A stretch of DNA of 64,000 nucleotides from Muribaculum sp. An289 (GTDB lineage: Bacteria; Bacteroidota; Bacteroidia; Bacteroidales; UBA932). Shown here in pieces: positions 1-64,000 of the stretch. Position 1 is the stretch's first letter. Every line of letters begins with the position of its first letter. The notes under the pieces are model-generated. The model saw nothing but the letters and a program-made list of their open reading frames with translations. It was not told the origin of the DNA and did not search any database. Where the stretch lies: contig NZ_NFIV01000001.1 of the NCBI RefSeq assembly GCF_002159555.1, forward strand, positions 248,001 through 312,000, given 5' to 3'. The position numbers were made by a program, and so were the translations under genes.

Positions 1-1324
1 GAGGCATGAAAAGGCTTCTGGTACTTTCGACAGCCGCATCCCAACGGGACATACCCCTTCTGAGGTTGTCCACGAAAGCGTCCACCATCACTATCGAGTC
101 GTCCACCAACATACCGAGGGTGACTATGAGGGCCGCGAGGGTTACGGTATTGAGTTCCATTCCGAGCACATACATGACGGCAAGGGTGATGAACGTAACT
201 ATCGGTATCTCCACGGCCGCCACTATGGCCGAACGCAACGGGAACATCATGAGCATCACCGCTATGACTATCAGGATGGAAATCATCAGGTCACGAAGGA
301 ATTCGAACACGGATATCTTCACAACCTGTGGAAGATCCGTTATCCTGAACATATCCACACTGTCGGGCAGCCCGTTTCCGAATTCATCTATTATGGCATT
401 GACTTCCTTTCCGAACTGGACTATATTATTGCCGCTGCGCATCTCCACCGACAGCACCAGGGACTTCACCCCGTCATGGGTAATATACGAGGACGGATTG
501 TCGTAGCGCCGTTCTATGACGGCTATATCCTTCAGCCTGACCATATTGCCGGACGTCGTAAAGGCAACGACCTGCTCCCCTATCTCCTTTTCCGTAGTGA
601 AAGGGACGGTCACTTCCAGCGGAACATCGGAACCGTCCAGTTCAAGAGACCCTCCTATGGAAAGGAGCCCCTGAGGGAACAAAGTCGCGAAAACCGTTTT
701 CGCATCGATGCCGTAGGATGTGATTTTCTCCTTGTCGAGCCTTATGGCTATCTCCTCGTGACAGTCGCCGTAACGTTTGATGTTGCCGATTGCAGGCACT
801 TCACGCAGCCTGTCTTCGAGCAAGCCCATGTATGTTCCGAGCTCCCTGTAATTCTTGTCGGCCGAAGAAAGGGTTATGAGAAGCGACGTAGTGTTCCCGA
901 AATCGTCATTCACCGATATGGCAAGGACCCCGGGAGGAAGGGTCGCCTTGAAATCCTTCAACCCGTGCCTGATTTTCGACCACGCCTGACCGTCGTTTTC
1001 GACCGTCTCGTCGAGCACCACATAGATATAGGTTATCCCGTTTTTCGTAACTGAAAAGGTATTCCTCTTGTCGACCTCTTCGTATGAAAACAGAAAGTCT
1101 TCGAGAGGTTCCGTAAGCTGTTCCTCGACCTGCTCCGCATTGGCCCCGGGATACACGCCGGCGACGACACCGAGCCTTACCGAAAATTCCGGGAACTCCT
1201 GCTTGTTCATGTTAATCAGGCCATAAACGCCGAAAACGCACAGCACGGTCACCAACAATATGACTATGCCCGGACTGCGCATTATGTTTTCGACTATGCC
1301 TTTGCCGCGATTATGCTCAGCCAT
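1..1324 (-). CDS. RND efflux permease, N-terminal part (cut by window edge)
   Basis: Inner-membrane proton-driven RND pump of the AcrB-like superfamily; about 441 residues are visible and the gene runs off the left edge. The start MAEHNRGKGIVENIM lies 12 bases after the adaptor stop. The first transmembrane helix (about residues 14-33) is followed by the usual periplasmic porter sequence beginning NMNKQEFPEF, with YPGANAEQVEEQ as in the family. Near residues 395-410 the motif GMLVDDSIVMVD carries the paired aspartates used for proton relay in TM4. It lies downstream of the periplasmic adaptor and is surely co-transcribed with it. The substrate cannot be told from this fragment. No outer-membrane channel gene for this pump is in the window. 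Confidence 0.9.
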   Translation of the reverse strand, partial: MAEHNRGKGIVENIMRSPGIVILLVTVLCVFGVYGLINMNKQEFPEFSVRLGVVAGVYPGANAEQVEEQLTEPLEDFLFSYEEVDKRNTFSVTKNGITYIYVVLDETVENDGQAWSKIRHGLKDFKATLPPGVLAISVNDDFGNTTSLLITLSSADKNYRELGTYMGLLEDRLREVPAIGNIKRYGDCHEEIAIRLDKEKITSYGIDAKTVFATLFPQGLLSIGGSLELDGSDVPLEVTVPFTTEKEIGEQVVAFTTSGNMVRLKDIAVIERRYDNPSSYITHDGVKSLVLSVEMRSGNNIVQFGKEVNAIIDEFGNGLPDSVDMFRITDLPQVVKISVFEFLRDLMISILIVIAVMLMMFPLRSAIVAAVEIPIVTFITLAVMYVLGMELNTVTLAALIVTLGMLVDDSIVMVDAFVDNLRRGMSRWDAAVESTRSLFMP

Positions 1325-1336
1325 ATCCGTCCCCCG

Positions 1337-2371
1337 CTAATTTTTAACGACTACCTTCATCCCTTCGGAAATCTTCTGGATACCGTCCGAAACGACGGCA
1401 TCACCGGCTTCGAGGCCTCCGGAAACGAGGACACCGTCCGGCCCGGCACTGTAGACATCCACATATTTTCTGGATACGGTTCCATCCCCGGCCACTACCC
1501 ACACATACCGTCTTCCGTCATTCGAAAGCGACACCGCCCGTCCGGGAACCATGAAAACCTCCGCCGCACCGGCCTGCGGCGCGAAAGACACTTTGCAGGT
1601 CATCCCGGGCAATATGCCGAACCTCCCCGTAACGGCCAAACGCACGGAGTATCCATGGGACAGCAAATCGGCCTCCACCCCTTTCGACACGATGACGGCC
1701 GGGACTCCCTCCAGATTCATGGAAGGAACGGCCACGGAGGCCTCATCGCCGAGTGAAAACGAGGATATCTCATTTTCCGGGACGTTGATTTCAACCTCTA
1801 TGGCATCCGGGTCGGTAAGCTCGGCTATCGGCCTGTAGGGCGGGACATTCATGCCCTGCTCGGCAAGCACCGACGATATCACCCCTGAAGCCGGGGCGTA
1901 AAGCCTGCAATCCTCAAGATTCTTCTTCGCAATATCGAAGAGGGCCGCCGCCTGATCGCGCTGTGAAACGACCTCTATCCATTTTACTTCCGGCAGACTG
2001 CCCTTTTCATAGACCTCTTTCGCCCTTCTGTAACCGTCCTCCGCCCTGTCGTACGAAGCCCGTGCGGCAGCAAGCGCATTTTCGGCCGTTCTCGGATCGA
2101 GTTCCGCTACAAGATCCCCGGCCTCGACACGCCCGCCCTCACGGACATATATTTTTCCGACATTTCCGGAAACGGGAAAACTGAGTACGGCCGTAAAAGA
2201 ATCGTCTGCCTTGCCGACAAACTCCTTCGAAACATGGGACATGCAAGAAGAATCGACTGCAAAAACCCTGACTTCGGGCACATATCCGGCAACCTTGTTC
2301 CCTTGATTGCCGCCACATGATGACAGGACAAGGGCCGGAATCAAGACATTGAGGAAAATACGTTTTTTCAT
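1337..2371 (-). CDS. RND efflux periplasmic adaptor lipoprotein (HlyD/AcrA family)
   Basis: 344-residue membrane-fusion subunit that would link the RND permease to an outer-membrane channel. The N-terminus MKKRIFLNVLIPALVLSSC is a lipoprotein signal with lipobox LSSC, so the mature protein is probably anchored by lipid. The biotinyl-lipoyl half motifs are visible (GKIYVREGGRVEAGDLVAEL and a second half near YAPASGVISSVLAEQGMNV), flanking a short alpha-hairpin (about residues 95-150). A beta-barrel and membrane-proximal domain follow (VFMVPGRAVS, then a GLEAGDAVVSDG end typical of the family). It is the first gene of a two-gene operon with the permease, and lies 61 bases downstream of miaA. 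Confidence 0.9.
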   Translation of the reverse strand: MKKRIFLNVLIPALVLSSCGGNQGNKVAGYVPEVRVFAVDSSCMSHVSKEFVGKADDSFTAVLSFPVSGNVGKIYVREGGRVEAGDLVAELDPRTAENALAAARASYDRAEDGYRRAKEVYEKGSLPEVKWIEVVSQRDQAAALFDIAKKNLEDCRLYAPASGVISSVLAEQGMNVPPYRPIAELTDPDAIEVEINVPENEISSFSLGDEASVAVPSMNLEGVPAVIVSKGVEADLLSHGYSVRLAVTGRFGILPGMTCKVSFAPQAGAAEVFMVPGRAVSLSNDGRRYVWVVAGDGTVSRKYVDVYSAGPDGVLVSGGLEAGDAVVSDGIQKISEGMKVVVKN

Positions 2372-2432
2372 ATCAGTCCAAAATAATTATCGTCAGAAAC
2401 AAATCAAAAGCAAAGGCAACCACCCTCAATTT

Positions 2433-3296
2433 TCATTCCAACATCTTCCATTCGATACTTTTGTCACGGCCCCAGTAAGACATCTGCCGTTTGGCATAAT
2501 GCCTGGTATTGCGCTGAATCAGTTCCACCGCCCTGTCCAGGGCAGTCTTGCCGTCAAGGTAATCGAAAATCTCCCTGTAGCCCACTGTCTTCAACGCCGG
2601 ACAATCCCTGTAGGCCTCCAGGGAACGCACCTCGTCCACAAGGCCTTCGTCCATCATGGCGAGCACCCTGCGGTCTATCCTGCCGTAAAGTTCCGAGCGA
2701 TCGCGGCAAAGGCCGATTTTGTGTATGTTGAAAGGACGTTTTTTCGAAGGGGCGCTTTTGAACGACGAGAAAGGCCTGCCGGTCATAATGCAGACTTCGA
2801 GAGCGCGCACCACCCGCTGGCCGTTGGCTATGTCAATCGTATTGTAACTCACAGGGTCGAGCATCTTCAACTCATTCCTCAGTACGGCCACGCCCTCCTC
2901 TTCCAGCCTGCGCGAAAGGGTCCTGCGGAGTTCCATGTCGGCCGGAGGGAAATCGTCCAGTCCGTTGCAGAAAGCATCTATGTAGAATCCCGAGCCGCCC
3001 ACCATAACCAACCTGTCATACTCCCCGAACAGCCGGCACACAAGTTCATTCGCCTCTATTTCGTAACGCCCGGCAGTATAATATTCGGTCACGCTGTGCG
3101 TACCTATCATATAATGTTTCACCCGGGCCAACTGCTCATCGGAAGGCACGGCCGTGCCAATCCTCATTTCGCGGTATATCTGCCTCGAATCGCAATTGAT
3201 TATGGGGCATGAAAACCTCTCTGCGAGTTCCACGCCCCAATCGCTCTTGCCTACGGCCGTAGGCCCCAGAACTATGTACAGATCGTTCACATTCAA
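2433..3296 (-). CDS. miaA: tRNA dimethylallyltransferase
   Basis: Transfers a dimethylallyl group from DMAPP to N6 of A37 in tRNAs reading UNN codons. The P-loop GPTAVGKS is at residues 11-18, followed by the family signature INCDSRQIYREMRIGTA (about 33-49). The VGGSGFYIDAF motif (substrate channel) and the C-terminal TVGYREIFDYLDG and RQMSYWGRD motifs are all present. At 287 residues it is slightly shorter than the E. coli enzyme but comparable to other Bacteroidota versions. Its start overlaps the stop of the upstream gene by four bases (ATGA), so the two are translationally coupled. Confidence 0.96.
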   Translation of the reverse strand: MNVNDLYIVLGPTAVGKSDWGVELAERFSCPIINCDSRQIYREMRIGTAVPSDEQLARVKHYMIGTHSVTEYYTAGRYEIEANELVCRLFGEYDRLVMVGGSGFYIDAFCNGLDDFPPADMELRRTLSRRLEEEGVAVLRNELKMLDPVSYNTIDIANGQRVVRALEVCIMTGRPFSSFKSAPSKKRPFNIHKIGLCRDRSELYGRIDRRVLAMMDEGLVDEVRSLEAYRDCPALKTVGYREIFDYLDGKTALDRAVELIQRNTRHYAKRQMSYWGRDKSIEWKMLE

Positions 3297-3802
3297 TCCT
3301 CGTCCTCGTCTTCCGCAGTCTCTTCGGGAATATCGTCGAATTCCTCTTCAGGCTCCTCCGATGCCGAAGACTTCACGGACGCATGGAACTCCTCATCGGT
3401 ATCGTGCTCCGAAGAAAACTGGTCCGGGCGTATCCCGCGCTCGTTCACCAGCCTCGGATAAGTCTCCTTGTGCAGTTCCTCCACCTCGCCCTCGAATGCA
3501 ATCAGCATGGAACGCCTGTTGAATATATCGTAGACGTATTCGAAAACAATCTCCCCCTTCATTATGCACTCGTGCAGGGTGATATTGTCCAGGGTGCCGT
3601 CCCCCATGTCGAAAAGCCCGTATTCGCTGCAAATCACCCCGTCCTTGTCCACTCCGCGGAATATGACGAGCTGGTCAGGCGAAAATGCGAGGTCGCCCAC
3701 AAGAAAATTATGAAAATCATACAGCGTGGCCGATGAGGAAATCTCGTATTCCCTTAAAAACTGTTTGTTGCCGCGCATCGTGGCTTTGAATCTGTAAATC
3801 AT
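3293..3802 (-). CDS. pRiA4b ORF-3-like (IS1096-type accessory) domain protein
   Basis: 169-residue cytosolic protein that begins MIYRFKATMRGNKQFLREYEI. The pattern of a beta-strand start, SSSATLYDFHNFL, an FRG..KDG stretch and a later EGEVEELHKETYPRLV matches the plasmid pRiA4b ORF-3-like family, although no strong catalytic motif is seen. The last 45 residues are strongly acidic (runs of EE, DED). The gene is the first of a two-gene unit with miaA, overlapping by ATGA; this pairing is frequent in Bacteroidales, but the biochemical role is unknown. A well-formed promoter lies upstream. Confidence 0.75.
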   Translation of the reverse strand: MIYRFKATMRGNKQFLREYEISSSATLYDFHNFLVGDLAFSPDQLVIFRGVDKDGVICSEYGLFDMGDGTLDNITLHECIMKGEIVFEYVYDIFNRRSMLIAFEGEVEELHKETYPRLVNERGIRPDQFSSEHDTDEEFHASVKSSASEEPEEEFDDIPEETAEDEDED

Positions 3803-3856
3803 ATCCGTTATCTTTTATTCAACCCGACATCGGCCTCCATGGCGGAAACCGCGGCT

Positions 3857-3887
3857 CAAAAGTACAAAATCTTTCCCTCTTGTCAAA
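3857..3887 (-). promoter_or_regulatory. Bacteroidota-type promoter for the pRiA4b-like gene and miaA
   Basis: Read on the minus strand: TTTG (3887-3884), a 19-base spacer, then TACTTTTG (3864-3857), a full match to the TTTG-N19-TAnnTTTG pattern, 55 bases upstream of the start codon. Confidence 0.7.
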
Positions 3888-3891
3888 ATCG

Positions 3892-3922
3892 TTTGCAGAA
3901 TAAATAATATTGGCTAATTTTA
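3892..3922 (+). promoter_or_regulatory. Candidate promoter for yigZ/pyrBI
   Basis: TTTG at 3892-3895, a 19-base spacer, then TAATTTTA at 3915-3922 (last base differs from TAnnTTTG). It sits back to back with the divergent promoter at 3857-3887 and 8 bases before the yigZ start codon, so the transcript would have almost no leader. Confidence 0.45.
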
Positions 3923-3930
3923 CATTTTAA

Positions 3931-4566
3931 ATGGCAAATCCGGAAAGCATTCTCGATTTTGACGATTGCTACAAGAGCATCGGCGCCCCTTCCGAAGGCC
4001 TTTACAAGGACAACGGAAGTCGTTTCATAGCTTTGGCCTTCCCTGTAACCAGCGAAGAGGAGGTCAAGGGAATCCTGTCGTCCGTAAAGAAGAAATATTA
4101 TGATGCGCGGCACCACTGCTACGCCTACCGCATAGGGTGGAAAGGCGAGACATTCAGGAGCAACGACGACGGGGAGCCCTCATCTTCGGCCGGAAAGCCC
4201 ATCCTCAACCAAATCCTGTCGCACGGGCTCAGCGACATACTCATAGTGGTGGTGCGTTATTTCGGCGGCATCAAACTCGGCATCCCGGGGCTGATACGCG
4301 CATACAAGACCTCGGCGGCCGACGCAATCGGGAATGCCGCAATCATAGAAAAGACGGCCTGCAAGACATACAGGCTCGATTTCGGTTATATGGAAATAAA
4401 TCAGATAATGAAAATAATAAAGGACATGGGCCTCGTGCCGGAGCGACAGGAATTCGGTATGACCTGCACCATGACCGTCCCCGTGCGAATCGGAATCTGC
4501 GCGGCTTTCGAAAAAGCCGTTTCCGAAGCCGGAGGCTGCAATTTCAGAACAATTGGAAACGACTAA
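3931..4566 (+). CDS. yigZ: YigZ/IMPACT family protein
   Basis: 211-residue cytosolic protein of the YigZ/IMPACT family, linked in other organisms to translation control under stress but without a firmly known bacterial function. Signature motifs are present: HHCYAYRIG (about 63-71), [12 protein letters not shown] (about 82-93), and [20 protein letters not shown] (about 104-123). The C-terminal half has the ferredoxin-like UPF0029 fold region. pyrB follows after 11 bases, so the genes are probably co-transcribed, though no functional link to pyrimidine synthesis is evident. Confidence 0.88.
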
Positions 4567-4577
4567 AACATTGCGAT

Positions 4578-5483
4578 ATGCCTAAAAGTTTAATTTCAAT
4601 CCACGATTTCACCAAGGAAGAAATCCTTCATATCCTCGATGTGGCGAAGGGATTCGAGGCCAACCGCTCCCAAAGGCTGCTCGACGGCAAGGTCGTGGCC
4701 TGCATCTTCTTCGAACCCTCCACGAGGACCCGCCTCAGCTTCGAGACCGCCGCAAACAGGCTCGGGGCAAGGGTAATCGGCTTTTCCGACTCGACCAACA
4801 CGAGCGTGTCGAAAGGCGAGACATTCAACGACACCATCAAGATGGTAACGAACTACGTAGACCTGATTGTCATGCGCCATCCCCTCGAAGGAAGTGCGAG
4901 GTACGCGTCCGAAATAGCCACGGTCCCTGTCATCAACGCCGGGGACGGAGCGAACCAGCATCCTTCGCAGACCCTTCTGGACATGTACTCGATACTGAAG
5001 ACCCAGGGAAGGCTCGACGGATTGACCATCAACATGGTAGGAGACCTCAAATACGGAAGGACCACACATTCCCTCCTCCAGGCCATGTCCGGTTTCGGGG
5101 CGAAATTCATTTTCACGGCTCCCGACGAACTCCGCATGCCGGACGAATACAAGGACTTCCTCGATGAAAGGGGAATCGAATACACCGAAACCGACAAAAT
5201 AGAGAACCACATCGACGACACCGACATCCTTTACATGACGAGGGTGCAGCAGGAACGCTTTACCGACGTCATGGAATACGAAAGGGTCAAGGATGTCTAC
5301 AGGCTCGACGCATCCATGCTGAAAAACGCAAGGCCCAACATGAAGGTGCTCCACCCGCTTCCGAGGGTCGGGGAAATCAGGACCAACGTGGACGACACCC
5401 CTTACGCATACTATTTCAAGCAGGCCGAGAACGGACTTTACGTCCGGATGGCCATAATCGCATACCTCATGGGATGCAGGTAA
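4578..5483 (+). CDS. pyrB: aspartate carbamoyltransferase catalytic subunit
   Basis: Condenses carbamoyl phosphate with aspartate in the first committed step of pyrimidine synthesis. The chosen start gives [20 protein letters not shown] (301 residues); the reading frame is open further upstream, but that part overlaps yigZ in another frame and has no family similarity. Diagnostic motifs: [13 protein letters not shown] (carbamoyl-phosphate site), [33 protein letters not shown], and HPLPRVGEI near the C-terminus. pyrI lies 31 bases downstream, giving the usual catalytic/regulatory ATCase pair. Confidence 0.97.
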
Positions 5484-5514
5484 TTTTCATGAAAATTTTA
5501 AAAAATCCGGCAAA

Positions 5515-5988
5515 ATGGAAGAAAGACATCTAATAGTAACGGCCATTAAAAACGGAACGGTCCTCGACCACATCCCGGCCGACCAGATATACAGGGTGAT
5601 GGACATACTCGGACTGCGCGGTGCCCCGAACCAGATAACCGTGGGTATAAACCTCGACAGCAAGACCCTCGGCAAAAAGGGAATAATAAAAATCGCCGAC
5701 AGATGGCTCGAAGATTCCGAAGTGAACAGGCTCGCCCTCGTGGCCCCGAACGCCACCATCAACATCATAAAGGATTTTCAGGTAACCGAAAAAAAGGTCA
5801 TCCGGACCCCGAAGGAAATCGTCGGAATCGCCCGCTGCAACAACCCCAAATGCATTACGAACCATGAACCTATAAAAACCAGATTCACGACAATCGAGAA
5901 AAACGGGGAAATATCCCTGCTCTGCCATTATTGCGAAAAAATCACTCCGGCACAAAAGATTAAAATTATTTCCGGAGATGATGAGTAA
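5515..5988 (+). CDS. pyrI: aspartate carbamoyltransferase regulatory subunit
   Basis: 157-residue allosteric subunit that binds nucleotides at its N-terminal domain and PyrB through a C-terminal zinc domain. The start MEERHLIVTAIKNGTVLDHI matches the family. The four zinc cysteines are visible in RCNNPKCITNHEP and LLCHYCEK. It follows pyrB in the same operon, so the holoenzyme is expected to be of the E. coli-like feedback-regulated type. Confidence 0.97.
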   Translation: MEERHLIVTAIKNGTVLDHIPADQIYRVMDILGLRGAPNQITVGINLDSKTLGKKGIIKIADRWLEDSEVNRLALVAPNATINIIKDFQVTEKKVIRTPKEIVGIARCNNPKCITNHEPIKTRFTTIEKNGEISLLCHYCEKITPAQKIKIISGDDE

Positions 5989-6003
5989 TTGGCATAAAAA
6001 CTG

Positions 6004-6011
6004 TAACTTTG
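6004..6011 (+). promoter_or_regulatory. -7 element upstream of serC
   Basis: TAACTTTG matches TAnnTTTG and lies 58 bases before the serC start, just after the pyrI stop. A TTGG at 5989-5992 is only about 12 bases upstream, so the -33 box is unclear. Confidence 0.5.
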
Positions 6012-6069
6012 CGGAAAGTCACGCCTTATAGACTGAAATGATTTAAATATAATTTATACAAAATTTGTA

Positions 6070-7143
6070 ATGAAAACAGCTTATAACTTCAACGCAGGCC
6101 CTTGCGTTCTGCCTAAACAGGCAATCGAGGCTGCTCGTGCAGCGCTTGTTGATTTCAAAGGTACCGGAATGTCGGTAATCGAAGTTTCCCACAGGTCGAA
6201 AGAATGGGAAGCGGTAATGGACGAATGCCGTTCACTGTGGAGGGAGCTCCTCAATATTCCTGACGAATACGAAGTGCTTTTCCTCGGCGGCGGTGCAAGC
6301 CTCCAGTTCCTTTATGTAGCGATGAACCTCCTCGAGAACAAGGCAGGTTATCTTGAAACAGGAGTATGGGCAAAGAAAGCCCTCAAGGAAGCACAGGGAA
6401 TCGGAAATGCAATCTGTGTCGCTTCTTCAGCCGACAGGAATTTCTGCTACATCCCTAAAGGATACGAAATTCCTACCGACCTCGACTATTTCCACATCAC
6501 TACCAACAACACTATCAAGGGTACCGAAATCAAGTACGATATGGACTGCCCTGTAAACCTGGTTGCGGACATGTCATCCGACATCATGAGCCGTCCTGTC
6601 GACGTTAAAAAATACGCCCTCATCTACGGCGGCGCGCAGAAGAATGTCGGCCCTGCAGGCGTTACTTTCGTCATCGTCAAGAGGGACATCCTCGGAAAGG
6701 TAAGCCGTTACCTCCCTACCATGCTCGACTACCGTACACACATCGACGGACAGAGCATGTTCAACACCCCTCCTGTATTCTCCATTTTCGTGATGACCGA
6801 GACCCTCAAATGGCTCAAAGGCATCGGCGGAGTGGAAGCCATCCACAAAATCAACATGAAGAAAGCCGAAATGCTTTACAATGAAATCGACCGCAACTCC
6901 ATGTTCATGGGTACAGCCGACAAGGAAGACCGTTCAATCATGAACGTATGCTTCGTAATGGCTCCGGGACACGAGGCGCTCCAGGACGAATTCCTCGCAT
7001 TCGCAAAAGAACGCGGCATGGTAGGCATCAAGGGCCACCGTTCAGTAGGCGGATTCCGCGCTTCAATCTACAACGCATGCCCTGTAGAGAGCGTTGAAGC
7101 CCTCATCAAGACCATGCAGGATTTCGAGGCTTCACACAAATAA
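6070..7143 (+). CDS. serC: phosphoserine aminotransferase
   Basis: PLP enzyme converting 3-phosphohydroxypyruvate and glutamate to phosphoserine and 2-oxoglutarate. Length (357) and motifs fit Ser[10 protein letters not shown] at the start, [19 protein letters not shown], and the PLP lysine in [12 protein letters not shown] (Lys191). The end [16 protein letters not shown] is also typical. It is first in an operon serC-serA-DUF1015. Codon choice here (many GTT, GCA, CCT) is more relaxed than in the flanking pyrBI genes, compatible with high expression. Confidence 0.97.
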
Positions 7144-7168
7144 CCGGCTTTAATCATTTGAAAATCAT

Positions 7169-7174
7169 AGGAGG
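7169..7174 (+). promoter_or_regulatory. Strong Shine-Dalgarno fixing the serA start
   Basis: AGGAGG seven bases before the ATG at 7182. A TTG at 7158 also opens the same frame but would place this purine box inside the gene. Such a perfect box is uncommon in Bacteroidota, where most starts here have AT-rich leaders instead. Confidence 0.7.
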
Positions 7175-7181
7175 AAAAAAC

Positions 7182-8105
7182 ATGAAAGTACTCGTTGCCA
7201 CGGAAAAACCATTTGCGGCAGCAGCCGTAAACGGAATCAGAAGCATCGTAGAAGGCGCAGGTTATGAACTCGCCCTCCTCGAAAAATACACGGACAAATC
7301 CCAGCTTCTTGAAGCAGTGGCCGATGCCGACGCGCTCATCGTCCGTTCAGACAAAGTCACCAAGGATGTAATCGATGCCGCAAAGAACCTCAAGATAGTG
7401 GTTCGCGCAGGCGCCGGCTTCGACAACCTCGACCTCGAAGCATGCTCTGCACGCAAGATTGTGGCCATGAACACTCCGGGACAGAACTCCAACGCCGTTG
7501 CGGAACTTGTAATGGGCTTCATGGTTTACATGTCGCGTAACTGCTTCACTCCTGGAACCGGCACCGAGCTCATAGGCAAACGCATAGGCATCCAGGCTTT
7601 CGGCCACGTGGGACGCCTTGTAGCTGAAAAAGCGAAGGCCCTCGGAATGAAAGTAATGGCATTCGACCCGTTCGTACCTGCCGACAGAATCAAGGCCGAA
7701 GGAGTTGAAGTCGCAGAATCATTGGAGCAGCTTTACTCTGAAAACGATTTCGTATCGCTTCACATCCCGGCAACCCCTGAAACGAAGAACTCCATAGGAT
7801 ACGCTTTGGTTTCAAGGATGCCTAAGGGAGGCTGCCTGATTAACTCTGCAAGGAAGGAAGTCATCAACGAAGAAGAACTGGTGAAAGTCCTTGAAGAGCG
7901 CACCGACCTCAAATACATCACTGATATCGCAGCCGGCAACCAGGCCGAACTGAACGAAAAATTCGGAAAGAGGGTATTCGCAACCCCTAAGAAAATGGGA
8001 GCCGAAACCGCCGAAGCAAACATCAACGCCGGTCTTGCCGCTGCAAACCAGATCGTAGGCTTCTTCACCAAAGGCGAAACGAGGTTCCAGCTTAACAAAT
8101 TTTAA
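7182..8105 (+). CDS. serA: D-3-phosphoglycerate dehydrogenase, short form
   Basis: Oxidises 3-phosphoglycerate to 3-phosphohydroxypyruvate, the substrate of the neighbouring SerC. 307 residues from MKVLVATEKPFAAAA. The 2-hydroxyacid dehydrogenase features are seen: VRAGAGFDNLDLEAC with the catalytic Arg region, the nucleotide-binding stretch GIQAFGHVG, and LHIPATPETKNSIGY followed by LINSARKEVINEE. There is no C-terminal ACT domain, so classic serine feedback through ACT is not expected. The glycine motif reads Q-A-F-G-H-V-G rather than canonical GxGxxG, as in other short Bacteroidota/Entamoeba-type enzymes. It lies between serC and the DUF1015 gene. Confidence 0.93.
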   Translation: MKVLVATEKPFAAAAVNGIRSIVEGAGYELALLEKYTDKSQLLEAVADADALIVRSDKVTKDVIDAAKNLKIVVRAGAGFDNLDLEACSARKIVAMNTPGQNSNAVAELVMGFMVYMSRNCFTPGTGTELIGKRIGIQAFGHVGRLVAEKAKALGMKVMAFDPFVPADRIKAEGVEVAESLEQLYSENDFVSLHIPATPETKNSIGYALVSRMPKGGCLINSARKEVINEEELVKVLEERTDLKYITDIAAGNQAELNEKFGKRVFATPKKMGAETAEANINAGLAAANQIVGFFTKGETRFQLNKF

Positions 8106-8140
8106 TTAACGGGCTGTTTTTAATTTTTAAAGAAAACATC

Positions 8141-9385
8141 ATGAGAGTAAAACCTTTTGCAGCCGTAAGGCCGCCGAAAAACATAGTTACCGAAGTAGCC
8201 GCACCTCCTTACGATGTGCTCAACTCCGAGGAAGCGAAGGCAATGGCAGGCGAGAAATCCCTCCTGCACATAACCAAGCCGGAGATAGACTTCAACCCTA
8301 TCATCGACGAGCACTCCCAGCCTGCATACGACAAGGCAGTCGAGAACTTCAAGCTCTGGCAGGAAAAGGGCTGGCTCGTTCAGGACAAGAAGGAAGAGTA
8401 CTATGTATACGCACAGACCATGGACGGACGTACCCAGTACGGAATCGTGCTCTGCGCCCATACGGACGACTATTCCAGCGGAAAAATCAAGAAGCACGAA
8501 CTCACCCGCAAGGACAAGGAGGACGACCGCATGGTTCACGTGCGCATCCAGGATGCGAATATAGAACCGGTATTCTTCGCTTACAGGGACAACGAAGAGC
8601 TTAACAGGATAGTGGAAAATACCGTCAAAGGCAAACCGGCCGAGTACGACTTCGTTGCCGAGGACGGTTTCGGACACCATTTCTGGGTAATCGATGATGA
8701 CAAGACAATCGCACGCATTACCGAAATCTTCGCTGGCATACCTGCATTCTATGTAGCTGATGGGCACCACAGGACGGCGGCAGCCGCTCGCGTGGGAGCC
8801 GAGAAACGCGCACAGAACCCGCACCACACGGGCGATGAAGAGTACAACTTCTTCATGGCTGTGGTATTCCCTGAAAGCCAGCTCAAGATTATCGACTACA
8901 ACCGCGTTGTCAAAGACCTGAACGGAATGACTCCGGAGCAGTTCATAGAAAAACTGAAAGAGGATTTCGAAGTCGAAATGAAAGGCAAGGACATCTATGC
9001 TCCGGCCGGACTCCACAACTTCTCGATGTACCTCGGCGGCAATTGGTATTCGCTGACGGCAAAACCGGGAAGGTACGATGACAAAGACCCTATCGGTGTC
9101 CTCGATGTAACCGTGCTTTCGAATCTCGTATTCGACAAACTGTTGGACATCAAAGACCTCCGCACTTCGAAGAGAATCGACTTCGTAGGAGGCATCCGCG
9201 GTCTCGGCGAGCTCAGCCGCAGGGTAGATTCAGGCGAAATGGTTGCGGCCTTCGCACTGTACCCTGTTACCATGGACCAGCTGATTACGATTGCGGACAC
9301 AGGAAACATCATGCCGCCTAAGACGACATGGTTCGAGCCTAAACTCCGCAGCGGACTCGCAATCCACAAACTGGAAAGCAGGTAA
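8141..9385 (+). CDS. DUF1015 family protein
   Basis: 414-residue cytosolic protein starting MRVKPFAAVRPPKNIVTEVAAPPYDVL, the standard N-terminus of DUF1015. The YVADGHHRTAAAARV motif (about residues 204-218) is the family's most conserved segment. The C-terminal FVGGIRGLGELSRRVDSGE is also characteristic. The catalytic role is unproven. Its fixed position after serC and serA in Bacteroidota suggests a link to serine metabolism; that is inference from context. The operon ends with a strong hairpin just downstream. Confidence 0.92.
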   Translation: MRVKPFAAVRPPKNIVTEVAAPPYDVLNSEEAKAMAGEKSLLHITKPEIDFNPIIDEHSQPAYDKAVENFKLWQEKGWLVQDKKEEYYVYAQTMDGRTQYGIVLCAHTDDYSSGKIKKHELTRKDKEDDRMVHVRIQDANIEPVFFAYRDNEELNRIVENTVKGKPAEYDFVAEDGFGHHFWVIDDDKTIARITEIFAGIPAFYVADGHHRTAAAARVGAEKRAQNPHHTGDEEYNFFMAVVFPESQLKIIDYNRVVKDLNGMTPEQFIEKLKEDFEVEMKGKDIYAPAGLHNFSMYLGGNWYSLTAKPGRYDDKDPIGVLDVTVLSNLVFDKLLDIKDLRTSKRIDFVGGIRGLGELSRRVDSGEMVAAFALYPVTMDQLITIADTGNIMPPKTTWFEPKLRSGLAIHKLESR

Positions 9386-9405
9386 CACCGGCACATTTAT
9401 TAACG

Positions 9406-9445
9406 AAGACGGCCAGAAGAGATTTTTGGCCGTCTTTTGTTTTTG
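9406..9445 (+). terminator. Intrinsic terminator of the serC-serA-DUF1015 operon
   Basis: Perfect 10-bp stem AAGACGGCCA (9406-9415) / TGGCCGTCTT (9427-9436), followed by TTGTTTTTG. The T-rich tail overlaps the -33 box of the next promoter. Confidence 0.85.
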
Positions 9446-9473
9446 CTATTTTTTCAAAAAATCCATACCTTTG
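9442..9473 (+). promoter_or_regulatory. Promoter of the sugar transporter/ROK operon
   Basis: TTTG at 9442-9445, a 20-base spacer, TACCTTTG at 9466-9473; the start codon follows 64 bases later. A clear match to the Bacteroidota housekeeping promoter. Confidence 0.75.
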
Positions 9474-9537
9474 ACAGTCTTTTGCGAGACATTTTCGGAA
9501 ACTGCACGAAATAAATAATTCAATAAAGCAAAATATT

Positions 9538-10809
9538 ATGAGTTCAAAGAAAAACGTTCTGGCAATCGCAATCATGTTCGCTCTGTTTTTCATGATAGCT
9601 TTTGTTACCGGCATTCAGAACCCTCTCGGGGTCATCGTCAAATCACATTTCGAGCTTAGCAACTTCCAGTCGCAGTGGGGTACGCTCGCCAATTTCCTCG
9701 CATACCTGTGCATGGGCATACCTTCCGGCATGATGTTGCAGAAAATCGGATACAAGAAAACCGCTCTCGCCGCAGTAGCTGTCGGATTCACCGGAGTACT
9801 GATATCTTTCCTGTCCGGAGTGGCCGACAATTTTTACATTTACCTGCTCGGAGCATTCATTTCCGGATTTTCGATGTGTATGCTCAATACGGTCGTGAAC
9901 CCGATGCTCAACACCCTCGGAGGCGGAGGCAACAAAGGAAACCAGCTCATACAGTTCGGAGGCTCCATCAACTCCATAGCGGCGACCCTCGCGCCTGTCC
10001 TCGGAGGCTATCTCATAGGTAATCTCGCCGGGGCGCAAATCTCAAACGCCAACCCTGTATTCTACCTTGCCATGGGCATTTTTGCAGCGGCATTCATCGT
10101 GCTCGCACTCTCGAAAATACCTGAGCCTTACATAATCAAGAAAGAGGAAGGCCAGGCCAAGGAAAAACACAGCGCCTTATCGTTCAGGCATTTCAAACTC
10201 GGAATCATCGCCATATTCATCTATGTGGGAGTCGAAGTCGGCATTCCAAACATCATGAACCTGTTCATGACGGATCCGGCAAGCGGAGCTGGCATAGACC
10301 CTACCATTGCAGGAACGGTCGTCGGAACATATTGGCTGCTGATGCTTGTCGGAAGGCTTATCGGCGGAGTATTGGGAGGCAAGATTTCGAGCAAGGCCAT
10401 GCTTACGGCCGTTTCGACACTCGGCATCATACTGATTTGCCTGGCAATTTTCCTTCCGAGCCACAATCTGATAAACATGCCGGTATTCAAGAGCGACCTG
10501 TCCTTCGGACTTGCCGAAGTACCAGTCAACTGCCTGCTGCTCGTGCTCTGCGGCCTCTGCACGTCGGTAATGTGGGGAGGAATATTCAACCTTGCAGTCG
10601 AGGGACTCGGCAAATATACATCGGCGGCATCCGGAATATTCATGATGATGGTATGCGGAGGCGGCATACTTCCTGCCATCCAGGGAGCAATCGCTGACGG
10701 AATAGGCTTCCTCAACAGTTACTGGCTCCTCGTAGCCGGACTCGCCTACATACTTTTCTTTGCCGTAGCCGGTTCAAGAAACGTAAACAAGGATATTCCT
10801 ACAGAATAA
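9538..10809 (+). CDS. Sugar:H+ symporter, FucP-like MFS transporter
   Basis: 423-residue inner-membrane protein with about 12 hydrophobic segments. The N-terminus ends its first helix in FFMIAFVTGIQNPLGVI and continues with SNFQSQWGTLANFLAYLCMG, as in the FHS (FucP/glucose-galactose permease) family. MLNTVVNPMLNTLGGGGNKG in the fourth-fifth helix loop is a family hallmark. The next gene encodes a ROK kinase, so the likely substrate is glucose or another hexose rather than fucose; the sugar itself cannot be read from the sequence. It has its own promoter and shares the terminator after the kinase. Confidence 0.88.
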   Translation: MSSKKNVLAIAIMFALFFMIAFVTGIQNPLGVIVKSHFELSNFQSQWGTLANFLAYLCMGIPSGMMLQKIGYKKTALAAVAVGFTGVLISFLSGVADNFYIYLLGAFISGFSMCMLNTVVNPMLNTLGGGGNKGNQLIQFGGSINSIAATLAPVLGGYLIGNLAGAQISNANPVFYLAMGIFAAAFIVLALSKIPEPYIIKKEEGQAKEKHSALSFRHFKLGIIAIFIYVGVEVGIPNIMNLFMTDPASGAGIDPTIAGTVVGTYWLLMLVGRLIGGVLGGKISSKAMLTAVSTLGIILICLAIFLPSHNLINMPVFKSDLSFGLAEVPVNCLLLVLCGLCTSVMWGGIFNLAVEGLGKYTSAASGIFMMMVCGGGILPAIQGAIADGIGFLNSYWLLVAGLAYILFFAVAGSRNVNKDIPTE

Positions 10810-10837
10810 TTCACAATACCTTTTATATTATATCGAC

Positions 10838-11803
10838 ATGAACGAAGGACTCAAACCGTATGTAATCGGTATCGACATAGGAGGCCAGACGACAAAAATG
10901 GGAATTGTCGACGCCCGCGGCAACGTACTCGCGAAAAACGTCGTGCGGACGGACACCCATGACGAAGTCGGACCCTATCTCGAAGATGTAAAAAACGGGC
11001 TGAAAGAACTTATAAGCCATGCAGGTGCAGAAGGCATGGTACGCGGAATAGGCGTAGGCGCACCTAATGCCAATTATTATACAGGAGAAATAGCCAACGC
11101 TGTAAACATATCATGGTCGGCCAGGAACGGGGCGACTCCGCTTGCAAGGCTTCTGTCCGAGAAAATGGATGGCCTGCCGGTCGTGATAACCAACGATGCC
11201 AACGCCGCCGCGATGGGTGAAATGACATACGGGGCAGCCAAAGGCATGAAAGACTTCATAATGATTACCCTCGGCACGGGGATAGGTTCCGGGATAGTCA
11301 TAAACGGGCAGATTCTATACGGACACGACGGTTTCGCCGGAGAACTCGGGCACACCTGCGCCGTGAGGGGCGGAAGGGCCTGCAACTGCGGAAGGAACGG
11401 TTGCCTCGAAACCTACTGTTCCGCTATCGGTGTCGCACGCACAGCCCGAGAATGGCTTGAGACCTATCCGGATGCCCGGACGGTGCTCAGAGGGAAGGTA
11501 GACATAACCTCAAAGGACATTTATGAGGCGGCCGCCAGAGGTGACGAATTTGCAAAGAAAATTTTCGATTTTACCGGAAGGATACTGGGAGAAAACATCG
11601 CGGATTTCGTCGCATTCAGCGCGCCCGAAGCCATAGTGCTGTTCGGAGGGCTTGCAAGGGCCGGGGATTTGCTGCGCATCCCTCTTGAAGAGGCGATGAA
11701 CAAAAACATGCTTTCGATTTGGAAAAATAAAATCAAAATCGTTTTCTCGCAGTTGAAAGAATCCGACGCGGCAATCCTGGGAGCCAGCGCCCTGGCATGG
11801 TAA
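10838..11803 (+). CDS. ROK family sugar kinase (probable glucokinase)
   Basis: 321-residue cytosolic kinase expected to phosphorylate the sugar imported by the neighbouring MFS protein, using ATP. The phosphate-1 motif IGIDIGGQTTKMGIVD is at the N-terminus. VITNDANAAAMGE carries the catalytic aspartate region, and ITLGTGIGSGIVI is the phosphate-2/adenosine region. The ROK zinc motif is complete as GHTC...CNCGRNGCLETYCSA. There is no N-terminal helix-turn-helix, so it is an enzyme rather than a ROK repressor. It starts 28 bases after the transporter stop. Confidence 0.9.
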   Translation: MNEGLKPYVIGIDIGGQTTKMGIVDARGNVLAKNVVRTDTHDEVGPYLEDVKNGLKELISHAGAEGMVRGIGVGAPNANYYTGEIANAVNISWSARNGATPLARLLSEKMDGLPVVITNDANAAAMGEMTYGAAKGMKDFIMITLGTGIGSGIVINGQILYGHDGFAGELGHTCAVRGGRACNCGRNGCLETYCSAIGVARTAREWLETYPDARTVLRGKVDITSKDIYEAAARGDEFAKKIFDFTGRILGENIADFVAFSAPEAIVLFGGLARAGDLLRIPLEEAMNKNMLSIWKNKIKIVFSQLKESDAAILGASALAW

Positions 11804-11836
11804 TGCGTAAAACGGGGATATTGCAATAATATTCAA

Positions 11837-11877
11837 AAGGAGGCCGTGCATTTTCGCATAGCCTCCTTCGGTTTTTC
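11837..11877 (+). terminator. Terminator after the ROK kinase (possibly bidirectional)
   Basis: AAGGAGGC (11837-11844) pairs with GCCTCCTT (11861-11868), followed by CGGTTTTT. On the minus strand the same stem ends in TTTTG, so it may also stop transcripts from the convergent lipoprotein gene. Confidence 0.8.
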
Positions 11878-11907
11878 CGTTCCCTGGCAGATTTTGTTTA
11901 TCGAAGA

Positions 11908-12636
11908 TTATGCATTTATCGTTATGGGTATAAATTTTCCCGGATTGCCGAATTCATCTACAGCAACGACAAAAAGCATTACAAACATATCGGCTGGGAT
12001 ACCGCTGCTTATCACAAAGTCTTCGCCGGCCTCTTTTGCCGCCAGATAGTCTTCATAATCATACACATCCTCACCTCCGGCCAAGACATCTCCGATATAT
12101 TTATCATAAGGGATATTACCTTCGTTAGACAAAACATTCTGCTCCGTATATATTTTCATCATCATATCGGAAGCCCCTCCTATCAAAGTGACGGATTCGA
12201 CAATCAGCGAAATCCGGCCTGCATCATCTTTGAACGGCTGTCCGGTAAAATCGATTTCTACTTCGGCATAACCTACCTGTGATATCTTCATACAGGATTT
12301 TGCCCCGTCATCATACAGCAAATCTATTACGGCACTTCTTTCTTCCGTATCCTCATTCTTATAGATATCCATGTGCAGAATCTCACCGTCCAGACGTAAA
12401 GAAAGCCAATCTTCGCTTATCTCAGAAAGTCCTTTGACTTTCCCTACCTTGATTTCCTCTGACTCCGAAGTACCGGCAAATGAAAACAGCAAAGTAGTAT
12501 CGCCCAATTTAAATACTTCTTCAGTATTCCCTCCTGTCTCCTGAGAAGGATCTTTCCCGGAATTATTGAATTTATCACACCCACCTATCCCGAAACACAT
12601 AAAAGGGATAAAGGCTAAAAACAGATATTTTTTCAT
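11908..12636 (-). CDS. Hypothetical lipoprotein downstream of the C10 protease
   Basis: 242 residues. The signal MKKYLFLAFIPFMCFGIGGC has lipobox GIGGC; the residues after Cys (DKFNN, then a Ser/Gly/Glu-rich linker) fit an exported lipoprotein. The remainder is predicted beta-rich with acidic bias, and contains a BACON-like first half ending KSCMKISQVGYAEVEIDF. It starts 19 bases after the C10 protease stop, so the two form an operon. In other Bacteroidales, C10 proteases are often paired with small inhibitor lipoproteins; such a role here is only an inference from position. Base composition is more AT-rich than the genome around it. Confidence 0.75.
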   Translation of the reverse strand: MKKYLFLAFIPFMCFGIGGCDKFNNSGKDPSQETGGNTEEVFKLGDTTLLFSFAGTSESEEIKVGKVKGLSEISEDWLSLRLDGEILHMDIYKNEDTEERSAVIDLLYDDGAKSCMKISQVGYAEVEIDFTGQPFKDDAGRISLIVESVTLIGGASDMMMKIYTEQNVLSNEGNIPYDKYIGDVLAGGEDVYDYEDYLAAKEAGEDFVISSGIPADMFVMLFVVAVDEFGNPGKFIPITINA

Positions 12637-12655
12637 AAAATTTCAATTTTTTATA

Positions 12656-14014
12656 TTATTTCCTTATTTTCCCATAATAACCAATCTGATAACTATAATT
12701 ACCTGGATCATTAATAACTTCACTTTTTACATTAGGATCAAAATACGAAGGACCTTTGTTAGTATTATAAACATCTGCCAAATAATATCCGTCTGCATAT
12801 CCTCCCCATCCGAAGTTACACAGGAAATAATAAGTTATATTAAATAAATCATAATATTTAACACTCATTAATCCATGCAAGAGCCAGATATGCCCACTCC
12901 CATCTTCATATGAACACGGAATTACTACCGGAGGATCCGTGCCGATGATATCATAATCCTTAGCTTGAACAAAACAATAGTACCCATTACTTAATTCTTC
13001 CAGAAGTTCATCGAAAAAAATCCATGAACCTCCGTTTGAAAAGTTAAAATTCAACAGAGTATTATCTATATTATAACTATAGGCAGCAGTGCCATAAGGG
13101 CTATATATATTATCTAAATTCTCGGGAAGCCCTAACTGTTGCATCAGTCGGGCTATCTGAAGCATTGCGGAATCAGGTTCCGGCTCATACATAACAGATT
13201 CCCGAATAAGAGGCGGGGTAATAGAATCATTGCCTCCACCTATTTCTATGGGATCTGCTGATATTGGCGGAGCTACTGGAGGTTCATAATTATTGCTCGC
13301 TTCTATCATTGCATCCCAGTCGAAGGTATAACCATTATAAGATTCCGGATATTTATAACATGCCATCAACTGCGCTATTACCGTACCAGTACAACCGGTC
13401 AAACACTTATATCCAGATACCGAATCAACAGGGCACAAATAATTGTACGGATAATATTGGTCCCATTTTACCGGACAGTATCCGTTAACCATTTCAGTTA
13501 TATAAACATCACCATAGATTAAATAACCTTTATCCGTTATCTGATCTGAATTCAACGTATCCAATGTCACTGTAATGTAGTCATTCAATTTGGACATGTA
13601 TATCGCCAAACCCGGATTATCTATGGAGTCTCCCGCATTAAGGTTACCTTTGAACGTATAGGCCAATAGCGGCGCAATACGCCTATCAGCAGACATTATA
13701 GCAAAACCTGACTCGTTTTCGAAATTAAAAACATGGACAGTTGGACTCTCATCTCCCGACTTAGTTTCCGTTGAAAGAGTCATACTGTAACGGCCGGATA
13801 TCGTCTTTTGCATACTTTCATCTCCGGATTTCGTACCAAGGGCATTCATTCTCTCCATTATCTCAAGCAGCATGTCCTCTGCCTCATCAATACTTACAGA
13901 CACTTTATTGCTTTCAGATTTGTTTGGAATATCCGTGGAACCAAACTTATTACAAGCGTTTAGAATTATGGTTGCCAATATCATCAAACTGACAATTTTT
14001 ATATTCATTTTCAT
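12656..14014 (-). CDS. C10 (streptopain-like) cysteine protease, lipoprotein
   Basis: 452 residues. The lipoprotein signal has lipobox LNAC (Cys21). A propeptide of the Spi/C10 type follows (about residues 40-175, with FAIMSADRRIAPLLAYT). The catalytic domain starts near PVKWDQYYPYN. The nucleophile is Cys208 in TGCTGTVIAQLM. The catalytic histidine is His375 in GHIWLLHG, and the NFGWGG stretch about 15 residues later is the family's Trp motif. An insert rich in Pro/Glu sits near residues 230-275. Relatives are secreted or cell-surface proteases such as SpeB, interpain and Bfp. The gene is clearly AT-richer than its neighbours, which suggests recent acquisition. It heads a two-gene operon with the lipoprotein downstream. 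Confidence 0.88.
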   Translation of the reverse strand: MKMNIKIVSLMILATIILNACNKFGSTDIPNKSESNKVSVSIDEAEDMLLEIMERMNALGTKSGDESMQKTISGRYSMTLSTETKSGDESPTVHVFNFENESGFAIMSADRRIAPLLAYTFKGNLNAGDSIDNPGLAIYMSKLNDYITVTLDTLNSDQITDKGYLIYGDVYITEMVNGYCPVKWDQYYPYNYLCPVDSVSGYKCLTGCTGTVIAQLMACYKYPESYNGYTFDWDAMIEASNNYEPPVAPPISADPIEIGGGNDSITPPLIRESVMYEPEPDSAMLQIARLMQQLGLPENLDNIYSPYGTAAYSYNIDNTLLNFNFSNGGSWIFFDELLEELSNGYYCFVQAKDYDIIGTDPPVVIPCSYEDGSGHIWLLHGLMSVKYYDLFNITYYFLCNFGWGGYADGYYLADVYNTNKGPSYFDPNVKSEVINDPGNYSYQIGYYGKIRK

Positions 14015-14066
14015 ATAAATTCAATTTCTTAATGTATTTTTTTTAGATTCCAACGCTCTACTTGTA

Positions 14067-14162
14067 TTCCGGGCACGTCATACCCGGAAAGAAATTTCGA
14101 ATTTGTTCTTTCCGAGAATGGCCAGCTTCCTGGACGTGGTCATATGGTATAGACTTACCATA
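14067..14162 (-). other. Hairpin-rich leader upstream of the C10 protease
   Basis: The 330-bp gap between 14015 and 14344 has no gene. Within it, TTCCGGG (14067-14073)/CCCGGAA (14083-14089) and TATGGTA (14143-14149)/TACCATA (14156-14162) are perfect short inverted repeats that would fold in the protease leader transcript. No convincing TAnnTTTG element was found for the protease. Confidence 0.4.
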
Positions 14163-14260
14163 AACTAATAAAACGACTTAAGACTCGAACGGCCGCAATT
14201 TAATATTTTTTTTCACAAAAACAATGTTTTATCTATTTTTTTGCGCAATTTTTAAGAAAC

Positions 14261-14288
14261 GCCCCAAAAGTCAATGACTTTAAGGGGC
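14261..14288 (-). terminator. Hairpin after the 14.3-15.0 kb lipoprotein gene
   Basis: GCCCCAAAAGTCA (14261-14273) pairs with TGACTTTAAGGGGC (14275-14288) with one bulge. On the minus strand it is followed by GTTTCTTAAAAATT, a moderate U-rich tail. Confidence 0.6.
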
Positions 14289-14344
14289 ATCCTTTTGATT
14301 TTTCCGTTCCTTGACGGTTCACGTCCGTGCAGCGCCGGATTCTC

Positions 14345-15040
14345 CTATTCGAAGGTCATCTCAAAATCCCCTTCGATCGTGATTCCCTCTCCGATGAACC
14401 TGATTGTAATTGTGTGGGTTCCGGGCTGTTCGGGCTGCTGAAGGAATTCGATAATGGAATTTGAATCAATCAGTATCAAATCATTTTCCGTTATTTCGCC
14501 GATTGGCTTGTCTATCCTTCTGAATCCGTTGCAGTAATAAGGAGGCCCGCTAAAATCTTTCATGGGATTCCAGTAATCCGGGCATGACACGTTTAATGTG
14601 CGTGAATCCGGACATCCTGCATTGATATATTCCCAAGCTGACGCACCATGGAAAACTGCTATGTCAGCAAGGGATGCTCCTGCCTTATGTCCGGCATCGA
14701 AGTCCTTGTCGCTTGTGATTTCGATTCCGGTAAATTCGATGGCAATAGCTCCTGTCGGTTCAATAAGGGTAGAGTTGAAGGTAGTGTCCCCGTATTTTTC
14801 CATCAGGATATGTTTCTCTTCATCAGTGGCAGAATCCCCTCTGATCAGTACTTTAAGGCTGTCGGCATCTCCTCTCTGTATGTCCAATTCGCATGGGTAA
14901 ATGTAACTTATCAAAAACCCTTCACTATTGACAGCTCCGGTAATGTTGTCGTCGTTTCCCAGATCCTTGTCGTTTCCTCCGTGCCTTTCGCAAGATGCGC
15001 ATAATAAAACGCACAATATTATGGCAGATATTCTTTTCAT
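14345..15040 (-). CDS. Hypothetical lipoprotein
   Basis: 231 residues from MKRISAIILCVLLCASCERHG; lipobox CASC. The frame is open 36 codons further upstream, but the lipoprotein signal and the promoter between those two points argue for the inner start. The mature part begins with an Asp/Gly/Asn-rich linker, then carries no motif I recognise. It contains several Cys residues (PCELD, GCPDSR, VSCPDYW, YYCNGF) that could form disulfides. The C-terminus HTITIRFIGEGITIEGDFEMTFE is a predicted beta-hairpin. It has its own promoter and terminator, so it is a single-gene unit. Confidence 0.75.
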   Translation of the reverse strand: MKRISAIILCVLLCASCERHGGNDKDLGNDDNITGAVNSEGFLISYIYPCELDIQRGDADSLKVLIRGDSATDEEKHILMEKYGDTTFNSTLIEPTGAIAIEFTGIEITSDKDFDAGHKAGASLADIAVFHGASAWEYINAGCPDSRTLNVSCPDYWNPMKDFSGPPYYCNGFRRIDKPIGEITENDLILIDSNSIIEFLQQPEQPGTHTITIRFIGEGITIEGDFEMTFE

Positions 15041-15066
15041 GATGATATGTTTAAGGTCCAATATCA

Positions 15067-15097
15067 CAAATATAAGAAAATTATGGCACAAAACAAA
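15067..15097 (-). promoter_or_regulatory. Promoter of the 14.3 kb lipoprotein gene
   Basis: On the minus strand TTTG (15097-15094), a 19-base spacer, TATATTTG (15074-15067); the start codon is 26 bases downstream. Confidence 0.7.
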
Positions 15098-15132
15098 TTT
15101 CAGATATTTTGTTTTACGAAAAGGGGCTGCAC

Positions 15133-15165
15133 AAAAAAACTGCGGCACATATTGGTACCGCAGCC
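15133..15165 (-). terminator. Intrinsic terminator of the rpsO-pnp unit
   Basis: On the minus strand CTGCGG (15163-15158), a 12-base loop, CCGCAG (15145-15140), then seven T (15139-15133). It lies 34 bases after the pnp stop. Confidence 0.88.
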
Positions 15166-15198
15166 TTTTATTATCATTTCCGTACGTACCGGAAAATC

Positions 15199-17457
15199 TT
15201 ATTCTTGCGTATTTCCGCCCTGCCTTCTCGGCTTGCGAGGGCCTCTGTCCGCACCTCTTCTGTCGCCTTTGTCACCGTCGCGGCGTGAAGGACGCGGCCG
15301 ACGCTCGGGTTCTACGTAACCTTCCGGTTTTTCCAGAAGAGCCCTGCGGGAAAGACGCATCTTGTTGTTCTTAGGGTCGATTTCCAACAGTTTTACTTCC
15401 ACTTCGTCACCGACTTTGAGAACGTCCTCAACCTTGTCCGTCTTGCCCCAGCCGATTTCTGAAATGTGCAGCAACCCTTCCTTGCCTGGCAGGATTTCGA
15501 TGAAAGCACCGAATTCGAGAATGGATTTTACCGTACCTTTATATACCTTTCCGACTTCCGGCACGGCCACGATGCCTTTAATCCATTCAAGGGCTGCATC
15601 CATTGACTGCTTGTCATTGCCGAATATATCGACAACGCCTTCCGTAACACCGCCTTCCTTAGCCTCTTCGGTAATGGTTATGATAGTATTGGTTTCCTTC
15701 TGAATCTTCTGTATGACTTCTCCGCCCTTGCCGATTATCGCACCGATGAATTCGCCAGGAACCCTGATCTGGACAATGCGAGGTACGTGAGGCTTGTATT
15801 CAGCGCGCGGTTCGCTTATGCACTTGAGCATTTCGCCCATGATATGCATCCTGCCGCGGCGTGCCTGCTCCAACGCCCTTTCAAGGACATCGTATGAAAG
15901 GCCGTCCACCTTGATATCCATCTGGGTCGCTGTTATGCCGTCTTTGGTGCCGGCTACCTTGAAGTCCATGTCGCCGAGATGATCCTCATCGCCGAGTATA
16001 TCCGAAAGAATCGCGTATTTTCCTGTAGCCGAGTCGGAAATGAGTCCCATGGCTATGCCGGCTACCGGTTTCTTGATTTTCACACCGGCATCCATCAGGG
16101 CCAAACAGCCGGCGCAGACGGTAGCCATTGAAGAAGAACCGTTGGATTCGAGGATATCCGAAACCACGCGTACCGCATAAGGGTTTTCCTCTCCGAGCGG
16201 TACCATAGGTTTCAAAGCCCTGTAAGCCAGGTTGCCATGGCCGATTTCGCGGCGGCCGACTCCTCTCTGAGCCTTTGCTTCGCCTGTAGAGAAAGGAGGG
16301 AAATTGTAATGGAGAACGAACTGTTCCGTACCCTGCACGAGCACCTCGTCGAGTTCTTTCATGTCCATCTTCGTTCCGAGAGTGACTGTTGAAAGCGATT
16401 GGGTCTCGCCGCGGGTGAAGATTGCAGAACCATGCGCACAAGGAAGATAATCGACTTCGCACCAGATAGGACGTATCTGCTCGGTGTTCCTGCCGTCAAG
16501 GCGTACACCTTCATCAAGTATCATATTGCGCATCGCCGCCTTCTCGACATCGTGATAATAGCGGGCGAGCATCATCTTCTTCGTTTCACGCTCTTCCTCA
16601 TCAGGAACAAGGGCCGCAAAACATTCTTCGGCAAGGTTTTCAAAGGCTTCGGTCCTTTCCTGCTTGGAAGTGCCGGCCTTCGCTATGGCATAACACCTGT
16701 CGTATGCGTACTGTTTTACCGCCGCACGCAGTTCTTCATCGTTTTCCTCATGGCAGTAGGCACGTTTCGTCACAGTACCCTTTTCTTCCATGAGTTCCAA
16801 CTGTACGCGGCAATGTTTCTTTATCTCTTCATGGGCGAACTTGATGGCCTCCAGCATATCGGCTTCGCTGACCTCTTTCATCTCGCCTTCCACCATCATG
16901 ATATTGTCAAGGGTAGCCGCTACCATAATGTCTATGTCGGCATTCGGCATCTGGCTGAAATTAGGGTTGATTACGAATTTACCGTCAATCCTTGCCACCC
17001 TGACTTCGGATATAGGCCCGTTGAAAGGTATGTCGCTCACGGCGAGGGCCGATGATGCGGCAAGGCCCGCCAAGGCATCCGGCTGGATATCCTTTTCGGC
17101 CGAAATCAGATTGACCGTAACATATACTTCTGCATGGAAATCATCCGGGAAAAGAGGCCTCAAAGCCCTGTCCACAAGGCGCGCAGTAAGGATTTCGGCA
17201 TCGGAAGCCTTTCCTTCCCTCTTCATGAAACCTCCCGGGAAACGCCCGGCGGATGCAAATTTTTCCTTGTATTCGACCTGCAAAGGCATGAAGTCCACAT
17301 CTTCCTTGGCCTCTTTTGCACAGGTCACGGCGGCAAGAAGCATGGTACCGCCCATTTTCACGACTACCGAACCGTCCGCCTGCTTGGCGAGTTTTCCGGT
17401 TTCGATTTCGATTACCCGACCGTCGGATAATTCAATTTTCTTATTTATTATATTCAT
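15199..17457 (-). CDS. pnp: polyribonucleotide nucleotidyltransferase (PNPase)
   Basis: 752-residue phosphorolytic 3'-5' exoribonuclease, part of RNA turnover. Domain order: first RNase PH domain (about 1-210), alpha-helical linker, second RNase PH domain (about 310-540, with [23 protein letters not shown]), KH domain (about 555-615, [19 protein letters not shown]) and S1 domain (about 620-690, [20 protein letters not shown]). The last 50 residues are Arg/Gly/Asp-rich and disordered, a common extension. rpsO lies upstream in the same direction with a terminator between them, the classic rpsO-pnp order. The sequence appears intact. Confidence 0.97.
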
Positions 17458-17561
17458 AAAAAACTCCCGGCCTGCCTCTCCCTATGAGAGTCGATTAATA
17501 TTCATGTCGTTTCATCCGTACCATCGGCCGCAGGCCGTTTTGTTAGCCGACAATACAAATA

Positions 17562-17584
17562 AGGGGGCACTTTCAACGCCCCCT
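17562..17584 (-). terminator. Hairpin between rpsO and pnp
   Basis: AGGGGGC (17562-17568) pairs perfectly with GCCCCCT (17578-17584). On the minus strand the stem is followed by TATTTGTATTG. It may act as an attenuating terminator or processing site, as in the E. coli rpsO-pnp gap. Confidence 0.65.
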
Positions 17585-17602
17585 CTCATTCCTATATGGT
17601 CA

Positions 17603-17878
17603 TTACCGACGGAGATTGAGCTCCTTGATAATGCTCCTGTATCTCTCAATGTCAATCTCCTTCAGATAATCGAGGAGACGCCTTCTCTTACCTACAAGCC
17701 TCAGAAGAGCACGCTGTGTGTTGTGGTCCTTCTTGTGCAGCTTCATGTGCTCGGTAAGGTGAGCGATACGGTAGGAAAATAAAGCAACTTGACTCTCTGG
17801 AGAGCCGGTGTCCTTATTAGACTTTCCGTACTTCGCGAAAATCTCTTGCTTTTTCTCTGGAAGTAAATATTCTGCCAT
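17603..17878 (-). CDS. rpsO: 30S ribosomal protein S15
   Basis: 91-residue protein that binds 16S rRNA in the platform of the small subunit. [23 protein letters not shown] is the family signature (here residues 24-46), followed by [25 protein letters not shown]. Length is standard. It precedes pnp, with an intervening hairpin, and has a good promoter upstream. Confidence 0.98.
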
Positions 17879-17936
17879 TTCGCAAAAAGATTAAAAATTA
17901 AAATAAATTAACACACTATATTGTCATTTCGAGGCG

Positions 17937-17967
17937 CAAAGATAGCCATTAAATTTTATTTTACAAT
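17937..17967 (-). promoter_or_regulatory. Promoter of rpsO
   Basis: On the minus strand ATTG (17967-17964, one mismatch to TTTG), a 19-base spacer, TATCTTTG (17944-17937), 59 bases before the start codon. Confidence 0.6.
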
Positions 17968-18004
17968 ATTTTTATTTATTTTTGTCTGGTTAAAATGTTG
18001 ATAT

Positions 18005-18934
18005 ATGTATTTTTCCAAAACCGTAACCGATGCCCAGCTCGGGGAAATACACCTAAGGAAACAGGCAGGGATACACGACATAAGGCTCTCGGTACACCCG
18101 CGGAGGGGTATCGTGGTAACCGTCCCGTGGTTCATGAAGTATGAGGACGGGATGGATTTCGTACGTTCCCGGAAGGATTGGATTCTGAAAAACAGGCAGA
18201 GGCAGCAGGAAAGGGTCGACAAGGCCCGGGAGGAAGGCAGGGGCATGCCTATAATCAGGGACGGGGTATCGATTCGCACGCAACATCAGGAAATCATCAT
18301 AAGGCGCTCCCCTCAGGGCACCCTGTTCAGTTTCGACGAAGCATGGGAAAAACCCCTGGACTCATACGGGAAAACGGCTTCCAAACGCCGTGGGACGATA
18401 GGGCAGACGGCCAAGATACTGACTACGGAAAGCGGAACGCTGATGGAGGGAAGCAACAACCGCGGGGCAATCGCAGTCACGAGAATCACCTATCCGTACG
18501 AATGGGGCGATACGCTGAGGCCGGGTTCCATTGAAGAAAGGATGGCCACTGAAAGCATGATAAAGGCGCTGAGAAAAGAAGCTAAGGAATATCTTCCGGC
18601 AAGACTGTCCTGGCTGGCCTCCCGGTACGGTTTCAAATATGACAAGCTGGCCATAAAGAACAACCTCACCAATTGGGGGAGCTGCTCTTCAAAGGGGAAT
18701 ATAAACCTCAACCTGCATCTCGTGCGCCTCCCGTCCGCCCTGTGCGACTTTGTCATTCTGCACGAGCTTTGCCACTTGAAGCATTTCAATCACGGACCGG
18801 CATTCCACAGTCTGTTTTCACAGACCTGCGCCACACACTTCGCCGACCTTATCGGCGAGGGCAAGGAATATCCGGACGGACAGTCGCTGGAAAAGGCATT
18901 TGCAAGGAATTTGAGAAAATATTATCTCTGGTAA
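18005..18934 (+). CDS. YgjP-like (DUF45) metal-dependent hydrolase
   Basis: 309 residues, cytosolic, with the zincin motif HELCHLKHFNHGPAFH (His253, Glu254, His257; a further His downstream). LAIKNNLTNWGSCSSKGNINLN just before it is the second family signature. The N-terminal half (IRLSVHPRRGIVVTVPW, KDWILKNRQRQ) matches the YgjP/M48-related architecture. A segment of about 60 residues in the middle (about 105-165) is Ser/Arg-rich and variable, longer than in E. coli YgjP. The substrate is unknown. The gene stands alone between divergent rpsO and tRNA-Leu. Confidence 0.85.
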   Translation: MYFSKTVTDAQLGEIHLRKQAGIHDIRLSVHPRRGIVVTVPWFMKYEDGMDFVRSRKDWILKNRQRQQERVDKAREEGRGMPIIRDGVSIRTQHQEIIIRRSPQGTLFSFDEAWEKPLDSYGKTASKRRGTIGQTAKILTTESGTLMEGSNNRGAIAVTRITYPYEWGDTLRPGSIEERMATESMIKALRKEAKEYLPARLSWLASRYGFKYDKLAIKNNLTNWGSCSSKGNINLNLHLVRLPSALCDFVILHELCHLKHFNHGPAFHSLFSQTCATHFADLIGEGKEYPDGQSLEKAFARNLRKYYLW

Positions 18935-18967
18935 GAAACTTTATTTTTCTTTTTTCATAAAAAGTCA

Positions 18968-18975
18968 TATCTTTG
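18968..18975 (+). promoter_or_regulatory. -7 element for tRNA-Leu
   Basis: TATCTTTG matches TAnnTTTG and ends 15 bases before the tRNA 5' end; the upstream -33 region is a T-rich run without a clean TTTG. Confidence 0.6.
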
Positions 18976-18990
18976 CAGTCTGTTTACGCA

Positions 18991-19073
18991 GCCCAGGTGG
19001 CGGAATGGTAGACGCGCTAGTTTCAGGTACTAGTGTCAGAGATGATGTGCAGGTTCGAGTCCTGTCCTGGGCA
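18991..19073 (+). tRNA. tRNA-Leu (anticodon CAG)
   Basis: 83-nt class II tRNA. The acceptor stem GCCCAGG pairs with CCTGGGC, with discriminator A at 19073. The anticodon arm CTAGT-TTCAGGT-ACTAG gives anticodon CAG (reads CUG). It has a long variable arm and a T arm CAGG-TTCGAGT-CCTG. The 3' CCA is not encoded. A terminator follows nine bases later, so it is a single-gene transcript. Confidence 0.95.
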
Positions 19074-19082
19074 CTTAATCAA

Positions 19083-19120
19083 GAGGCCGGTTTCAAAACT
19101 GAAAACCAGGCCTTTTTTTT
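19083..19120 (+). terminator. Terminator of tRNA-Leu
   Basis: GAGGCCGGTTTC (from 19083) pairs with GAAAACCAGGCCT (19101-19113) with small bulges, followed by eight T. Confidence 0.85.
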
Positions 19121-19210
19121 GTGGGGGCTGGCCGGCGGCGGGGGCAGCGGCGGCGACGGCGGGGCGAGGGCGTAGGCTCGCTGTTTCGGTATAATTTTCG
19201 TTGTCATCCA

Positions 19211-19295
19211 GGCTGCTGCGTTGTCATCCTGGCACTTTTATCCGCACTTTATCCGGGCTGCTGCGTTGTCATCCGGACACTTTTATCCGCACTTT
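19211..19295 (+). repeat. 45-bp tandem repeat at locus A
   Basis: A 40-base block (GGCTGCTGCGTTGTCATCC...TCCGCACTTT) occurs at 19211-19250 and again at 19256-19295 with about two differences, period 45. It follows a very GC-rich stretch (19121-19180) and contains no gene. Confidence 0.8.
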
Positions 19296-19336
19296 CGGGG
19301 AAATATTGGCTTTACCGCTATTTCCGTTCGTTTTTC

Positions 19337-19572
19337 GGGGGAAAGTGAACCGTATTCCTGCAAATCCGAGGCACTTTCCCCTATCGCCCATACACTACAG
19401 ATGCTCCACACAGGGGAACTACCTGAAAACCACCGGGAAAGTGAACCAATTTACCACGAATCCCAGGCACTTTCCCCGGCTACATTCCAGTACAACAGAC
19501 ATACATGCCTCCCTATCGATTAACACACCCGGAAAGTGAACCAGTTTGCCGCGAATTCGAGGCACTTTCCCC
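19337..19572 (+). repeat. Hairpin-unit array, locus A (3 units)
   Basis: Units at 19337-19381, 19435-19477 and 19531-19572. Each starts (G)GGAAAGTGAACC and ends GGCACTTTCCCC, so the outer arms are inverted repeats of 8-10 bp. Unit 1 has the sub-type II core (CCTGCAAAT); units 2 and 3 have sub-type I cores (CCACGAAT, CCGCGAAT). The starts are 98 and 96 bases apart. The first spacer resembles the spacer seen at loci B, C and D. No protein-coding frame is supported in the gene-free region 19121-20482. Confidence 0.85.
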
Positions 19573-19923
19573 GGACAGAGAAGACAGGTGTCGCTGCTGG
19601 AATATACGACCTCCAGCAGCTTACGACGGCTAAAGATCAAGCACTGAGCCGAGCTCATTGCGGCGGCTCGTTCGTGTCTGGCTGTTATCGTTCCATCATC
19701 CCAAATGCCCAGGCGACCTCTTTTGCGGTAAGATTGCCATTCTCCGGGATTATCAATATTATCGGTATTGCCAAAATCCTTAGTCTATTTTTCTGCGGTT
19801 TTTAGGATTTCGGAAGCCGAATTTCTAAACCGTGGCGTGCGCCATCCATTTGTAAAGTATTGATAATAAGTATCTTCATAATTATCCTCACACACCACGG
19901 CCGTTTTCGCGAGTGCCGACCAG

Positions 19924-20094
19924 TTTTTCACCCCATAGCCACCCAGTACCTTTTGGAATAACTGACAATCAATAACTTACAAAAACAGGGCTGCTTTTGG
20001 GTACTTTCTAAGGCACCCAAGCGCAGGCCTAATTTTAACAACTTATTGATTATTAATAACTTAACAAAACACCAGCTGGACATGGGGTGAAAAA
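19924..20094 (+). mobile_element. 171-bp palindromic MITE-like element, copy A
   Basis: Terminal inverted repeats TTTTTCACCCCAT (19924-19936) and ATGGGGTGAAAAA (20082-20094) are perfect over 13 bp. The centre has TTGGGTACTTTCTAAGGC followed by ACCCAAGCGCAGG, and AT-rich arms with nested TTATTGATTATTAATAA palindromes. It has no coding capacity. Core orientation is plus. Three further copies occur at 37.5, 47.7 and 55.4 kb. Confidence 0.75.
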
Positions 20095-20108
20095 TCGGGT
20101 GGAAAATC

Positions 20109-20480
20109 AGAGCCCACCAGAAACAGGACAATGCCCGCCAGAAACAGGACAGAGCCCGTCAGGGCAAAGCCGGACGGGCACTGGAATACTGGAGCGCAGG
20201 ACCACTAGAGCATTGGCCGTTGAAACATAAGCCACTGGGCATATGGAACATCAGGCTATTGGGCCATCAGGTCGCTTGAGCACTGAAGCGCTGGAACACA
20301 AACCACTGAGACACTAACCACTGGAGTACCAGAGCGCCAGACAGATGGAGTACAGGACCAGCACAGGACCGCTGGAGCACTGAAGCGCTGGAACACAAAC
20401 CACTGAGACACTAACCACTGGAGTACCGGAGTACAGGACCGCTGGAGCACAAAACCACCGGACTAGCACTGGACCACCGG
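20109..20480 (+). repeat. Minisatellite-like repeats at locus A
   Basis: At 20109-20160 a roughly 21-bp unit (GCCCACCAGAAACAGGACA and variants) is repeated 2-3 times. From about 20170 the sequence is built from degenerate units around CACTGGAG. A 53-base block is repeated exactly at 20278-20330 and 20375-20427 (period 97). The frames through it are low complexity on both strands, and I see no gene. Confidence 0.75.
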
Positions 20481-20482
20481 GG

Positions 20483-22294
20483 CTACAGCCAATCGGGATA
20501 CTGGGTCTCGATAGTCGCGTAATCATCGAGGCCGGTACATCCGAGGAAGCATCCGGCAGTCGTTTTCACAGTAGCGAAATCCGAATAGCCGCCCCTTTCG
20601 TAAAGGTGGCAGTCAACACCGTCAATCACGGTGTAAGGTGATTCGCCTGTAAGTGCCGAACAGCCCGAGAAGGTTTTTCCGAAATTTGTTACAGCCTTAT
20701 TGTTGTCAAACAGCGAAACCGGAACGGATTTCAGCGCGGTACAGTTCAGAAATGCCGAATTGAAATTGGTCGCTCCGGCCAATGGGGCGAACAGTCCCTC
20801 AGGGACGTACTCCAATGCGGTGCAGTTGGCAAACACGCTCATCATACTTGCTTCCGTCTCGTTTTCAGGGAAAATATTTCCCGGAATGTCTTTCAGAACG
20901 ACACAACCGTTAAAGGTATTGGAAAAACCGTCGGCAGCCGTACAGGATGCGAAAAGGTTCTCCGGGAGGGCCGTCAGGGAAGAATCCTGGTAAAATGTCT
21001 GACCGAAATTTTCCGCAGCAACGCAGCCGTCGAAAATCCCTTCACCTATTTCTGTAATAGACCGGCATCTCCAGAAGAGGCGGAAGAACGTTGTGACTCC
21101 GGAACAACCGGCAAAAAGTCCGTCCGGAACGGCCTTCAGGGAGCTGCAACCGCTGAACGTAGCATAAGCGCTCTCCAACTGAGGAAGATCGGCGAACAGC
21201 CTTTCGGGCAGGGTTTCCAAAGACGTATTGCTATAGAAACACTGGTACACTGTCGTAAGGAGGTCGAAAGAACCTTCATCCGGTGCCGCAACCGATTTCA
21301 GTTTTTCACAAATGTAAAAGGCATTTTTAAGGGATTCGAGCCCGATATTCCCCCACGCCTTTATGGCCGTAATGCAATCCAGCCTGACCGGCTCGCATTC
21401 AGGCTGCTGGTTTGCCCTGAAACTCGAAACCTTGCCGGTTATCTTGACATCGTAAACGCCCTCCTGTCCATAACGGTGGGTAGGATAAGGCTGCACTACC
21501 CTTTCGAGCTTTCCGTCTCCCCAATCTATGAGGCAGTTCACCACGCCCATGTTATTGTCGAAAGGCAACACCACCGTATAATCGCTGGCCTCGCCCACGG
21601 TCATCTCAATCACCATGGCCTTCACCGATGAAAACTGATGTACAGGAACAGTAACGGTCTCCCCTTCGGTAGATTTGCCGGAAGTTATCACCACTGTTCC
21701 CGAAAGGGCGCTGTAGGTAGTATTCGTTTCAGCGGAAACGACAAAGCCCGTCTCATCTTTGCTGACGGTAATCCAGCTGTCCGGAGTATATACCATCCAG
21801 CCGTCTTCGCAATTCACGTCCACTCTGTAAGATCCGCCCTCCTCAGGAATGACTATTTCGGAATCATCGCCCTGGAGCACCACTTCCGGAGCCGATGCTG
21901 ACATGCCGTCCTCGGCAGGCTGCTCTACTGCGACAGTAACGGAAGCCTCGCCGGCATCATTCGACGACAGGATTGTGAAAACAGCGTTCCTCGTTCCGCC
22001 GGTCCCGTTGCCGGAAGCGGAAAAGACGATTCCCGATGCAGTGATTTCCGCAGCGCACCAGTTGCCGGAAACCTCCGAAATCTCCCAGTTCCAGTTAGAT
22101 GCGACCGTAAGTTCGACCGAAGCCCCTGAAGCCGGAAGCATTATCTCGGCCGAAGTCCCGTCCGGGGATATGGTAACGCCGGTTGAAGACGAAGACAGCG
22201 AAAGTCCGGGTTCCGGCGTAACAGTCTTGGTACATGCCGGGAAAAACACGGCAGCAACGAGAATAAATATCGAGTAAATTATAATATTTTTCAT
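20483..22294 (-). CDS. BACON-domain and leucine-rich-repeat surface lipoprotein
   Basis: 603 residues. Signal MKNIIIYSIFILVAAVFFPAC with lipobox FPAC, then a Ser/Pro linker. Two BACON-like beta domains (about residues 35-130 with WNWEISEVSGNWC, and 135-225 with YTPDSWITVSKDETGFVVSA) are followed by a segment CLIDWGDGKLERVVQPYPTHRY found at the front of BspA-like surface repeats. From about residue 300 there are some nine imperfect repeats of the pattern LxxLPExLFAxCxxxxxFxxxFxxCxxL (BspA-like LRR). It is likely displayed on the outer membrane and may bind host glycans or proteins; the target is unknown. The 22.3 kb lipoprotein gene is 40 bases upstream in the same direction. Confidence 0.85.
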   Translation of the reverse strand: MKNIIIYSIFILVAAVFFPACTKTVTPEPGLSLSSSSTGVTISPDGTSAEIMLPASGASVELTVASNWNWEISEVSGNWCAAEITASGIVFSASGNGTGGTRNAVFTILSSNDAGEASVTVAVEQPAEDGMSASAPEVVLQGDDSEIVIPEEGGSYRVDVNCEDGWMVYTPDSWITVSKDETGFVVSAETNTTYSALSGTVVITSGKSTEGETVTVPVHQFSSVKAMVIEMTVGEASDYTVVLPFDNNMGVVNCLIDWGDGKLERVVQPYPTHRYGQEGVYDVKITGKVSSFRANQQPECEPVRLDCITAIKAWGNIGLESLKNAFYICEKLKSVAAPDEGSFDLLTTVYQCFYSNTSLETLPERLFADLPQLESAYATFSGCSSLKAVPDGLFAGCSGVTTFFRLFWRCRSITEIGEGIFDGCVAAENFGQTFYQDSSLTALPENLFASCTAADGFSNTFNGCVVLKDIPGNIFPENETEASMMSVFANCTALEYVPEGLFAPLAGATNFNSAFLNCTALKSVPVSLFDNNKAVTNFGKTFSGCSALTGESPYTVIDGVDCHLYERGGYSDFATVKTTAGCFLGCTGLDDYATIETQYPDWL

Positions 22295-22334
22295 GTCTGT
22301 AAAATTTTAAAATATCATGATAATCCGTCCGCAA

Positions 22335-23768
22335 CTACCGTTTTACCGGTTCTATCGAAATAATGTCCTCAGGCAGTATTATGCCCGATACGACGGAGCA
22401 AGGGAGGCCATCGGCCTCTATGGCCGTTAGCCCGAAAGAGGAAGAGGAGGCCTCATTTTCCGAAGCCGCCGCGACAAAATCCGGAGTCATGATAAAACTC
22501 CAGTTGGAGAACATCGAATAACTTCCGCCTGAAGTGCTCCTGCCGATAAGTCCGAAGTAATTGTAAACCACCCCGTCTGCCTCTACCGCCGGAATGCTCA
22601 TAAGAGAACGGTCCTCCGACAAGGAAACAGGAATGTCATTGCCTTCCGAAAGGAACAGGCCGGCCTCGAAACTGTACAGGGCAGGAAAAAGGACGAAACT
22701 TCCCGAGGAAGCATGCACGAGGGCCACCGGATTGTCCAATGCGCTGGAAGGAATGGACAGGCCGTCCCCCGTATTTTCAATAAGCATTGCGAAATCCGCC
22801 TCGAACAAATCCTCTACCAGGAATGACGAATAGTCCGGAAGACCGGAAACCGTAACGGAAAAGCCGTCGCCTTCGGAAGACTCTTCCCAGGCTTTTGTTT
22901 CGGTATTGTACACGAACCAACTGTCTGTCCGCATGTCCCACTGTCCCCCGAGGGCCAGATACAGGTTATCTTCCGGTTCAGGCCGGAAAACGAGCCCCTC
23001 ATAGTAAAAACGGACAGGCCCGCCGTTTTCAGCGGAAAAAGCCCCGCTGATTACATAGCCGCCTTTTTCACGGCTGACTTCACAGACCAGTTCACCAACC
23101 GGAATATCGGAAGAACCATCGGTATAACTGCAATCCGAAATATTCCCGTAAGCCGTACTGTAATTCCCGTCAGGAAGTACCGGGGCATCCACCGTCCCTC
23201 CTGTCGTCAGGAAAGTCATCTCCAAAGCGGACTGTTCTCCGGAGAGCCTTATAAGGAACTTATGTCCGTCATATTGCCCCTTCGCATCTTCAAAATCCAT
23301 GGACGAGGAAGACGAGTGTGAAAACGAAATCCCGCCGGCATCGAAACGCAGAGGAGTCCCGGAACCGTACACGACCGTGCCGCTTATTTTGCAGGTATTT
23401 CCGTCCGATGACACTGATATACCCGCTTCTTTCAACGGTTGGACTCCCGAAGAATCCGTTATTTGCGAACCGTCCAGAATCCTGAAGCCTACGTCAGAAG
23501 CGCCGATTGTATAAAGCCCGGTCTCAGGCAGAGGCACCTGCCGCGAAACCTTGTCCGGCTGGCTGCCAAGGCGAAGCTCCATAACCAATCCTTCGCTGTC
23601 ATTGCCGATTACGAGCGAGAAATCTCCGGACAGGTCGTCATAGACGGCCTGCGAAGCCGTAAAAGATACAGTACTTACCGGCGAAGGAACCTCGTCCCGG
23701 TAAGTACATGCCACCGCCGCAGACAAAGCAGCGACGGCCAGCACAAAATGATAAATACAGTCTTTCAT
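22335..23768 (-). CDS. Large hypothetical lipoprotein, beta-rich
   Basis: 477 residues from MKDCIYHFVLAVAALSAAVAC; lipobox AVAC. The ATG two codons upstream is also possible. Three similar segments of about 130 residues are visible, each combining an FxLxIGxDxxGLxMxLRL-like strand, a PLPETGLYTIG or LPDGNYS turn, and a YxISGxxxxxxGxxxxFxxxGxxF end (about 30-140, 145-260, 270-460). This resembles Bacteroidales lipoproteins of unknown function with repeated beta domains; the small lipoprotein at 35.7 kb shares the last motif. It is the first gene of a two-gene unit with the LRR lipoprotein and sits next to a TPR/AraC regulator. Confidence 0.75.
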   Translation of the reverse strand: MKDCIYHFVLAVAALSAAVACTYRDEVPSPVSTVSFTASQAVYDDLSGDFSLVIGNDSEGLVMELRLGSQPDKVSRQVPLPETGLYTIGASDVGFRILDGSQITDSSGVQPLKEAGISVSSDGNTCKISGTVVYGSGTPLRFDAGGISFSHSSSSSMDFEDAKGQYDGHKFLIRLSGEQSALEMTFLTTGGTVDAPVLPDGNYSTAYGNISDCSYTDGSSDIPVGELVCEVSREKGGYVISGAFSAENGGPVRFYYEGLVFRPEPEDNLYLALGGQWDMRTDSWFVYNTETKAWEESSEGDGFSVTVSGLPDYSSFLVEDLFEADFAMLIENTGDGLSIPSSALDNPVALVHASSGSFVLFPALYSFEAGLFLSEGNDIPVSLSEDRSLMSIPAVEADGVVYNYFGLIGRSTSGGSYSMFSNWSFIMTPDFVAAASENEASSSSFGLTAIEADGLPCSVVSGIILPEDIISIEPVKR

Positions 23769-23813
23769 AATCAAAAATTTTTATTGCTGTCGGATAAAAA
23801 GTAAAGTTTTGAA

Positions 23814-23821
23814 CAAAAATA
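23814..23821 (-). promoter_or_regulatory. -7 element upstream of the lipoprotein pair
   Basis: On the minus strand TATTTTTG (TAnnTTTG), 46 bases before the start of the 22.3 kb gene. No matching -33 box was found. Confidence 0.4.
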
Positions 23822-23890
23822 CGCAAATCGGACAGCCGTGGCCAACGGGATTTATCCGTGTCGTTCAAATTTAAAGCAGTCAGACAAATT

Positions 23891-25555
23891 TTACGCATTT
23901 TTGCGATGGACTGTATTTCTGAAAGTTCCGGGGGTGACACCGGTTTCGCGGTAGAAAGCCGAATAGAACACCGAAGGCGAATTGTACCCTATGTCGTCGG
24001 CTATTTTCTTGAACGGGACGGTCTTGTCCATTGAAATGATTTCCGTGGCCCGTTTTATCCTGAAAGTGTCCACAAAACGGTAGAACGACATTCCCGCGTA
24101 TTTGTTTATCGAAGCCGATATGTAAGTCTTGTTGGTTCCGAGTTCGTCCGAAAGTGTCTGGAGGGAAATGTTTTTGTTCATGTACAGTTCCTTTTCCTTC
24201 ATCACCTCGTTTATGGCCATGAACAGATTGCTGTCGGCATAATCCTTGTCGGCACCAGTGGATTGCTGCGCAATGTCCTGCATCTCCCCTCTCTTCGTAT
24301 ACTCGAAATATTTTGCCACGAGTTTTTCGCTGTTTTTCTTCTGACGGTACAGATAGGCGGAAACGAGGGAGATTGATATGATGATTATTATGCAGACGGC
24401 TATCGCCATGGCGTTTTTCTTCTCCTCCCGCATGAGTTCCCTTTCCTTTTCGAGAAGTTGCAGATTGTATTCACGCTCCGCCCGGTTCCTCAGAAGACGG
24501 TTGAAGTCCCTTTCCTTCTGTGAGTTGGCCGTACTGTCCTGCAAACCGATGTATTTTCTGGCATAATGCAGGGCGCGGCTCGAATCCCCCGCGGCATAGT
24601 ACGAATCGGAAAGCCTTTTCAGCAAGTCCGTCCTGAATACCATGTATTTATGCCTGTCCGAATAGTCAAGGCCCTCTGAATACGCCTTCAGGGCTTCACC
24701 GTTTTTGCCATTGCTCCTGCACCAGTCCCCGTACTTCATGCAGAGCAGGATTGCCGCTTCGGGGTCCGCATCGGAAGCATATTCGAAAGCCACCGCATAA
24801 CAGGAATCGGCCGCTTCCGGGCGGCCCTCACGGGCACAAAGCTCGGCCGAAAGCGTATTGACAGGAGTGAAAAGACGTTTGAGCCCTTCCTTTGTAGAGA
24901 TACTGTCAGAAGCACGCACCGAAGCCTCCGCCTGCCCGAACTCGCCCCTCAGGTAATGCATCTGAGCCTTTGCAAGGTGGATATTGGCCATATAGTACGG
25001 ACCGGCATCGTGTTCCTGCGCTATTCTTGAGGCGGTTTCGACATACTGCATCCCCTCGGCATTGCCCTGCGCATAAAAAAGCAGGGAAATATTCAGGAGC
25101 AGGGCTATTTTGTCGAAATACTGCTCTCCGGACTCGATTGCGTCATAACCGTTGAGATAATATTCGAGGGCGTTTACATAATTGAGGTCCGTGATAAGCG
25201 AATAAATGCCCGAGGTGTTATAAAAATAGGTATTGATCCGCGGATCCCCGTAAGGGATATAAGGTTCGACCGCGCTCAGATAATATCCGACCGAATCTAT
25301 GTCCGAAGAAAACAGGTAGGCCTGGGCCAGCGAAGATGCGGCATATATGAGCGTAACTGTATCGTTGTCCCGCACCGCCGTCCTGAAAGCGGAAGTCGCC
25401 GTGGTTATCAGCGAATCGAATTGTCCGATATCGTCGTAATCCATCGGCCGCTTCTGCACGGGGGACTCCGCCTGATTGCATGACAGGGGAAGCAGAAGGA
25501 AAGGCCATAAGAAAACAGCCCTTACCAGTTTTTTCAGAATTGCCGCCTTTTTCAT
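23891..25555 (-). CDS. Membrane TPR/AraC-type transcription regulator
   Basis: 554 residues from MKKAAILKKLVRAVF; an upstream ATG 16 codons earlier is less likely. The N-terminus ends in a lipobox-like LPLSC. The periplasmic part (about 30-380) is built of TPR repeats (YYLNGYDAIES, AQAYLFSSDIDSVGYYL, etc.). A single transmembrane helix follows (AMAIAVCIIIIISISLVSAY). The cytosolic C-terminus carries an AraC helix-turn-helix pair (LSDELGTNKTYISASINKYAG and FKKIADDIGYNSPSVFYSAFYRETGVTPG). There is no kinase domain. Such proteins sense envelope signals and act on nearby genes; the adjacent lipoprotein pair is the obvious candidate target, by inference. Confidence 0.85.
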   Translation of the reverse strand: MKKAAILKKLVRAVFLWPFLLLPLSCNQAESPVQKRPMDYDDIGQFDSLITTATSAFRTAVRDNDTVTLIYAASSLAQAYLFSSDIDSVGYYLSAVEPYIPYGDPRINTYFYNTSGIYSLITDLNYVNALEYYLNGYDAIESGEQYFDKIALLLNISLLFYAQGNAEGMQYVETASRIAQEHDAGPYYMANIHLAKAQMHYLRGEFGQAEASVRASDSISTKEGLKRLFTPVNTLSAELCAREGRPEAADSCYAVAFEYASDADPEAAILLCMKYGDWCRSNGKNGEALKAYSEGLDYSDRHKYMVFRTDLLKRLSDSYYAAGDSSRALHYARKYIGLQDSTANSQKERDFNRLLRNRAEREYNLQLLEKERELMREEKKNAMAIAVCIIIIISISLVSAYLYRQKKNSEKLVAKYFEYTKRGEMQDIAQQSTGADKDYADSNLFMAINEVMKEKELYMNKNISLQTLSDELGTNKTYISASINKYAGMSFYRFVDTFRIKRATEIISMDKTVPFKKIADDIGYNSPSVFYSAFYRETGVTPGTFRNTVHRKNA

Positions 25556-25578
25556 AAAAGCCTCATCAAACACAGAGG

Positions 25579-25586
25579 CAAAATTA
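25579..25586 (-). promoter_or_regulatory. -7 element upstream of the TPR/AraC regulator
   Basis: On the minus strand TAATTTTG (TAnnTTTG), 24 bases before the start at 25555; it lies inside the longer reading frame, supporting the inner start. Confidence 0.45.
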
Positions 25587-25660
25587 CGAAAAAGGCGGCA
25601 CAATCCCGAGAGAAATTTCCTTTGTTCCGGACAATGTTCCGGGCACTTGTCCCGGACGGC

Positions 25661-26233
25661 CTATCTGAACCAGAAGCCGACTCCGGCGGAAAGCATCACT
25701 TTGTCATTGTAAAGGTCCGTACGATAAGGATGCCTGTACGAAATACCCAAGGCGAAATAAGGGTTTACGCGGGCAGTCCTGTCATACAGAAAGCCATAGT
25801 GCAGGGCAAGGTCGCAATACAGATTATACTCCTTGTTCGAGTAAGCCAGTACGGAACTTCCAATGCCTATGTTAAGATCCATGCGGTCCCGATCTTCGGA
25901 TATTATCCTGAATGCACCGGAAAGCCCCAAATCAATTACCGAAGAAAATGTCTGCTGCCTGTCCTGGAAAGCGAAAGGGGCGACACCGACACATTCGAAA
26001 CCGAGGCTCCATCTTTCCGCCAAACAATATTTCATGCCTATCGTATATTCCGCGACATAGTATCGTGACGAGGTTGAAAAATTGCCATTCAGATTGGCTT
26101 CCATGACACCTTCCCATTTCCTCGACTGCCATTCCCGGGAAACAGGTTCCGCCGTCCCATCCTGGGCATTGGCGGGAAAGATTGACAGCGACAGGGAAAA
26201 CAGCGACAGGACAACGGATACAATCCTTTTCAT
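25661..26233 (-). CDS. Small outer-membrane beta-barrel protein (hypothetical)
   Basis: 190 residues with a cleavable signal peptide (MKRIVSVVLSLFSLSLSIFPANA-QD). The mature part alternates hydrophobic and polar residues in strands such as YYVAEYTIGMKYCLAERWSLGFE, and ends in ...GVGFWFR with aromatic residues near the C-terminus. This fits an 8-strand porin-like barrel of the kind often found in Bacteroidota. No enzymatic motif is seen. It lies upstream of the TPR/AraC regulator in the same direction, with a 105-bp gap. Confidence 0.65.
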   Translation of the reverse strand: MKRIVSVVLSLFSLSLSIFPANAQDGTAEPVSREWQSRKWEGVMEANLNGNFSTSSRYYVAEYTIGMKYCLAERWSLGFECVGVAPFAFQDRQQTFSSVIDLGLSGAFRIISEDRDRMDLNIGIGSSVLAYSNKEYNLYCDLALHYGFLYDRTARVNPYFALGISYRHPYRTDLYNDKVMLSAGVGFWFR

Positions 26234-26250
26234 GACCGAATGTTTTTAAA

Positions 26251-26324
26251 TGTTAAACTTTAGGTTGATTAGATGATGCCAATTTAGCAAAATCCGCATT
26301 TAATTCAAAATAAAAAGTTTAACA
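26251..26324. other. Spaced perfect 11-bp inverted repeat
   Basis: TGTTAAACTTT (26251-26261) and AAAGTTTAACA (26314-26324) are exact inverted copies 52 bases apart in the leader of the beta-barrel gene. They could be a dimeric operator or a structured leader. Confidence 0.5.
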
Positions 26325-26428
26325 TCTCTGAAAAACGTATCTTGAAAATCATCTGCTTAGAAAATTCTTCCGCCCGCGGATTTAATCCCCGCGATTATTT
26401 TTAACAGGGACTATTTTTTTAGCAATGA

Positions 26429-27055
26429 TTATTTTCTATGGGAAGACTTTTCAAGAGCAGTACGGATATAGGTACCAAGGGTTATCCTGTCCGTGACTCC
26501 GAGCTTTTTCCTGATGCGGCTGTCGATATTGTAATGGCCTCCACGCTCCAAAAATGCGCCTATGTCCTTGCCGCGCAATCCTAAGGCATACAGGCAGCAA
26601 TAACCCGCCTCCCATTCCGTAAGGCCCTTGCTTTTAAGAAGCCCTATGAAATCCGGATGGAGCTTCAGATACTGATGATACGTATCGTGCAAGAACTTCT
26701 CCTTGTCCGACACGTATGAAAACAGCTCATTCTTCACATCGTCCGACAATACATCCTCTTTGCCGGATACAGCGGAAAGGAGGATTTTGTCCAGAAGCTT
26801 CAAACGTTCCGTCAGGACCGAGACAGTCTCCTCCTCTTTAACGTCCTGGCGGATATACGGCTTTCCGAGCACCTTATATATAAAAGCATTGTCGGCTTCT
26901 ATACGCGAAGAAATCCACTTGGACAGCTTACTGTCCCTGCTTTTACGCCGGAGCATGGAATACCGCACGATGAAGACACCTGCCACTACGGCCAGGACGG
27001 CTATCACGGCTGCCAGACACAATATTATACGGATATATTGCGGCTCCTCCATCAC
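26429..27055 (-). CDS. Membrane-anchored LuxR-type HTH protein
   Basis: 208 residues. One N-terminal transmembrane helix (IILCLAAVIAVLAVVAGVFIV, about 10-30), a basic stop-transfer, then a helical linker. The C-terminal segment about 145-200 (LTEWEAGYCCLYALGLRGKDIGAFL...RIRKKLGVTDRITLGTYI) has the layout of a GerE/LuxR helix-turn-helix as found at the end of Bacteroidales TPR regulators, but here the sensory part is missing. The gene starts three bases after the stop of the RND fusion gene, so it is probably part of that efflux operon and may regulate it; this is inference. Confidence 0.65.
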   Translation of the reverse strand: MMEEPQYIRIILCLAAVIAVLAVVAGVFIVRYSMLRRKSRDSKLSKWISSRIEADNAFIYKVLGKPYIRQDVKEEETVSVLTERLKLLDKILLSAVSGKEDVLSDDVKNELFSYVSDKEKFLHDTYHQYLKLHPDFIGLLKSKGLTEWEAGYCCLYALGLRGKDIGAFLERGGHYNIDSRIRKKLGVTDRITLGTYIRTALEKSSHRK

Positions 27056-27058
27056 ATG

Positions 27059-30000
27059 TCACTTGTCCTGTCCGTCGTCCTGCACGTCCTGCTTGTCCTG
27101 TTTGTCCTGTTTGTCCTGTTTGTCCTGTTTTTTCTGCTCTTCGAATTTCACAGGTTCGTAATTCCAGCCGCCTCCGAGAGCCTTGTAAAGCTCTACAAAC
27201 GCGAGATATTCGTTCAGGATGGCGTTGCTGTAATTGACCTCGGCATCGAAATACTGCCTCTGCGCGTCCAGAAGGTCGAGATACATGATATCCCCGTTTA
27301 TATAACGTAATCTCGCCAGTTCGAGATACTTGTCGGTAGCTTCGAAGAAACTGCGCTGCAAACCGGCGCTGCGATGGGCATTGTCATAATTGATTATCGC
27401 ATCGTTCACTTCCTTGAACGCCGTAAGGACACATTTTTCATACTCCAACCTGGCTTGGTCGAAGGCCGCTATCTCGGCTTCATATTTGGCCTTTTTCTTT
27501 CCGAAAGAAAAAATAGGCGAGGTCAGGTTGCCGAGAATATAAAGGTAAGGGGAACTGAAAAGCCCCTCGAATGAATTGTTCTCCAACGGGCCGGAAAGAC
27601 TGAACACCAGGCGCGGGAAACGGTCCGCCCAGGCTATGCCCACGGCGGCCTCTGCCGCATCCATATTGCGTTCCGCCATGCGGATGTCGGGACGACGGAG
27701 CAGAAGTTCGGACGGCAAGCCTACCGGGGTTTCCTTTGGAAGGATGATATTGTCGAAGGAATCGCGCCTTTCCACCTTGCCCGGGAACTCTCCTGCAAGC
27801 AGGGCTATCTGACTTTCTTTCTGTGCTATGCGTGTTTCCAAATCAGGTATGAGGGTGGCCGCACTTGCCAGTTCCACCTTCGCCTGCTGGTATGGAATCT
27901 CCGAAGTAAGTCCGGCCTCGAAACGCAACTGGGCCTGATGTATCGCCTCACGCCGCGTATCAAGGGTATGGGTGACGATTTCCAGTTCCTTGTCGAGAGC
28001 CACGAGTTCGAAATAAGCCTTGGCCACCTCCGAAACGAGGGTCATTTCCATCGCCCTCCGAGCCTCGACGGCGGAAAGATACTCGGAAATACCTTGTTTG
28101 CGGCCCCAGCGAAGGCTGCCCCACAAGTCTATCTCCCATTCCAGTTCCAGCTTCAGACCTATTTCGGAATCGACATTCCTCGATTCCCCGGCATAATTCA
28201 TCTCTTCACGGTCGGCGTAGGCCGTCGCCCCGAGGGAAGGCCACAGGCCCGCATTGTCTATGCGGTACATATTGCGCATCTCCTCGACACGGGCGGCTGC
28301 CGACAAGATGTCCTTGTTGTTTTCAAGGACCTTCCCGATAAGGTTTACCAAGGTCGAGTCCGTATAAACGTTCCACCATTCCATGTCCGCAAGTGTCAGG
28401 GAATCCGTATGGCCCGGAACTATTTCCTCCGGCATGTCCAGCTGTGGCTCCACGCAACGCTTCATGGACGAGCATGACGAAAGGCCTATGCTGGCGACGA
28501 GAAATACGGCGACAGTCGCGACTCCGCGCGAAATATTTTTCTTCACGGTGCCTTTCCTGGATGAAAACCTGTCCTTTATCTTATATATCATCACAAAGAA
28601 GAACGGCACGAATATGATACCTATCAGGATGGCCACTATCATGCCGCAGAACAATCCGAGCGAAATGTTCCTGCTGCTTTCCGAACTCGGGCCGTTGGCA
28701 AACACCAAAGGAAGCATGCCGAGTATGAAGGCAAGCGAGGTCATGACTATAGGCCTGAACCTCATGTGCGCCGCACGGAGGGCCGAATCCACTATCTCAT
28801 GGCCGGATTCCACCTCCTTTTTGGCAAATTCCACAATCAATATGGCATTCTTCGCGACAAGGCCTATCAGCACGACAAGGCCTATCTGGAAATAGATATT
28901 GCTGTCATAACCGAAGATGAACACACCGAGAAAGGCTCCGAGGGCGGCCACAGGCATTGAAAGCAGCACCGCCAACGGCACAGACCAGCTTTCGTACTGT
29001 GCGGCAAGGAACAGGAAGACAAAGAGCATGGCAAGACCGAGAATCAGCCCTGTCTGTCCACCTTCCTTCTTCTCCTGATACGAAAGTCCGCTCCATTCAA
29101 CCCCTATATTCGAAGGCAGGTGCTTGTCGGCAATATCCTCAAGCACGGCCATCGCGACACCGGAACTGTATCCCGGTGCGGCCGAACCCGACACCGTCGC
29201 CGAATTGAACATGTTGAAACGCTTGATAGTTCCCGGGCCCGTCGTATACGAAGTCGTACCGAGGGTGGTTACAGGAAGCATCACGCCCCCGTTCCCTCTG
29301 ACGAAGAACAGGTTCAGGTTGTCCCTGTATGCCCTGTAAGGCGCATCCGCCTGGATGTACACCCTGTACACGCGGTTGAACATGTTGAAGTCATTGACAT
29401 ATACCGACCCAGTGAAAGCCTTCATAGTGGAGAAAATATCCGACATGGAAACTCCAAGAAGCTGCGCCTTGTCCCTGTCCACGTCCAGATACAGTTGCGG
29501 AATATCCGCCTGCATGTTGGAAGACACGCCGGCAAGCTCCTTTCGCTGAGAGGCATAGAACAGCATCGTATCCACAGCTCCCTGCAAATCTTCGTAAGAA
29601 GCGTCCCCGCGGGCCTCCAGAACCATCTCGAAACCTCCCGAAGAACCCATTCCCGGAATCACCGGAGGCGTATTGAGGAAGACCCTGCTTTCAGGATATT
29701 TTTCAAATTCGCTCCGCACCTGTTCCATCACATCCCGGATATTACGCTGCTCCCTCTCTTTCCATGGCTTCATTATCACGGTCAGCTGGCTTGCGGACTG
29801 GTTGGTCCCCGTACGAGGGCTCGAACCCGTCACATTGAGCACATATTCTATATTCGGATTGGACATGAGATAGTCCATGGCCCTTTCAGTAACTTTCCTC
29901 GTGCGCTCGATCGAAGCCCCTTCGGGGAGCCTCAACTCCACTGTAAAATATCCCTGGTCCTCTTCAGGAATGAAGCTGGAAGGGATGAACTCCATGAAAA

Positions 30001-31651
30001 GCACGATTGCGACGATTATTCCGCCCAAGGAAATCAGCATGGCTTTGGAATGGGATATCGCCCATCTTATCCCCCGCCCGTAAGCACGGTTCCCCTTGGC
30101 CAGCAGGACGTTTATATAACGGAAAAATTTGTTTTTCTTCCCTTTGGCCGGCCTCAGGACTATGGCGCAAAGCGCCGGGCTCAGAGTCAGGGCGACGATT
30201 GTCGAAATGATGACCGAAACCGCAATCGTTATGGTAAACTGCCTGTAAAGCTGTCCGGTGATGCCCGAAAGGAAGCTCACGGGAACGAAAACGGCACAGA
30301 GCACCATCGATGTGGCTATCAAGGCGCCGCTCAATCCGCCCATGGCCTTCTTCGTAGCCTCATACGGGGACAGCCCTTCCTTCTCCATAATCCTCTCGAC
30401 ATTCTCGACAACGACTATGGCATCATCCACCACTATTCCTATGGCCAGGATAAGGCCGAGAAGGGTCATCAGGTTCAGGGTGAAGCCGAATACAAGCATC
30501 ACCCCGAATGTTCCGATAAGCGAGATAGGCACGGCCACGACCGGTATCAAAGTCGCCCTCCAGCTTTGCAGCGAAAGGAAAACGACAATGATTACGAGAA
30601 GCAGGGCCTCGAAAAGAGTCCGGTAGACATGGTGTATGGACTGCGATATGTACTGGGTCATGTCGAACGGAATATTGTACGACATACCGTCAGGAAAACT
30701 CTGGCTTATGGCCTCCATCTCCGCCTTCACGTTTTCAGCGACCTCGATGGCATTCGCCCCGGGGAGCATATACACATCGAGCACGGCTGCATTGCCTCCG
30801 TTGATACCGCTCTCGGTATTGTATGACTGCGCTTCGAGAGAAACACGCGCCACATCCTTCATCCTGATTATCGCCCCGTCAGGACTTGCACGGAGGACAA
30901 TGTTTTCAAAATCCGTCACCGTGGACAGCCTCCCCCGGGTGGTTATCGGAACGGTTATCTCAACACCGCTCTCCGACGGGGCGCGACCCAACTGTCCTGC
31001 GGCAGCCTCCCTGTTCTGGTCGCGGAGGGCCTTCTGGATATCCTGGACGGTAAGCCCGAGGCTCGCCAGCCTGTCGGGCATCACCCATATCTGCATTGCA
31101 TAATAACGGCTTCCTATGTTGGAAACACGTCCTACCCCGGGAACACGCCTGAGCATGTCGAGCACATTGAGTGTCGCATAGTTGCTGAGGTATATTTCAT
31201 CGAATTTGGGGTCATTCGAAAGAAGGGTCACCGTCAGAAGTTTGCTCGAAGACTGCTTCTCGACGGAGATACCGTCCTGGACGACCTCCGCCGGCAAACG
31301 CGACTCGGCGAGTTTAACCCTGTTCTGAATCTCGACGGCGGCCAAATCCGGGTCGGAAGATATGTCGAAAGTGACATTCAGCGTAAAACTTCCCGTATTG
31401 GTACTCGAGGATTCCATGTAAAGCATTCCCGGAGTACCGTTCAATTCCTGTTCTATAGGGGTTGCCACGGCCTGAGACACCGTAAGGGCGCTCGCCCCGG
31501 GATAGGAAGCCGTAACCCTCACCACCGGAGGGATAATCTGCGGATACTGGTCGACAGGAAGCATGATCAACCCGATACATCCGACTATTACGATTATTAT
31601 CGATATTACGGCGGAGAATATCGGCCTATCTATAAAGAAATCAGCTTTCAT
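27059..31651 (-). CDS. RND efflux permease fused to an outer-membrane channel (AcrB-NodT/TolC fusion)
   Basis: 1530 residues in one open frame. Residues 1-1035 form an HAE1-type RND permease: MKADFFIDRPIFSAV start, porter domain with YPGASALTVSQAV, GIVVDDAIVVVENVER with the TM4 Asp pair, and GLVAKNAILIVEFAK with the TM10 lysine. Residues 1036-1530 form a complete NodT-type outer-membrane factor, including an internal lipoprotein signal ending IGLSSC (Cys1060) and the two TolC-like repeats (EEMRNMYRIDNAGLWPSLGA..., AEAAVGIAWADRFPRLVF). In-frame GTG at 28546, preceded by AGGAAAGG, could be a separate start for the channel. The C-terminus ends in Lys-Gln-Asp repeats. The adaptor gene lies six bases upstream. 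Expected role: tripartite export of drugs or other amphiphiles. Confidence 0.9.
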   Translation of the reverse strand: MKADFFIDRPIFSAVISIIIVIVGCIGLIMLPVDQYPQIIPPVVRVTASYPGASALTVSQAVATPIEQELNGTPGMLYMESSSTNTGSFTLNVTFDISSDPDLAAVEIQNRVKLAESRLPAEVVQDGISVEKQSSSKLLTVTLLSNDPKFDEIYLSNYATLNVLDMLRRVPGVGRVSNIGSRYYAMQIWVMPDRLASLGLTVQDIQKALRDQNREAAAGQLGRAPSESGVEITVPITTRGRLSTVTDFENIVLRASPDGAIIRMKDVARVSLEAQSYNTESGINGGNAAVLDVYMLPGANAIEVAENVKAEMEAISQSFPDGMSYNIPFDMTQYISQSIHHVYRTLFEALLLVIIVVFLSLQSWRATLIPVVAVPISLIGTFGVMLVFGFTLNLMTLLGLILAIGIVVDDAIVVVENVERIMEKEGLSPYEATKKAMGGLSGALIATSMVLCAVFVPVSFLSGITGQLYRQFTITIAVSVIISTIVALTLSPALCAIVLRPAKGKKNKFFRYINVLLAKGNRAYGRGIRWAISHSKAMLISLGGIIVAIVLFMEFIPSSFIPEEDQGYFTVELRLPEGASIERTRKVTERAMDYLMSNPNIEYVLNVTGSSPRTGTNQSASQLTVIMKPWKEREQRNIRDVMEQVRSEFEKYPESRVFLNTPPVIPGMGSSGGFEMVLEARGDASYEDLQGAVDTMLFYASQRKELAGVSSNMQADIPQLYLDVDRDKAQLLGVSMSDIFSTMKAFTGSVYVNDFNMFNRVYRVYIQADAPYRAYRDNLNLFFVRGNGGVMLPVTTLGTTSYTTGPGTIKRFNMFNSATVSGSAAPGYSSGVAMAVLEDIADKHLPSNIGVEWSGLSYQEKKEGGQTGLILGLAMLFVFLFLAAQYESWSVPLAVLLSMPVAALGAFLGVFIFGYDSNIYFQIGLVVLIGLVAKNAILIVEFAKKEVESGHEIVDSALRAAHMRFRPIVMTSLAFILGMLPLVFANGPSSESSRNISLGLFCGMIVAILIGIIFVPFFFVMIYKIKDRFSSRKGTVKKNISRGVATVAVFLVASIGLSSCSSMKRCVEPQLDMPEEIVPGHTDSLTLADMEWWNVYTDSTLVNLIGKVLENNKDILSAAARVEEMRNMYRIDNAGLWPSLGATAYADREEMNYAGESRNVDSEIGLKLELEWEIDLWGSLRWGRKQGISEYLSAVEARRAMEMTLVSEVAKAYFELVALDKELEIVTHTLDTRREAIHQAQLRFEAGLTSEIPYQQAKVELASAATLIPDLETRIAQKESQIALLAGEFPGKVERRDSFDNIILPKETPVGLPSELLLRRPDIRMAERNMDAAEAAVGIAWADRFPRLVFSLSGPLENNSFEGLFSSPYLYILGNLTSPIFSFGKKKAKYEAEIAAFDQARLEYEKCVLTAFKEVNDAIINYDNAHRSAGLQRSFFEATDKYLELARLRYINGDIMYLDLLDAQRQYFDAEVNYSNAILNEYLAFVELYKALGGGWNYEPVKFEEQKKQDKQDKQDKQDKQDVQDDGQDK
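27080..27135 (-). repeat. 9-bp tandem repeat coding KQD repeats
   Basis: TTTGTCCTG is repeated about four times in perfect tandem (imperfect copies on either side), giving the (K)QDKQDKQD tail of the fusion protein. The repeat is in phase with codons (nine bases), so copy changes would alter tail length without frameshift. Confidence 0.85.
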
Positions 31652-31657
31652 ACCTCA

Positions 31658-32869
31658 TCAGTCTTCTATGGGTTCTACCACCGTTACCTTCTGACCGTGG
31701 GTCAGTTTATGGAAGCCTTCCGTAACTATCCTCTCGTTAGGCACGAGACCGCGTTCCACGACAGTCCTGTTCCCTACTTCCGGGCCGAGTTCGATAAAAC
31801 GCTTTTCGACTTCGCTGTCAGGCTGTACGACAAAGATATAGGCTCCGCCCTTCTCTATCACTATGGCCTTGTTCGGGACCGTCACCGCATCCTTACGGAC
31901 ATCGAGGAGGAGTTTCACCCTTGTCGTCTGTCCCGGAAGCAATATCCTGTCCGGATTCGGCATTTCCGCCCTTACGGAAAACGTACCGGTATTGGGATCT
32001 ACCTGAGGGTCGGCAAAATCTACGATACCCTCCAGCGGATATACGGTATTGTCAGGAAGGGTTATGGTTATGTACGGGTCCCATGTTCTGGTGCTGTCCT
32101 TCTGTCCAAGGTTCACATTCCTGGCCTTTGAACGGAGATAATCCAGTCCCGTCATACTGAAATCGACCCTCACCGTGTCGCTTTTCACAATCGTGGCGAG
32201 CAACGACTTTCCTCCCGGGCCCACAAGGGTACCTATATCCACGTTCCTCTCTGAAATGAACCCCGATATCGGAGACTGCACGGCGGTGTATTCCAACGCC
32301 AGACGGGCCTGCGCAAGGTCGGCCTCGCTCATCTCCACATCGGCCGTGGCACTTTCGTAAGAAGCGATGGCATTTTCAAGGTCGAGCTGGCTGGCGGCAT
32401 TCTGCTCGTAAAGCGGCCTGATGCGGTTCAAATCCCTTTCCGCTTTCAGGGCCAGCGCCTTGTCCTTGTTCAGCTGGGCCTTCGCCTTATCCACCCTCGC
32501 ACGGTAAAGCCTCGGGTCTATGATGAAAAGGGTCTGTCCTTTTTCGATGTACGTACCTTCTTCGAAAAGCATCTGTTCGAGATAGCCTTCGACCCTGGCA
32601 CGCACCTCGACGAATTGTTGTGCCCTGATACGCCCGACATACTCTCCGTAAATCTCGACATCCCTTGTACCGACGGTTTCCGTAACGACGGTAGGATATA
32701 CCGGAGGGGCAGGCTTCGGCCTCGTCAGCAGACAAATGGCCGTAATGATTCCGGCGGTTACTATCAGTATGGCAATCCATGCAACGAGGCTCACCTTTTT
32801 CAAACCGAAGGCGATTTTCTTAATAAAACTGTTTATCGCTTCGAAAAAACCCGCTATCGTAAATCTCAT
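31658..32869 (-). CDS. RND periplasmic adaptor (AcrA/MexA family), membrane anchored
   Basis: 403 residues. Unlike the adaptor at 1.3 kb it has no lipobox; instead residues about 30-48 (AWIAILIVTAGIITAICLL) form a signal anchor. The lipoyl half motif VEVRARVEGYLEQMLFEEGTYIEKGQ, a long alpha-hairpin (about 110-190) and second half VQSPISGFISERNVDIGTLV follow, then the beta-barrel (ITLPDNTVYPLEGIVDFADPQVD) and C-terminal AIVIEKGGAYIFVV. It begins the operon: adaptor, permease-channel fusion, LuxR-type protein, with gaps of six and three bases. Confidence 0.93.
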   Translation of the reverse strand: MRFTIAGFFEAINSFIKKIAFGLKKVSLVAWIAILIVTAGIITAICLLTRPKPAPPVYPTVVTETVGTRDVEIYGEYVGRIRAQQFVEVRARVEGYLEQMLFEEGTYIEKGQTLFIIDPRLYRARVDKAKAQLNKDKALALKAERDLNRIRPLYEQNAASQLDLENAIASYESATADVEMSEADLAQARLALEYTAVQSPISGFISERNVDIGTLVGPGGKSLLATIVKSDTVRVDFSMTGLDYLRSKARNVNLGQKDSTRTWDPYITITLPDNTVYPLEGIVDFADPQVDPNTGTFSVRAEMPNPDRILLPGQTTRVKLLLDVRKDAVTVPNKAIVIEKGGAYIFVVQPDSEVEKRFIELGPEVGNRTVVERGLVPNERIVTEGFHKLTHGQKVTVVEPIED

Positions 32870-32942
32870 TTCAGTCTGTTTTCAATAATGTTCCAATCTA
32901 ATACGATAATTACAATTTTCAAAAATAGCGTTTTTTTGTTTA

Positions 32943-32980
32943 CAAAAATCGTGCGGAGGCAGAAAACTGTCTCCGCACGA
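32943..32980 (-). terminator. Terminator of the GH109-like gene
   Basis: CGTGCGGAGGCAG (32950-32962) pairs with CTGTCTCCGCACG (32967-32979), one mismatch; on the minus strand ATTTTTG follows. A TATTTTTG at 32927-32920 (minus) just beyond could serve the adaptor operon. Confidence 0.82.
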
Positions 32981-33007
32981 TAAATTTTAACAGTATTTTA
33001 CCGGAAA

Positions 33008-34396
33008 TTATTCCGCGAAAGCATGGCGGTAGCCCTGAATCTTCTGCCATCCGCCCCTTGTAAAGTCCGGAACGGCGACCGGAGCGGAATTGTTCTCTAT
33101 CGAGATTCTCGAAAGCTCACCGAGGCAGCACCATTCCGCAAGGTCGTAGACATCCATGTCCAAAGGAAGGCCGTTGTTCAGGCAATATATCAGACGGTAG
33201 TCCATTATGAAGTCCATTCCGCCGTGGCCTCCTACCTTTTTGGCCATTTCTTCAAGTTCCTTGACGATAGGATGTTTGTATTTTTCCATGAGAGCGGCCT
33301 TCACCTCGGGCGAAACAGCCCCGTGCATATTGAGGTTTTCATGGTCAGGAATCTCGTCCGACATGATTTGCTCCGGACGGAAACAGTATTCCTCTATAGG
33401 GTATTTGCTTGCGTAACCGTCCGTACCGGTGAGCTGGTACATCCTGCTGTAAGGGCGCGGAGACATCACATCGTGCTGGATATGAATGGTTTTACCGTTG
33501 GCAGTACGGATAAGGGTATGGGTATGGTCTCCGTTCTGGAAGTTTTCAGGACGTTCCCCGGTAGTACGCTCCACGTATGCCGGACCGTTCACCGCCTTGG
33601 TATCCATCGAAACGAGGGTCACCATCCTGTCGCCCCTGTGGATGTCGAGCAACTGGCAGGCAGGGCCCATGCCATGTGTCGCGTAAACGTCGCCGCGGAA
33701 CTCTTCATTGAAGGACATCCTCCAGTTGTTCCAATAATACGGCCAGAACTCTTCGAGGTTGTGGATATAAGCACCCTCTACAGCGAGGATTTCCCCGAAC
33801 AGACCGTGCTGCGCCATATTCAGAGTCGTCATCTCGAAGAAGTCGTAAACACAGTTTTCAAGCTGCATGCAATGTTTGCGTGTTCTTTCGGAAGTATTGA
33901 TAAGTGTCCATATTTCATCGAGATTCATTGCGGCAGGAACTTCTATGGCGACATGCTTTCCGTGCTCCATCGCATATACGGCCATTTCGGTATGATGCTT
34001 CCAGTCCGTACAGATGTACACCAGGTCTATGTCCTCGCGGTCGCAAAGCTGTTTCCAGGCATCTTCGGTTCCAGAATAGGCAGGGACATCCGAAAGACCA
34101 GCATCACGCATAACCTTTTGTGCCCTTTCCACCATTTCCGGCCTGATATCGCACAGGGCGGCTATCCTGGCGCCCGGCACGTAAACATACCTCTCTATTG
34201 CACCTATTCCCCTCATTCCGAGACCGATGAAACCGACTCTCACAGTATCGATAGGCTCGGTGGCGAGACCTATGACATCTTCCTGGCCGGCAGGCCTTTC
34301 AGGGACGACAGTATAAATGGTCCTGTCGATTTCTCCGCCGCAGGCCGAAATCAGAAGGGCTGCAACGGCGGCAACAAAAAACATGGATTTTTTCAT
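33008..34396 (-). CDS. GH109-like Gfo/Idh/MocA family lipoprotein (candidate alpha-N-acetylgalactosaminidase)
   Basis: 462 residues from MKKSMFFVAAVAALLISAC; lipobox ISAC. The frame stays open far upstream, but that part is antisense to the kinase gene and has no signal peptide. The NAD-binding motif VGFIGLGMRGIGAIER is near residue 50. EVPAAMNLDEIW and the ATHGMGPACQLLDIHRGDRM block match the GH109 branch of the oxidoreductase family, as do the C-terminal FIMDYRLIYCLNNGLPLDMDVYD and CCLGELSRISIENNS. GH109 enzymes cleave terminal alpha-GalNAc by an NAD-dependent elimination mechanism. The divergent neighbour is a NahK-like kinase, which supports amino-sugar metabolism. Substrate is inferred, not shown. 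Confidence 0.82.
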   Translation of the reverse strand: MKKSMFFVAAVAALLISACGGEIDRTIYTVVPERPAGQEDVIGLATEPIDTVRVGFIGLGMRGIGAIERYVYVPGARIAALCDIRPEMVERAQKVMRDAGLSDVPAYSGTEDAWKQLCDREDIDLVYICTDWKHHTEMAVYAMEHGKHVAIEVPAAMNLDEIWTLINTSERTRKHCMQLENCVYDFFEMTTLNMAQHGLFGEILAVEGAYIHNLEEFWPYYWNNWRMSFNEEFRGDVYATHGMGPACQLLDIHRGDRMVTLVSMDTKAVNGPAYVERTTGERPENFQNGDHTHTLIRTANGKTIHIQHDVMSPRPYSRMYQLTGTDGYASKYPIEEYCFRPEQIMSDEIPDHENLNMHGAVSPEVKAALMEKYKHPIVKELEEMAKKVGGHGGMDFIMDYRLIYCLNNGLPLDMDVYDLAEWCCLGELSRISIENNSAPVAVPDFTRGGWQKIQGYRHAFAE

Positions 34397-34422
34397 GATT
34401 CGATACATTAAAGTTATGGCGG

Positions 34423-34430
34423 CAAAATTA
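34423..34430 (-). promoter_or_regulatory. -7 element for the GH109-like gene
   Basis: On the minus strand TAATTTTG (TAnnTTTG), 27 bases before the start. The -33 box is not obvious. Confidence 0.5.
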
Positions 34431-34515
34431 CATATAAAATCCCGAATTACGAACCGGACAGGGAAAAACAGGGCAGTCAAGTGATGATTTATTATGGAAA
34501 AACGAAACCCTTGGC

Positions 34516-34523
34516 TATCTTTG
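34516..34523 (+). promoter_or_regulatory. -7 element for the NahK-like kinase
   Basis: TATCTTTG, 24 bases before the start codon at 34547. It lies 86 bases from the divergent -7 element, so the two genes share a control region. Confidence 0.6.
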
Positions 34524-34546
34524 CAGGATAAACAGTTCCGACAGAC

Positions 34547-35665
34547 ATGAAAGACATTGACAGATACCTCCGGATAGCGGACAATTTCCTTTATGAAGGG
34601 AAAATCCTCTCGATTGAGCCGTACGGCGACGGGCTCATCAACGACACTTTCAGGATAACCACTTCGGAAGAAGCGCCGGACTACATGCTGCAACGCATCA
34701 ACCATTCCGTTTTCAGGAACGTCGCGATGCTCCAGGACAATATCCGTAAAGTGACCGGCCATCTGTACGAAAGGAAAAAGGCCGCCGGCGAAACGGACCT
34801 TGAGCGCAAAGTACTGAGATTCATCGACAACAAAGACGGCGAAAACTATATCTACGACCAGGATACCGCAAGTTACTGGAGGATGATGGCATTCATCCCG
34901 GATGCCCTTACCTACGACTCCGTAACCCCGGAGAACGCATACAAGACGGGGCTGGCCATAAGCCGTTTCCACTCGGAACTTTCCGACATGGGAGAAAGGC
35001 TCGGGGAGACAATCCCGCACTTCCATGACATGGCCTACCGGTTGGAAGAGTTCAGGCAGGCCGTCCGTGCCGACAAGGCCTCCCGTGCAGCCTCCGTCCA
35101 AGGGCTCATAGAGGAAATAGAGTCGAGGGCCGAGGACATGACGGCGGCCGAAAGACTTTACGCGGCAGGAAAACTGCCCAAACGCATCTGCCACTGCGAC
35201 ACGAAAGTCAACAATCTCCTGTTCGACAAGGACGGCGAAGTCCTTGCCGTGATAGACCTCGACACTGTCATGCCGAGCTTCATTTTCTCGGATTACGGGG
35301 ATTTTCTGAGGACGGCGGCAAATTTTACCGCCGAAGACGACCCGGACACGGAAAAAGTCGGATTCGACCATAAAATATTCGAGGCGTTCACCGAAGGGTA
35401 CCTCGAAGGCGCAAAAGAGTTCATAACGCCGGTCGAAACGCTCATGCTGCCGTTTGCCGTAAGGCTTTTCCCATACATGCAGTGCGTGCGTTTTCTCGGA
35501 GACTATATCAACGGGGACACATATTATAAAATAAAATATCCCGGACACAACCTCGCAAGGGCGGAAAACCAGATGGCCCTGCTGAAAAGCATCGAAAAAT
35601 ACGATAAGGACGGCGCCATGGCCTCTTTCATCGCAACCTGCATCCGGCAACCGGATAATGTATAA
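34547..35665 (+). CDS. Phosphotransferase-family sugar kinase (NahK-like)
   Basis: 372-residue cytosolic kinase of the aminoglycoside/choline kinase fold. The N-terminal nucleotide-binding part has EPYGDGLINDTFRIT and YMLQRINHSVFRN, as in N-acetylhexosamine 1-kinase. The catalytic loop is CHCDTKVNNLLFD (about residues 215-227), and the metal-binding motif AVIDLDTVMPSFIFSDYGDF follows. Family members phosphorylate GlcNAc/GalNAc or related sugars at C1. It is divergent from the GH109-like gene, so a GalNAc salvage role is plausible, but other hexosamines are not excluded. Confidence 0.82.
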   Translation: MKDIDRYLRIADNFLYEGKILSIEPYGDGLINDTFRITTSEEAPDYMLQRINHSVFRNVAMLQDNIRKVTGHLYERKKAAGETDLERKVLRFIDNKDGENYIYDQDTASYWRMMAFIPDALTYDSVTPENAYKTGLAISRFHSELSDMGERLGETIPHFHDMAYRLEEFRQAVRADKASRAASVQGLIEEIESRAEDMTAAERLYAAGKLPKRICHCDTKVNNLLFDKDGEVLAVIDLDTVMPSFIFSDYGDFLRTAANFTAEDDPDTEKVGFDHKIFEAFTEGYLEGAKEFITPVETLMLPFAVRLFPYMQCVRFLGDYINGDTYYKIKYPGHNLARAENQMALLKSIEKYDKDGAMASFIATCIRQPDNV

Positions 35666-35696
35666 GCGGATAATGTATCATAAATTTTGTCATAAA

Positions 35697-36617
35697 ATGA
35701 ATTTATCAAAACACGTATTACCGGCAGTGCTCATACTGACATTCGGATTTTTCACATTCACTTCCTGTGAAAAGAACGCAAACGGGAATCCGGATGACGG
35801 CGGAAATACCGGAGGAGGAAACGAGGACAGCACTCAGGTCGAACCGCCCGTACAGGAAGAACCCGCACTCTACCCTGAAAACACCGATACCATAAAAGTG
35901 GCAAATAAAGGCGGAATGTTTTCATTCAGCTATGTTCTGGAAAATCCCGTGGAGGGGATAAAGACGACCGCGACCTCCGTCAATGACTGGATATCGGAAA
36001 TAACCTGCCCGGGAAACGGGACCGTCTCATTCAATGTATCCCCGAACCAGGAATATACCGGACGCGAAGGATCCATCCGTGTCGAATACCCGTATTCCGA
36101 GACCGAAGAGCCTCTCTATTTTGAAACAATCATAGTCCAGGATGCGGCCCCTGAACCGGAAATACAGTACGACATCGAACTGGAAGGGAAGATGTACGGA
36201 CAATACATGGGCAAGGCAGAGCCGATATACTCAACCTACCGGTACAATTTTTTTCTGACCGACAACGGATTCAACGAAGACGGGACCGCCAAGCCGAACA
36301 GCGTTTATATCCGCATGGACCTGTTCAGCGGCTACGCCCCCGAGGATATGGATACAATCTTCCCTCCCGAAGGGACTTATACTATCGACTTCAGCAGGGA
36401 TTATCCGGCAATGACATTATCAGGGAATGACTGCTATTACATGACTATTGACAGCGAAGGTGTTGCCCTGGGATATTCATTCGAGGATTGCACCTGTACC
36501 GTTGAGATGACCGATACAGGCTACAGAGTAGACATCACCGCTCTGATTGCCGAAGACGGACGCACGCTTCATGCATACTATGAAGGCGACGAGCCGTTCC
36601 GGGACTATACGATATAA
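35697..36617 (+). CDS. Hypothetical lipoprotein with BACON-like domain
   Basis: 306 residues from MNLSKHVLPAVLILTFGFFT; lipobox TFTSC. In-frame ATGs at 35658 and slightly after are less likely because the signal would be buried. After a Gly/Asn/Glu-rich linker, residues about 60-150 look like a BACON/Ig-type domain (DTIKVANKGGMFSFSY, VNDWISEITCPGNGTVSFNV). The second half ends CTVEMTDTGYRVDITALIAEDGRTLHAYYEGDEPF, a beta motif also found in the 22.3 kb lipoprotein and in the fragment at 37.0 kb. It follows the kinase gene by 31 bases and may be co-transcribed. Function unknown. Confidence 0.7.
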   Translation: MNLSKHVLPAVLILTFGFFTFTSCEKNANGNPDDGGNTGGGNEDSTQVEPPVQEEPALYPENTDTIKVANKGGMFSFSYVLENPVEGIKTTATSVNDWISEITCPGNGTVSFNVSPNQEYTGREGSIRVEYPYSETEEPLYFETIIVQDAAPEPEIQYDIELEGKMYGQYMGKAEPIYSTYRYNFFLTDNGFNEDGTAKPNSVYIRMDLFSGYAPEDMDTIFPPEGTYTIDFSRDYPAMTLSGNDCYYMTIDSEGVALGYSFEDCTCTVEMTDTGYRVDITALIAEDGRTLHAYYEGDEPFRDYTI

Positions 36618-36635
36618 ATACTGACAAGGTGCTAT

Positions 36636-37182
36636 ATGGGGCGTTGGGCCTATTTCGCGATACTTCTGTTCTTTTTCCCGTTTCGATTTACAGCCATGAC
36701 AGGCAAAAAGAACTTGAAAGCCTCTGCGCCTGGCACGTATGCAATTTCGAATTCGATGATGCGCTGCATTGTGCGCGTTCTCTCATAAAAACAGCCGACA
36801 GTACAGGAAACGATTTCCGGAAACTGTCGGCTTATGCATTTGCAGGGCAGGCCTACATGGCCGCTGACAAGCCAGACAGCGCGTTCATCTGGCTTTGCGA
36901 AGGATTGAAGTTATGGGAGGAGGACGAAGACAGATATGTAAAAACCAAAGGATATTCCGAATTGAAGTCATCTACGATTTGCCTCAGGGAAAGATTGCCC
37001 CAATGGTATCCGGAACGATAACGGTAAAGCACGATGGAGACAAATACGACATAGTATTCGATACGGTGGACGATATGGGTTTCACCATAAAAGGCGAATA
37101 CCACGGAACACTTCCCGAATTCACAGACCGTAGCGACGAAGTACATTTCGGTCCTGGAAGTATCGGGCCGTCAGTACCATAG
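36636..37182 (+). pseudogene. Broken TPR regulator fused to a lipoprotein tail
   Basis: A good signal peptide MGRWAYFAILLFFFPFRFTA starts at 36636, but the TPR-like continuation (ELESLCAWHVCNFEFDDALH... ADKPDSAFIWLCEGLKLW, to about 36950) lies in another frame, so a frameshift near 36690 separates them. From about 36960 the similarity switches again, to the C-terminal beta motif of Bacteroidales lipoproteins (GTITVKHDGDKYDIVFDT... FTIKGEYHGTLPEF), ending at a stop at 37182. I read this as remnants of two genes joined by deletion. The hairpin locus B begins immediately downstream. Confidence 0.6.
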
Positions 37183-37323
37183 ACAACACATCTGTCAGAA
37201 AAACAGGGGCCAGCGGATAATTTTTGACCAGTGGATAATTTTGCAAAACCGGGAACAGGTCGATTATGACACATCTATGTAATTGATAGTGTTGCAATGT
37301 TTTATGGGGATGCGACAAATCAT

Positions 37324-37367
37324 CCTTGTTTCGAGCGGCATCCACGTGGACTTCGCTGGGAACAAGG
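37324..37367 (-). repeat. 44-nt hairpin shared with locus C
   Basis: Read on the minus strand: CCTTGTTCCCAGCG, GTCCACGTGGAT core, CGCTCGAAACAAGG; outer arms are near-perfect inverted repeats. The same structure is at 48055-48098 on the plus strand. Confidence 0.75.
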
Positions 37368-37463
37368 ATTTTTAATAGGTTTCCGATTGCACGAGAAACA
37401 ACATCTCGCCTAAAGAATGACGGGAAGCGGAATGAGGAGGAATGATAAGATTTTGTCGTCTCA

Positions 37464-37635
37464 TTTTCCACCCCACAGCCATCCGGATTCTTTTAAAATG
37501 ATTAATAATCAATAGTTTACAAAAACCCAAGCTGGCTTTGGGTACTTTCTAAGGCACCCAAGCGCAGGGGTAATTTTAATAAATTATTCATTATCAGCAT
37601 CTTGCAAAAATAGTGGCTGGCTATGGGGTAAAAAA
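37464..37635 (+). mobile_element. 172-bp palindromic MITE-like element, copy B
   Basis: Ends TTTTCCACCCCACAGCC (from 37464) and GGCTATGGGGTAAAAAA (to 37635) are imperfect inverted repeats. The centre is TTTGGGTACTTTCTAAGGCA / CCCAAGCGCAGGGG, in plus orientation. AT-rich nested palindromes lie on both sides. Non-coding. Confidence 0.75.
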
Positions 37636-37732
37636 TAAGACCAGGGAAGATTCCGACCGGAATTACCCGCTGGGCAGAAATAAGCCGGTGGGCAGGAATG
37701 ACTCAGGTTCCGGTGAGTCAGGTTCAGGTTCC

Positions 37733-37980
37733 GGGAAAGTGCCACAGATTCGCGGCAAATTGGTTCACTTTCCCTGTGGCTTTCCGGCAGTTACCCTGTG
37801 TAAGCCCCTATGTAAGCCTACTGTAGTGCCCTGTAACGTATGGACCATAGGGGGAAAGTGCCGTAAATTTGCAGGAATATGGTTCACTTTCCCCCGCAGA
37901 ATGTAGATAAAGTGCCAGTAATCCGATTTTTCCCCGGGGAAAGTGCCACAGATTCGTGGCAAATTGGTTCACTTTCCCCC
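37733..37980 (-). repeat. Hairpin-unit array, locus B (3 units)
   Basis: Units at 37980-37936 (type I), 37895-37850 (type II) and 37774-37733 (type I) when read on the minus strand, the same I-II-I order as locus C. The unit at 37936-37980 has a perfect 10-bp outer stem and a perfect GCCAC/GTGGC inner stem. Both spacers are recognisably the same as those of locus C. The 940-bp region 37183-38124 has no supported gene. Confidence 0.85.
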
Positions 37981-38088
37981 GCAGAGAGTCGGGGCATGCC
38001 CGAAAAATCAGCCTACGTGCCCGAAAAATCCGCCATAGGATTGTCCCGTCCGGTCCCGCTTCGCTGTACGTCCTTACATATTAAGAAG

Positions 38089-38126
38089 CATGTCTCAAAT
38101 TTTCTGAGAAAAATTTTAAACAGCTT
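38089..38126 (-). repeat. 38-nt conserved block at the cydB stop
   Basis: On the minus strand AAGCTGTTTAAAATTTTTCT continues to GAGACATG. Its first bases overlap the cydB TAA stop. An almost identical block (two differences) lies at 54874-54911 in front of array D. Confidence 0.8.
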
Positions 38127-39279
38127 AATATTTCTCCTCCTCTTTCTCCAGCTCTTCCGCCGAGAGTTTTTTCGAATTGATTGACTTCCACGCATAGGCG
38201 ATATAGGCTATGACGAAAGGCACCAATATCGAAACGTAAGCCATCGTCTTCAGCGTAAACTCACTGCTGCAACTGTTGGCTATGGTCAGGGAACTCTGCA
38301 AATCGGCGGTAGACGGATAATATGCCGTCCCGTTGTAACCGGCGCAAAGCAGCAGACCGAAAACGGCGAGTACCGTACCGAAGCCTGAGAAAAATATGCC
38401 TTTCCCGGACAGCCTGTTCTTTCCGAGAAAACCGTCAATGATTATCCCGGAAAGCAAAAGCAGGACTCCGAGAAGGAAGACCGCGGCCACTGCCGGCATT
38501 TCGAGAAAATTGTTCAGGTACTTGTATTTTTCCATGAACACCGTACCGTCATCAGCGACTGCGAAACCCTCCCCGACAAGTATTTTCACGAAAAACGCGA
38601 GGAAAAGCACAAGGAACAGAGGGGTTTCGATTTTGAGCACTTTCCGGCTCGATGCCGCTATCTCCGGAGAATCGATATTGTTGATGAAATACAGCGCCCC
38701 GAGGATGCGGGCAAGGAAGAACACGGCAAGCCCGAAAATCACGTTCCACACGTTCAGCAAGGCATCGAGACCATGGGAAGCGTTGGCCCAGCCGCTTATC
38801 ACCGGCATGGACAGTTCCGCAAGGTTGCCCTTGTCCACTATGAAATTGGAACCTGTGAAGAAAGTAGCCACCGCGCCTCCGAGCAGTATCGGGCCTACGA
38901 CACCGTTTATCACAAGGAATATCCTGTAAGTCTTCCTGCCGAGCAGATTCCCGAGCTTCGACTGGAACTCGTATGAAACCGCCTGGAGGACAAAGGTGAA
39001 CAGGATAATCATCCACAGCCAGTAAGCCCCGCCGAAACTCGTACTGTAAAACAGGGGGAACGAAGCGAAAAACGCGCCGCCGAAAGTCACGAGAGTGGTG
39101 AAGGTAAACTCCCATTTCCTGCCTGTCGAGTTGATGACGAGCTGTTTGCGCACATCATCCTTCCCGACACAGAACAGAAGCGAATTTCCACCCTGCACGA
39201 AAAGCAGGAAAACCAGTATCGCACCGAGCAACGAAACGACCGCCCACCAGTAATGCTGCAAAAAAACGTATGTTTCCAT
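38125..39279 (-). CDS. cydB: cytochrome bd ubiquinol oxidase subunit II
   Basis: 384-residue inner-membrane partner of CydA in the high-affinity quinol:O2 oxidase. The N-terminus METYVFLQHYWWAVVSLLGAILVFLLFVQGGNSLLF matches CydB of Bacteroidota. About eight hydrophobic helices are visible, with TTLVTFGGAFFASFPLFYSTSFGGAYW and the conserved C-terminal strand of residues FVIAYIAYAWKSI. It starts 12 bases after the cydA stop. The charged C-terminal tail ends at the conserved 38-nt repeat block. Confidence 0.95.
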   Translation of the reverse strand: METYVFLQHYWWAVVSLLGAILVFLLFVQGGNSLLFCVGKDDVRKQLVINSTGRKWEFTFTTLVTFGGAFFASFPLFYSTSFGGAYWLWMIILFTFVLQAVSYEFQSKLGNLLGRKTYRIFLVINGVVGPILLGGAVATFFTGSNFIVDKGNLAELSMPVISGWANASHGLDALLNVWNVIFGLAVFFLARILGALYFINNIDSPEIAASSRKVLKIETPLFLVLFLAFFVKILVGEGFAVADDGTVFMEKYKYLNNFLEMPAVAAVFLLGVLLLLSGIIIDGFLGKNRLSGKGIFFSGFGTVLAVFGLLLCAGYNGTAYYPSTADLQSSLTIANSCSSEFTLKTMAYVSILVPFVIAYIAYAWKSINSKKLSAEELEKEEEKY

Positions 39280-39291
39280 AAATTGTCCCTC

Positions 39292-40884
39292 CTATTTATT
39301 TTGTTCCAGTTCCGGCCCTTTCCTGATGGCCTTGACCATGATTCCGATTTCGGCAATCAGCAGAATCGTGAACAGTGCCAGGAACAGGAAGAACGTCACC
39401 TGTACCGAAGATGCCGACAGATTGGAAACCGCGACATTTACAGGCATCAGATCCTGTATCGCCCAAGGCTGCCGCCCGGCTTCAGCTACAATCCAGCCGG
39501 CCTGCGAACAGAAATACGCCAAAGGAAGCGAGATGACGGCCACCCATTGCAGCCATTTCTGCCTGTACCTGTCCTTGAAAGCCAGAAAGACAAGTACGAT
39601 GAAAAACAGGATAAAATAAGAACCCAGTACTACCATTATCCTGAATGCGTAGAAATTCAATGGCACATTCGGAAGAAGTTCCTTTGGGTCATCGATATAA
39701 CCATAACCGAAATACGGCATGTTGTTGTCTAAAATCGTATCGTACTCCTGCAATCTCGTCTCCAGCGCGGCCGTATCCGAAGAATCCGCATCCGCAGTCT
39801 TCAAGGCCCTGGAAACCTCCCTGTATCCGGCCATGGCCTCCACAGCCGCCCGTCCGCGGACCATCTTCTCTTCGGCAGAAAGCGCCATCCCGCCGTCCGG
39901 CAGAGTATATCCTCCTTCTATCAGTTCCTTGATCCCCGGCACAAAACCGTTTGCATCACGGGTAGCCAGCAAAGACAGCCCGTAAGGAATCTTGAAATCG
40001 AACAGAAAGTCCTCCTCCCCGTCATCATACCAGGCCTTGTCCGGATTGAGCACTCCGACACCGACAAGGCCGACGGACTCGCCCCCTTCGTAAAGGCCTT
40101 CGATTGCAGCAAGTTTCATCGGCTGGTACTGTGCCACGTGATAAGCCGACTTGTCACCCGTAAACAGTGTGATCAGGGAGGCCGCAAGGCCGACCGTACC
40201 CGCAACCTTGATACTTGAAAGAGCGAATTTCCTATGGCTCTCTCCCTTACGCAGAAGATACCATGAAGCCACGGCTATGACGAAAACGCTGCCGACTATC
40301 CATGAAGATATTACAGCATGGAAAAATTTTGTCACGGCAACCGGAGAAAAGGCCACGGCGAAGAAATCCGTCATCTCGTTCCTGACTGTTTCAGGATTGA
40401 ATTCCATGCCTACAGGATACTGCATCCATGAATTCGCCACCAAAATCCACCAGGCCGATATGGCCGCCCCGATGCCGGTAAGCCAGGTCGAGGCAAGATG
40501 GAATTTTTTGCCCACTTTGTTCCAGCCGAAAAACATTACGGCTACAAAAGTCGCTTCCATGAAAAACGCAAGAATGCCCTCGATTGCGAGAGGGGCGCCG
40601 AAAATGTCCCCCACGAACCAAGAGTAGTTGCTCCAGTTTGTCCCGAATTCGAATTCGAGGATAATGCCAGTGGCCACGCCTATGGCAAAATTTATCCCGA
40701 AAATCTTCATCCAGAACTTGGCCGTCCTCTTCCAGAACTCATTTCCTGTCTTGTAATAAACGGTCTCCATTATGGCCATTATTACGGACAGGCCGAGAGT
40801 CAGGGGAACGAAAAGCCAATGATAAATCGCCGTCATCGCGAACTGCGCGCGAGACCAGTCTATAAGATTAACATCCAGTTCCAT
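39292..40884 (-). CDS. cydA: cytochrome bd ubiquinol oxidase subunit I
   Basis: 530-residue heme-bearing subunit that oxidises quinol and reduces O2 under low oxygen. Key residues visible: His22 in MTAIYHWLFVPLTLG (high-spin heme ligand), the second heme His in VTKFFHAVISSWIVG, and the Q-loop motif QPMKLAAIEGLYE with conserved Lys and Glu. A Bacteroidota-type insertion follows the Q-loop (about 255-375). It is preceded by DUF4492 and followed by cydB, all within 12 bases of each other. Confidence 0.96.
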   Translation of the reverse strand: MELDVNLIDWSRAQFAMTAIYHWLFVPLTLGLSVIMAIMETVYYKTGNEFWKRTAKFWMKIFGINFAIGVATGIILEFEFGTNWSNYSWFVGDIFGAPLAIEGILAFFMEATFVAVMFFGWNKVGKKFHLASTWLTGIGAAISAWWILVANSWMQYPVGMEFNPETVRNEMTDFFAVAFSPVAVTKFFHAVISSWIVGSVFVIAVASWYLLRKGESHRKFALSSIKVAGTVGLAASLITLFTGDKSAYHVAQYQPMKLAAIEGLYEGGESVGLVGVGVLNPDKAWYDDGEEDFLFDFKIPYGLSLLATRDANGFVPGIKELIEGGYTLPDGGMALSAEEKMVRGRAAVEAMAGYREVSRALKTADADSSDTAALETRLQEYDTILDNNMPYFGYGYIDDPKELLPNVPLNFYAFRIMVVLGSYFILFFIVLVFLAFKDRYRQKWLQWVAVISLPLAYFCSQAGWIVAEAGRQPWAIQDLMPVNVAVSNLSASSVQVTFFLFLALFTILLIAEIGIMVKAIRKGPELEQNK

Positions 40885-40892
40885 AACATAAT

Positions 40893-41117
40893 CTATTGAT
40901 TTTCGGACGGAACCCTTTTCACGAGTTCCGCCGACACGAAATCACTTTTTTCATCATCTGTTTTCCCACGGAGAAAATCCGGAAAGAAAAACACTTTGAG
41001 GATGGCGAACATAATGAACAGTTTGATCAGAATGACAAGCCACAGTTGGCGGCCCCAGGTCATGTTCCTGAAACCGTCGGCATAAAACCGCCATATCCTC
41101 CCGACCAGACCTTCCAT
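40893..41117 (-). CDS. DUF4492 small membrane protein
   Basis: 74 residues: IWRFYADGFRNMTWGRQLWLVILIKLFIMFAILKVFFFPDFL, a single transmembrane helix with the family motif FYxDGFRxMxxG. This family is found almost only before cydA in Bacteroidota, so it probably serves assembly or stability of cytochrome bd (inference from context). Gap to cydA is eight bases; the stop of the zinc protease is seven bases upstream. Confidence 0.88.
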   Translation of the reverse strand: MEGLVGRIWRFYADGFRNMTWGRQLWLVILIKLFIMFAILKVFFFPDFLRGKTDDEKSDFVSAELVKRVPSENQ

Positions 41118-41124
41118 AGCTAAA

Positions 41125-43716
41125 TCACATCGATATGATTACACCAGAGGACTTTCCGTCTATCGCCGAATTGTAACCGTCTTCAAGCGCCTTTCCTATC
41201 ATGTCTCCGAGATAGCGGAAATGTCCCTTCACCATAGGGTCGGAATACGATTTTTCCAACGCCGACATCCTTCCTTTGAGATAATCGAGCTGATATACGG
41301 TCATCGAAACGACATCGGTGTTGTCCGGGGAAGCCACGCCCATAAGCTTGCCCCATGTATCGGATTCGCCGGTATACAAATCGCACAAAGCCTTTATATA
41401 TGACTTCTGCATAAGCCTTACATAAGGGTCGGAGGCTTCAGCCTGCGAGAATATGCAACTGTAAAGGCCGTTGAAATAGCCTTTCAGCGTATAGGCATCC
41501 TTCCCGTTGTCCACCTCGTCCCGGTACATGTTGGAAAGCACCCTCTTCGATATGAGCGAGGAGAACGTGCGGGAATAGATACGTTCCATCTGGGACATCG
41601 GGTTCACCCCGGTCTTATCCATTATGTCCTCAGGGACAAGCCAATCCGGAGCATCGAAGACATAGTCCGCTATCCACTCCATGGCCTCTTCCTGTTTTTC
41701 CTTTTCCACAGGTTCATAAAGGGCGCCCTCCTGATTGCGGTATTTCGGGGTTTCATAACGGCCTCCTACCCATTTCGCCACATGGCCGACATACCTCATA
41801 TACTGGTTGAGCACCTCGCCCTGCATTTCCCTCAAATCCTCATAACCGGTATTCGGAACAGCCGTCCAGTCAATGAGATTGTCCATCACTATCTTCAGGT
41901 TCCTTATGCCGAGGGCATTGGCTTTCATCTGATTGTCCGTAAAGTCTTCCGACTGGTAACGCGGGTCGTTGGAACTTGTCTCGGTCCCGAAACGATAGTA
42001 AGGATTCTTCAGTTTTTCGGTGGTAATCTCATTAAGATAAGGAAGTTCTTCCTCCGGAGTATCGAATTGATAATATCTCCTGTAACCCCATTCTATCGCC
42101 CAGTCGTCATAATGCGACAGGCGCGGGAAAAGAAGTTCCCGAGGGATATTGTCTTCCGGCTGGGCGACATAATTGAAGCGCGAATAGTCCATGAGGGTAG
42201 TGGAAGAACCGTTTTCCCTGAGAAAATCCTCGTCCCTCAACTGTTCCGGAGTATATGAGGCGCTTCCGATAAAATTGTGCCTCAACCCGAGGGTATGGCC
42301 GACTTCGTGCGAAGACACGAAACGTATCAGCTGGCCCATGAGCTCGGTATCATAAACCATCTTCTGCGCACCAGGGTCGAGAGGTCCGCACTGCACGAAA
42401 TACCAGTGGTGTATCAGTTTCATCACATTGTGATACCAGTTGATATGGCTTTCAAGTATCTCCCCGGTACGCGGGTCATGTACGTGAGGCCCGCTCGCAT
42501 TCGGAATATCCGAAGGCTTGTATACTATTGCCGAATAACGGGCGTCTTCCAATGACCAGGTCGAATCTTCCTCGGCCGTAGGGGCCATCCGCGCATAAAT
42601 CGCATTCTTGAAACCGGCTTTTTCAAAGACTTCGGCCCAATCGTTTACGCCCTGTATCAGATAAGGCACCCACTCCGGAGGGGTCGTAGGGTCGATATAA
42701 TATACTATCGGTTTTGCAGGCTCAACCAATTCGCCGGCCATGTATTTTTCCCTGTCCTCCGGTTTCGGCTCAAGCCTCCAGCGGGTAATCATCCTGACCG
42801 TCTCCACTCCCTGCGGATTCTTGTCGAAAGATGTATAATTTGCGGTAAAATATCCTACGCGCGGGTCATAATACCTCGGGGTCATCGGATCCTCCGGAAG
42901 TTTCACCATCGAAACATTGAACTCGAATGTCGCCGGGGAGGAACCCTCCTTGCGGGCGTATGTCTTGACTACGGAGACCTCCGTATTGATAGGATATGTA
43001 CGCATGGAACTTACATAGCTCTTGTCCTTTTCCATATTCATTATTCCGAACATGCGTTTTTCCCATTGTCCGAAATAGAGGCGGGCATTGTCCGAATTGA
43101 AAAAATCCGTCACATCTATTACCGAAGTGTCCTTCGCCGCATTCTGCGCCTTGATTGCGAATGAACCGATTATCGCCTGGAGGGAAGAACGTTTCAGGTT
43201 TTCGTACATCGCCGATGACGGTTCCGCCATTTCGGAATAATCCATTTCCCTTATGAATATCCTGTCATCAGGCCCTTTTTCAAAGAAAATAACGGTCTGG
43301 TTCACCTGGTCCCCGGCATATCCGCTGAACATGCCGCGCACACCGGCGGCAGCACGTGTCAGGCGGCTTACGACAAGAATCTCCTTGCCAAGAAGGGAAT
43401 CCGGAACGGCAAAATAAAATTTGTCATCCTGGCTGATTATCTTTACAAGCCCGTCCTTTACCTCCGCATCCTTCTTTATGAATTTGTCAAGGGCTTCAGG
43501 GCCTTTTTTCTTTTCAGGCTTGGCCTCCGGAGCGGGAACGGCCTCCCCTTTCTTTCCTTTCCTGTTTTTTTTCACCTTACGGTCTTTCTTGTCCTTTTTC
43601 TCGGATTTCTGCACCGAATACCGGTTGCCGTCATTTTCAGGCAAGGAAGCTGCCGACGATATTCCGCCGGAGAACAGCATCATCGCACAAAGGGCTATCG
43701 TTAGAAAATGTTTCAT
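41125..43716 (-). CDS. Zinc-dependent metalloprotease (DUF5117/DUF5118 type)
   Basis: 863 residues with a cleavable signal (MKHFLTIALCAMMLFSGGISSAA) and a Lys-rich low-complexity segment (about 38-80). The extended metzincin motif HEVGHTLGLRH gives His470, Glu471, His474 and His480. It is preceded by the DUF5118/5117 N-terminal regions (KEILVVSRLTR, NRTVIFFEKGPDD-like) and followed by the conserved TLMDYSRFNYVAQPED. Family members are large exported proteases of unknown substrate. It sits seven bases before DUF4492, so it probably shares a transcript with cydAB, although a functional link is not known. Confidence 0.9.
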   Translation of the reverse strand: MKHFLTIALCAMMLFSGGISSAASLPENDGNRYSVQKSEKKDKKDRKVKKNRKGKKGEAVPAPEAKPEKKKGPEALDKFIKKDAEVKDGLVKIISQDDKFYFAVPDSLLGKEILVVSRLTRAAAGVRGMFSGYAGDQVNQTVIFFEKGPDDRIFIREMDYSEMAEPSSAMYENLKRSSLQAIIGSFAIKAQNAAKDTSVIDVTDFFNSDNARLYFGQWEKRMFGIMNMEKDKSYVSSMRTYPINTEVSVVKTYARKEGSSPATFEFNVSMVKLPEDPMTPRYYDPRVGYFTANYTSFDKNPQGVETVRMITRWRLEPKPEDREKYMAGELVEPAKPIVYYIDPTTPPEWVPYLIQGVNDWAEVFEKAGFKNAIYARMAPTAEEDSTWSLEDARYSAIVYKPSDIPNASGPHVHDPRTGEILESHINWYHNVMKLIHHWYFVQCGPLDPGAQKMVYDTELMGQLIRFVSSHEVGHTLGLRHNFIGSASYTPEQLRDEDFLRENGSSTTLMDYSRFNYVAQPEDNIPRELLFPRLSHYDDWAIEWGYRRYYQFDTPEEELPYLNEITTEKLKNPYYRFGTETSSNDPRYQSEDFTDNQMKANALGIRNLKIVMDNLIDWTAVPNTGYEDLREMQGEVLNQYMRYVGHVAKWVGGRYETPKYRNQEGALYEPVEKEKQEEAMEWIADYVFDAPDWLVPEDIMDKTGVNPMSQMERIYSRTFSSLISKRVLSNMYRDEVDNGKDAYTLKGYFNGLYSCIFSQAEASDPYVRLMQKSYIKALCDLYTGESDTWGKLMGVASPDNTDVVSMTVYQLDYLKGRMSALEKSYSDPMVKGHFRYLGDMIGKALEDGYNSAIDGKSSGVIISM

Positions 43717-43743
43717 GCTGTAAAGGTTTTATTCATTGTTCAA

Positions 43744-43784
43744 CAAAAAGGAGGAAGTCCTGCGTGCAGCCGGACCCCTCCTCC
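43744..43784 (-). terminator. Terminator of glyA
   Basis: On the minus strand GGAGGAGGGGTCC (43784-43772) pairs with GGACTTCCTCC (43760-43750), then TTTTTG. Small internal mismatches in the stem. Confidence 0.75.
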
Positions 43785-43814
43785 ATTATTAATTGTCTGT
43801 CGGAAAATCCTCAG

Positions 43815-45188
43815 TTAATATCTGTTCAGAGGCAGACCGTACATCTTCATCCTTACCTGTTTCCTGAACTCTGCCATGTGTTCCTCGTATGCATCGATAC
43901 GTGTCCTGAGGGCAGGATCTTCGCACTCGATAGGTGCGCCGAGACCTACGGTAGGGAACATCTTGATGAGGTCGAGGTTGTCATTTGCAAGGGCAAGCAC
44001 TTCGTCCACCAGATTTGCGATGAAAGGCATGTCCTTGTCCACGAGTCCGCGTGAAGTGACTGCCGGAGTACCGATACGGATACCGGAAGTGGAGAACGGA
44101 GTACGGGTATCGAACGGAACCATGTTCTTATTGACGGTAATGTCGGCCTTCACGAGCTCTTTCTCGGCCACTTTGCCGGTAAGGTCCGCGAATTTCGTGC
44201 GGAGGTCTATCAGCATCAGGTGGTTGTCGGTACCGCCGGAAACGACTTTATAGCCTTTCTCTATGAAGAGGCCCGCAAGTACGGAAGCGTTTTTCCTTAC
44301 CTGCATCTGGTACTCTTTGAACTCAGGCTGGAGAGCCTCGTAGAACGCCACGGCCTTTGCAGCGATGCAGTGCTCGAGAGGACCGCCCTGTACACCAGGG
44401 AATACGGCCGAATTGAGTATGGCCGACATCTTCTTGATTGCACCTTTCGGAGTAGTATATCCCCATGGATTGTCAAAGTCCTTGCCCATCAGGATGATAC
44501 CTCCGCGAGGGCCGCGAAGTGTCTTGTGGGTGGTCGAAGTGACGATGTGCGCGTATTTTACAGGGTTCTTGAGAAGCCCGGCCGCGATAAGTCCGGCAGG
44601 ATGGGCCATGTCCACCATGAAGATGGCGCCTACCTTGTCAGCTATGGCACGCATGCGCTCCCAGTCCCACTCCCTTGAATAAGCGGAAGCACCGCCGACA
44701 ATCAGTTTAGGCTTGTGCTCAAGGGCAAGGCGTTCCATTTCGTCATAGTCCACAAGGCCTGTCTCTTCATTGAGCCTGTATGCTACCGGATGATAGAGGA
44801 TACCGGACATGTTCACAGGGGAACCGTGTGTAAGGTGGCCACCATGGGCAAGGTCGAGTCCCATGAAAGTGTCTCCAGGTTTCAGGCAAGCCATGAAAAC
44901 AGCCATGTTGGCCTGGGCGCCCGAGTGAGGCTGCACATTGGCGTACTCCGCATCGAAAAGCTGGCATACCCTGTCGATGGCCAATTGTTCTATCTGGTCC
45001 ACGACTTCGCAGCCGCCATAATAACGTGCCTTGGGATAACCTTCCGCATACTTGTTCGTACAAACGGAACCAAGTGCGGCGAGTACCTGGTTGGAAACGA
45101 AATTTTCGGAAGCGATAAGCTCCAAACCATTGCTCTGACGCTCCTCTTCTTTCTTAATCAGATTCAGAATCTGAACATCCTGTTTCAT
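43815..45188 (-). CDS. glyA: serine hydroxymethyltransferase
   Basis: 457-residue PLP enzyme that interconverts serine and glycine, loading tetrahydrofolate with a one-carbon unit. The N-terminal [12 protein letters not shown], the [13 protein letters not shown] stretch, [13 protein letters not shown], and the PLP lysine Lys222 in [14 protein letters not shown] are all present. The C-terminus is intact. It is longer than E. coli GlyA by about 40 residues, as usual for Bacteroidota. It is monocistronic, with a terminator downstream and a divergent promoter region upstream. Confidence 0.97.
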
Positions 45189-45246
45189 ATCTACTATTAT
45201 TTAAGTTTTTAATCCTTATTGGATGGCATGATAACCATACGAGCCA

Positions 45247-45254
45247 CAAATGTA
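45247..45254 (-). promoter_or_regulatory. -7 element for glyA
   Basis: On the minus strand TACATTTG (TAnnTTTG), 59 bases before the glyA start. Confidence 0.5.
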
Positions 45255-45288
45255 GGAAATATTTCCCGATTAAGTGACGGGAAGATGT

Positions 45289-45296
45289 TAAATTTG
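45289..45296 (+). promoter_or_regulatory. -7 element for the RNA methyltransferase
   Basis: TAAATTTG (TAnnTTTG), 25 bases before the start at 45321. It supports that start over the upstream in-frame ATG at 45219, which would lie before the promoter. Confidence 0.55.
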
Positions 45297-45320
45297 CAGC
45301 CGATTTTAATTTTTCATGGA

Positions 45321-45857
45321 ATGGATAGAAGAAAACTGCTTAATTCCGAATTGCACAGGCTGACCGTGGACGAATTCAGAAACACTGAAAAGAACGGCAT
45401 AGTCCTCATCCTCGACAACGTGCGGAGCGCACACAACGTAGGTTCCGCATTCAGGACGGCCGACGCTTTCCTCGCGGACGAAGTGGCTCTCTGCGGGATT
45501 TGCGCCGTACCCCCGTCTCCCGAGATACACAAGACCGCCCTCGGAGCCGAAAACAGTGTCCTGTGGAAGCATTTCGACCGGACGGAAGATGCAGTCGCAT
45601 ATTATAAGGAAAGGGGTTATAGGATAATAGCCGTGGAGCAGACTGAAAATTCGGTGATGCTCGATGATTTCGCCCCATCGGACAAAGAAAAATACGCCTT
45701 TATTTTCGGGAACGAGGTCAAGGGGGTCTGCCAGGAAGCCGTGGACCTTTCGGATTTTTCGGTAGAAATCCCCCAGTACGGGACGAAGCACTCCCTCAAC
45801 GTATCCGTCTCGGTCGGAATCGTACTCTGGGACTTCATGGAAAAAAGACGGTCCTGA
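45321..45857 (+). CDS. TrmH/SpoU family RNA 2'-O-methyltransferase
   Basis: 178 residues from MDRRKLLNSELHRLTVDEF. The knotted SPOUT fold motifs are present: ILDNVRSAHNVGSAFRTADAF (motif 1), YAFIFGNEVKGVCQEAVDL (motif 2) and IPQYGTKHSLNVSVSVGIVLW (motif 3), binding S-adenosylmethionine. It lacks an N-terminal RNA-binding extension, so it is of the short type. The exact tRNA or rRNA target cannot be read from the sequence. It is transcribed divergently from glyA. Confidence 0.9.
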   Translation: MDRRKLLNSELHRLTVDEFRNTEKNGIVLILDNVRSAHNVGSAFRTADAFLADEVALCGICAVPPSPEIHKTALGAENSVLWKHFDRTEDAVAYYKERGYRIIAVEQTENSVMLDDFAPSDKEKYAFIFGNEVKGVCQEAVDLSDFSVEIPQYGTKHSLNVSVSVGIVLWDFMEKRRS

Positions 45858-45994
45858 GAACAGACCGGGCCTCCTGTGCGGTTTGCACGTTTTGCGCGAT
45901 TTTTTTTTGCGTTTTGCGCGATTCGAGTTATTTCAGAATTTTTTCAGAATTACATAAGAATTTTGCACCCGGTTAATTATATGAGGTAAAATTT

Positions 45995-47260
45995 ATGAAA
46001 AAATTTTTGATTCTGATTGCAGCGGCGACCTTGTCAATGGCCGCTGTTTCCTGCCAGAAACACGAGACGGGAGAGACAGGCAGGATTCCTGAAAACATCC
46101 TTAAGAGTTTCAGCGAAATGTATCCTGAAGCATCAGATGTAAACTGGGCGACGAAAGGACAATACGCTGTCGCCAACTTCACATTGCCGCAGACCATGGG
46201 CGGCAGCAACAATGCATGGTACGAAAAATCCGACGGCAAGTGGGACATGACCGAAATGGACATACGCTATGAAGACCTGCCTGAAGCCGTACGCAATGCA
46301 TTCGAGAGCAGCGAATACGGCCAGTGGAGGGTCGATGACGTGGACATGATTGAAAGACACGGCGTGGACATCATTTACGTAATAGAAGCCGAGGGAACTC
46401 AGGACGGACGTCCGGTCGAGATTGACCTTTACTACTCCCCTGACGGCATACTCGTCAAGAAAGTCATTGACGCTGACGAGAACTATGACTATGAAGATTT
46501 CATTATTCCTGAACCGGCCGGCAGCATCGAGGAGTTCATAAATCAGAACTATCCTGAAGCCCGCATCATAGACATCGACATTGAGCACGGCTATACTGAA
46601 GTCGAAATCATAGATGGGCGCACTGTACGCGAGCTCCTTTTCGGGGAAAATGCAACATGGATTTATACGAAGACCGAAATGAGGCGCTCCGATGTCCCTC
46701 AAGAAATAATGGGCATTTTTGAGTCATCCGAATACTCGGCATACAGGATCGATGACATAGACCACTATGTTACAGCGGAAAAAGGCGAGTTCTACCGTTT
46801 CGAGCTCGAAACACCGGAAGACGATTTTGAAATCGACATATTCGCGGACGGGACAATAACCGTAGCCGACAAAAACTGGGGAAACCCGGGCGGCACAGAA
46901 CCAGGTGACGGAGGACAGGGCGGAAACATTGAGAAATTCATCGAAGAAAACTACCCTGGCGCACGCATCATTGAAAAAGACTATGACGACGGCTACATAG
47001 AAGTGGAAATCCTCCATGACGGAAGGGAAAAGAACATCTATTTCAACGGCGGTGAAGAATGGGTATGGTCCGAATGGGATGTACGCCTGCAGGAACTTCC
47101 ACAGGCCGTTTCCGATGCCGTCTCCGCACAATACCCTGACTACCGCATAGACGATTGCGAATACACGGAGAGCCCTCAGGGCGAGTGGTACCGCATCGAA
47201 ATCGAAAGGGGCGACAGGGAAATCGAACTCAGGATTTCACCGGACGGGACAATCCTATAG
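45995..47260 (+). CDS. PepSY-like repeat lipoprotein
   Basis: 421 residues. Signal MKKFLILIAAATLSMAAVSC, lipobox AVSC. The mature protein holds three related segments of about 110-130 residues (about 28-155, 170-295, 310-421). Each contains FxExYPxAxxxxxD, a W-aromatic strand (WYEKSDGKWDMTEMDIRYEDLP; WIYTKTEMRRSDVP; WVWSEWDVRLQELP) and ends YYSPDGIL / DIFADGTI / RISPDGTIL. This is the PepSY-like (DUF2874) repeat of Bacteroidota periplasmic proteins; the protein is very acidic. The function is unknown. Locus C starts 30 bases after the stop, and locus B carries a copy of its last 19 coding bases. Confidence 0.82.
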   Translation: MKKFLILIAAATLSMAAVSCQKHETGETGRIPENILKSFSEMYPEASDVNWATKGQYAVANFTLPQTMGGSNNAWYEKSDGKWDMTEMDIRYEDLPEAVRNAFESSEYGQWRVDDVDMIERHGVDIIYVIEAEGTQDGRPVEIDLYYSPDGILVKKVIDADENYDYEDFIIPEPAGSIEEFINQNYPEARIIDIDIEHGYTEVEIIDGRTVRELLFGENATWIYTKTEMRRSDVPQEIMGIFESSEYSAYRIDDIDHYVTAEKGEFYRFELETPEDDFEIDIFADGTITVADKNWGNPGGTEPGDGGQGGNIEKFIEENYPGARIIEKDYDDGYIEVEILHDGREKNIYFNGGEEWVWSEWDVRLQELPQAVSDAVSAQYPDYRIDDCEYTESPQGEWYRIEIERGDREIELRISPDGTIL

Positions 47261-47290
47261 CGGATTTTCGGGCATGCCCCGACTTTCTGC

Positions 47291-47537
47291 GGGGGACAGT
47301 GAACCATTTTGCCACGAATCAGGTGCACTTTCCCCATGGAAAAATCGGATTACCAGCACTTTATCTACATTCAACGGGGGAAAGTGAACCGTATTTCAAC
47401 AAATTCACGGCACTTTCCCCTATGATTCATACACTACAGGGCACTACAGGAAGCTTACATAAGGGCCTACACAGGGTAACTGCCGGAAAGCTACAGGGAA
47501 AGTGAACCAATTTGCCACGAATCTGTGGCACTTTCCC
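47291..47537 (+). repeat. Hairpin-unit array, locus C (3 units)
   Basis: Units at 47291-47335 (type I, one mismatch in the outer stem), 47376-47420 (type II, core TCAACAAATTCAC) and 47496-47537 (type I with perfect GCCAC/GTGGC inner stem). Spacer 1 (47336-47375) and spacer 2 (47421-47495) match those of locus B in reverse complement; spacer 2 is also seen in loci A and D. The gene-free region runs from 47261 to 48256. Confidence 0.85.
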
Positions 47538-47621
47538 GGAACCTGAACCTGACTTACCGGAACCTAACCTGAGTCATTCCTGCACAGCTGATAATTCCGG
47601 TCGGAATCTTCCGTGGCCTTA

Positions 47622-47794
47622 TTTTTCTACCCCATAGCCAGCCGGTGCCTCTGTAATATATTGACAATCAACGTCTTGTCAAAATCGCCCCTGCGCTTGG
47701 GTGCCTTAGAAAGTACCCAAAGCCAGCTTGCATTTTTGTAAATTATTGATTATCAATTATTTTAAAAGAAGTCGGATGGCTGTGAGGTGGAAAA
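47622..47794 (-). mobile_element. 173-bp palindromic MITE-like element, copy C
   Basis: Ends TTTTTCTACCCCATAGCCAG (47622 on) and GGCTGTGAGGTGGAAAA (to 47794). The core reads TTTGGGTACTTTCTAAGGCA / CCCAAGCGCAGGGG on the minus strand, i.e. the reverse orientation to copies A, B and D. Non-coding. Confidence 0.75.
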
Positions 47795-48031
47795 TGATAC
47801 GACAGAATCCTATCATTCCTCCTCACTCCGCTTTAATTCCGCTTTAATTCCATTTTAATTCCATTTTAATTCCGCTTCCATCCCTTTTCTAGTCATTCTT
47901 TCGCAGGAGAAGCTGCATCCGGCCCGCAAAACAGAATCGTGGCGCGCAAAGATTGTGTCAAACCGGGAACGCCCCGACTTAACCGCATTGCTTGTAAATA
48001 TCTATATATCAGAGCATTGCCGGAAAAAAAT

Positions 48032-48053
48032 AAAAAAAAAAAAAAAAAAAAAA
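48032..48053 (+). repeat. Poly-A tract of 22
   Basis: Twenty-two A in a row, preceded by seven A and one T (48024-48031). Such a run is rare in this 50% GC chromosome and may vary in length between cells or reads. Confidence 0.9.
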
Positions 48054-48054
48054 T

Positions 48055-48098
48055 CCTTGTTCCCAGCGAAGTCCACGCGGATGCCGCTCGGAACAAAG
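48055..48098 (+). repeat. 44-nt hairpin shared with locus B
   Basis: CCTTGTTCCCAGCG, inner GTCCACGCGGAT, then CGCTCGGAACAAAG: outer arms pair over about 12 of 14 positions. It is the inverted copy of 37324-37367, and directly follows the poly-A tract. Confidence 0.75.
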
Positions 48099-48186
48099 AT
48101 AATTTGTCGCACTTCTATAAAATGTTGTAAATCAACAAATTACGCAGATACAACAAAAATTGACCTGTTTCCGGTTTCGCAAAATC

Positions 48187-48276
48187 ATTCCTGACCATCA
48201 GCTTATTCCTACCCATCGACTTATTCCTGCCCGTTAGCTCACTCCCGCCCGTCGGCTTACTCCTGCCCAGCGGTTT
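48187..48276 (-). repeat. Five 18-bp tandem repeats across a DUF4252 stop
   Basis: ATTCCTGCCCGTCGGCTT-like units at 48187, 48205, 48223, 48241 and 48259. On the minus strand each unit contains an in-frame stop of the DUF4252 gene (TAA or TGA), so the gene ends at the second unit reached. Confidence 0.8.
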
Positions 48277-48832
48277 CCGACGCATTTTTACTGCCGAAAA
48301 TCATTTTCCCGATATTTTCCGAAGTAATGTCTCCGACAAGAACGACGATGTTCACTTGGGTGTTATTCGGGTCGGGATCAGAGAGGTATTCGCCGCCGTC
48401 AGGATCCGTGTAGGAAACTACTATTATCTCGCTTTGCGCCCCGTTTTCACGATAATAAATCGTCAGTTTCTCCGGGTTTTCGTTGATTTTCACAAGGGTC
48501 TTATAATCTCCCGAGGAATTTTTCAATATCCTTTCGAGATCTTTTTCCATTCCGCATTTGTACATTGTAAGCTGGGAGACAGACATGGTGAAAATATGAT
48601 CCAGTTTTTCTATTACGATATTATTCACATCTATCATGACATTCCCGTCTATCCCGTCATCCTGACCGAAACAGATTGTCCCTGCAAAATCCAACATTTC
48701 ACGTGTGACATAGACCGAGGATACGGAATTCTCGGAAGACCATTTCTCATAAAACGTCTCAAAAGGCGACTGCGCCGCGGCAAACGCCGGAAAAACGCAC
48801 AGTACGGCAAGAATCATCCAAATTTTTTTCAT
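48257..48832 (-). CDS. DUF4252 exported protein
   Basis: 191 residues with a cleavable signal (MKKIWMILAVLCVFPAFAAA-QS). The DUF4252 core follows: FYEKWSSENSVSSVYVTREML, then the helix-strand pattern ending NIVVLVGDITSENIGKMIFGSK, typical of the family's C-terminus. It is the last gene of a DUF4252 - ECF sigma - anti-sigma-like - DUF4252 operon on the minus strand. Function unknown; family members are regularly found with such sigma factors. The stop codon lies within an 18-bp tandem repeat. Confidence 0.83.
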   Translation of the reverse strand: MKKIWMILAVLCVFPAFAAAQSPFETFYEKWSSENSVSSVYVTREMLDFAGTICFGQDDGIDGNVMIDVNNIVIEKLDHIFTMSVSQLTMYKCGMEKDLERILKNSSGDYKTLVKINENPEKLTIYYRENGAQSEIIVVSYTDPDGGEYLSDPDPNNTQVNIVVLVGDITSENIGKMIFGSKNASETAGQE

Positions 48833-48858
48833 AACTAAAACTTTTATCGGTTAACACT

Positions 48859-49422
48859 TTATTTTTCCATATCTTTTATTTTTTCAATCGCATCGTTTAT
48901 CGCCTTCCCGGATTTGTCAAAATGCCTCTCGGCGGCGACTATCGGTTCCCTGCTTTTCTCTATACCGTATGCCAGCAGATTGAACGCCTTTTCGACGGCT
49001 TCACGGGCCTCTTCCGCGGAAACTTCGGCCAGGGAATCCTCCATTGCGGCCTCATCTTTCGCGGAAAAACGCACTCCGATAATGATTCCGGCAGCAAGCA
49101 CGGCAGCGGCCAGGGCGGCACGCACGAAATAAAGCCTGAAACGGGATTTGCGTGAAGCCTTGTCGACCGCACCTTCAAGGCGGTATTCAAAACCCTCGGG
49201 GACAGCGGAAAAGGCATCACCGCAACCGGCTTCGGAATCACAAGCCTTGCCGGCCAAACCGGTCACCACATCCCTGTCCACAAAATATTTTTCCGGCAAA
49301 GCGGGGTCTGACAACAGACGGACAAGTTCCAGCTCCTCCGTCCGGGACAGTTCAGCATCGTAAAACCGCTCCAGGAGGGCATCAAGCCTGCACGAATCTT
49401 TTAAAATATTTTCTTTTTTCAT
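48859..49422 (-). CDS. Anti-sigma-factor-like membrane protein
   Basis: 187 residues. An N-terminal helical cytosolic part (about 1-95, ALLERFYDAELSRTEELELVRLL) is followed by one transmembrane helix (LYFVRAALAAAVLAAGIIIGVRF, about 96-118) and a helical, Glu/Ala-rich periplasmic tail. It starts 13 bases after the ECF sigma factor stop, so a role as its anti-sigma factor is likely. The sequence itself has no zinc-finger (ZAS) or FecR motif, so the assignment rests on context and topology. Confidence 0.6.
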   Translation of the reverse strand: MKKENILKDSCRLDALLERFYDAELSRTEELELVRLLSDPALPEKYFVDRDVVTGLAGKACDSEAGCGDAFSAVPEGFEYRLEGAVDKASRKSRFRLYFVRAALAAAVLAAGIIIGVRFSAKDEAAMEDSLAEVSAEEAREAVEKAFNLLAYGIEKSREPIVAAERHFDKSGKAINDAIEKIKDMEK

Positions 49423-49435
49423 GACAATAATCCGA

Positions 49436-49918
49436 TTATCCTTTGAAAATTTCCCTTATCCTGCGCCTCGCACGCGACAATGCCGTCCTGAGCGCGCCTT
49501 CGTTCATTCCCGTCAGACGGGAGATTTCATCATATTCCATTCCTTCGATATCATGCATGGATATCACTGTCCTCTGAGGTTCCGGCAGGGCGGCAATCAG
49601 TCCGATTATCCTCGACACCGCATCCTTACTCTCCGTCTGCCCGGCATCCTTGCCTTCGTCGGAAAGTTCCATCACCCCTTTATCGCCGTCGCTACGGCGT
49701 TTTTCCATAATATCGAAAGATCTGTTTCGCACGGCAGACAGCAGATATGCCTTAAGATTGGTTACAGAAGACATCCCGGAACGCTTTTCCCACATTCTAA
49801 GAAAGACATCCTGCACAACATCCTCGGCATCGGAGGAGTCTTTCAATATGCTTAAAGCCACGGCGTACATCTGTCGCGCATAGGGCATCATGCACTGTTT
49901 GAATCCGGCTGTATCCAT
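49436..49918 (-). CDS. ECF-type RNA polymerase sigma factor
   Basis: 160 residues. Sigma region 2 is at about 10-75 (MYAVALSILKDSSDAEDVVQDVFLRMWEKRS...LKAYLLSAVRN). Region 4 is at about 105-155 (LPEPQRTVISMHDIEGMEYDEISRLTGMNEGALRTALSRARRRIRE). There is no region 3 or 1.1. It sits between a DUF4252 gene (24 bases upstream) and the anti-sigma-like gene (13 bases downstream), the common Bacteroidales arrangement. The signal it answers to is not known. Confidence 0.93.
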   Translation of the reverse strand: MDTAGFKQCMMPYARQMYAVALSILKDSSDAEDVVQDVFLRMWEKRSGMSSVTNLKAYLLSAVRNRSFDIMEKRRSDGDKGVMELSDEGKDAGQTESKDAVSRIIGLIAALPEPQRTVISMHDIEGMEYDEISRLTGMNEGALRTALSRARRRIREIFKG

Positions 49919-49941
49919 ATTGGGAGAAAAAGGATTGGGCC

Positions 49942-50430
49942 TCAGTCCATATTGACCTTAATCCCGTTTACCATATCTTTTATGTCCGATTCAGCCACCT
50001 TGCATTTAATCCTCACGAAAACGCAATCGGTGTCATCGGCTGTAAGGATTACCACTTCCCTTATTTTTCCACCCTTTTTCATGGCATAAATCTCGACAGC
50101 ATCTCCCTCGTCAGAAACCTTCACCGGCATCGACCAGCCTTTTTCTTTCAGGGACGAGACATCCTCGGAAAACCCGCCGGACAGTCCCGTCTCCCCGTCA
50201 ACAATCATGACATCCATCCTCCGGACACCCTTCAACCAGCCGGACATGTCCTCATCGCATTTCATTGCAGCCCCGAGCAATATCCTGTTGAGCCCGAAAT
50301 ATTCCACATCTTCGGATTTCTTGTATTTGCCGATAATCCTGTCGGCATCCGAATCCGCGGCCGCAACCGTGAAAATTGAGAAAAAAGCCAAAACCGCAAG
50401 TGCGGCAAAAATCCTGAAAAACCTTTTCAT
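49942..50430 (-). CDS. DUF4252 exported protein
   Basis: 162 residues with a signal peptide (MKRFFRIFAALAVLAFFSIFTVAAA). DUF4252-type core: NRILLGAAMKCDEDMSGWLKGVRRMDVMIVDGE, then DAVEIYAMKKGGKIREVVILTADDTDCVFVRIKCKVAESDI and a C-terminal NGIKVNMD. It is shorter than its paralogue at 48.3 kb. It heads the sigma factor operon, 49 bases downstream of murF. Confidence 0.78.
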   Translation of the reverse strand: MKRFFRIFAALAVLAFFSIFTVAAADSDADRIIGKYKKSEDVEYFGLNRILLGAAMKCDEDMSGWLKGVRRMDVMIVDGETGLSGGFSEDVSSLKEKGWSMPVKVSDEGDAVEIYAMKKGGKIREVVILTADDTDCVFVRIKCKVAESDIKDMVNGIKVNMD

Positions 50431-50479
50431 GATAAAATTCTTACTTGTTCACAAATAAGACGGGCGGCACGGAAAAACG

Positions 50480-51832
50480 TTACAGGATTTTTTCCATTTT
50501 CATTCCGCGGGAGCCCTTCACGAGTATGAGGGTATCGGCCAAAGGATGCGACCGGAGATATGAAGCCAGTTCGTCGGAAGTTTGAAATACGGAAAATCCG
50601 ATGCCCGCACCATCAAGAAGTGCGGAAATATCCTTGTCGGCAAGCGCGGATGAAAATTCCTTGCCCACGAAGAAAGCATACCGCGGCGCCAAAGAGGCGA
50701 CTTTGCGCACCACGGCCTCGTGCTCCCGCAATGAATCCTCTCCGAGTTCGAGCATGTCCCCGAGCATCACTGCCTTTTTCGCCGCCTGCATGGAAGCGAG
50801 ATTGTCCAGTGCGGCCGACATGCTTGTAGGATTGGCGTTGTAAGTGTCCAGAATATAGGTATTGCCGCCCCGCTTCTCAAGCTGGGAGCGTTTGTTCGAA
50901 GGCACGTACGCCTCTATCGCGGCGGCAGCCTCTTCTTCCGGAATGCCGAAATATTTTCCAACGGCGATTGCCGCCATTACGTTGTCGGCATTGTAGGCCC
51001 CGATAAGATGTGTCCGGACTACACCGTCGCCCGGAAGCCTAATGGACAGATACGGGTCCGCCGCATCGGAAGACAACACGGAAGCCCCGCAATATTCCAG
51101 TCCGTAGGGGATTACGGACAAATCAGGCCTTGCGGCCGTCATTTCCAGCAGATTCGGATTGTCCGCATTCACGAATGCCTTGTCGGCAGTACGCTGGAGA
51201 TAATCATAGAGCTCTCCTTTCGTGCGCTTGACCCCCTCAAAAGAGCCGAAACCGGCAAGATGGGCCTTTCCGACATTGGTTATAAGCCCGTAATTCGGCA
51301 ACGCAATACGGGCAAGGGCCGCTATTTCGCCCGGAGCGCTCGCCCCCATTTCGATTACGGCAATGTCATGCCGCGGGGCAAGCCTCAACAGTGTAAGAGG
51401 CACGCCGATATGGTTATTGAGATTGCCTTCGGTGGCAAGCACATCGTACCTTGCCGAAAGCACCGCACGTATTAGTTCCTTGGTGGTTGTCTTGCCGTTG
51501 GTACCTGTCAGGGCTATTACGGGAAGGACACGGAAATGCCCCGATGAGACTGAAAGCGAAGACCTGTGATAACGCGCCAGATCCTGCAATGCTTTCAGCG
51601 TATCCCCGACAAGCACGAATCTTCCGCTGGCCGATGCCTCAAGGACGGGGTCCGAGACCACCGCGAAGGCAGCCCCCTTTTCAAGGGCGGATGCGGCAAA
51701 GGCATTGCCGTCGAAGCGTTCTCCCTTCAAGGCGAAAAACATTTCGCCCCCCTCTATTTCACGGCTGTCCGTGACGACCTTTCCGCATTGGAGGAATAAC
51801 CTGTGCAGCGACTGTATGTTTTCGATAACCAT
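50480..51832 (-). CDS. murF: UDP-N-acetylmuramoyl-tripeptide--D-alanyl-D-alanine ligase
   Basis: 450-residue ATP-dependent Mur ligase adding D-Ala-D-Ala to the peptidoglycan precursor in the cytosol. The P-loop VIALTGTNGKTTTKELI is at about residues 105-120, with the TEGNLNNHIGVPLTLLRL motif, VIEMGASAPGEI, and the C-terminal domain DTYNANPTSMSAAL. Length and motif order match MurF, not MurE or MurC. dut lies 48 bases upstream in the same direction. Confidence 0.96.
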   Translation of the reverse strand: MVIENIQSLHRLFLQCGKVVTDSREIEGGEMFFALKGERFDGNAFAASALEKGAAFAVVSDPVLEASASGRFVLVGDTLKALQDLARYHRSSLSVSSGHFRVLPVIALTGTNGKTTTKELIRAVLSARYDVLATEGNLNNHIGVPLTLLRLAPRHDIAVIEMGASAPGEIAALARIALPNYGLITNVGKAHLAGFGSFEGVKRTKGELYDYLQRTADKAFVNADNPNLLEMTAARPDLSVIPYGLEYCGASVLSSDAADPYLSIRLPGDGVVRTHLIGAYNADNVMAAIAVGKYFGIPEEEAAAAIEAYVPSNKRSQLEKRGGNTYILDTYNANPTSMSAALDNLASMQAAKKAVMLGDMLELGEDSLREHEAVVRKVASLAPRYAFFVGKEFSSALADKDISALLDGAGIGFSVFQTSDELASYLRSHPLADTLILVKGSRGMKMEKIL

Positions 51833-51880
51833 ATTTTAACGATGAAAAAACGATGAAAATTATTTTACATCATCGGAAAA

Positions 51881-52312
51881 TCATTTTCCCGTGCTTCCGA
51901 ATCCGCCTTCCCCGCGCGAGGTCTCATCGAGCGATTCGCATTCCTCCCACTCGGCTTTCTCGTAACGGGCAATCACCATCTGCGCTATCCTGTCACCGGG
52001 ATTTACGGTAAAAACGGTATCCGAAAGATTGACAAGTATCACTTTTACTTCACCCCGGTAGTCCGCATCTATCGTCCCAGGCGAGTTGAGCACGGTCACG
52101 CCATGTTTTGCCGCCAGACCGCTGCGGGGCCTTACCTGCGCCTCCGTCCCTTCCGGCAGTGCGATGAAAATCCCCGTCGGCACCATCGCCCGCTGCAATG
52201 GCCTTATCTCCATCGGTTCCGCAATATCCGCCCGCAAATCCATCCCGGCGGACAGCTCAGTCGCATAGGCGGGCAGCGCGTTGCCCGACCTGTTCATTAT
52301 CCTACATTTCAT
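51881..52312 (-). CDS. dut: dUTP diphosphatase
   Basis: 143-residue trimeric dUTPase converting dUTP to dUMP and PPi. All five motifs are seen: AGMDLRADI (1), [11 protein letters not shown] (2), [15 protein letters not shown] (3), GDRIAQMVI (4) and [11 protein letters not shown] (5). Its ATG overlaps the stop of the upstream flippase by four bases, so the two are coupled. Confidence 0.97.
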
Positions 52313-53808
52313 AATTTTCCTTTTTTACTGTTTTTCCTTATAATAAAATACGCCGAGGCAATATATGCCAGCAATATCAGAGTATGCACCGCCATTTTGG
52401 ACCAATTGACAAGACGGGCTTCTGTATCGAAAATAAGACTGTCGGCAAACTGTGCCACGACATAACAAAGAAGCATCGACAGGATTATTCCCCCTATCTT
52501 GCGCCAATCGTACGGTATCGGATAGTACTTCTGCCCGAGCGCCGCCGAAATGACGAACATCACGGAGTAGCTGGCCAGATGCCCCCACGCCGAAGCATAA
52601 TAGGAATAAAGCGGCATGAAGACGATATTGACAAGGGCCGTAACGGCAAGACCTGCAAGGGTTATATAAATGGCCATCGACGTTTTCCCCGACAGTTTGT
52701 ACCACATCGACACATTGAACAGCATGCCCAGAACCATATAGGCCCCGAGCATTATCGGAACTATGCCCACCCCTACCCTGTAATCCGGACCGAGAATCAG
52801 GCAGAGTATGTCCAGATAAAATATCACCCCGAGGAAAACGAGGCCGCAGAAAGCCGTAAAATAATTCATCACGCCGGCATACATTTGCTTCGAACCTTTT
52901 TCCTTTTCCCTCTGGAAGAAAAACGGCTCGGCCGCATACCGGAACATCTGGATGAACAGCGACATTATCACCGCCAGTTTCGTCGCCGCCTGGTAGATTC
53001 CGAGGCTCGAACGCCATTCCGGCGAGGAGGTGTCGCAGAACCTGAAAAGGAAGCGGTCGAGAAAATCATTGACTATCCCCGGAAGTGCGGACACCATGAG
53101 TGGCAGCGAATAGACGAGCATGGACTTCATCTGCTTCCTGTCGAAAACATAACGCTGCCTTACCGCCATCGGGACGAACAGCAGGGCGCATACAATGCTG
53201 CTTATGAATATCGCGAAAATCACGTATGTAAAATCCGGTTCCGGCGAGATGAGCCCAAGCAGGAATGTATCCGGATGCGAAGCGGCGTACGCCGGGAAAA
53301 CGAAGAAAAGCAAAAGGTTGGCCCCCGTCTCCGTAAGTATTTTTATTGTCTTGAAAACCGCGAACTTCAAGGCCTTATGCTCGAAACGCAGCCTCGCGAA
53401 GAATATCGAGGTCAGGGTATCCGCCACCAAAATCCCGGCCACATATTTGATGCAGGCCTCATAGCCTTTGTAGCCGAGCCACCCCGACAAAGGGCCGGCG
53501 AAGACCAGCACGAGCGCAAGGAAGATTCCCGAAGAACATACCACGGCGGCAAGCGCATTCGAAAAGACCTTGTCGGGATTCGCACCTTCCTTGCTTGCAA
53601 ACCTGAAACAGCCTGTTTCCAGACCGAGGGCCAGAACAACCTGAAGCACCGCTATATAGGCCATGAACTCCGTAACCGTGCCGTAACTTCCAGTTTCGAG
53701 CACACGGGTATAGATAGGCACGAACACGAAATTCAGGATGCGCGCCAGAATCGTGCTCAACCCGTAAACCACCGTCTCGGATGCAAGTTTTCGTAAAGGC
53801 TGTGCCAT
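52309..53808 (-). CDS. MOP-superfamily polysaccharide flippase
   Basis: 499 residues from [21 protein letters not shown]. The frame is open for about 630 bases upstream, but that part runs antisense to the cyclophilin gene and is not similar to any flippase. About 14 hydrophobic helices are visible. The N-terminal [31 protein letters not shown] matches the Wzx-like polysaccharide biosynthesis family. It probably flips lipid-linked saccharides across the inner membrane. It is followed by dut (overlap of four bases), murF and the sigma operon. No glycosyltransferases are nearby to identify the substrate. Confidence 0.87.
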
Positions 53809-53859
53809 AATGAACGCAAATTTAGAAAACATTCCGCACAAGAGTTGCCGAATTATGCT

Positions 53860-53867
53860 TATTTTTG
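53860..53867 (+). promoter_or_regulatory. -7 element for the cyclophilin gene
   Basis: TATTTTTG (TAnnTTTG), 40 bases before the start at 53908. The divergent TAAATTTG on the minus strand at 53824-53817 may serve the flippase gene. Confidence 0.5.
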
Positions 53868-53907
53868 CATGACAGTTTTTTGAAAATTCAAATCGCATAA
53901 AAGAAGA

Positions 53908-54660
53908 ATGAAGAATTTTATCAGAATCGCATTGCTCGTTGCGGCCGCTTCCATCGCGGTTTCCTGCAACGGCGGAAAGAAAAAAGCGGCTGACGGAAAC
54001 GGAGCCGAAGCAAAAGACAGCACAGAAACTATGGCAAACACATTGGCATTCGATCCGGCATTGCTTCCGGAAGAACCCGTATTCGATATCAACACGAACA
54101 TGGGCACCATCACGGTAAAACTCTATTCCGACACCCCGAAACACAGGGACAATTTCGTAAAACTCGCATCTGAAAGGTTCTATGACGGAATACTTTTCCA
54201 CCGCATCATCAAGGGTTTCATGATCCAGACAGGAGATCCTCTGACCAAAGACCCTGCAAACAAGGCAAAATTCGGGACAGGCGGTCCGGGATATGAAGTG
54301 CCTGCCGAGATTGTTCCTACGCACAGCCACATCAAGGGTGCGCTTGCCGCCGCACGCAAGGGCGACCAGGCCAATCCGATGAAGAACTCGTCCGGCTCGC
54401 AGTTCTACATTGTCGAGAATCCAGGCTCCTGCAAGCATCTCGATGGAGAATACACCGTATTCGGCGAGACCGTCAACGGCTTCGATGTAATCGACAAGAT
54501 AGCCTCCGTACAGGTCGATGGGCGCGACTGCCCTCTTCAGGAAGTGAAAATCATTTCCATCGTTCCCGTAGGCATCGAGCAGCCGGCTACGGATGTTACG
54601 TCATCGGATGTTACGCCATCGGACTCTACGGCCCAAAACCACAACCGTTTATCCGAATAA
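53908..54660 (+). CDS. Cyclophilin-type peptidyl-prolyl isomerase lipoprotein
   Basis: 250 residues. Lipoprotein signal MKNFIRIALLVAAASIAVSC; the Lys/Asp-rich linker is followed by the cyclophilin domain (about 57-230). Catalytic-site motifs: FYDGILFHRIIKGFMIQTGDP (with the active-site Arg and Phe-Met), and NSSGSQFYIVENPGSCKHLDGEYTVFGETVNGFDVIDKI. It acts in the periplasm on proline bonds. A Ser/Thr/Asp-rich tail (DVTSSDVTPSDSTAQ) ends the protein. It is a single gene, with a hairpin downstream. Confidence 0.95.
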   Translation: MKNFIRIALLVAAASIAVSCNGGKKKAADGNGAEAKDSTETMANTLAFDPALLPEEPVFDINTNMGTITVKLYSDTPKHRDNFVKLASERFYDGILFHRIIKGFMIQTGDPLTKDPANKAKFGTGGPGYEVPAEIVPTHSHIKGALAAARKGDQANPMKNSSGSQFYIVENPGSCKHLDGEYTVFGETVNGFDVIDKIASVQVDGRDCPLQEVKIISIVPVGIEQPATDVTSSDVTPSDSTAQNHNRLSE

Positions 54661-54663
54661 GAG

Positions 54664-54713
54664 GACCCAAAAGGGTAATTTCTGCGTTACGCTTGAAATT
54701 CCTCCTTTTGGTC
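54664..54713 (+). terminator. Imperfect hairpin after the cyclophilin gene
   Basis: GACCCAAAAGGGTAATTTC pairs with GAAATTCCTCCTTTTGGTC (one bulge, two mismatches) but lacks a T tract, so its terminator activity is uncertain. Confidence 0.45.
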
Positions 54714-54794
54714 GGCTTCATGAATGCATGGCATGATTTGAATGCATGATTTGAATGCATGGCATGATTTTAGCAAAAGGACTTAACGGATTAT

Positions 54795-54820
54795 TTTTTT
54801 CATAGGTTAAGTTTAAGGTT
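54795..54820 (+). repeat. 26-nt motif before a terminator, copy 1
   Basis: TTTTTTCATAGGTT followed by AAGTTTAAGGTT; the same 26 bases with two differences are at 55914-55939. Each copy is followed closely by a GC-rich hairpin with a T tract, and the pair flanks locus D. Confidence 0.6.
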
Positions 54821-54832
54821 AGGAAAAAGAAG

Positions 54833-54880
54833 GCCGGCGCAGGCAATTGCCAACGCCGGCTTTCGATTTTTAGAAGCTGT
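54833..54880 (+). terminator. GC-rich terminator at the left of locus D
   Basis: GGCCGGCG (54832-54839 region) pairs with CGCCGGC (54854-54860), loop CAGGCAATTGCCAA, then TTTCGATTTTT. Confidence 0.65.
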
Positions 54881-54911
54881 TTAAAATTTTTCTCAGAAAA
54901 TTCAAGACATG
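54874..54911 (+). repeat. 38-nt conserved block, copy at locus D
   Basis: AAGCTGTTTAAAATTTTTCT through AAGACATG; differs at two positions from the block at the cydB stop (38089-38126 minus). In both places it precedes the hairpin array in the same orientation (52 and 109 bases before the first unit). Confidence 0.8.
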
Positions 54912-54962
54912 TTTCCGTGCAGGTTTTTGCCGTTTCTCCGGAGAAACTTTCGCCATTTTTCC

Positions 54963-55112
54963 GGAAAGTGAACCAAATTCCCACGAATCTTGGGCACTTT
55001 TCCCCTATGATTCACACGCTACTGGGCACTACATGGGGCCTACACAGGGGAACTACCGGAAACCCGCGGGGAAAGTGAACCAAATACCTGCAAATTCACG
55101 GCACTTTCCCCC
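54963..55112 (+). repeat. Hairpin-unit array, locus D (2 units)
   Basis: Units at 54963-55005 (type I; inner stem CCCA/TGGG, a compensatory change relative to GCC/GGC elsewhere) and 55068-55112 (type II, core CCTGCAAATTCACGG). The spacer (TATGATTCACACGCTACTGG...) is the conserved spacer 2. The region 54661-56132 has no supported gene. Confidence 0.82.
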
Positions 55113-55283
55113 TGAGGTTTGCCATTAATTTATAAAATACCGACAATCAACACATTCATAGGGTTGGCAGCACTTCACGGTTCCATTTCACGGTTCCATT
55201 TTCGTGAGCGATAAAGCAACATCTCGGACGAAAAGATGTAAAATATCATGAGGAAAGAAGGAAAACCGGATCTTATCGGCATA

Positions 55284-55455
55284 TTTTCCACCTCACGTCC
55301 ACCTTACCAAACTTGATAACATTGATAATCAGCGAGTTGTAAAAACAAGGTCTGGATTTGGGTACTTTTCAACATACCCAAGCGCAGGATGTCTTTTGGC
55401 AAGTTATTAATTATCAATAATTTGTAAAAGTACCGGCTGGCTATCGGGTTCGTCC
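55284..55455 (+). mobile_element. About 172-bp palindromic MITE-like element, copy D
   Basis: Left end TTTTCCACCTCACGTCC is recognisable; the right end (GGCTGGCTATCGGGTTCG) is degenerate, so the boundary is approximate. The core TTTGGGTACTTTTCAACATACCCAAGCGCAGG keeps the TTGGGT/ACCCAA stem and the GCGCAGG tail while the loop has changed. Confidence 0.65.
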
Positions 55456-55913
55456 CGTCCTGAAAAAAGTTTACCTGTCTTGAAAAGGTTGTAATTGCCT
55501 CATGGCTTCTGCCCGCCCAGTCGTTCCAGCCACTATCTCGGCAGGGCAGGTCCAAATCTGTTTCAATACATTGACAGTCCCGGTCTTCTGAGGACGACGA
55601 ATTCTCTGAAAACGTTCTTCGGACACATCGAAGATTATCTACGGCTTCATCGCGGGCTTGTCGAATAGTGCGTGGACAATTTTCCAAGGTGGTATCTATT
55701 CTTTTCTTTAATGAATGAAATGACGGGAGTGGAGTGACGGGGGTGGGGAAAAGACATGACATGTCGTCTTAAAACCGGCATGATGTCTATTGTTATACGT
55801 GTATGCCATCAACCATTTTTGGTAATCATACTTCTTTTTTAACAAAAACCACGTATAAAATAGCCCCGGAAACGATTTGTGGCATGGATTTCGTAATATT
55901 TTTAACTGAATAG

Positions 55914-55975
55914 TTTTTTCATAGGTTTAGTTTTAGGTTTCGAGGTCGGGCGGGTTCTCCGTCCGGCCTCTTTTT
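55914..55975 (+). other. 26-nt motif (copy 2) plus terminator at the right of locus D
   Basis: The motif TTTTTTCATAGGTTTAGTTT (55914 on, to 55939) is followed by the stem GAGGTCGGGCGG/CCGTCCGGCCTC (55942-55970) and TTTTTCG. Together with the copy at 54795 it brackets locus D. It could be the end of a small RNA; I found no clear promoter for one. Confidence 0.5.
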
Positions 55976-56032
55976 CGTTTAACCTGCCTTTTTCGGACCA
56001 GCGGATAATTTCTGCTTGATTGTGCAATAATT

Positions 56033-56062
56033 TTTGAATTCACAAAAAGATTCGTACCTTTG
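56033..56062 (+). promoter_or_regulatory. Promoter of rpsP-rimM
   Basis: TTTG at 56033-56036, an 18-base spacer, TACCTTTG at 56055-56062, 70 bases before the rpsP start. Confidence 0.7.
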
Positions 56063-56132
56063 CACTCCTTTTCCAGTAAAAGGAGTGTTAATTTTTTTAA
56101 TTTAAATTATTAATTTTTAAAACAGATTCACA

Positions 56133-56717
56133 ATGGCTGTTAAAATCCGTCTTTCACGCCACGGTAAGAAGAATTTCGCATTCTTCCACATTGTTGTGGC
56201 TGATTCAAGGGCACCGCGCGACGGTCGCTTTATCGAACAAATCGGGACTTACAACCCTAACACCGACCCTGCAACTGTAGTTCTGAAAGCAGACAGGGCT
56301 CTTGCTTGGCTTAACGTAGGAGCACAACCTACCGATACCGCACGCAGCATTCTCTCACATGAAGGTGTACTTTTAAGGAAACACCTCCAGATCGGAGTTG
56401 CAAAAGGTGCGATCTCACAGGAAGAAGCCGACAGGAGATTCAACGAATGGAAGGCGCAGAGGGATGCCAAGCTCCAGAGCAAGAAAGACTCAATCAATGC
56501 CCAGAATGCAGAAAAGGCAAAGGCCGCATTCGAAGCTGAAGCAAAAGTAAACCAGGAACGTGCGGAAGCGATAGCAAAGAGGAAGGCTGAAGAAGCCGCT
56601 GCCAAAGCCGCCGAGGAAGCAGCAGCAAAGGCTGCCGAAGAAGCAGAGAAAGCCGCTGAAGAAGAGGCTGCAAAAGCTACCGAGGAAAGCGCTTCCGAAG
56701 GAACCGCCGAGGCCTGA
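56133..56717 (+). CDS. rpsP: 30S ribosomal protein S16 with long C-terminal extension
   Basis: 194 residues. The first 85 residues are the S16 domain ([44 protein letters not shown]...). The rest is a long helical, Ala/Glu/Lys-rich extension ([23 protein letters not shown]) predicted as a coiled coil, more than twice the usual protein length; such tails are common in Bacteroidota S16. rimM follows after two bases, which matches the widespread rpsP-rimM order. Confidence 0.96.
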
Positions 56718-56719
56718 CG

Positions 56720-57226
56720 ATGAAGGCGGTAACGAAGACAGGGATGCTGCGTATCGCCCGGATAATAAAATCCAACGGGATTGAGGGCGAGGTACAGGCG
56801 GAACTGTTCATACCGTCGGATGAAATCCAAAAAGAAGAACCGGTGTACATCATATTCGATGGACTGCCGGTTCCTTTTTTTATTGAAAACCTGTCACCGA
56901 AAGGAAACAGGAAGGCCTACCTGAGGCTGACCGATGTCGAAAATCTCGAAGACGCCGATGAACTTGAAGGCAAGGAGATTTACATTCTGGATGACGGCGG
57001 ACGGGATGAAACCGGACTTTTCTCCATCGAAGGCTGGACCGTATACGACACGGAAGGCAATGAAATAGGCGAAATCACAGGAAGCCTCGACATACCCGAA
57101 AACCCATGCATCATAGTGGAGCACAACGGAAAGGAAATCTATATCCCTTTCCATGAAGACCTGATTGCCGGATACGACGAAGAAACGGGAAAAATATCCA
57201 TGGACATTCCCGAAGGCCTGCTATGA
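56720..57226 (+). CDS. rimM: Ribosome maturation factor RimM
   Basis: 168 residues. N-terminal RimM domain (MLRIARIIKSNGIEGEVQAELFIP) with the FIENLSPKGNRKAYLRLTDVENLEDADELEGKEIYI core, and a C-terminal PRC-barrel (LFSIEGWTVYDTEGNEIGEITGSLDIPENPCIIV). It helps 30S maturation through S19. It is the second gene of the rpsP operon. It converges on the OstA-like gene, 36 bases apart, with no terminator hairpin seen between them. Confidence 0.9.
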   Translation: MKAVTKTGMLRIARIIKSNGIEGEVQAELFIPSDEIQKEEPVYIIFDGLPVPFFIENLSPKGNRKAYLRLTDVENLEDADELEGKEIYILDDGGRDETGLFSIEGWTVYDTEGNEIGEITGSLDIPENPCIIVEHNGKEIYIPFHEDLIAGYDEETGKISMDIPEGLL

Positions 57227-57262
57227 AACCTCTCGTTTTCCTGACGACCACCTAAGCCATTA

Positions 57263-59911
57263 TCAATCGTATCTCCTGACAGCTTTCCTTACCGCTTTTA
57301 TCTGTCGTCTCAATTCCCGTTTTTCATAGCGCAGTTCACGCCGGCGGGCCTTATCATTACCTTTCTTACGTATTTCCGCCTTCGTCTTTTCAAAATTCTC
57401 CTGCAACTCGTCAAGTATGGCCTTCCTCTGCTCCGCCGTCAGAGTCTCCAGTTTATCCATAAACTCGTCCTTCTGTTCGAAAATGTCAATGGAATCCAGA
57501 GATGCAACAAGGGAATCGATAACGGCTTCGCTTGCTTTTACGCTGTCACGCGCGGCTGCAAGGGAATCGCTTGCACGTTTGAGCGAATCGGCGGTAGCCA
57601 AGGAATCCAGGCGTGCGGCTTCCAGGGAATCAAGGCGAACCCTCTCCAGCGAATCCAGCCTCATCTGCTCCAAAGCCTTGCGACGGGCCTCCGCCACGGC
57701 CTTCAATGAATCGCGCACGAAAATCTCCCTTCTTATGCCATCGATATATCCAGGGAAAAATTCATCGGTATACCGGAATTCGGGTTGTTTTACTTTCTCG
57801 TCCGCCGCCCTCTGGCACGGCCTCAGCTCCCTGTCCGTAATGACATAACGGTCTACGGGCCGCCGTTCCTCCTGCCAGGAAAAACCTTTGAGCCGCTGGC
57901 GCTCTATCGTTATCTGCGATATGGGATAAATATCGTTTTTCGGACTTTCATAATAATGTATCCTCTGTATGCTTCCATCCTTCAATGAGGCGGACAGCAT
58001 TTTGGATTCAATCTGGTTGACCAGCGAGATTTCCTCCTCTTCCCTCAAATAAAATACGGCTGAAACCCCTCCAAGCGCATCGAATCTGGAAAGTTCTGAA
58101 TCATTGTTGAAAAAGGCCATCATTTCGAGGCTCTTTATCTGATTGTAATGGACTGTATCCTCCTGGGTATGGATGAAAGCGTTGGACTGGAAAGAAACTT
58201 TCGAAAGCCGCCCGTCCGACACCATGATATAGATACTGTCGGATGAAAACTGATTCTTAACCTCGTTCCAGATTATCGGTTTTATGAACATCCTCGCCAG
58301 AGAATCGAGGCTCGAATACTCCAACGAGTCGCAGACAGCCTGCAAATCGCTCTTATACGCCTTGACATTCCTGAGGGCTCTTAGGAATGTCACCGTCGAA
58401 GTATCTGGAGGAGCTACCGCCACCGTGTCCGTCACCCCCGTTGTGTCCTGAACAGCAGACATGTCCCTCACTCCGATTGTATCCTGCACCGCAGACGAAT
58501 CGCGCAAAGCCGATAAATCGCCAACGGCCGATGAGTCGCGAACAGCTGCCGAATCATCAACAGCAGCAGAATCGTGCACAACCGACGAATCGCGAATGAT
58601 GGATGAATCGCGCACAGCGACAGAATCTGTGGGGGCTGCTGCCATGGTCGAATCCGGAAGCGGAGGAGGAGGCATCAAGCCCCTCGACTGATTCGCGCTG
58701 CCATTGCCTGCATTACCATTGCTTCCGCCGCCATTTCCGGCACCACTGGCGGCACCATTACTGCTGCCACCGCGCTGTCCGCCGCCCCTATTGTTCTTGG
58801 CGGCTTCAGCCGCCTTCCTCTCCTGTTCTTCCTTCTTGTTCTTCTCCCTGAGGTTCTGTACGGCATCGACGGCCATATATTCTATACGCTTTTCCGCCAA
58901 GGAGAGTATGGTGGAATCGACATCGCACTTCCTCAATGAATAGTAAATCAGCGTATCGGCGCCGAAATACAGGGTGTCAAGCACATCGTCCTGATTCATT
59001 TCCATGATTACGGCAGGCTGCCGTGTCAGAGTAACGGTCCTCGGCGAATTGACGAATTCCAGTTTTCCTGAAACTGCCGAAACCGCATTTGCCTCATCGG
59101 TAATCTGCACATTCCCGTACATTTCGCCCGTACTGTTCAAACGGCTGAAATACAGGGTATCGCACCATCCCTCCTGATTTTCGGTAAGGATATGCACGTT
59201 CTTCGTGAAGAAAAACAAATCCGCAGGACGGTCGTACCAGCCTTCCCTCGATGTAAGCATGTTCTCGTCCTTCCACGCATAAACCAGACCTCCGAATTCG
59301 GCCTTGTCTATGTCGGCATGATAATCCAGCCAGCTTGTCCTTATGAAAACCGAATCCGTAAACATGTTCACACTGCCGCGGAAATTGAAAAGCTCCGCCT
59401 TGGCATCGTATTCCCCGCTCACGCTTTCGATAATATTCCCGTCCTTGTCCTTCATCGAACCTCCGGTACGAAAAATACCCACGCTGTCCTTGGTATTGTA
59501 ATCAAGATATGTAGTCCTCAACAGATTGCCGTCCTTGTCCTTCAGCTCCACCAAATCACCTCTGAACTGGGCCAGGTCCCTTTTGATGATATAGTGCATC
59601 TTGTCGCTCGTAAGAATCGTGTTTTCCTGCTCGATGCTTACCCTGCCTATGGCATCTATGTATTCCCTGTCCACATACCAGAAGGCCGTATCGCATTTAA
59701 GATAAGTGTCGTTGTGCAGAAATACGGCAGGCCCTATCACCTTCCTTATTTCGGTACCCCTTTCGATGGTCTCGGCGGAAGACGCGCTCAGCAGCCGCAC
59801 AAGACTGTCTCCGTCCGCCTTGCCCCCGTCGTTTTGGGAAAATAGCGGAAAGCAATGGCAGCATGAAGCCAAAACGAAGGAGAGGACGATTATCTTGAAA
59901 ACGGGACGCAT
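57263..59911 (-). CDS. OstA/LptA-like envelope protein with low-complexity inserts
   Basis: 882 residues with a signal sequence (MRPVFKIIVLSFVLASC; a lipobox-like ASC is present). Residues about 50-330 are OstA/LptA-type beta-jellyroll repeats (TYLKCDTAFWYVDREYIDAIGRVSIEQ, LTSDKMHYIIKRDLAQFRG, FNFRGSVNMFTDSVFIRTSWLDYHADI), suggesting a role in lipopolysaccharide transport. Two unusual inserts follow: a Gly/Asn-rich stretch (about 370-415) and a Ser/Asp repeat of the form DSSxVxDS (about 425-500). The C-terminal third resumes with conserved sequence and ends in Lys/Arg-rich coiled coil. It is the last gene of the guaB-SurA-like-SurA-like run. Confidence 0.8.
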   Translation of the reverse strand: MRPVFKIIVLSFVLASCCHCFPLFSQNDGGKADGDSLVRLLSASSAETIERGTEIRKVIGPAVFLHNDTYLKCDTAFWYVDREYIDAIGRVSIEQENTILTSDKMHYIIKRDLAQFRGDLVELKDKDGNLLRTTYLDYNTKDSVGIFRTGGSMKDKDGNIIESVSGEYDAKAELFNFRGSVNMFTDSVFIRTSWLDYHADIDKAEFGGLVYAWKDENMLTSREGWYDRPADLFFFTKNVHILTENQEGWCDTLYFSRLNSTGEMYGNVQITDEANAVSAVSGKLEFVNSPRTVTLTRQPAVIMEMNQDDVLDTLYFGADTLIYYSLRKCDVDSTILSLAEKRIEYMAVDAVQNLREKNKKEEQERKAAEAAKNNRGGGQRGGSSNGAASGAGNGGGSNGNAGNGSANQSRGLMPPPPLPDSTMAAAPTDSVAVRDSSIIRDSSVVHDSAAVDDSAAVRDSSAVGDLSALRDSSAVQDTIGVRDMSAVQDTTGVTDTVAVAPPDTSTVTFLRALRNVKAYKSDLQAVCDSLEYSSLDSLARMFIKPIIWNEVKNQFSSDSIYIMVSDGRLSKVSFQSNAFIHTQEDTVHYNQIKSLEMMAFFNNDSELSRFDALGGVSAVFYLREEEEISLVNQIESKMLSASLKDGSIQRIHYYESPKNDIYPISQITIERQRLKGFSWQEERRPVDRYVITDRELRPCQRAADEKVKQPEFRYTDEFFPGYIDGIRREIFVRDSLKAVAEARRKALEQMRLDSLERVRLDSLEAARLDSLATADSLKRASDSLAAARDSVKASEAVIDSLVASLDSIDIFEQKDEFMDKLETLTAEQRKAILDELQENFEKTKAEIRKKGNDKARRRELRYEKRELRRQIKAVRKAVRRYD

Positions 59912-59926
59912 ATTTTCCTGGAAAAT

Positions 59927-61285
59927 TTAGTCTTTGAACCAGTCGTATTTGAAGTCGCACTCCTTGTATGAAGGGTCTATTACGATATATGTCGCGGTCA
60001 TTTTTTCTTTGATAAAATCTTCCACGGCCTTATTGCCGGCCTCTTCCGTCGCAGCCCCCAGCAACAGGTCGTAATCCCGGCTCAGGTTGGCTACATGGGA
60101 AGGGTAGATTCTGTCCACCTTTATTATTTTATATACGACATTCCCTCGCCCTTCATTGTCCAGGGACTGGAAAGGCTCGGATATCTCGCCCGGGTTCAGG
60201 CCCTTTATGGCATTGTAATCGGCCGGCTTCAGTTCATCCTTGTTGAAATAGGCCGACCCGGTACGCTCATCGGCCATCTGCCCTCCGTTGGTCCGGCTTT
60301 TCAGGTCTTCCGAATTGGCTTTTGCAGCCATCTCGAAAGTAATGTTCCCCGAGAGGATTTCGTTTTTGATACTGTCCAGACGTGCGAATGCCTTGCTGCG
60401 GTCCTCCGAAGTGAATTCGGGCTTAAGAAGTATGTGGCGGGCATTGAACATGTCACCGTCCTTTTCTATCATCTGGATCAGATGGAATCCGTCCGGACTT
60501 TCGACTATCTGGGAAACCTGGCCTTCCTTCAGCGACATGGCGGCATCCGAGAAAACCGGCCAATAATATGATTTCGGTGTCATTCCGAGCTCGCCTCCAC
60601 GCCTTGCGGACTCCACGTCCTGGGAGTAAAGCCGAGCAAGCATGGAAAAACTTTCACCGTTCATTATCCTCTCGCGCAATTCGAGCAGCCTTTCACGGGT
60701 AGCGAGCACGGCATCTTCCCTCTCAGGATAAAGCACAATCTGGCTCAACTGGTACTGCTCCGGGACTACTGGCAATTCGGATTCCGGAGTCGATTCCACA
60801 AATGCCTCCACATCCCGCGGAGTAAGTTTCGGCATATTCCGGTAGATGCTCGACCTCATCTGCTGGGCAAGGGCCATCTCCTGATAAGTGGCCCTCCAAT
60901 TGTCCTTCAACTTGTAAAGCGGCTCGTTGAAGTATGCTTCCAAATCCTTCTGGCCTCCGAACCTCGCCATCATTTCATCGGCATACTGGCTGACTGCCTC
61001 TTCCACCATATTGACGTCATAGTCAAGCGAATCCACCCTGGCCTGCATCACATACAGCTTGTTCTCCAGTATGTTTTCAAGCACGTCGCACCTCGTACTC
61101 CTGTCCACCGGATAACCGTTCATCACCCGCTCCATTACCCCGCTTTCGATATCCGAAAGCAGCACGCTCTCGTTTCCGAGTATGGCCACGGTCTTATCCA
61201 CTATGCCATCGTATTTCTGGGCGTATGCCCCGGAAGAAAGGGTCGCCAATATCAGCAGAGACAAGAAAAATTTTCCTTTATTCAT
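59927..61285 (-). CDS. SurA-like periplasmic peptidyl-prolyl isomerase
   Basis: 452 residues with a cleavable signal (MNKGKFFLSLLILATLSSGAYA-QK). An N-terminal SurA-type chaperone region (about 25-170, VAILGNESVLLSDIESGVM) is followed by two parvulin domains. The first is at about 178-278 (YQLSQIVLYP...YSQDVESARRGGELGMTPKSYYWPVFSDAAMSLKEGQVSQIVESPDGFHLIQ); the second at about 282-385 (FNARHILLKP...GQMADERTGSAYF). It would escort outer-membrane proteins. It lies between the smaller SurA-like lipoprotein and the OstA-like gene, 15-17 bases apart on each side. Confidence 0.92.
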   Translation of the reverse strand: MNKGKFFLSLLILATLSSGAYAQKYDGIVDKTVAILGNESVLLSDIESGVMERVMNGYPVDRSTRCDVLENILENKLYVMQARVDSLDYDVNMVEEAVSQYADEMMARFGGQKDLEAYFNEPLYKLKDNWRATYQEMALAQQMRSSIYRNMPKLTPRDVEAFVESTPESELPVVPEQYQLSQIVLYPEREDAVLATRERLLELRERIMNGESFSMLARLYSQDVESARRGGELGMTPKSYYWPVFSDAAMSLKEGQVSQIVESPDGFHLIQMIEKDGDMFNARHILLKPEFTSEDRSKAFARLDSIKNEILSGNITFEMAAKANSEDLKSRTNGGQMADERTGSAYFNKDELKPADYNAIKGLNPGEISEPFQSLDNEGRGNVVYKIIKVDRIYPSHVANLSRDYDLLLGAATEEAGNKAVEDFIKEKMTATYIVIDPSYKECDFKYDWFKD

Positions 61286-61302
61286 ATCAAAAAAATATTT
61301 TT

Positions 61303-62136
61303 CTATTTAACGGAAAAAGATTCCATAAGCAAGTCCCGTTCCAAATTGTCGAGAAGCTCTTTTTTTCTCAGATTCAGGATTCTTTCGCGCACCGCATCCC
61401 GACAATAATCCAAAGGGGCGATCTCCCCGGCAGGAATCCTTTCCCAGATACGCAGCAGGGACACCATCCCGTCATGCGAAGCCTCTACAAATGAAGAACT
61501 TGCGGCTTTTTGCGCAAGCGCCTCCAGCCCCATCCCGAAGTCCGGAGCGAATTCAGTCAGGGATTCCCAATAATCGTAAAAATTGTAATAACTGAAGGAA
61601 ACCTTTGCTGAAAGCATCTCCATTTCCTCCGTATCGGTATCGCCCAGATTCTTCAGATTGTACCGGACGGTGGCAAGATTCGGGGAATCTTCATCCATTT
61701 TCACGAAATATCCCCTCACCAGCATTGCCGGTGTCCTGAAAAAAGCAGCGTTTTCCCGATAATATTCCTCGACTTCCATATCCGTCACCACGGTATCGAG
61801 CCTTTCGGAAACATACATGCTTTCAAAACGGTAAATCAGCAGAGACCTGCGGTAGCTTTCCATTTCGGAAGACACATCCAACTGCGCGGCAGGAAGCTCA
61901 GCTTCGGCCTTCGCCACGAGCAACTGCTCGAGTTTCCATTTCTCTATAAGCCTCGCGGCCATTGCCGCGCTGTCTTCGGAAGAAATCCCCTGCGGTATCA
62001 ATCCGGCCAAATCGCTTTCGTACAATACGGACTTGCCGATTTTCATCACGACTGCATCCGAATGCGAAATCCTTTGGGCAAACTCGCATGAAACGAGCAA
62101 GCCCAGAAGGATTAACGGTAAAAACCTGACTGACAT
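61303..62136 (-). CDS. SurA-N-like lipoprotein without clear PPIase domain
   Basis: 277 residues from MSVRFLPLILLGLLVSC; lipobox LVSC. The frame is open further upstream into guaB, but that part has no signal sequence. The N-terminal VVMKIGKSVLYESDLAGLIPQGISSEDSAAMAARLIEKWKLEQLLVAKAEAEL resembles the SurA chaperone module. A parvulin-type core is not evident in the middle, but the end (VSLLRIWERIPAGEIAPLDYCRDAVRERILNLRKKELL) is like the tail of PPIases. It starts 11 bases after guaB and likely assists outer-membrane protein folding with its neighbour. Confidence 0.7.
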   Translation of the reverse strand: MSVRFLPLILLGLLVSCEFAQRISHSDAVVMKIGKSVLYESDLAGLIPQGISSEDSAAMAARLIEKWKLEQLLVAKAEAELPAAQLDVSSEMESYRRSLLIYRFESMYVSERLDTVVTDMEVEEYYRENAAFFRTPAMLVRGYFVKMDEDSPNLATVRYNLKNLGDTDTEEMEMLSAKVSFSYYNFYDYWESLTEFAPDFGMGLEALAQKAASSSFVEASHDGMVSLLRIWERIPAGEIAPLDYCRDAVRERILNLRKKELLDNLERDLLMESFSVK

Positions 62137-62146
62137 CGTCCGTATC

Positions 62147-64000
<1,854 letters not shown>

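Follow-up and report, generated by a model that had tools for sequence, protein, structure and literature searches.

OprM, the channel of the MexAB-OprM efflux pump, has a lipidated N-terminus at the outer membrane, and HAE1 permeases have, by established topology, a cytoplasmic C-terminus. A polytopic inner-membrane protein joined in one frame to an exported partner is known from the cytochrome b-c1 polyprotein of Bradyrhizobium, reportedly described by Thony-Meyer et al. in 1991. Signal peptidase I cuts this fbcH polyprotein at an internal signal peptide, and neither product leaves the inner membrane. In Bacteroidota, permeases of the CusA/CzcA type (TIGR00914) are often fused to TolC-type channels. 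A natural fusion of an RND permease to an outer-membrane channel (RND-OMF), or cleavage at an internal lipobox, was not reported in the titles and abstract openings of the literature matches listed, nor is either mentioned in the available portions of PMC8277102, PMC4827864, PMC9360617, PMC5837995, PMC3675766, PMC6976685 and PMC6256036.

The locus analysed here lies in a window of 64,000 nucleotides (the whole stretch of DNA that was analysed), where a frame of 1530 codons without a stop (27059-31651, minus strand) runs from an HAE1 RND permease into a NodT/OprM-type channel. It is quite probable, in our judgement, that two subunits of one tripartite efflux pump are made from this fused gene as a polyprotein precursor, with the retained lipobox as a working cleavage site.

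The fused frame and its parts

The features of the locus are as follows, in their order along the minus strand.

31658..32869, minus strand: periplasmic adaptor (MFP, TIGR01730), 6 nt upstream of the fused ORF on the same strand
27059..31651, minus strand: fused ORF, 1530 aa; HAE1 RND permease, internal lipoprotein signal and NodT/OprM-type channel
28586..31642, minus strand: HAE1 permease domain (Pfam ACR_tran, residues 4-1022)
28475..28585, minus strand: junction, residues 1023-1059; basic cytoplasmic linker, then a hydrophobic internal signal segment ending IGLSS
28544..28546, minus strand: in-frame GTG (Val1036), candidate second start, at -24 relative to the Cys
28472..28474, minus strand: Cys1060, predicted lipidated +1 residue after signal peptidase II cleavage; invariant in 39/39 aligned fused homologues
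27062..28474, minus strand: predicted mature channel, residues 1060-1530; 53.7 kDa, OprM-like

The permease part has full-length matches above the curated cut-offs for HAE1 RND permeases, to NCBIfam NF000282 with 1303 bits (cut-off 1250, residues 4-1023) and to TIGR00915 with 1184 bits (cut-off 940, residues 3-1035). Two motifs of the proton relay, containing VDDAIVV and AKNAILIVEF, start at residues 405 and 930. Against TIGR00914, the model for CusA/CzcA-type HME permeases, the protein scores 343 bits, below the cut-off of 701. The channel part is matched over its full length and above the curated cut-off by TIGR01845 (outer_NodT; 303 bits, cut-off 210), with residues 1052-1495 covering positions 2-460 of the 460 in the profile, and it has an OprM fold. 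Pfam OEP matches twice in the C-terminal part of the fused protein, while OprM is both the nearest solved relative of the channel by sequence (E 8.7e-68) and the first-ranked Foldseek match to the channel model (2.9e-23). The AlphaFold model, which spans residues 1000-1530, places helices at about 1001-1032 and 1043-1063 ahead of an OprM-like fold; its mean pLDDT is 75 and low in the joint, the geometry of which was given no weight.

These profile matches and the 1530 unbroken codons bear out the preliminary description, in which an HAE1 permease frame stayed open into a complete NodT channel. The lipoprotein signal that it placed at the junction, ending IGLSSC at Cys1060, is likewise read directly in the joint, where MIYKIKDRFSSRKGTVKKNISRGVATVAVFLVASIGLSS is followed by the Cys at residue 1060, and the in-frame GTG that it pointed out at 28546 is Val1036, with AGGAAAGGCACC before it. 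Its figure of about 165 kDa for the chain is to be corrected: the calculated mass of the precursor is 169.0 kDa, and the predicted products are of 115.4 kDa (permease) and 53.7 kDa (channel).

At the distal end of the gene (window positions 27059-27135), the channel C-terminus is in this genome a short Q-D-K triplet repeat, encoded by a 9-nt DNA repeat; the fused frames of the sister species are shorter, at 1507 and 1512 codons. An ORF of 208 aa with an N-terminal hydrophobic segment (26429-27055, minus strand) begins 3 nt after the fused gene. A Pfam search up to E 1 gave no match to it, and in a comparison of 120 loci it was found in Merdivivens only, with 57-69% identity outside this genome.

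Fused homologues and conservation of the joint

A permease match was found at 117 loci (the window's own included), comprising 52 fused, 62 split, two without a channel match and one broken; the last is L065, from a MAG, whose permease frame breaks off at codon 430 and which was excluded from the counts. The fused loci are not independent, with three identical pairs and the window among the 52, and many were drawn by a search with a fused query, which biases the sample; in an evenly drawn sample of 295 genomes of the order, 30 loci reach 57% identity or more, and five of them, one being the window's own, are fused. Fused rows come from Tannerellaceae/Parabacteroides (18), Cryptobacteroides and kin (20), Merdivivens (5, from three species), Paraprevotella (5) and Muribaculaceae/Porphyromonadaceae (3), with one further single row, and a match to the adaptor is present at 52/52 fused loci. 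Carriers of a fused gene include the cultured commensals Parabacteroides goldsteinii (L057) and Paraprevotella xylaniphila (L071). Both of the other genomes of the genus that were searched carry the same unbroken frame, at 93% identity and with a differing linker. We take this genus to be Merdivivens, since the sister species share identical permeases with Candidatus Merdivivens pullicola and Candidatus Merdivivens pullistercoris. The window's own genome also holds a split paralogue, 34% identical.

The internal signal has a basic n-region, a hydrophobic segment and a lipobox with its Cys, and it is located not at the N-terminus of the chain but within it, at residues of about 1036-1059 of 1530. 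The Cys is retained in 52/52 fused loci, and in the 39/39 aligned fused joints it is the sole invariant column from the end of TM12 to a Pro in the mature channel. Behind the extra hydrophobic segment, 52/52 fused proteins have a lipobox-like site by a relaxed pattern, which admits N and W and was loosened after the first scoring of the joints, and 49/52 have one by a stricter pattern, compared with 5/659 of the other hydrophobic segments of the same proteins by either. A full PROSITE-like lipobox pattern fits 48/52 fused joints. Sites in which A, G, S or T directly precedes Q ([AGST]/Q, the slash marking the position of the cut) occur in only 5/52 of the HAE1 fusions. Unusual residues are seen in a few joints, with Asn before the junction Cys (LWNC) in a Muribaculaceae MAG (L064) and Asn or Trp at -2 in L037 and L042.

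The linker preceding this signal carries a net charge of +1 to +9 across fused loci, which is right for an N-in orientation. Its dN/dS is 0.05-0.26 in the 5/10 groups with computable dS, dS being saturated in 5/10 groups and above 1 in most others, while the rate is higher in the 20 codons that immediately precede the Cys (0.07-0.61). The corresponding values are 0.01-0.09 for the permease (10 groups) and 0.03-0.18 for the channel (8 groups). All of these values are rough; they come from ten hand-chosen groups, which make up 39/52 fused loci, and are given only for groups with computable dS. The joints come in 18 lengths, all in frame, which is partly by definition, as loci were called fused because their frame is open.

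An alternative that we regard as unlikely is that GTG 28546 acts as a second start, yielding a separate pro-lipoprotein channel of 56 kDa (54 kDa once processed), with the full-length fusion a minor by-product or inert. All three species of the genus retain an NTG-AAG pair (the second codon Lys) at -24 from the Cys, with GTG, TTG and TTG as the first codon, as expected for a working or recently lost start, and many split relatives have an M-K start at a similar distance. GTG and TTG are weak starts. Some ATG, GTG or TTG lies at -30 to -15 in 36/52 fused loci, but 41.9 would be expected from the same genes, and ATG alone occurs in 22/52 against 23.2 expected. In 16/52 loci this interval contains none of the three codons (Tannerellaceae 9/18, Paraprevotella 3/5, Cryptobacteroides 4/20, others 0/9), and in L035, L062, L069 and L071 none is present from TM12 to -12, with L071 having a GTG at -31, the last codon of TM12. 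A second start maintained across the whole family is therefore rejected, as start codons are at background level.

The remaining argument for initiation at this codon is AGGAAAGG, which stands upstream of GTG 28546. In the window, SD-like 4-mers precede 7/34 long ORFs against 5.2 expected, barely above chance, and PMC9976891 describes Bacteroidia ribosomes as unable to recognise SD sequences, naming rpsU of many Flavobacteriales as a special case. AGGAAAGG is for these reasons weak evidence for a start, and the Shine-Dalgarno support for Val1036 as an initiation codon is weak. The linker is moreover under purifying selection where this is measurable, which an unused read-through would not need. 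Low linker dN/dS, the invariant Cys and start codons at background together indicate that the joint evolves as translated sequence, in which the Cys and not the start codon is conserved. A residual second start may operate in the three species of this genus, and it would yield the same mature channel as cleavage.

Proposed processing of the fused chain

The preliminary description had argued that one chain is ill-suited to both membranes and that the lipobox is the key to this difficulty, which we uphold; of the two ways out that it offered, processing at Cys1060 or a second start, the former is favoured by a Cys kept at every fused locus next to start codons that are at background and, in 16/52, absent at -30 to -15. 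As read from the sequences, the frame is open, the site is retained and the start codon of the channel is dispensable in relatives, and from here we infer how the two pump parts would be inserted, lipidated, cleaved and sorted. The permease would insert with its usual 12 helices and its C-terminus in the cytoplasm, where the basic linker would remain. Given this basic linker and cytoplasmic end, the old signal peptide of the channel would enter the membrane as a 13th helix in the N-in/C-out orientation, thereby exporting the channel domain to the periplasm and exposing the lipobox on the periplasmic side of the membrane, the side on which Lgt and LspA work. Lgt would lipidate Cys1060 and LspA (signal peptidase II) would cut before it, giving a permease of about 115 kDa with a C-terminal helix remnant and a lipoprotein channel of about 54 kDa, which, once freed, would take the Lol route to the outer membrane. 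The fusion would set the two subunits at 1:1. Both Lgt (PF01790, 228 bits) and LspA (PF01252, 113 bits) are encoded in the genome. LspA is not known to accept substrates that lie behind twelve membrane helices, and the conserved Cys could reflect lipidation without cutting.

The CusA/CzcA-TolC fusions of Bacteroidota, to which the preliminary description had drawn attention, are confirmed, with the site kept there belonging to the other class of signal peptidase. Of 70 CusA-type loci, 52 are fused, namely 13/30 of those given by rank and 39/40 of those chosen for long frames. Their joints have a basic linker and a hydrophobic segment that ends in [AGST]/Q in 48/48 scored, compared with 56/614 other segments; this pattern was widened after the first scoring from A/Q, which alone is found in 42/48 joints versus 32/614 other segments. 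A lipobox was found in 0/48 of the scored joints. Of the 44 rows given an A/Q site at the first scoring, at least five lack a start codon at -32 to -12. Under the Bacteroidetes Q-rule (PMC5837995), a signal peptidase I site is expected to read [AGST]/Q. Each of the two fusion families thus retains a signal-peptidase site of its own class, a pattern difficult to account for without cutting of the chains.

This parallel also bears on an uncut chain, in which a 13-helix permease would keep the channel domain attached to it on the periplasmic side and would work at the inner membrane or in some new geometry. Such a chain agrees with a frame that is open in 52 loci and a linker that evolves as protein where measurable. 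However, the helix is separated from the OprM-like fold by a mere 25-30 residues or so, while the lipidated N-terminus of OprM is at the outer membrane, and if the linker were not cut, there would be no need for the lipobox Cys or, in the CusA fusions, for the [AGST]/Q site. Class-specific cleavage sites make little sense for an uncut helix, which again argues for cutting, and we consider the uncut chain very improbable. An assembly error, a missed stop or a decaying gene has a negligible probability: the assembly is in 36 contigs, which makes a local error possible a priori, but the fusion recurs with differing linkers in two sister species and in dozens of other genomes, isolates included, and its permease and channel have low dN/dS where computable. 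The missed frameshift between the parts that had earlier been raised is thus excluded, as is a sequencing artefact; the fused frame is real, conserved and recurrent.

Recurrence and comparison with known systems

We placed the fused and split labels on permease trees built with FastTree (116 rows) and by a quick IQ-TREE search (91 rows), which agree on the label changes. The label changes six times, and five of these changes are forced by well-supported branches. A single ancestral fusion is ruled out, as a topology that unites every fused row in one clade is rejected (p-AU 1e-5), while a tree in which Merdivivens and Cryptobacteroides are held together is 5.7 log units better (p-AU 0.62). Because these two groups may share one fusion event, the trees point to at least five fused/split changes rather than to six fusions, with gain and loss not told apart by the tree. 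The permease and channel genes overlap by 4 nt in 17/62 split loci (counted by hand from the list), a tight coupling from which fusion would be easy; the fusion probably arose from such tightly coupled genes. For the CusA-TolC tree (68 rows, mostly fused), only two changes of the fused label are needed.

Taken over both families, it seems fairly likely that these two-membrane pumps of Bacteroidota are made as polyproteins, the channel being freed by the signal peptidase of its class, LspA in HAE1-NodT fusions and signal peptidase I in CusA-TolC fusions (the latter then perhaps forming pyroglutamate), with the HAE1-NodT fusion having arisen repeatedly and the channel start codon being dispensable. 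If this holds, LspA would be able to cleave at a signal that lies inside a chain, after a membrane protein of 12 helices, and would thus be a polyprotein protease in addition to its work on N-terminal signals, one ORF would be seen to supply pump parts for two membranes, and database entries for "RND permeases" of some 1450-1530 aa may describe two proteins. The recurrent and parallel retention of two cleavage-site types makes polyprotein processing testable in cultured isolates.

Among known systems, MexAB-OprM and the split orthologues of Alistipes, Bacteroides and others share with this locus the order adaptor-permease-channel and a channel that is a NodT lipoprotein. They differ in having two genes and a channel with its own start codon. 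The fbcH polyprotein of B. japonicum resembles the window in fusing a polytopic inner-membrane protein to an exported partner, a likeness that lies in features of sequence: one frame, an inner-membrane partner and an internal signal with a conserved cleavage site. Whereas both fbcH products are found in the inner membrane, the predicted products of the window would go to two membranes, and the predicted enzyme is signal peptidase II. In the CusA/CzcA-TolC fusions, as in the window, an RND permease is followed in frame by a channel, with an internal hydrophobic segment and a retained signal-peptidase site. Their permease is of the HME type (TIGR00914), however, their site is of the signal peptidase I type with no lipobox, and their two label changes contrast with the at least five of the HAE1-NodT fusions.
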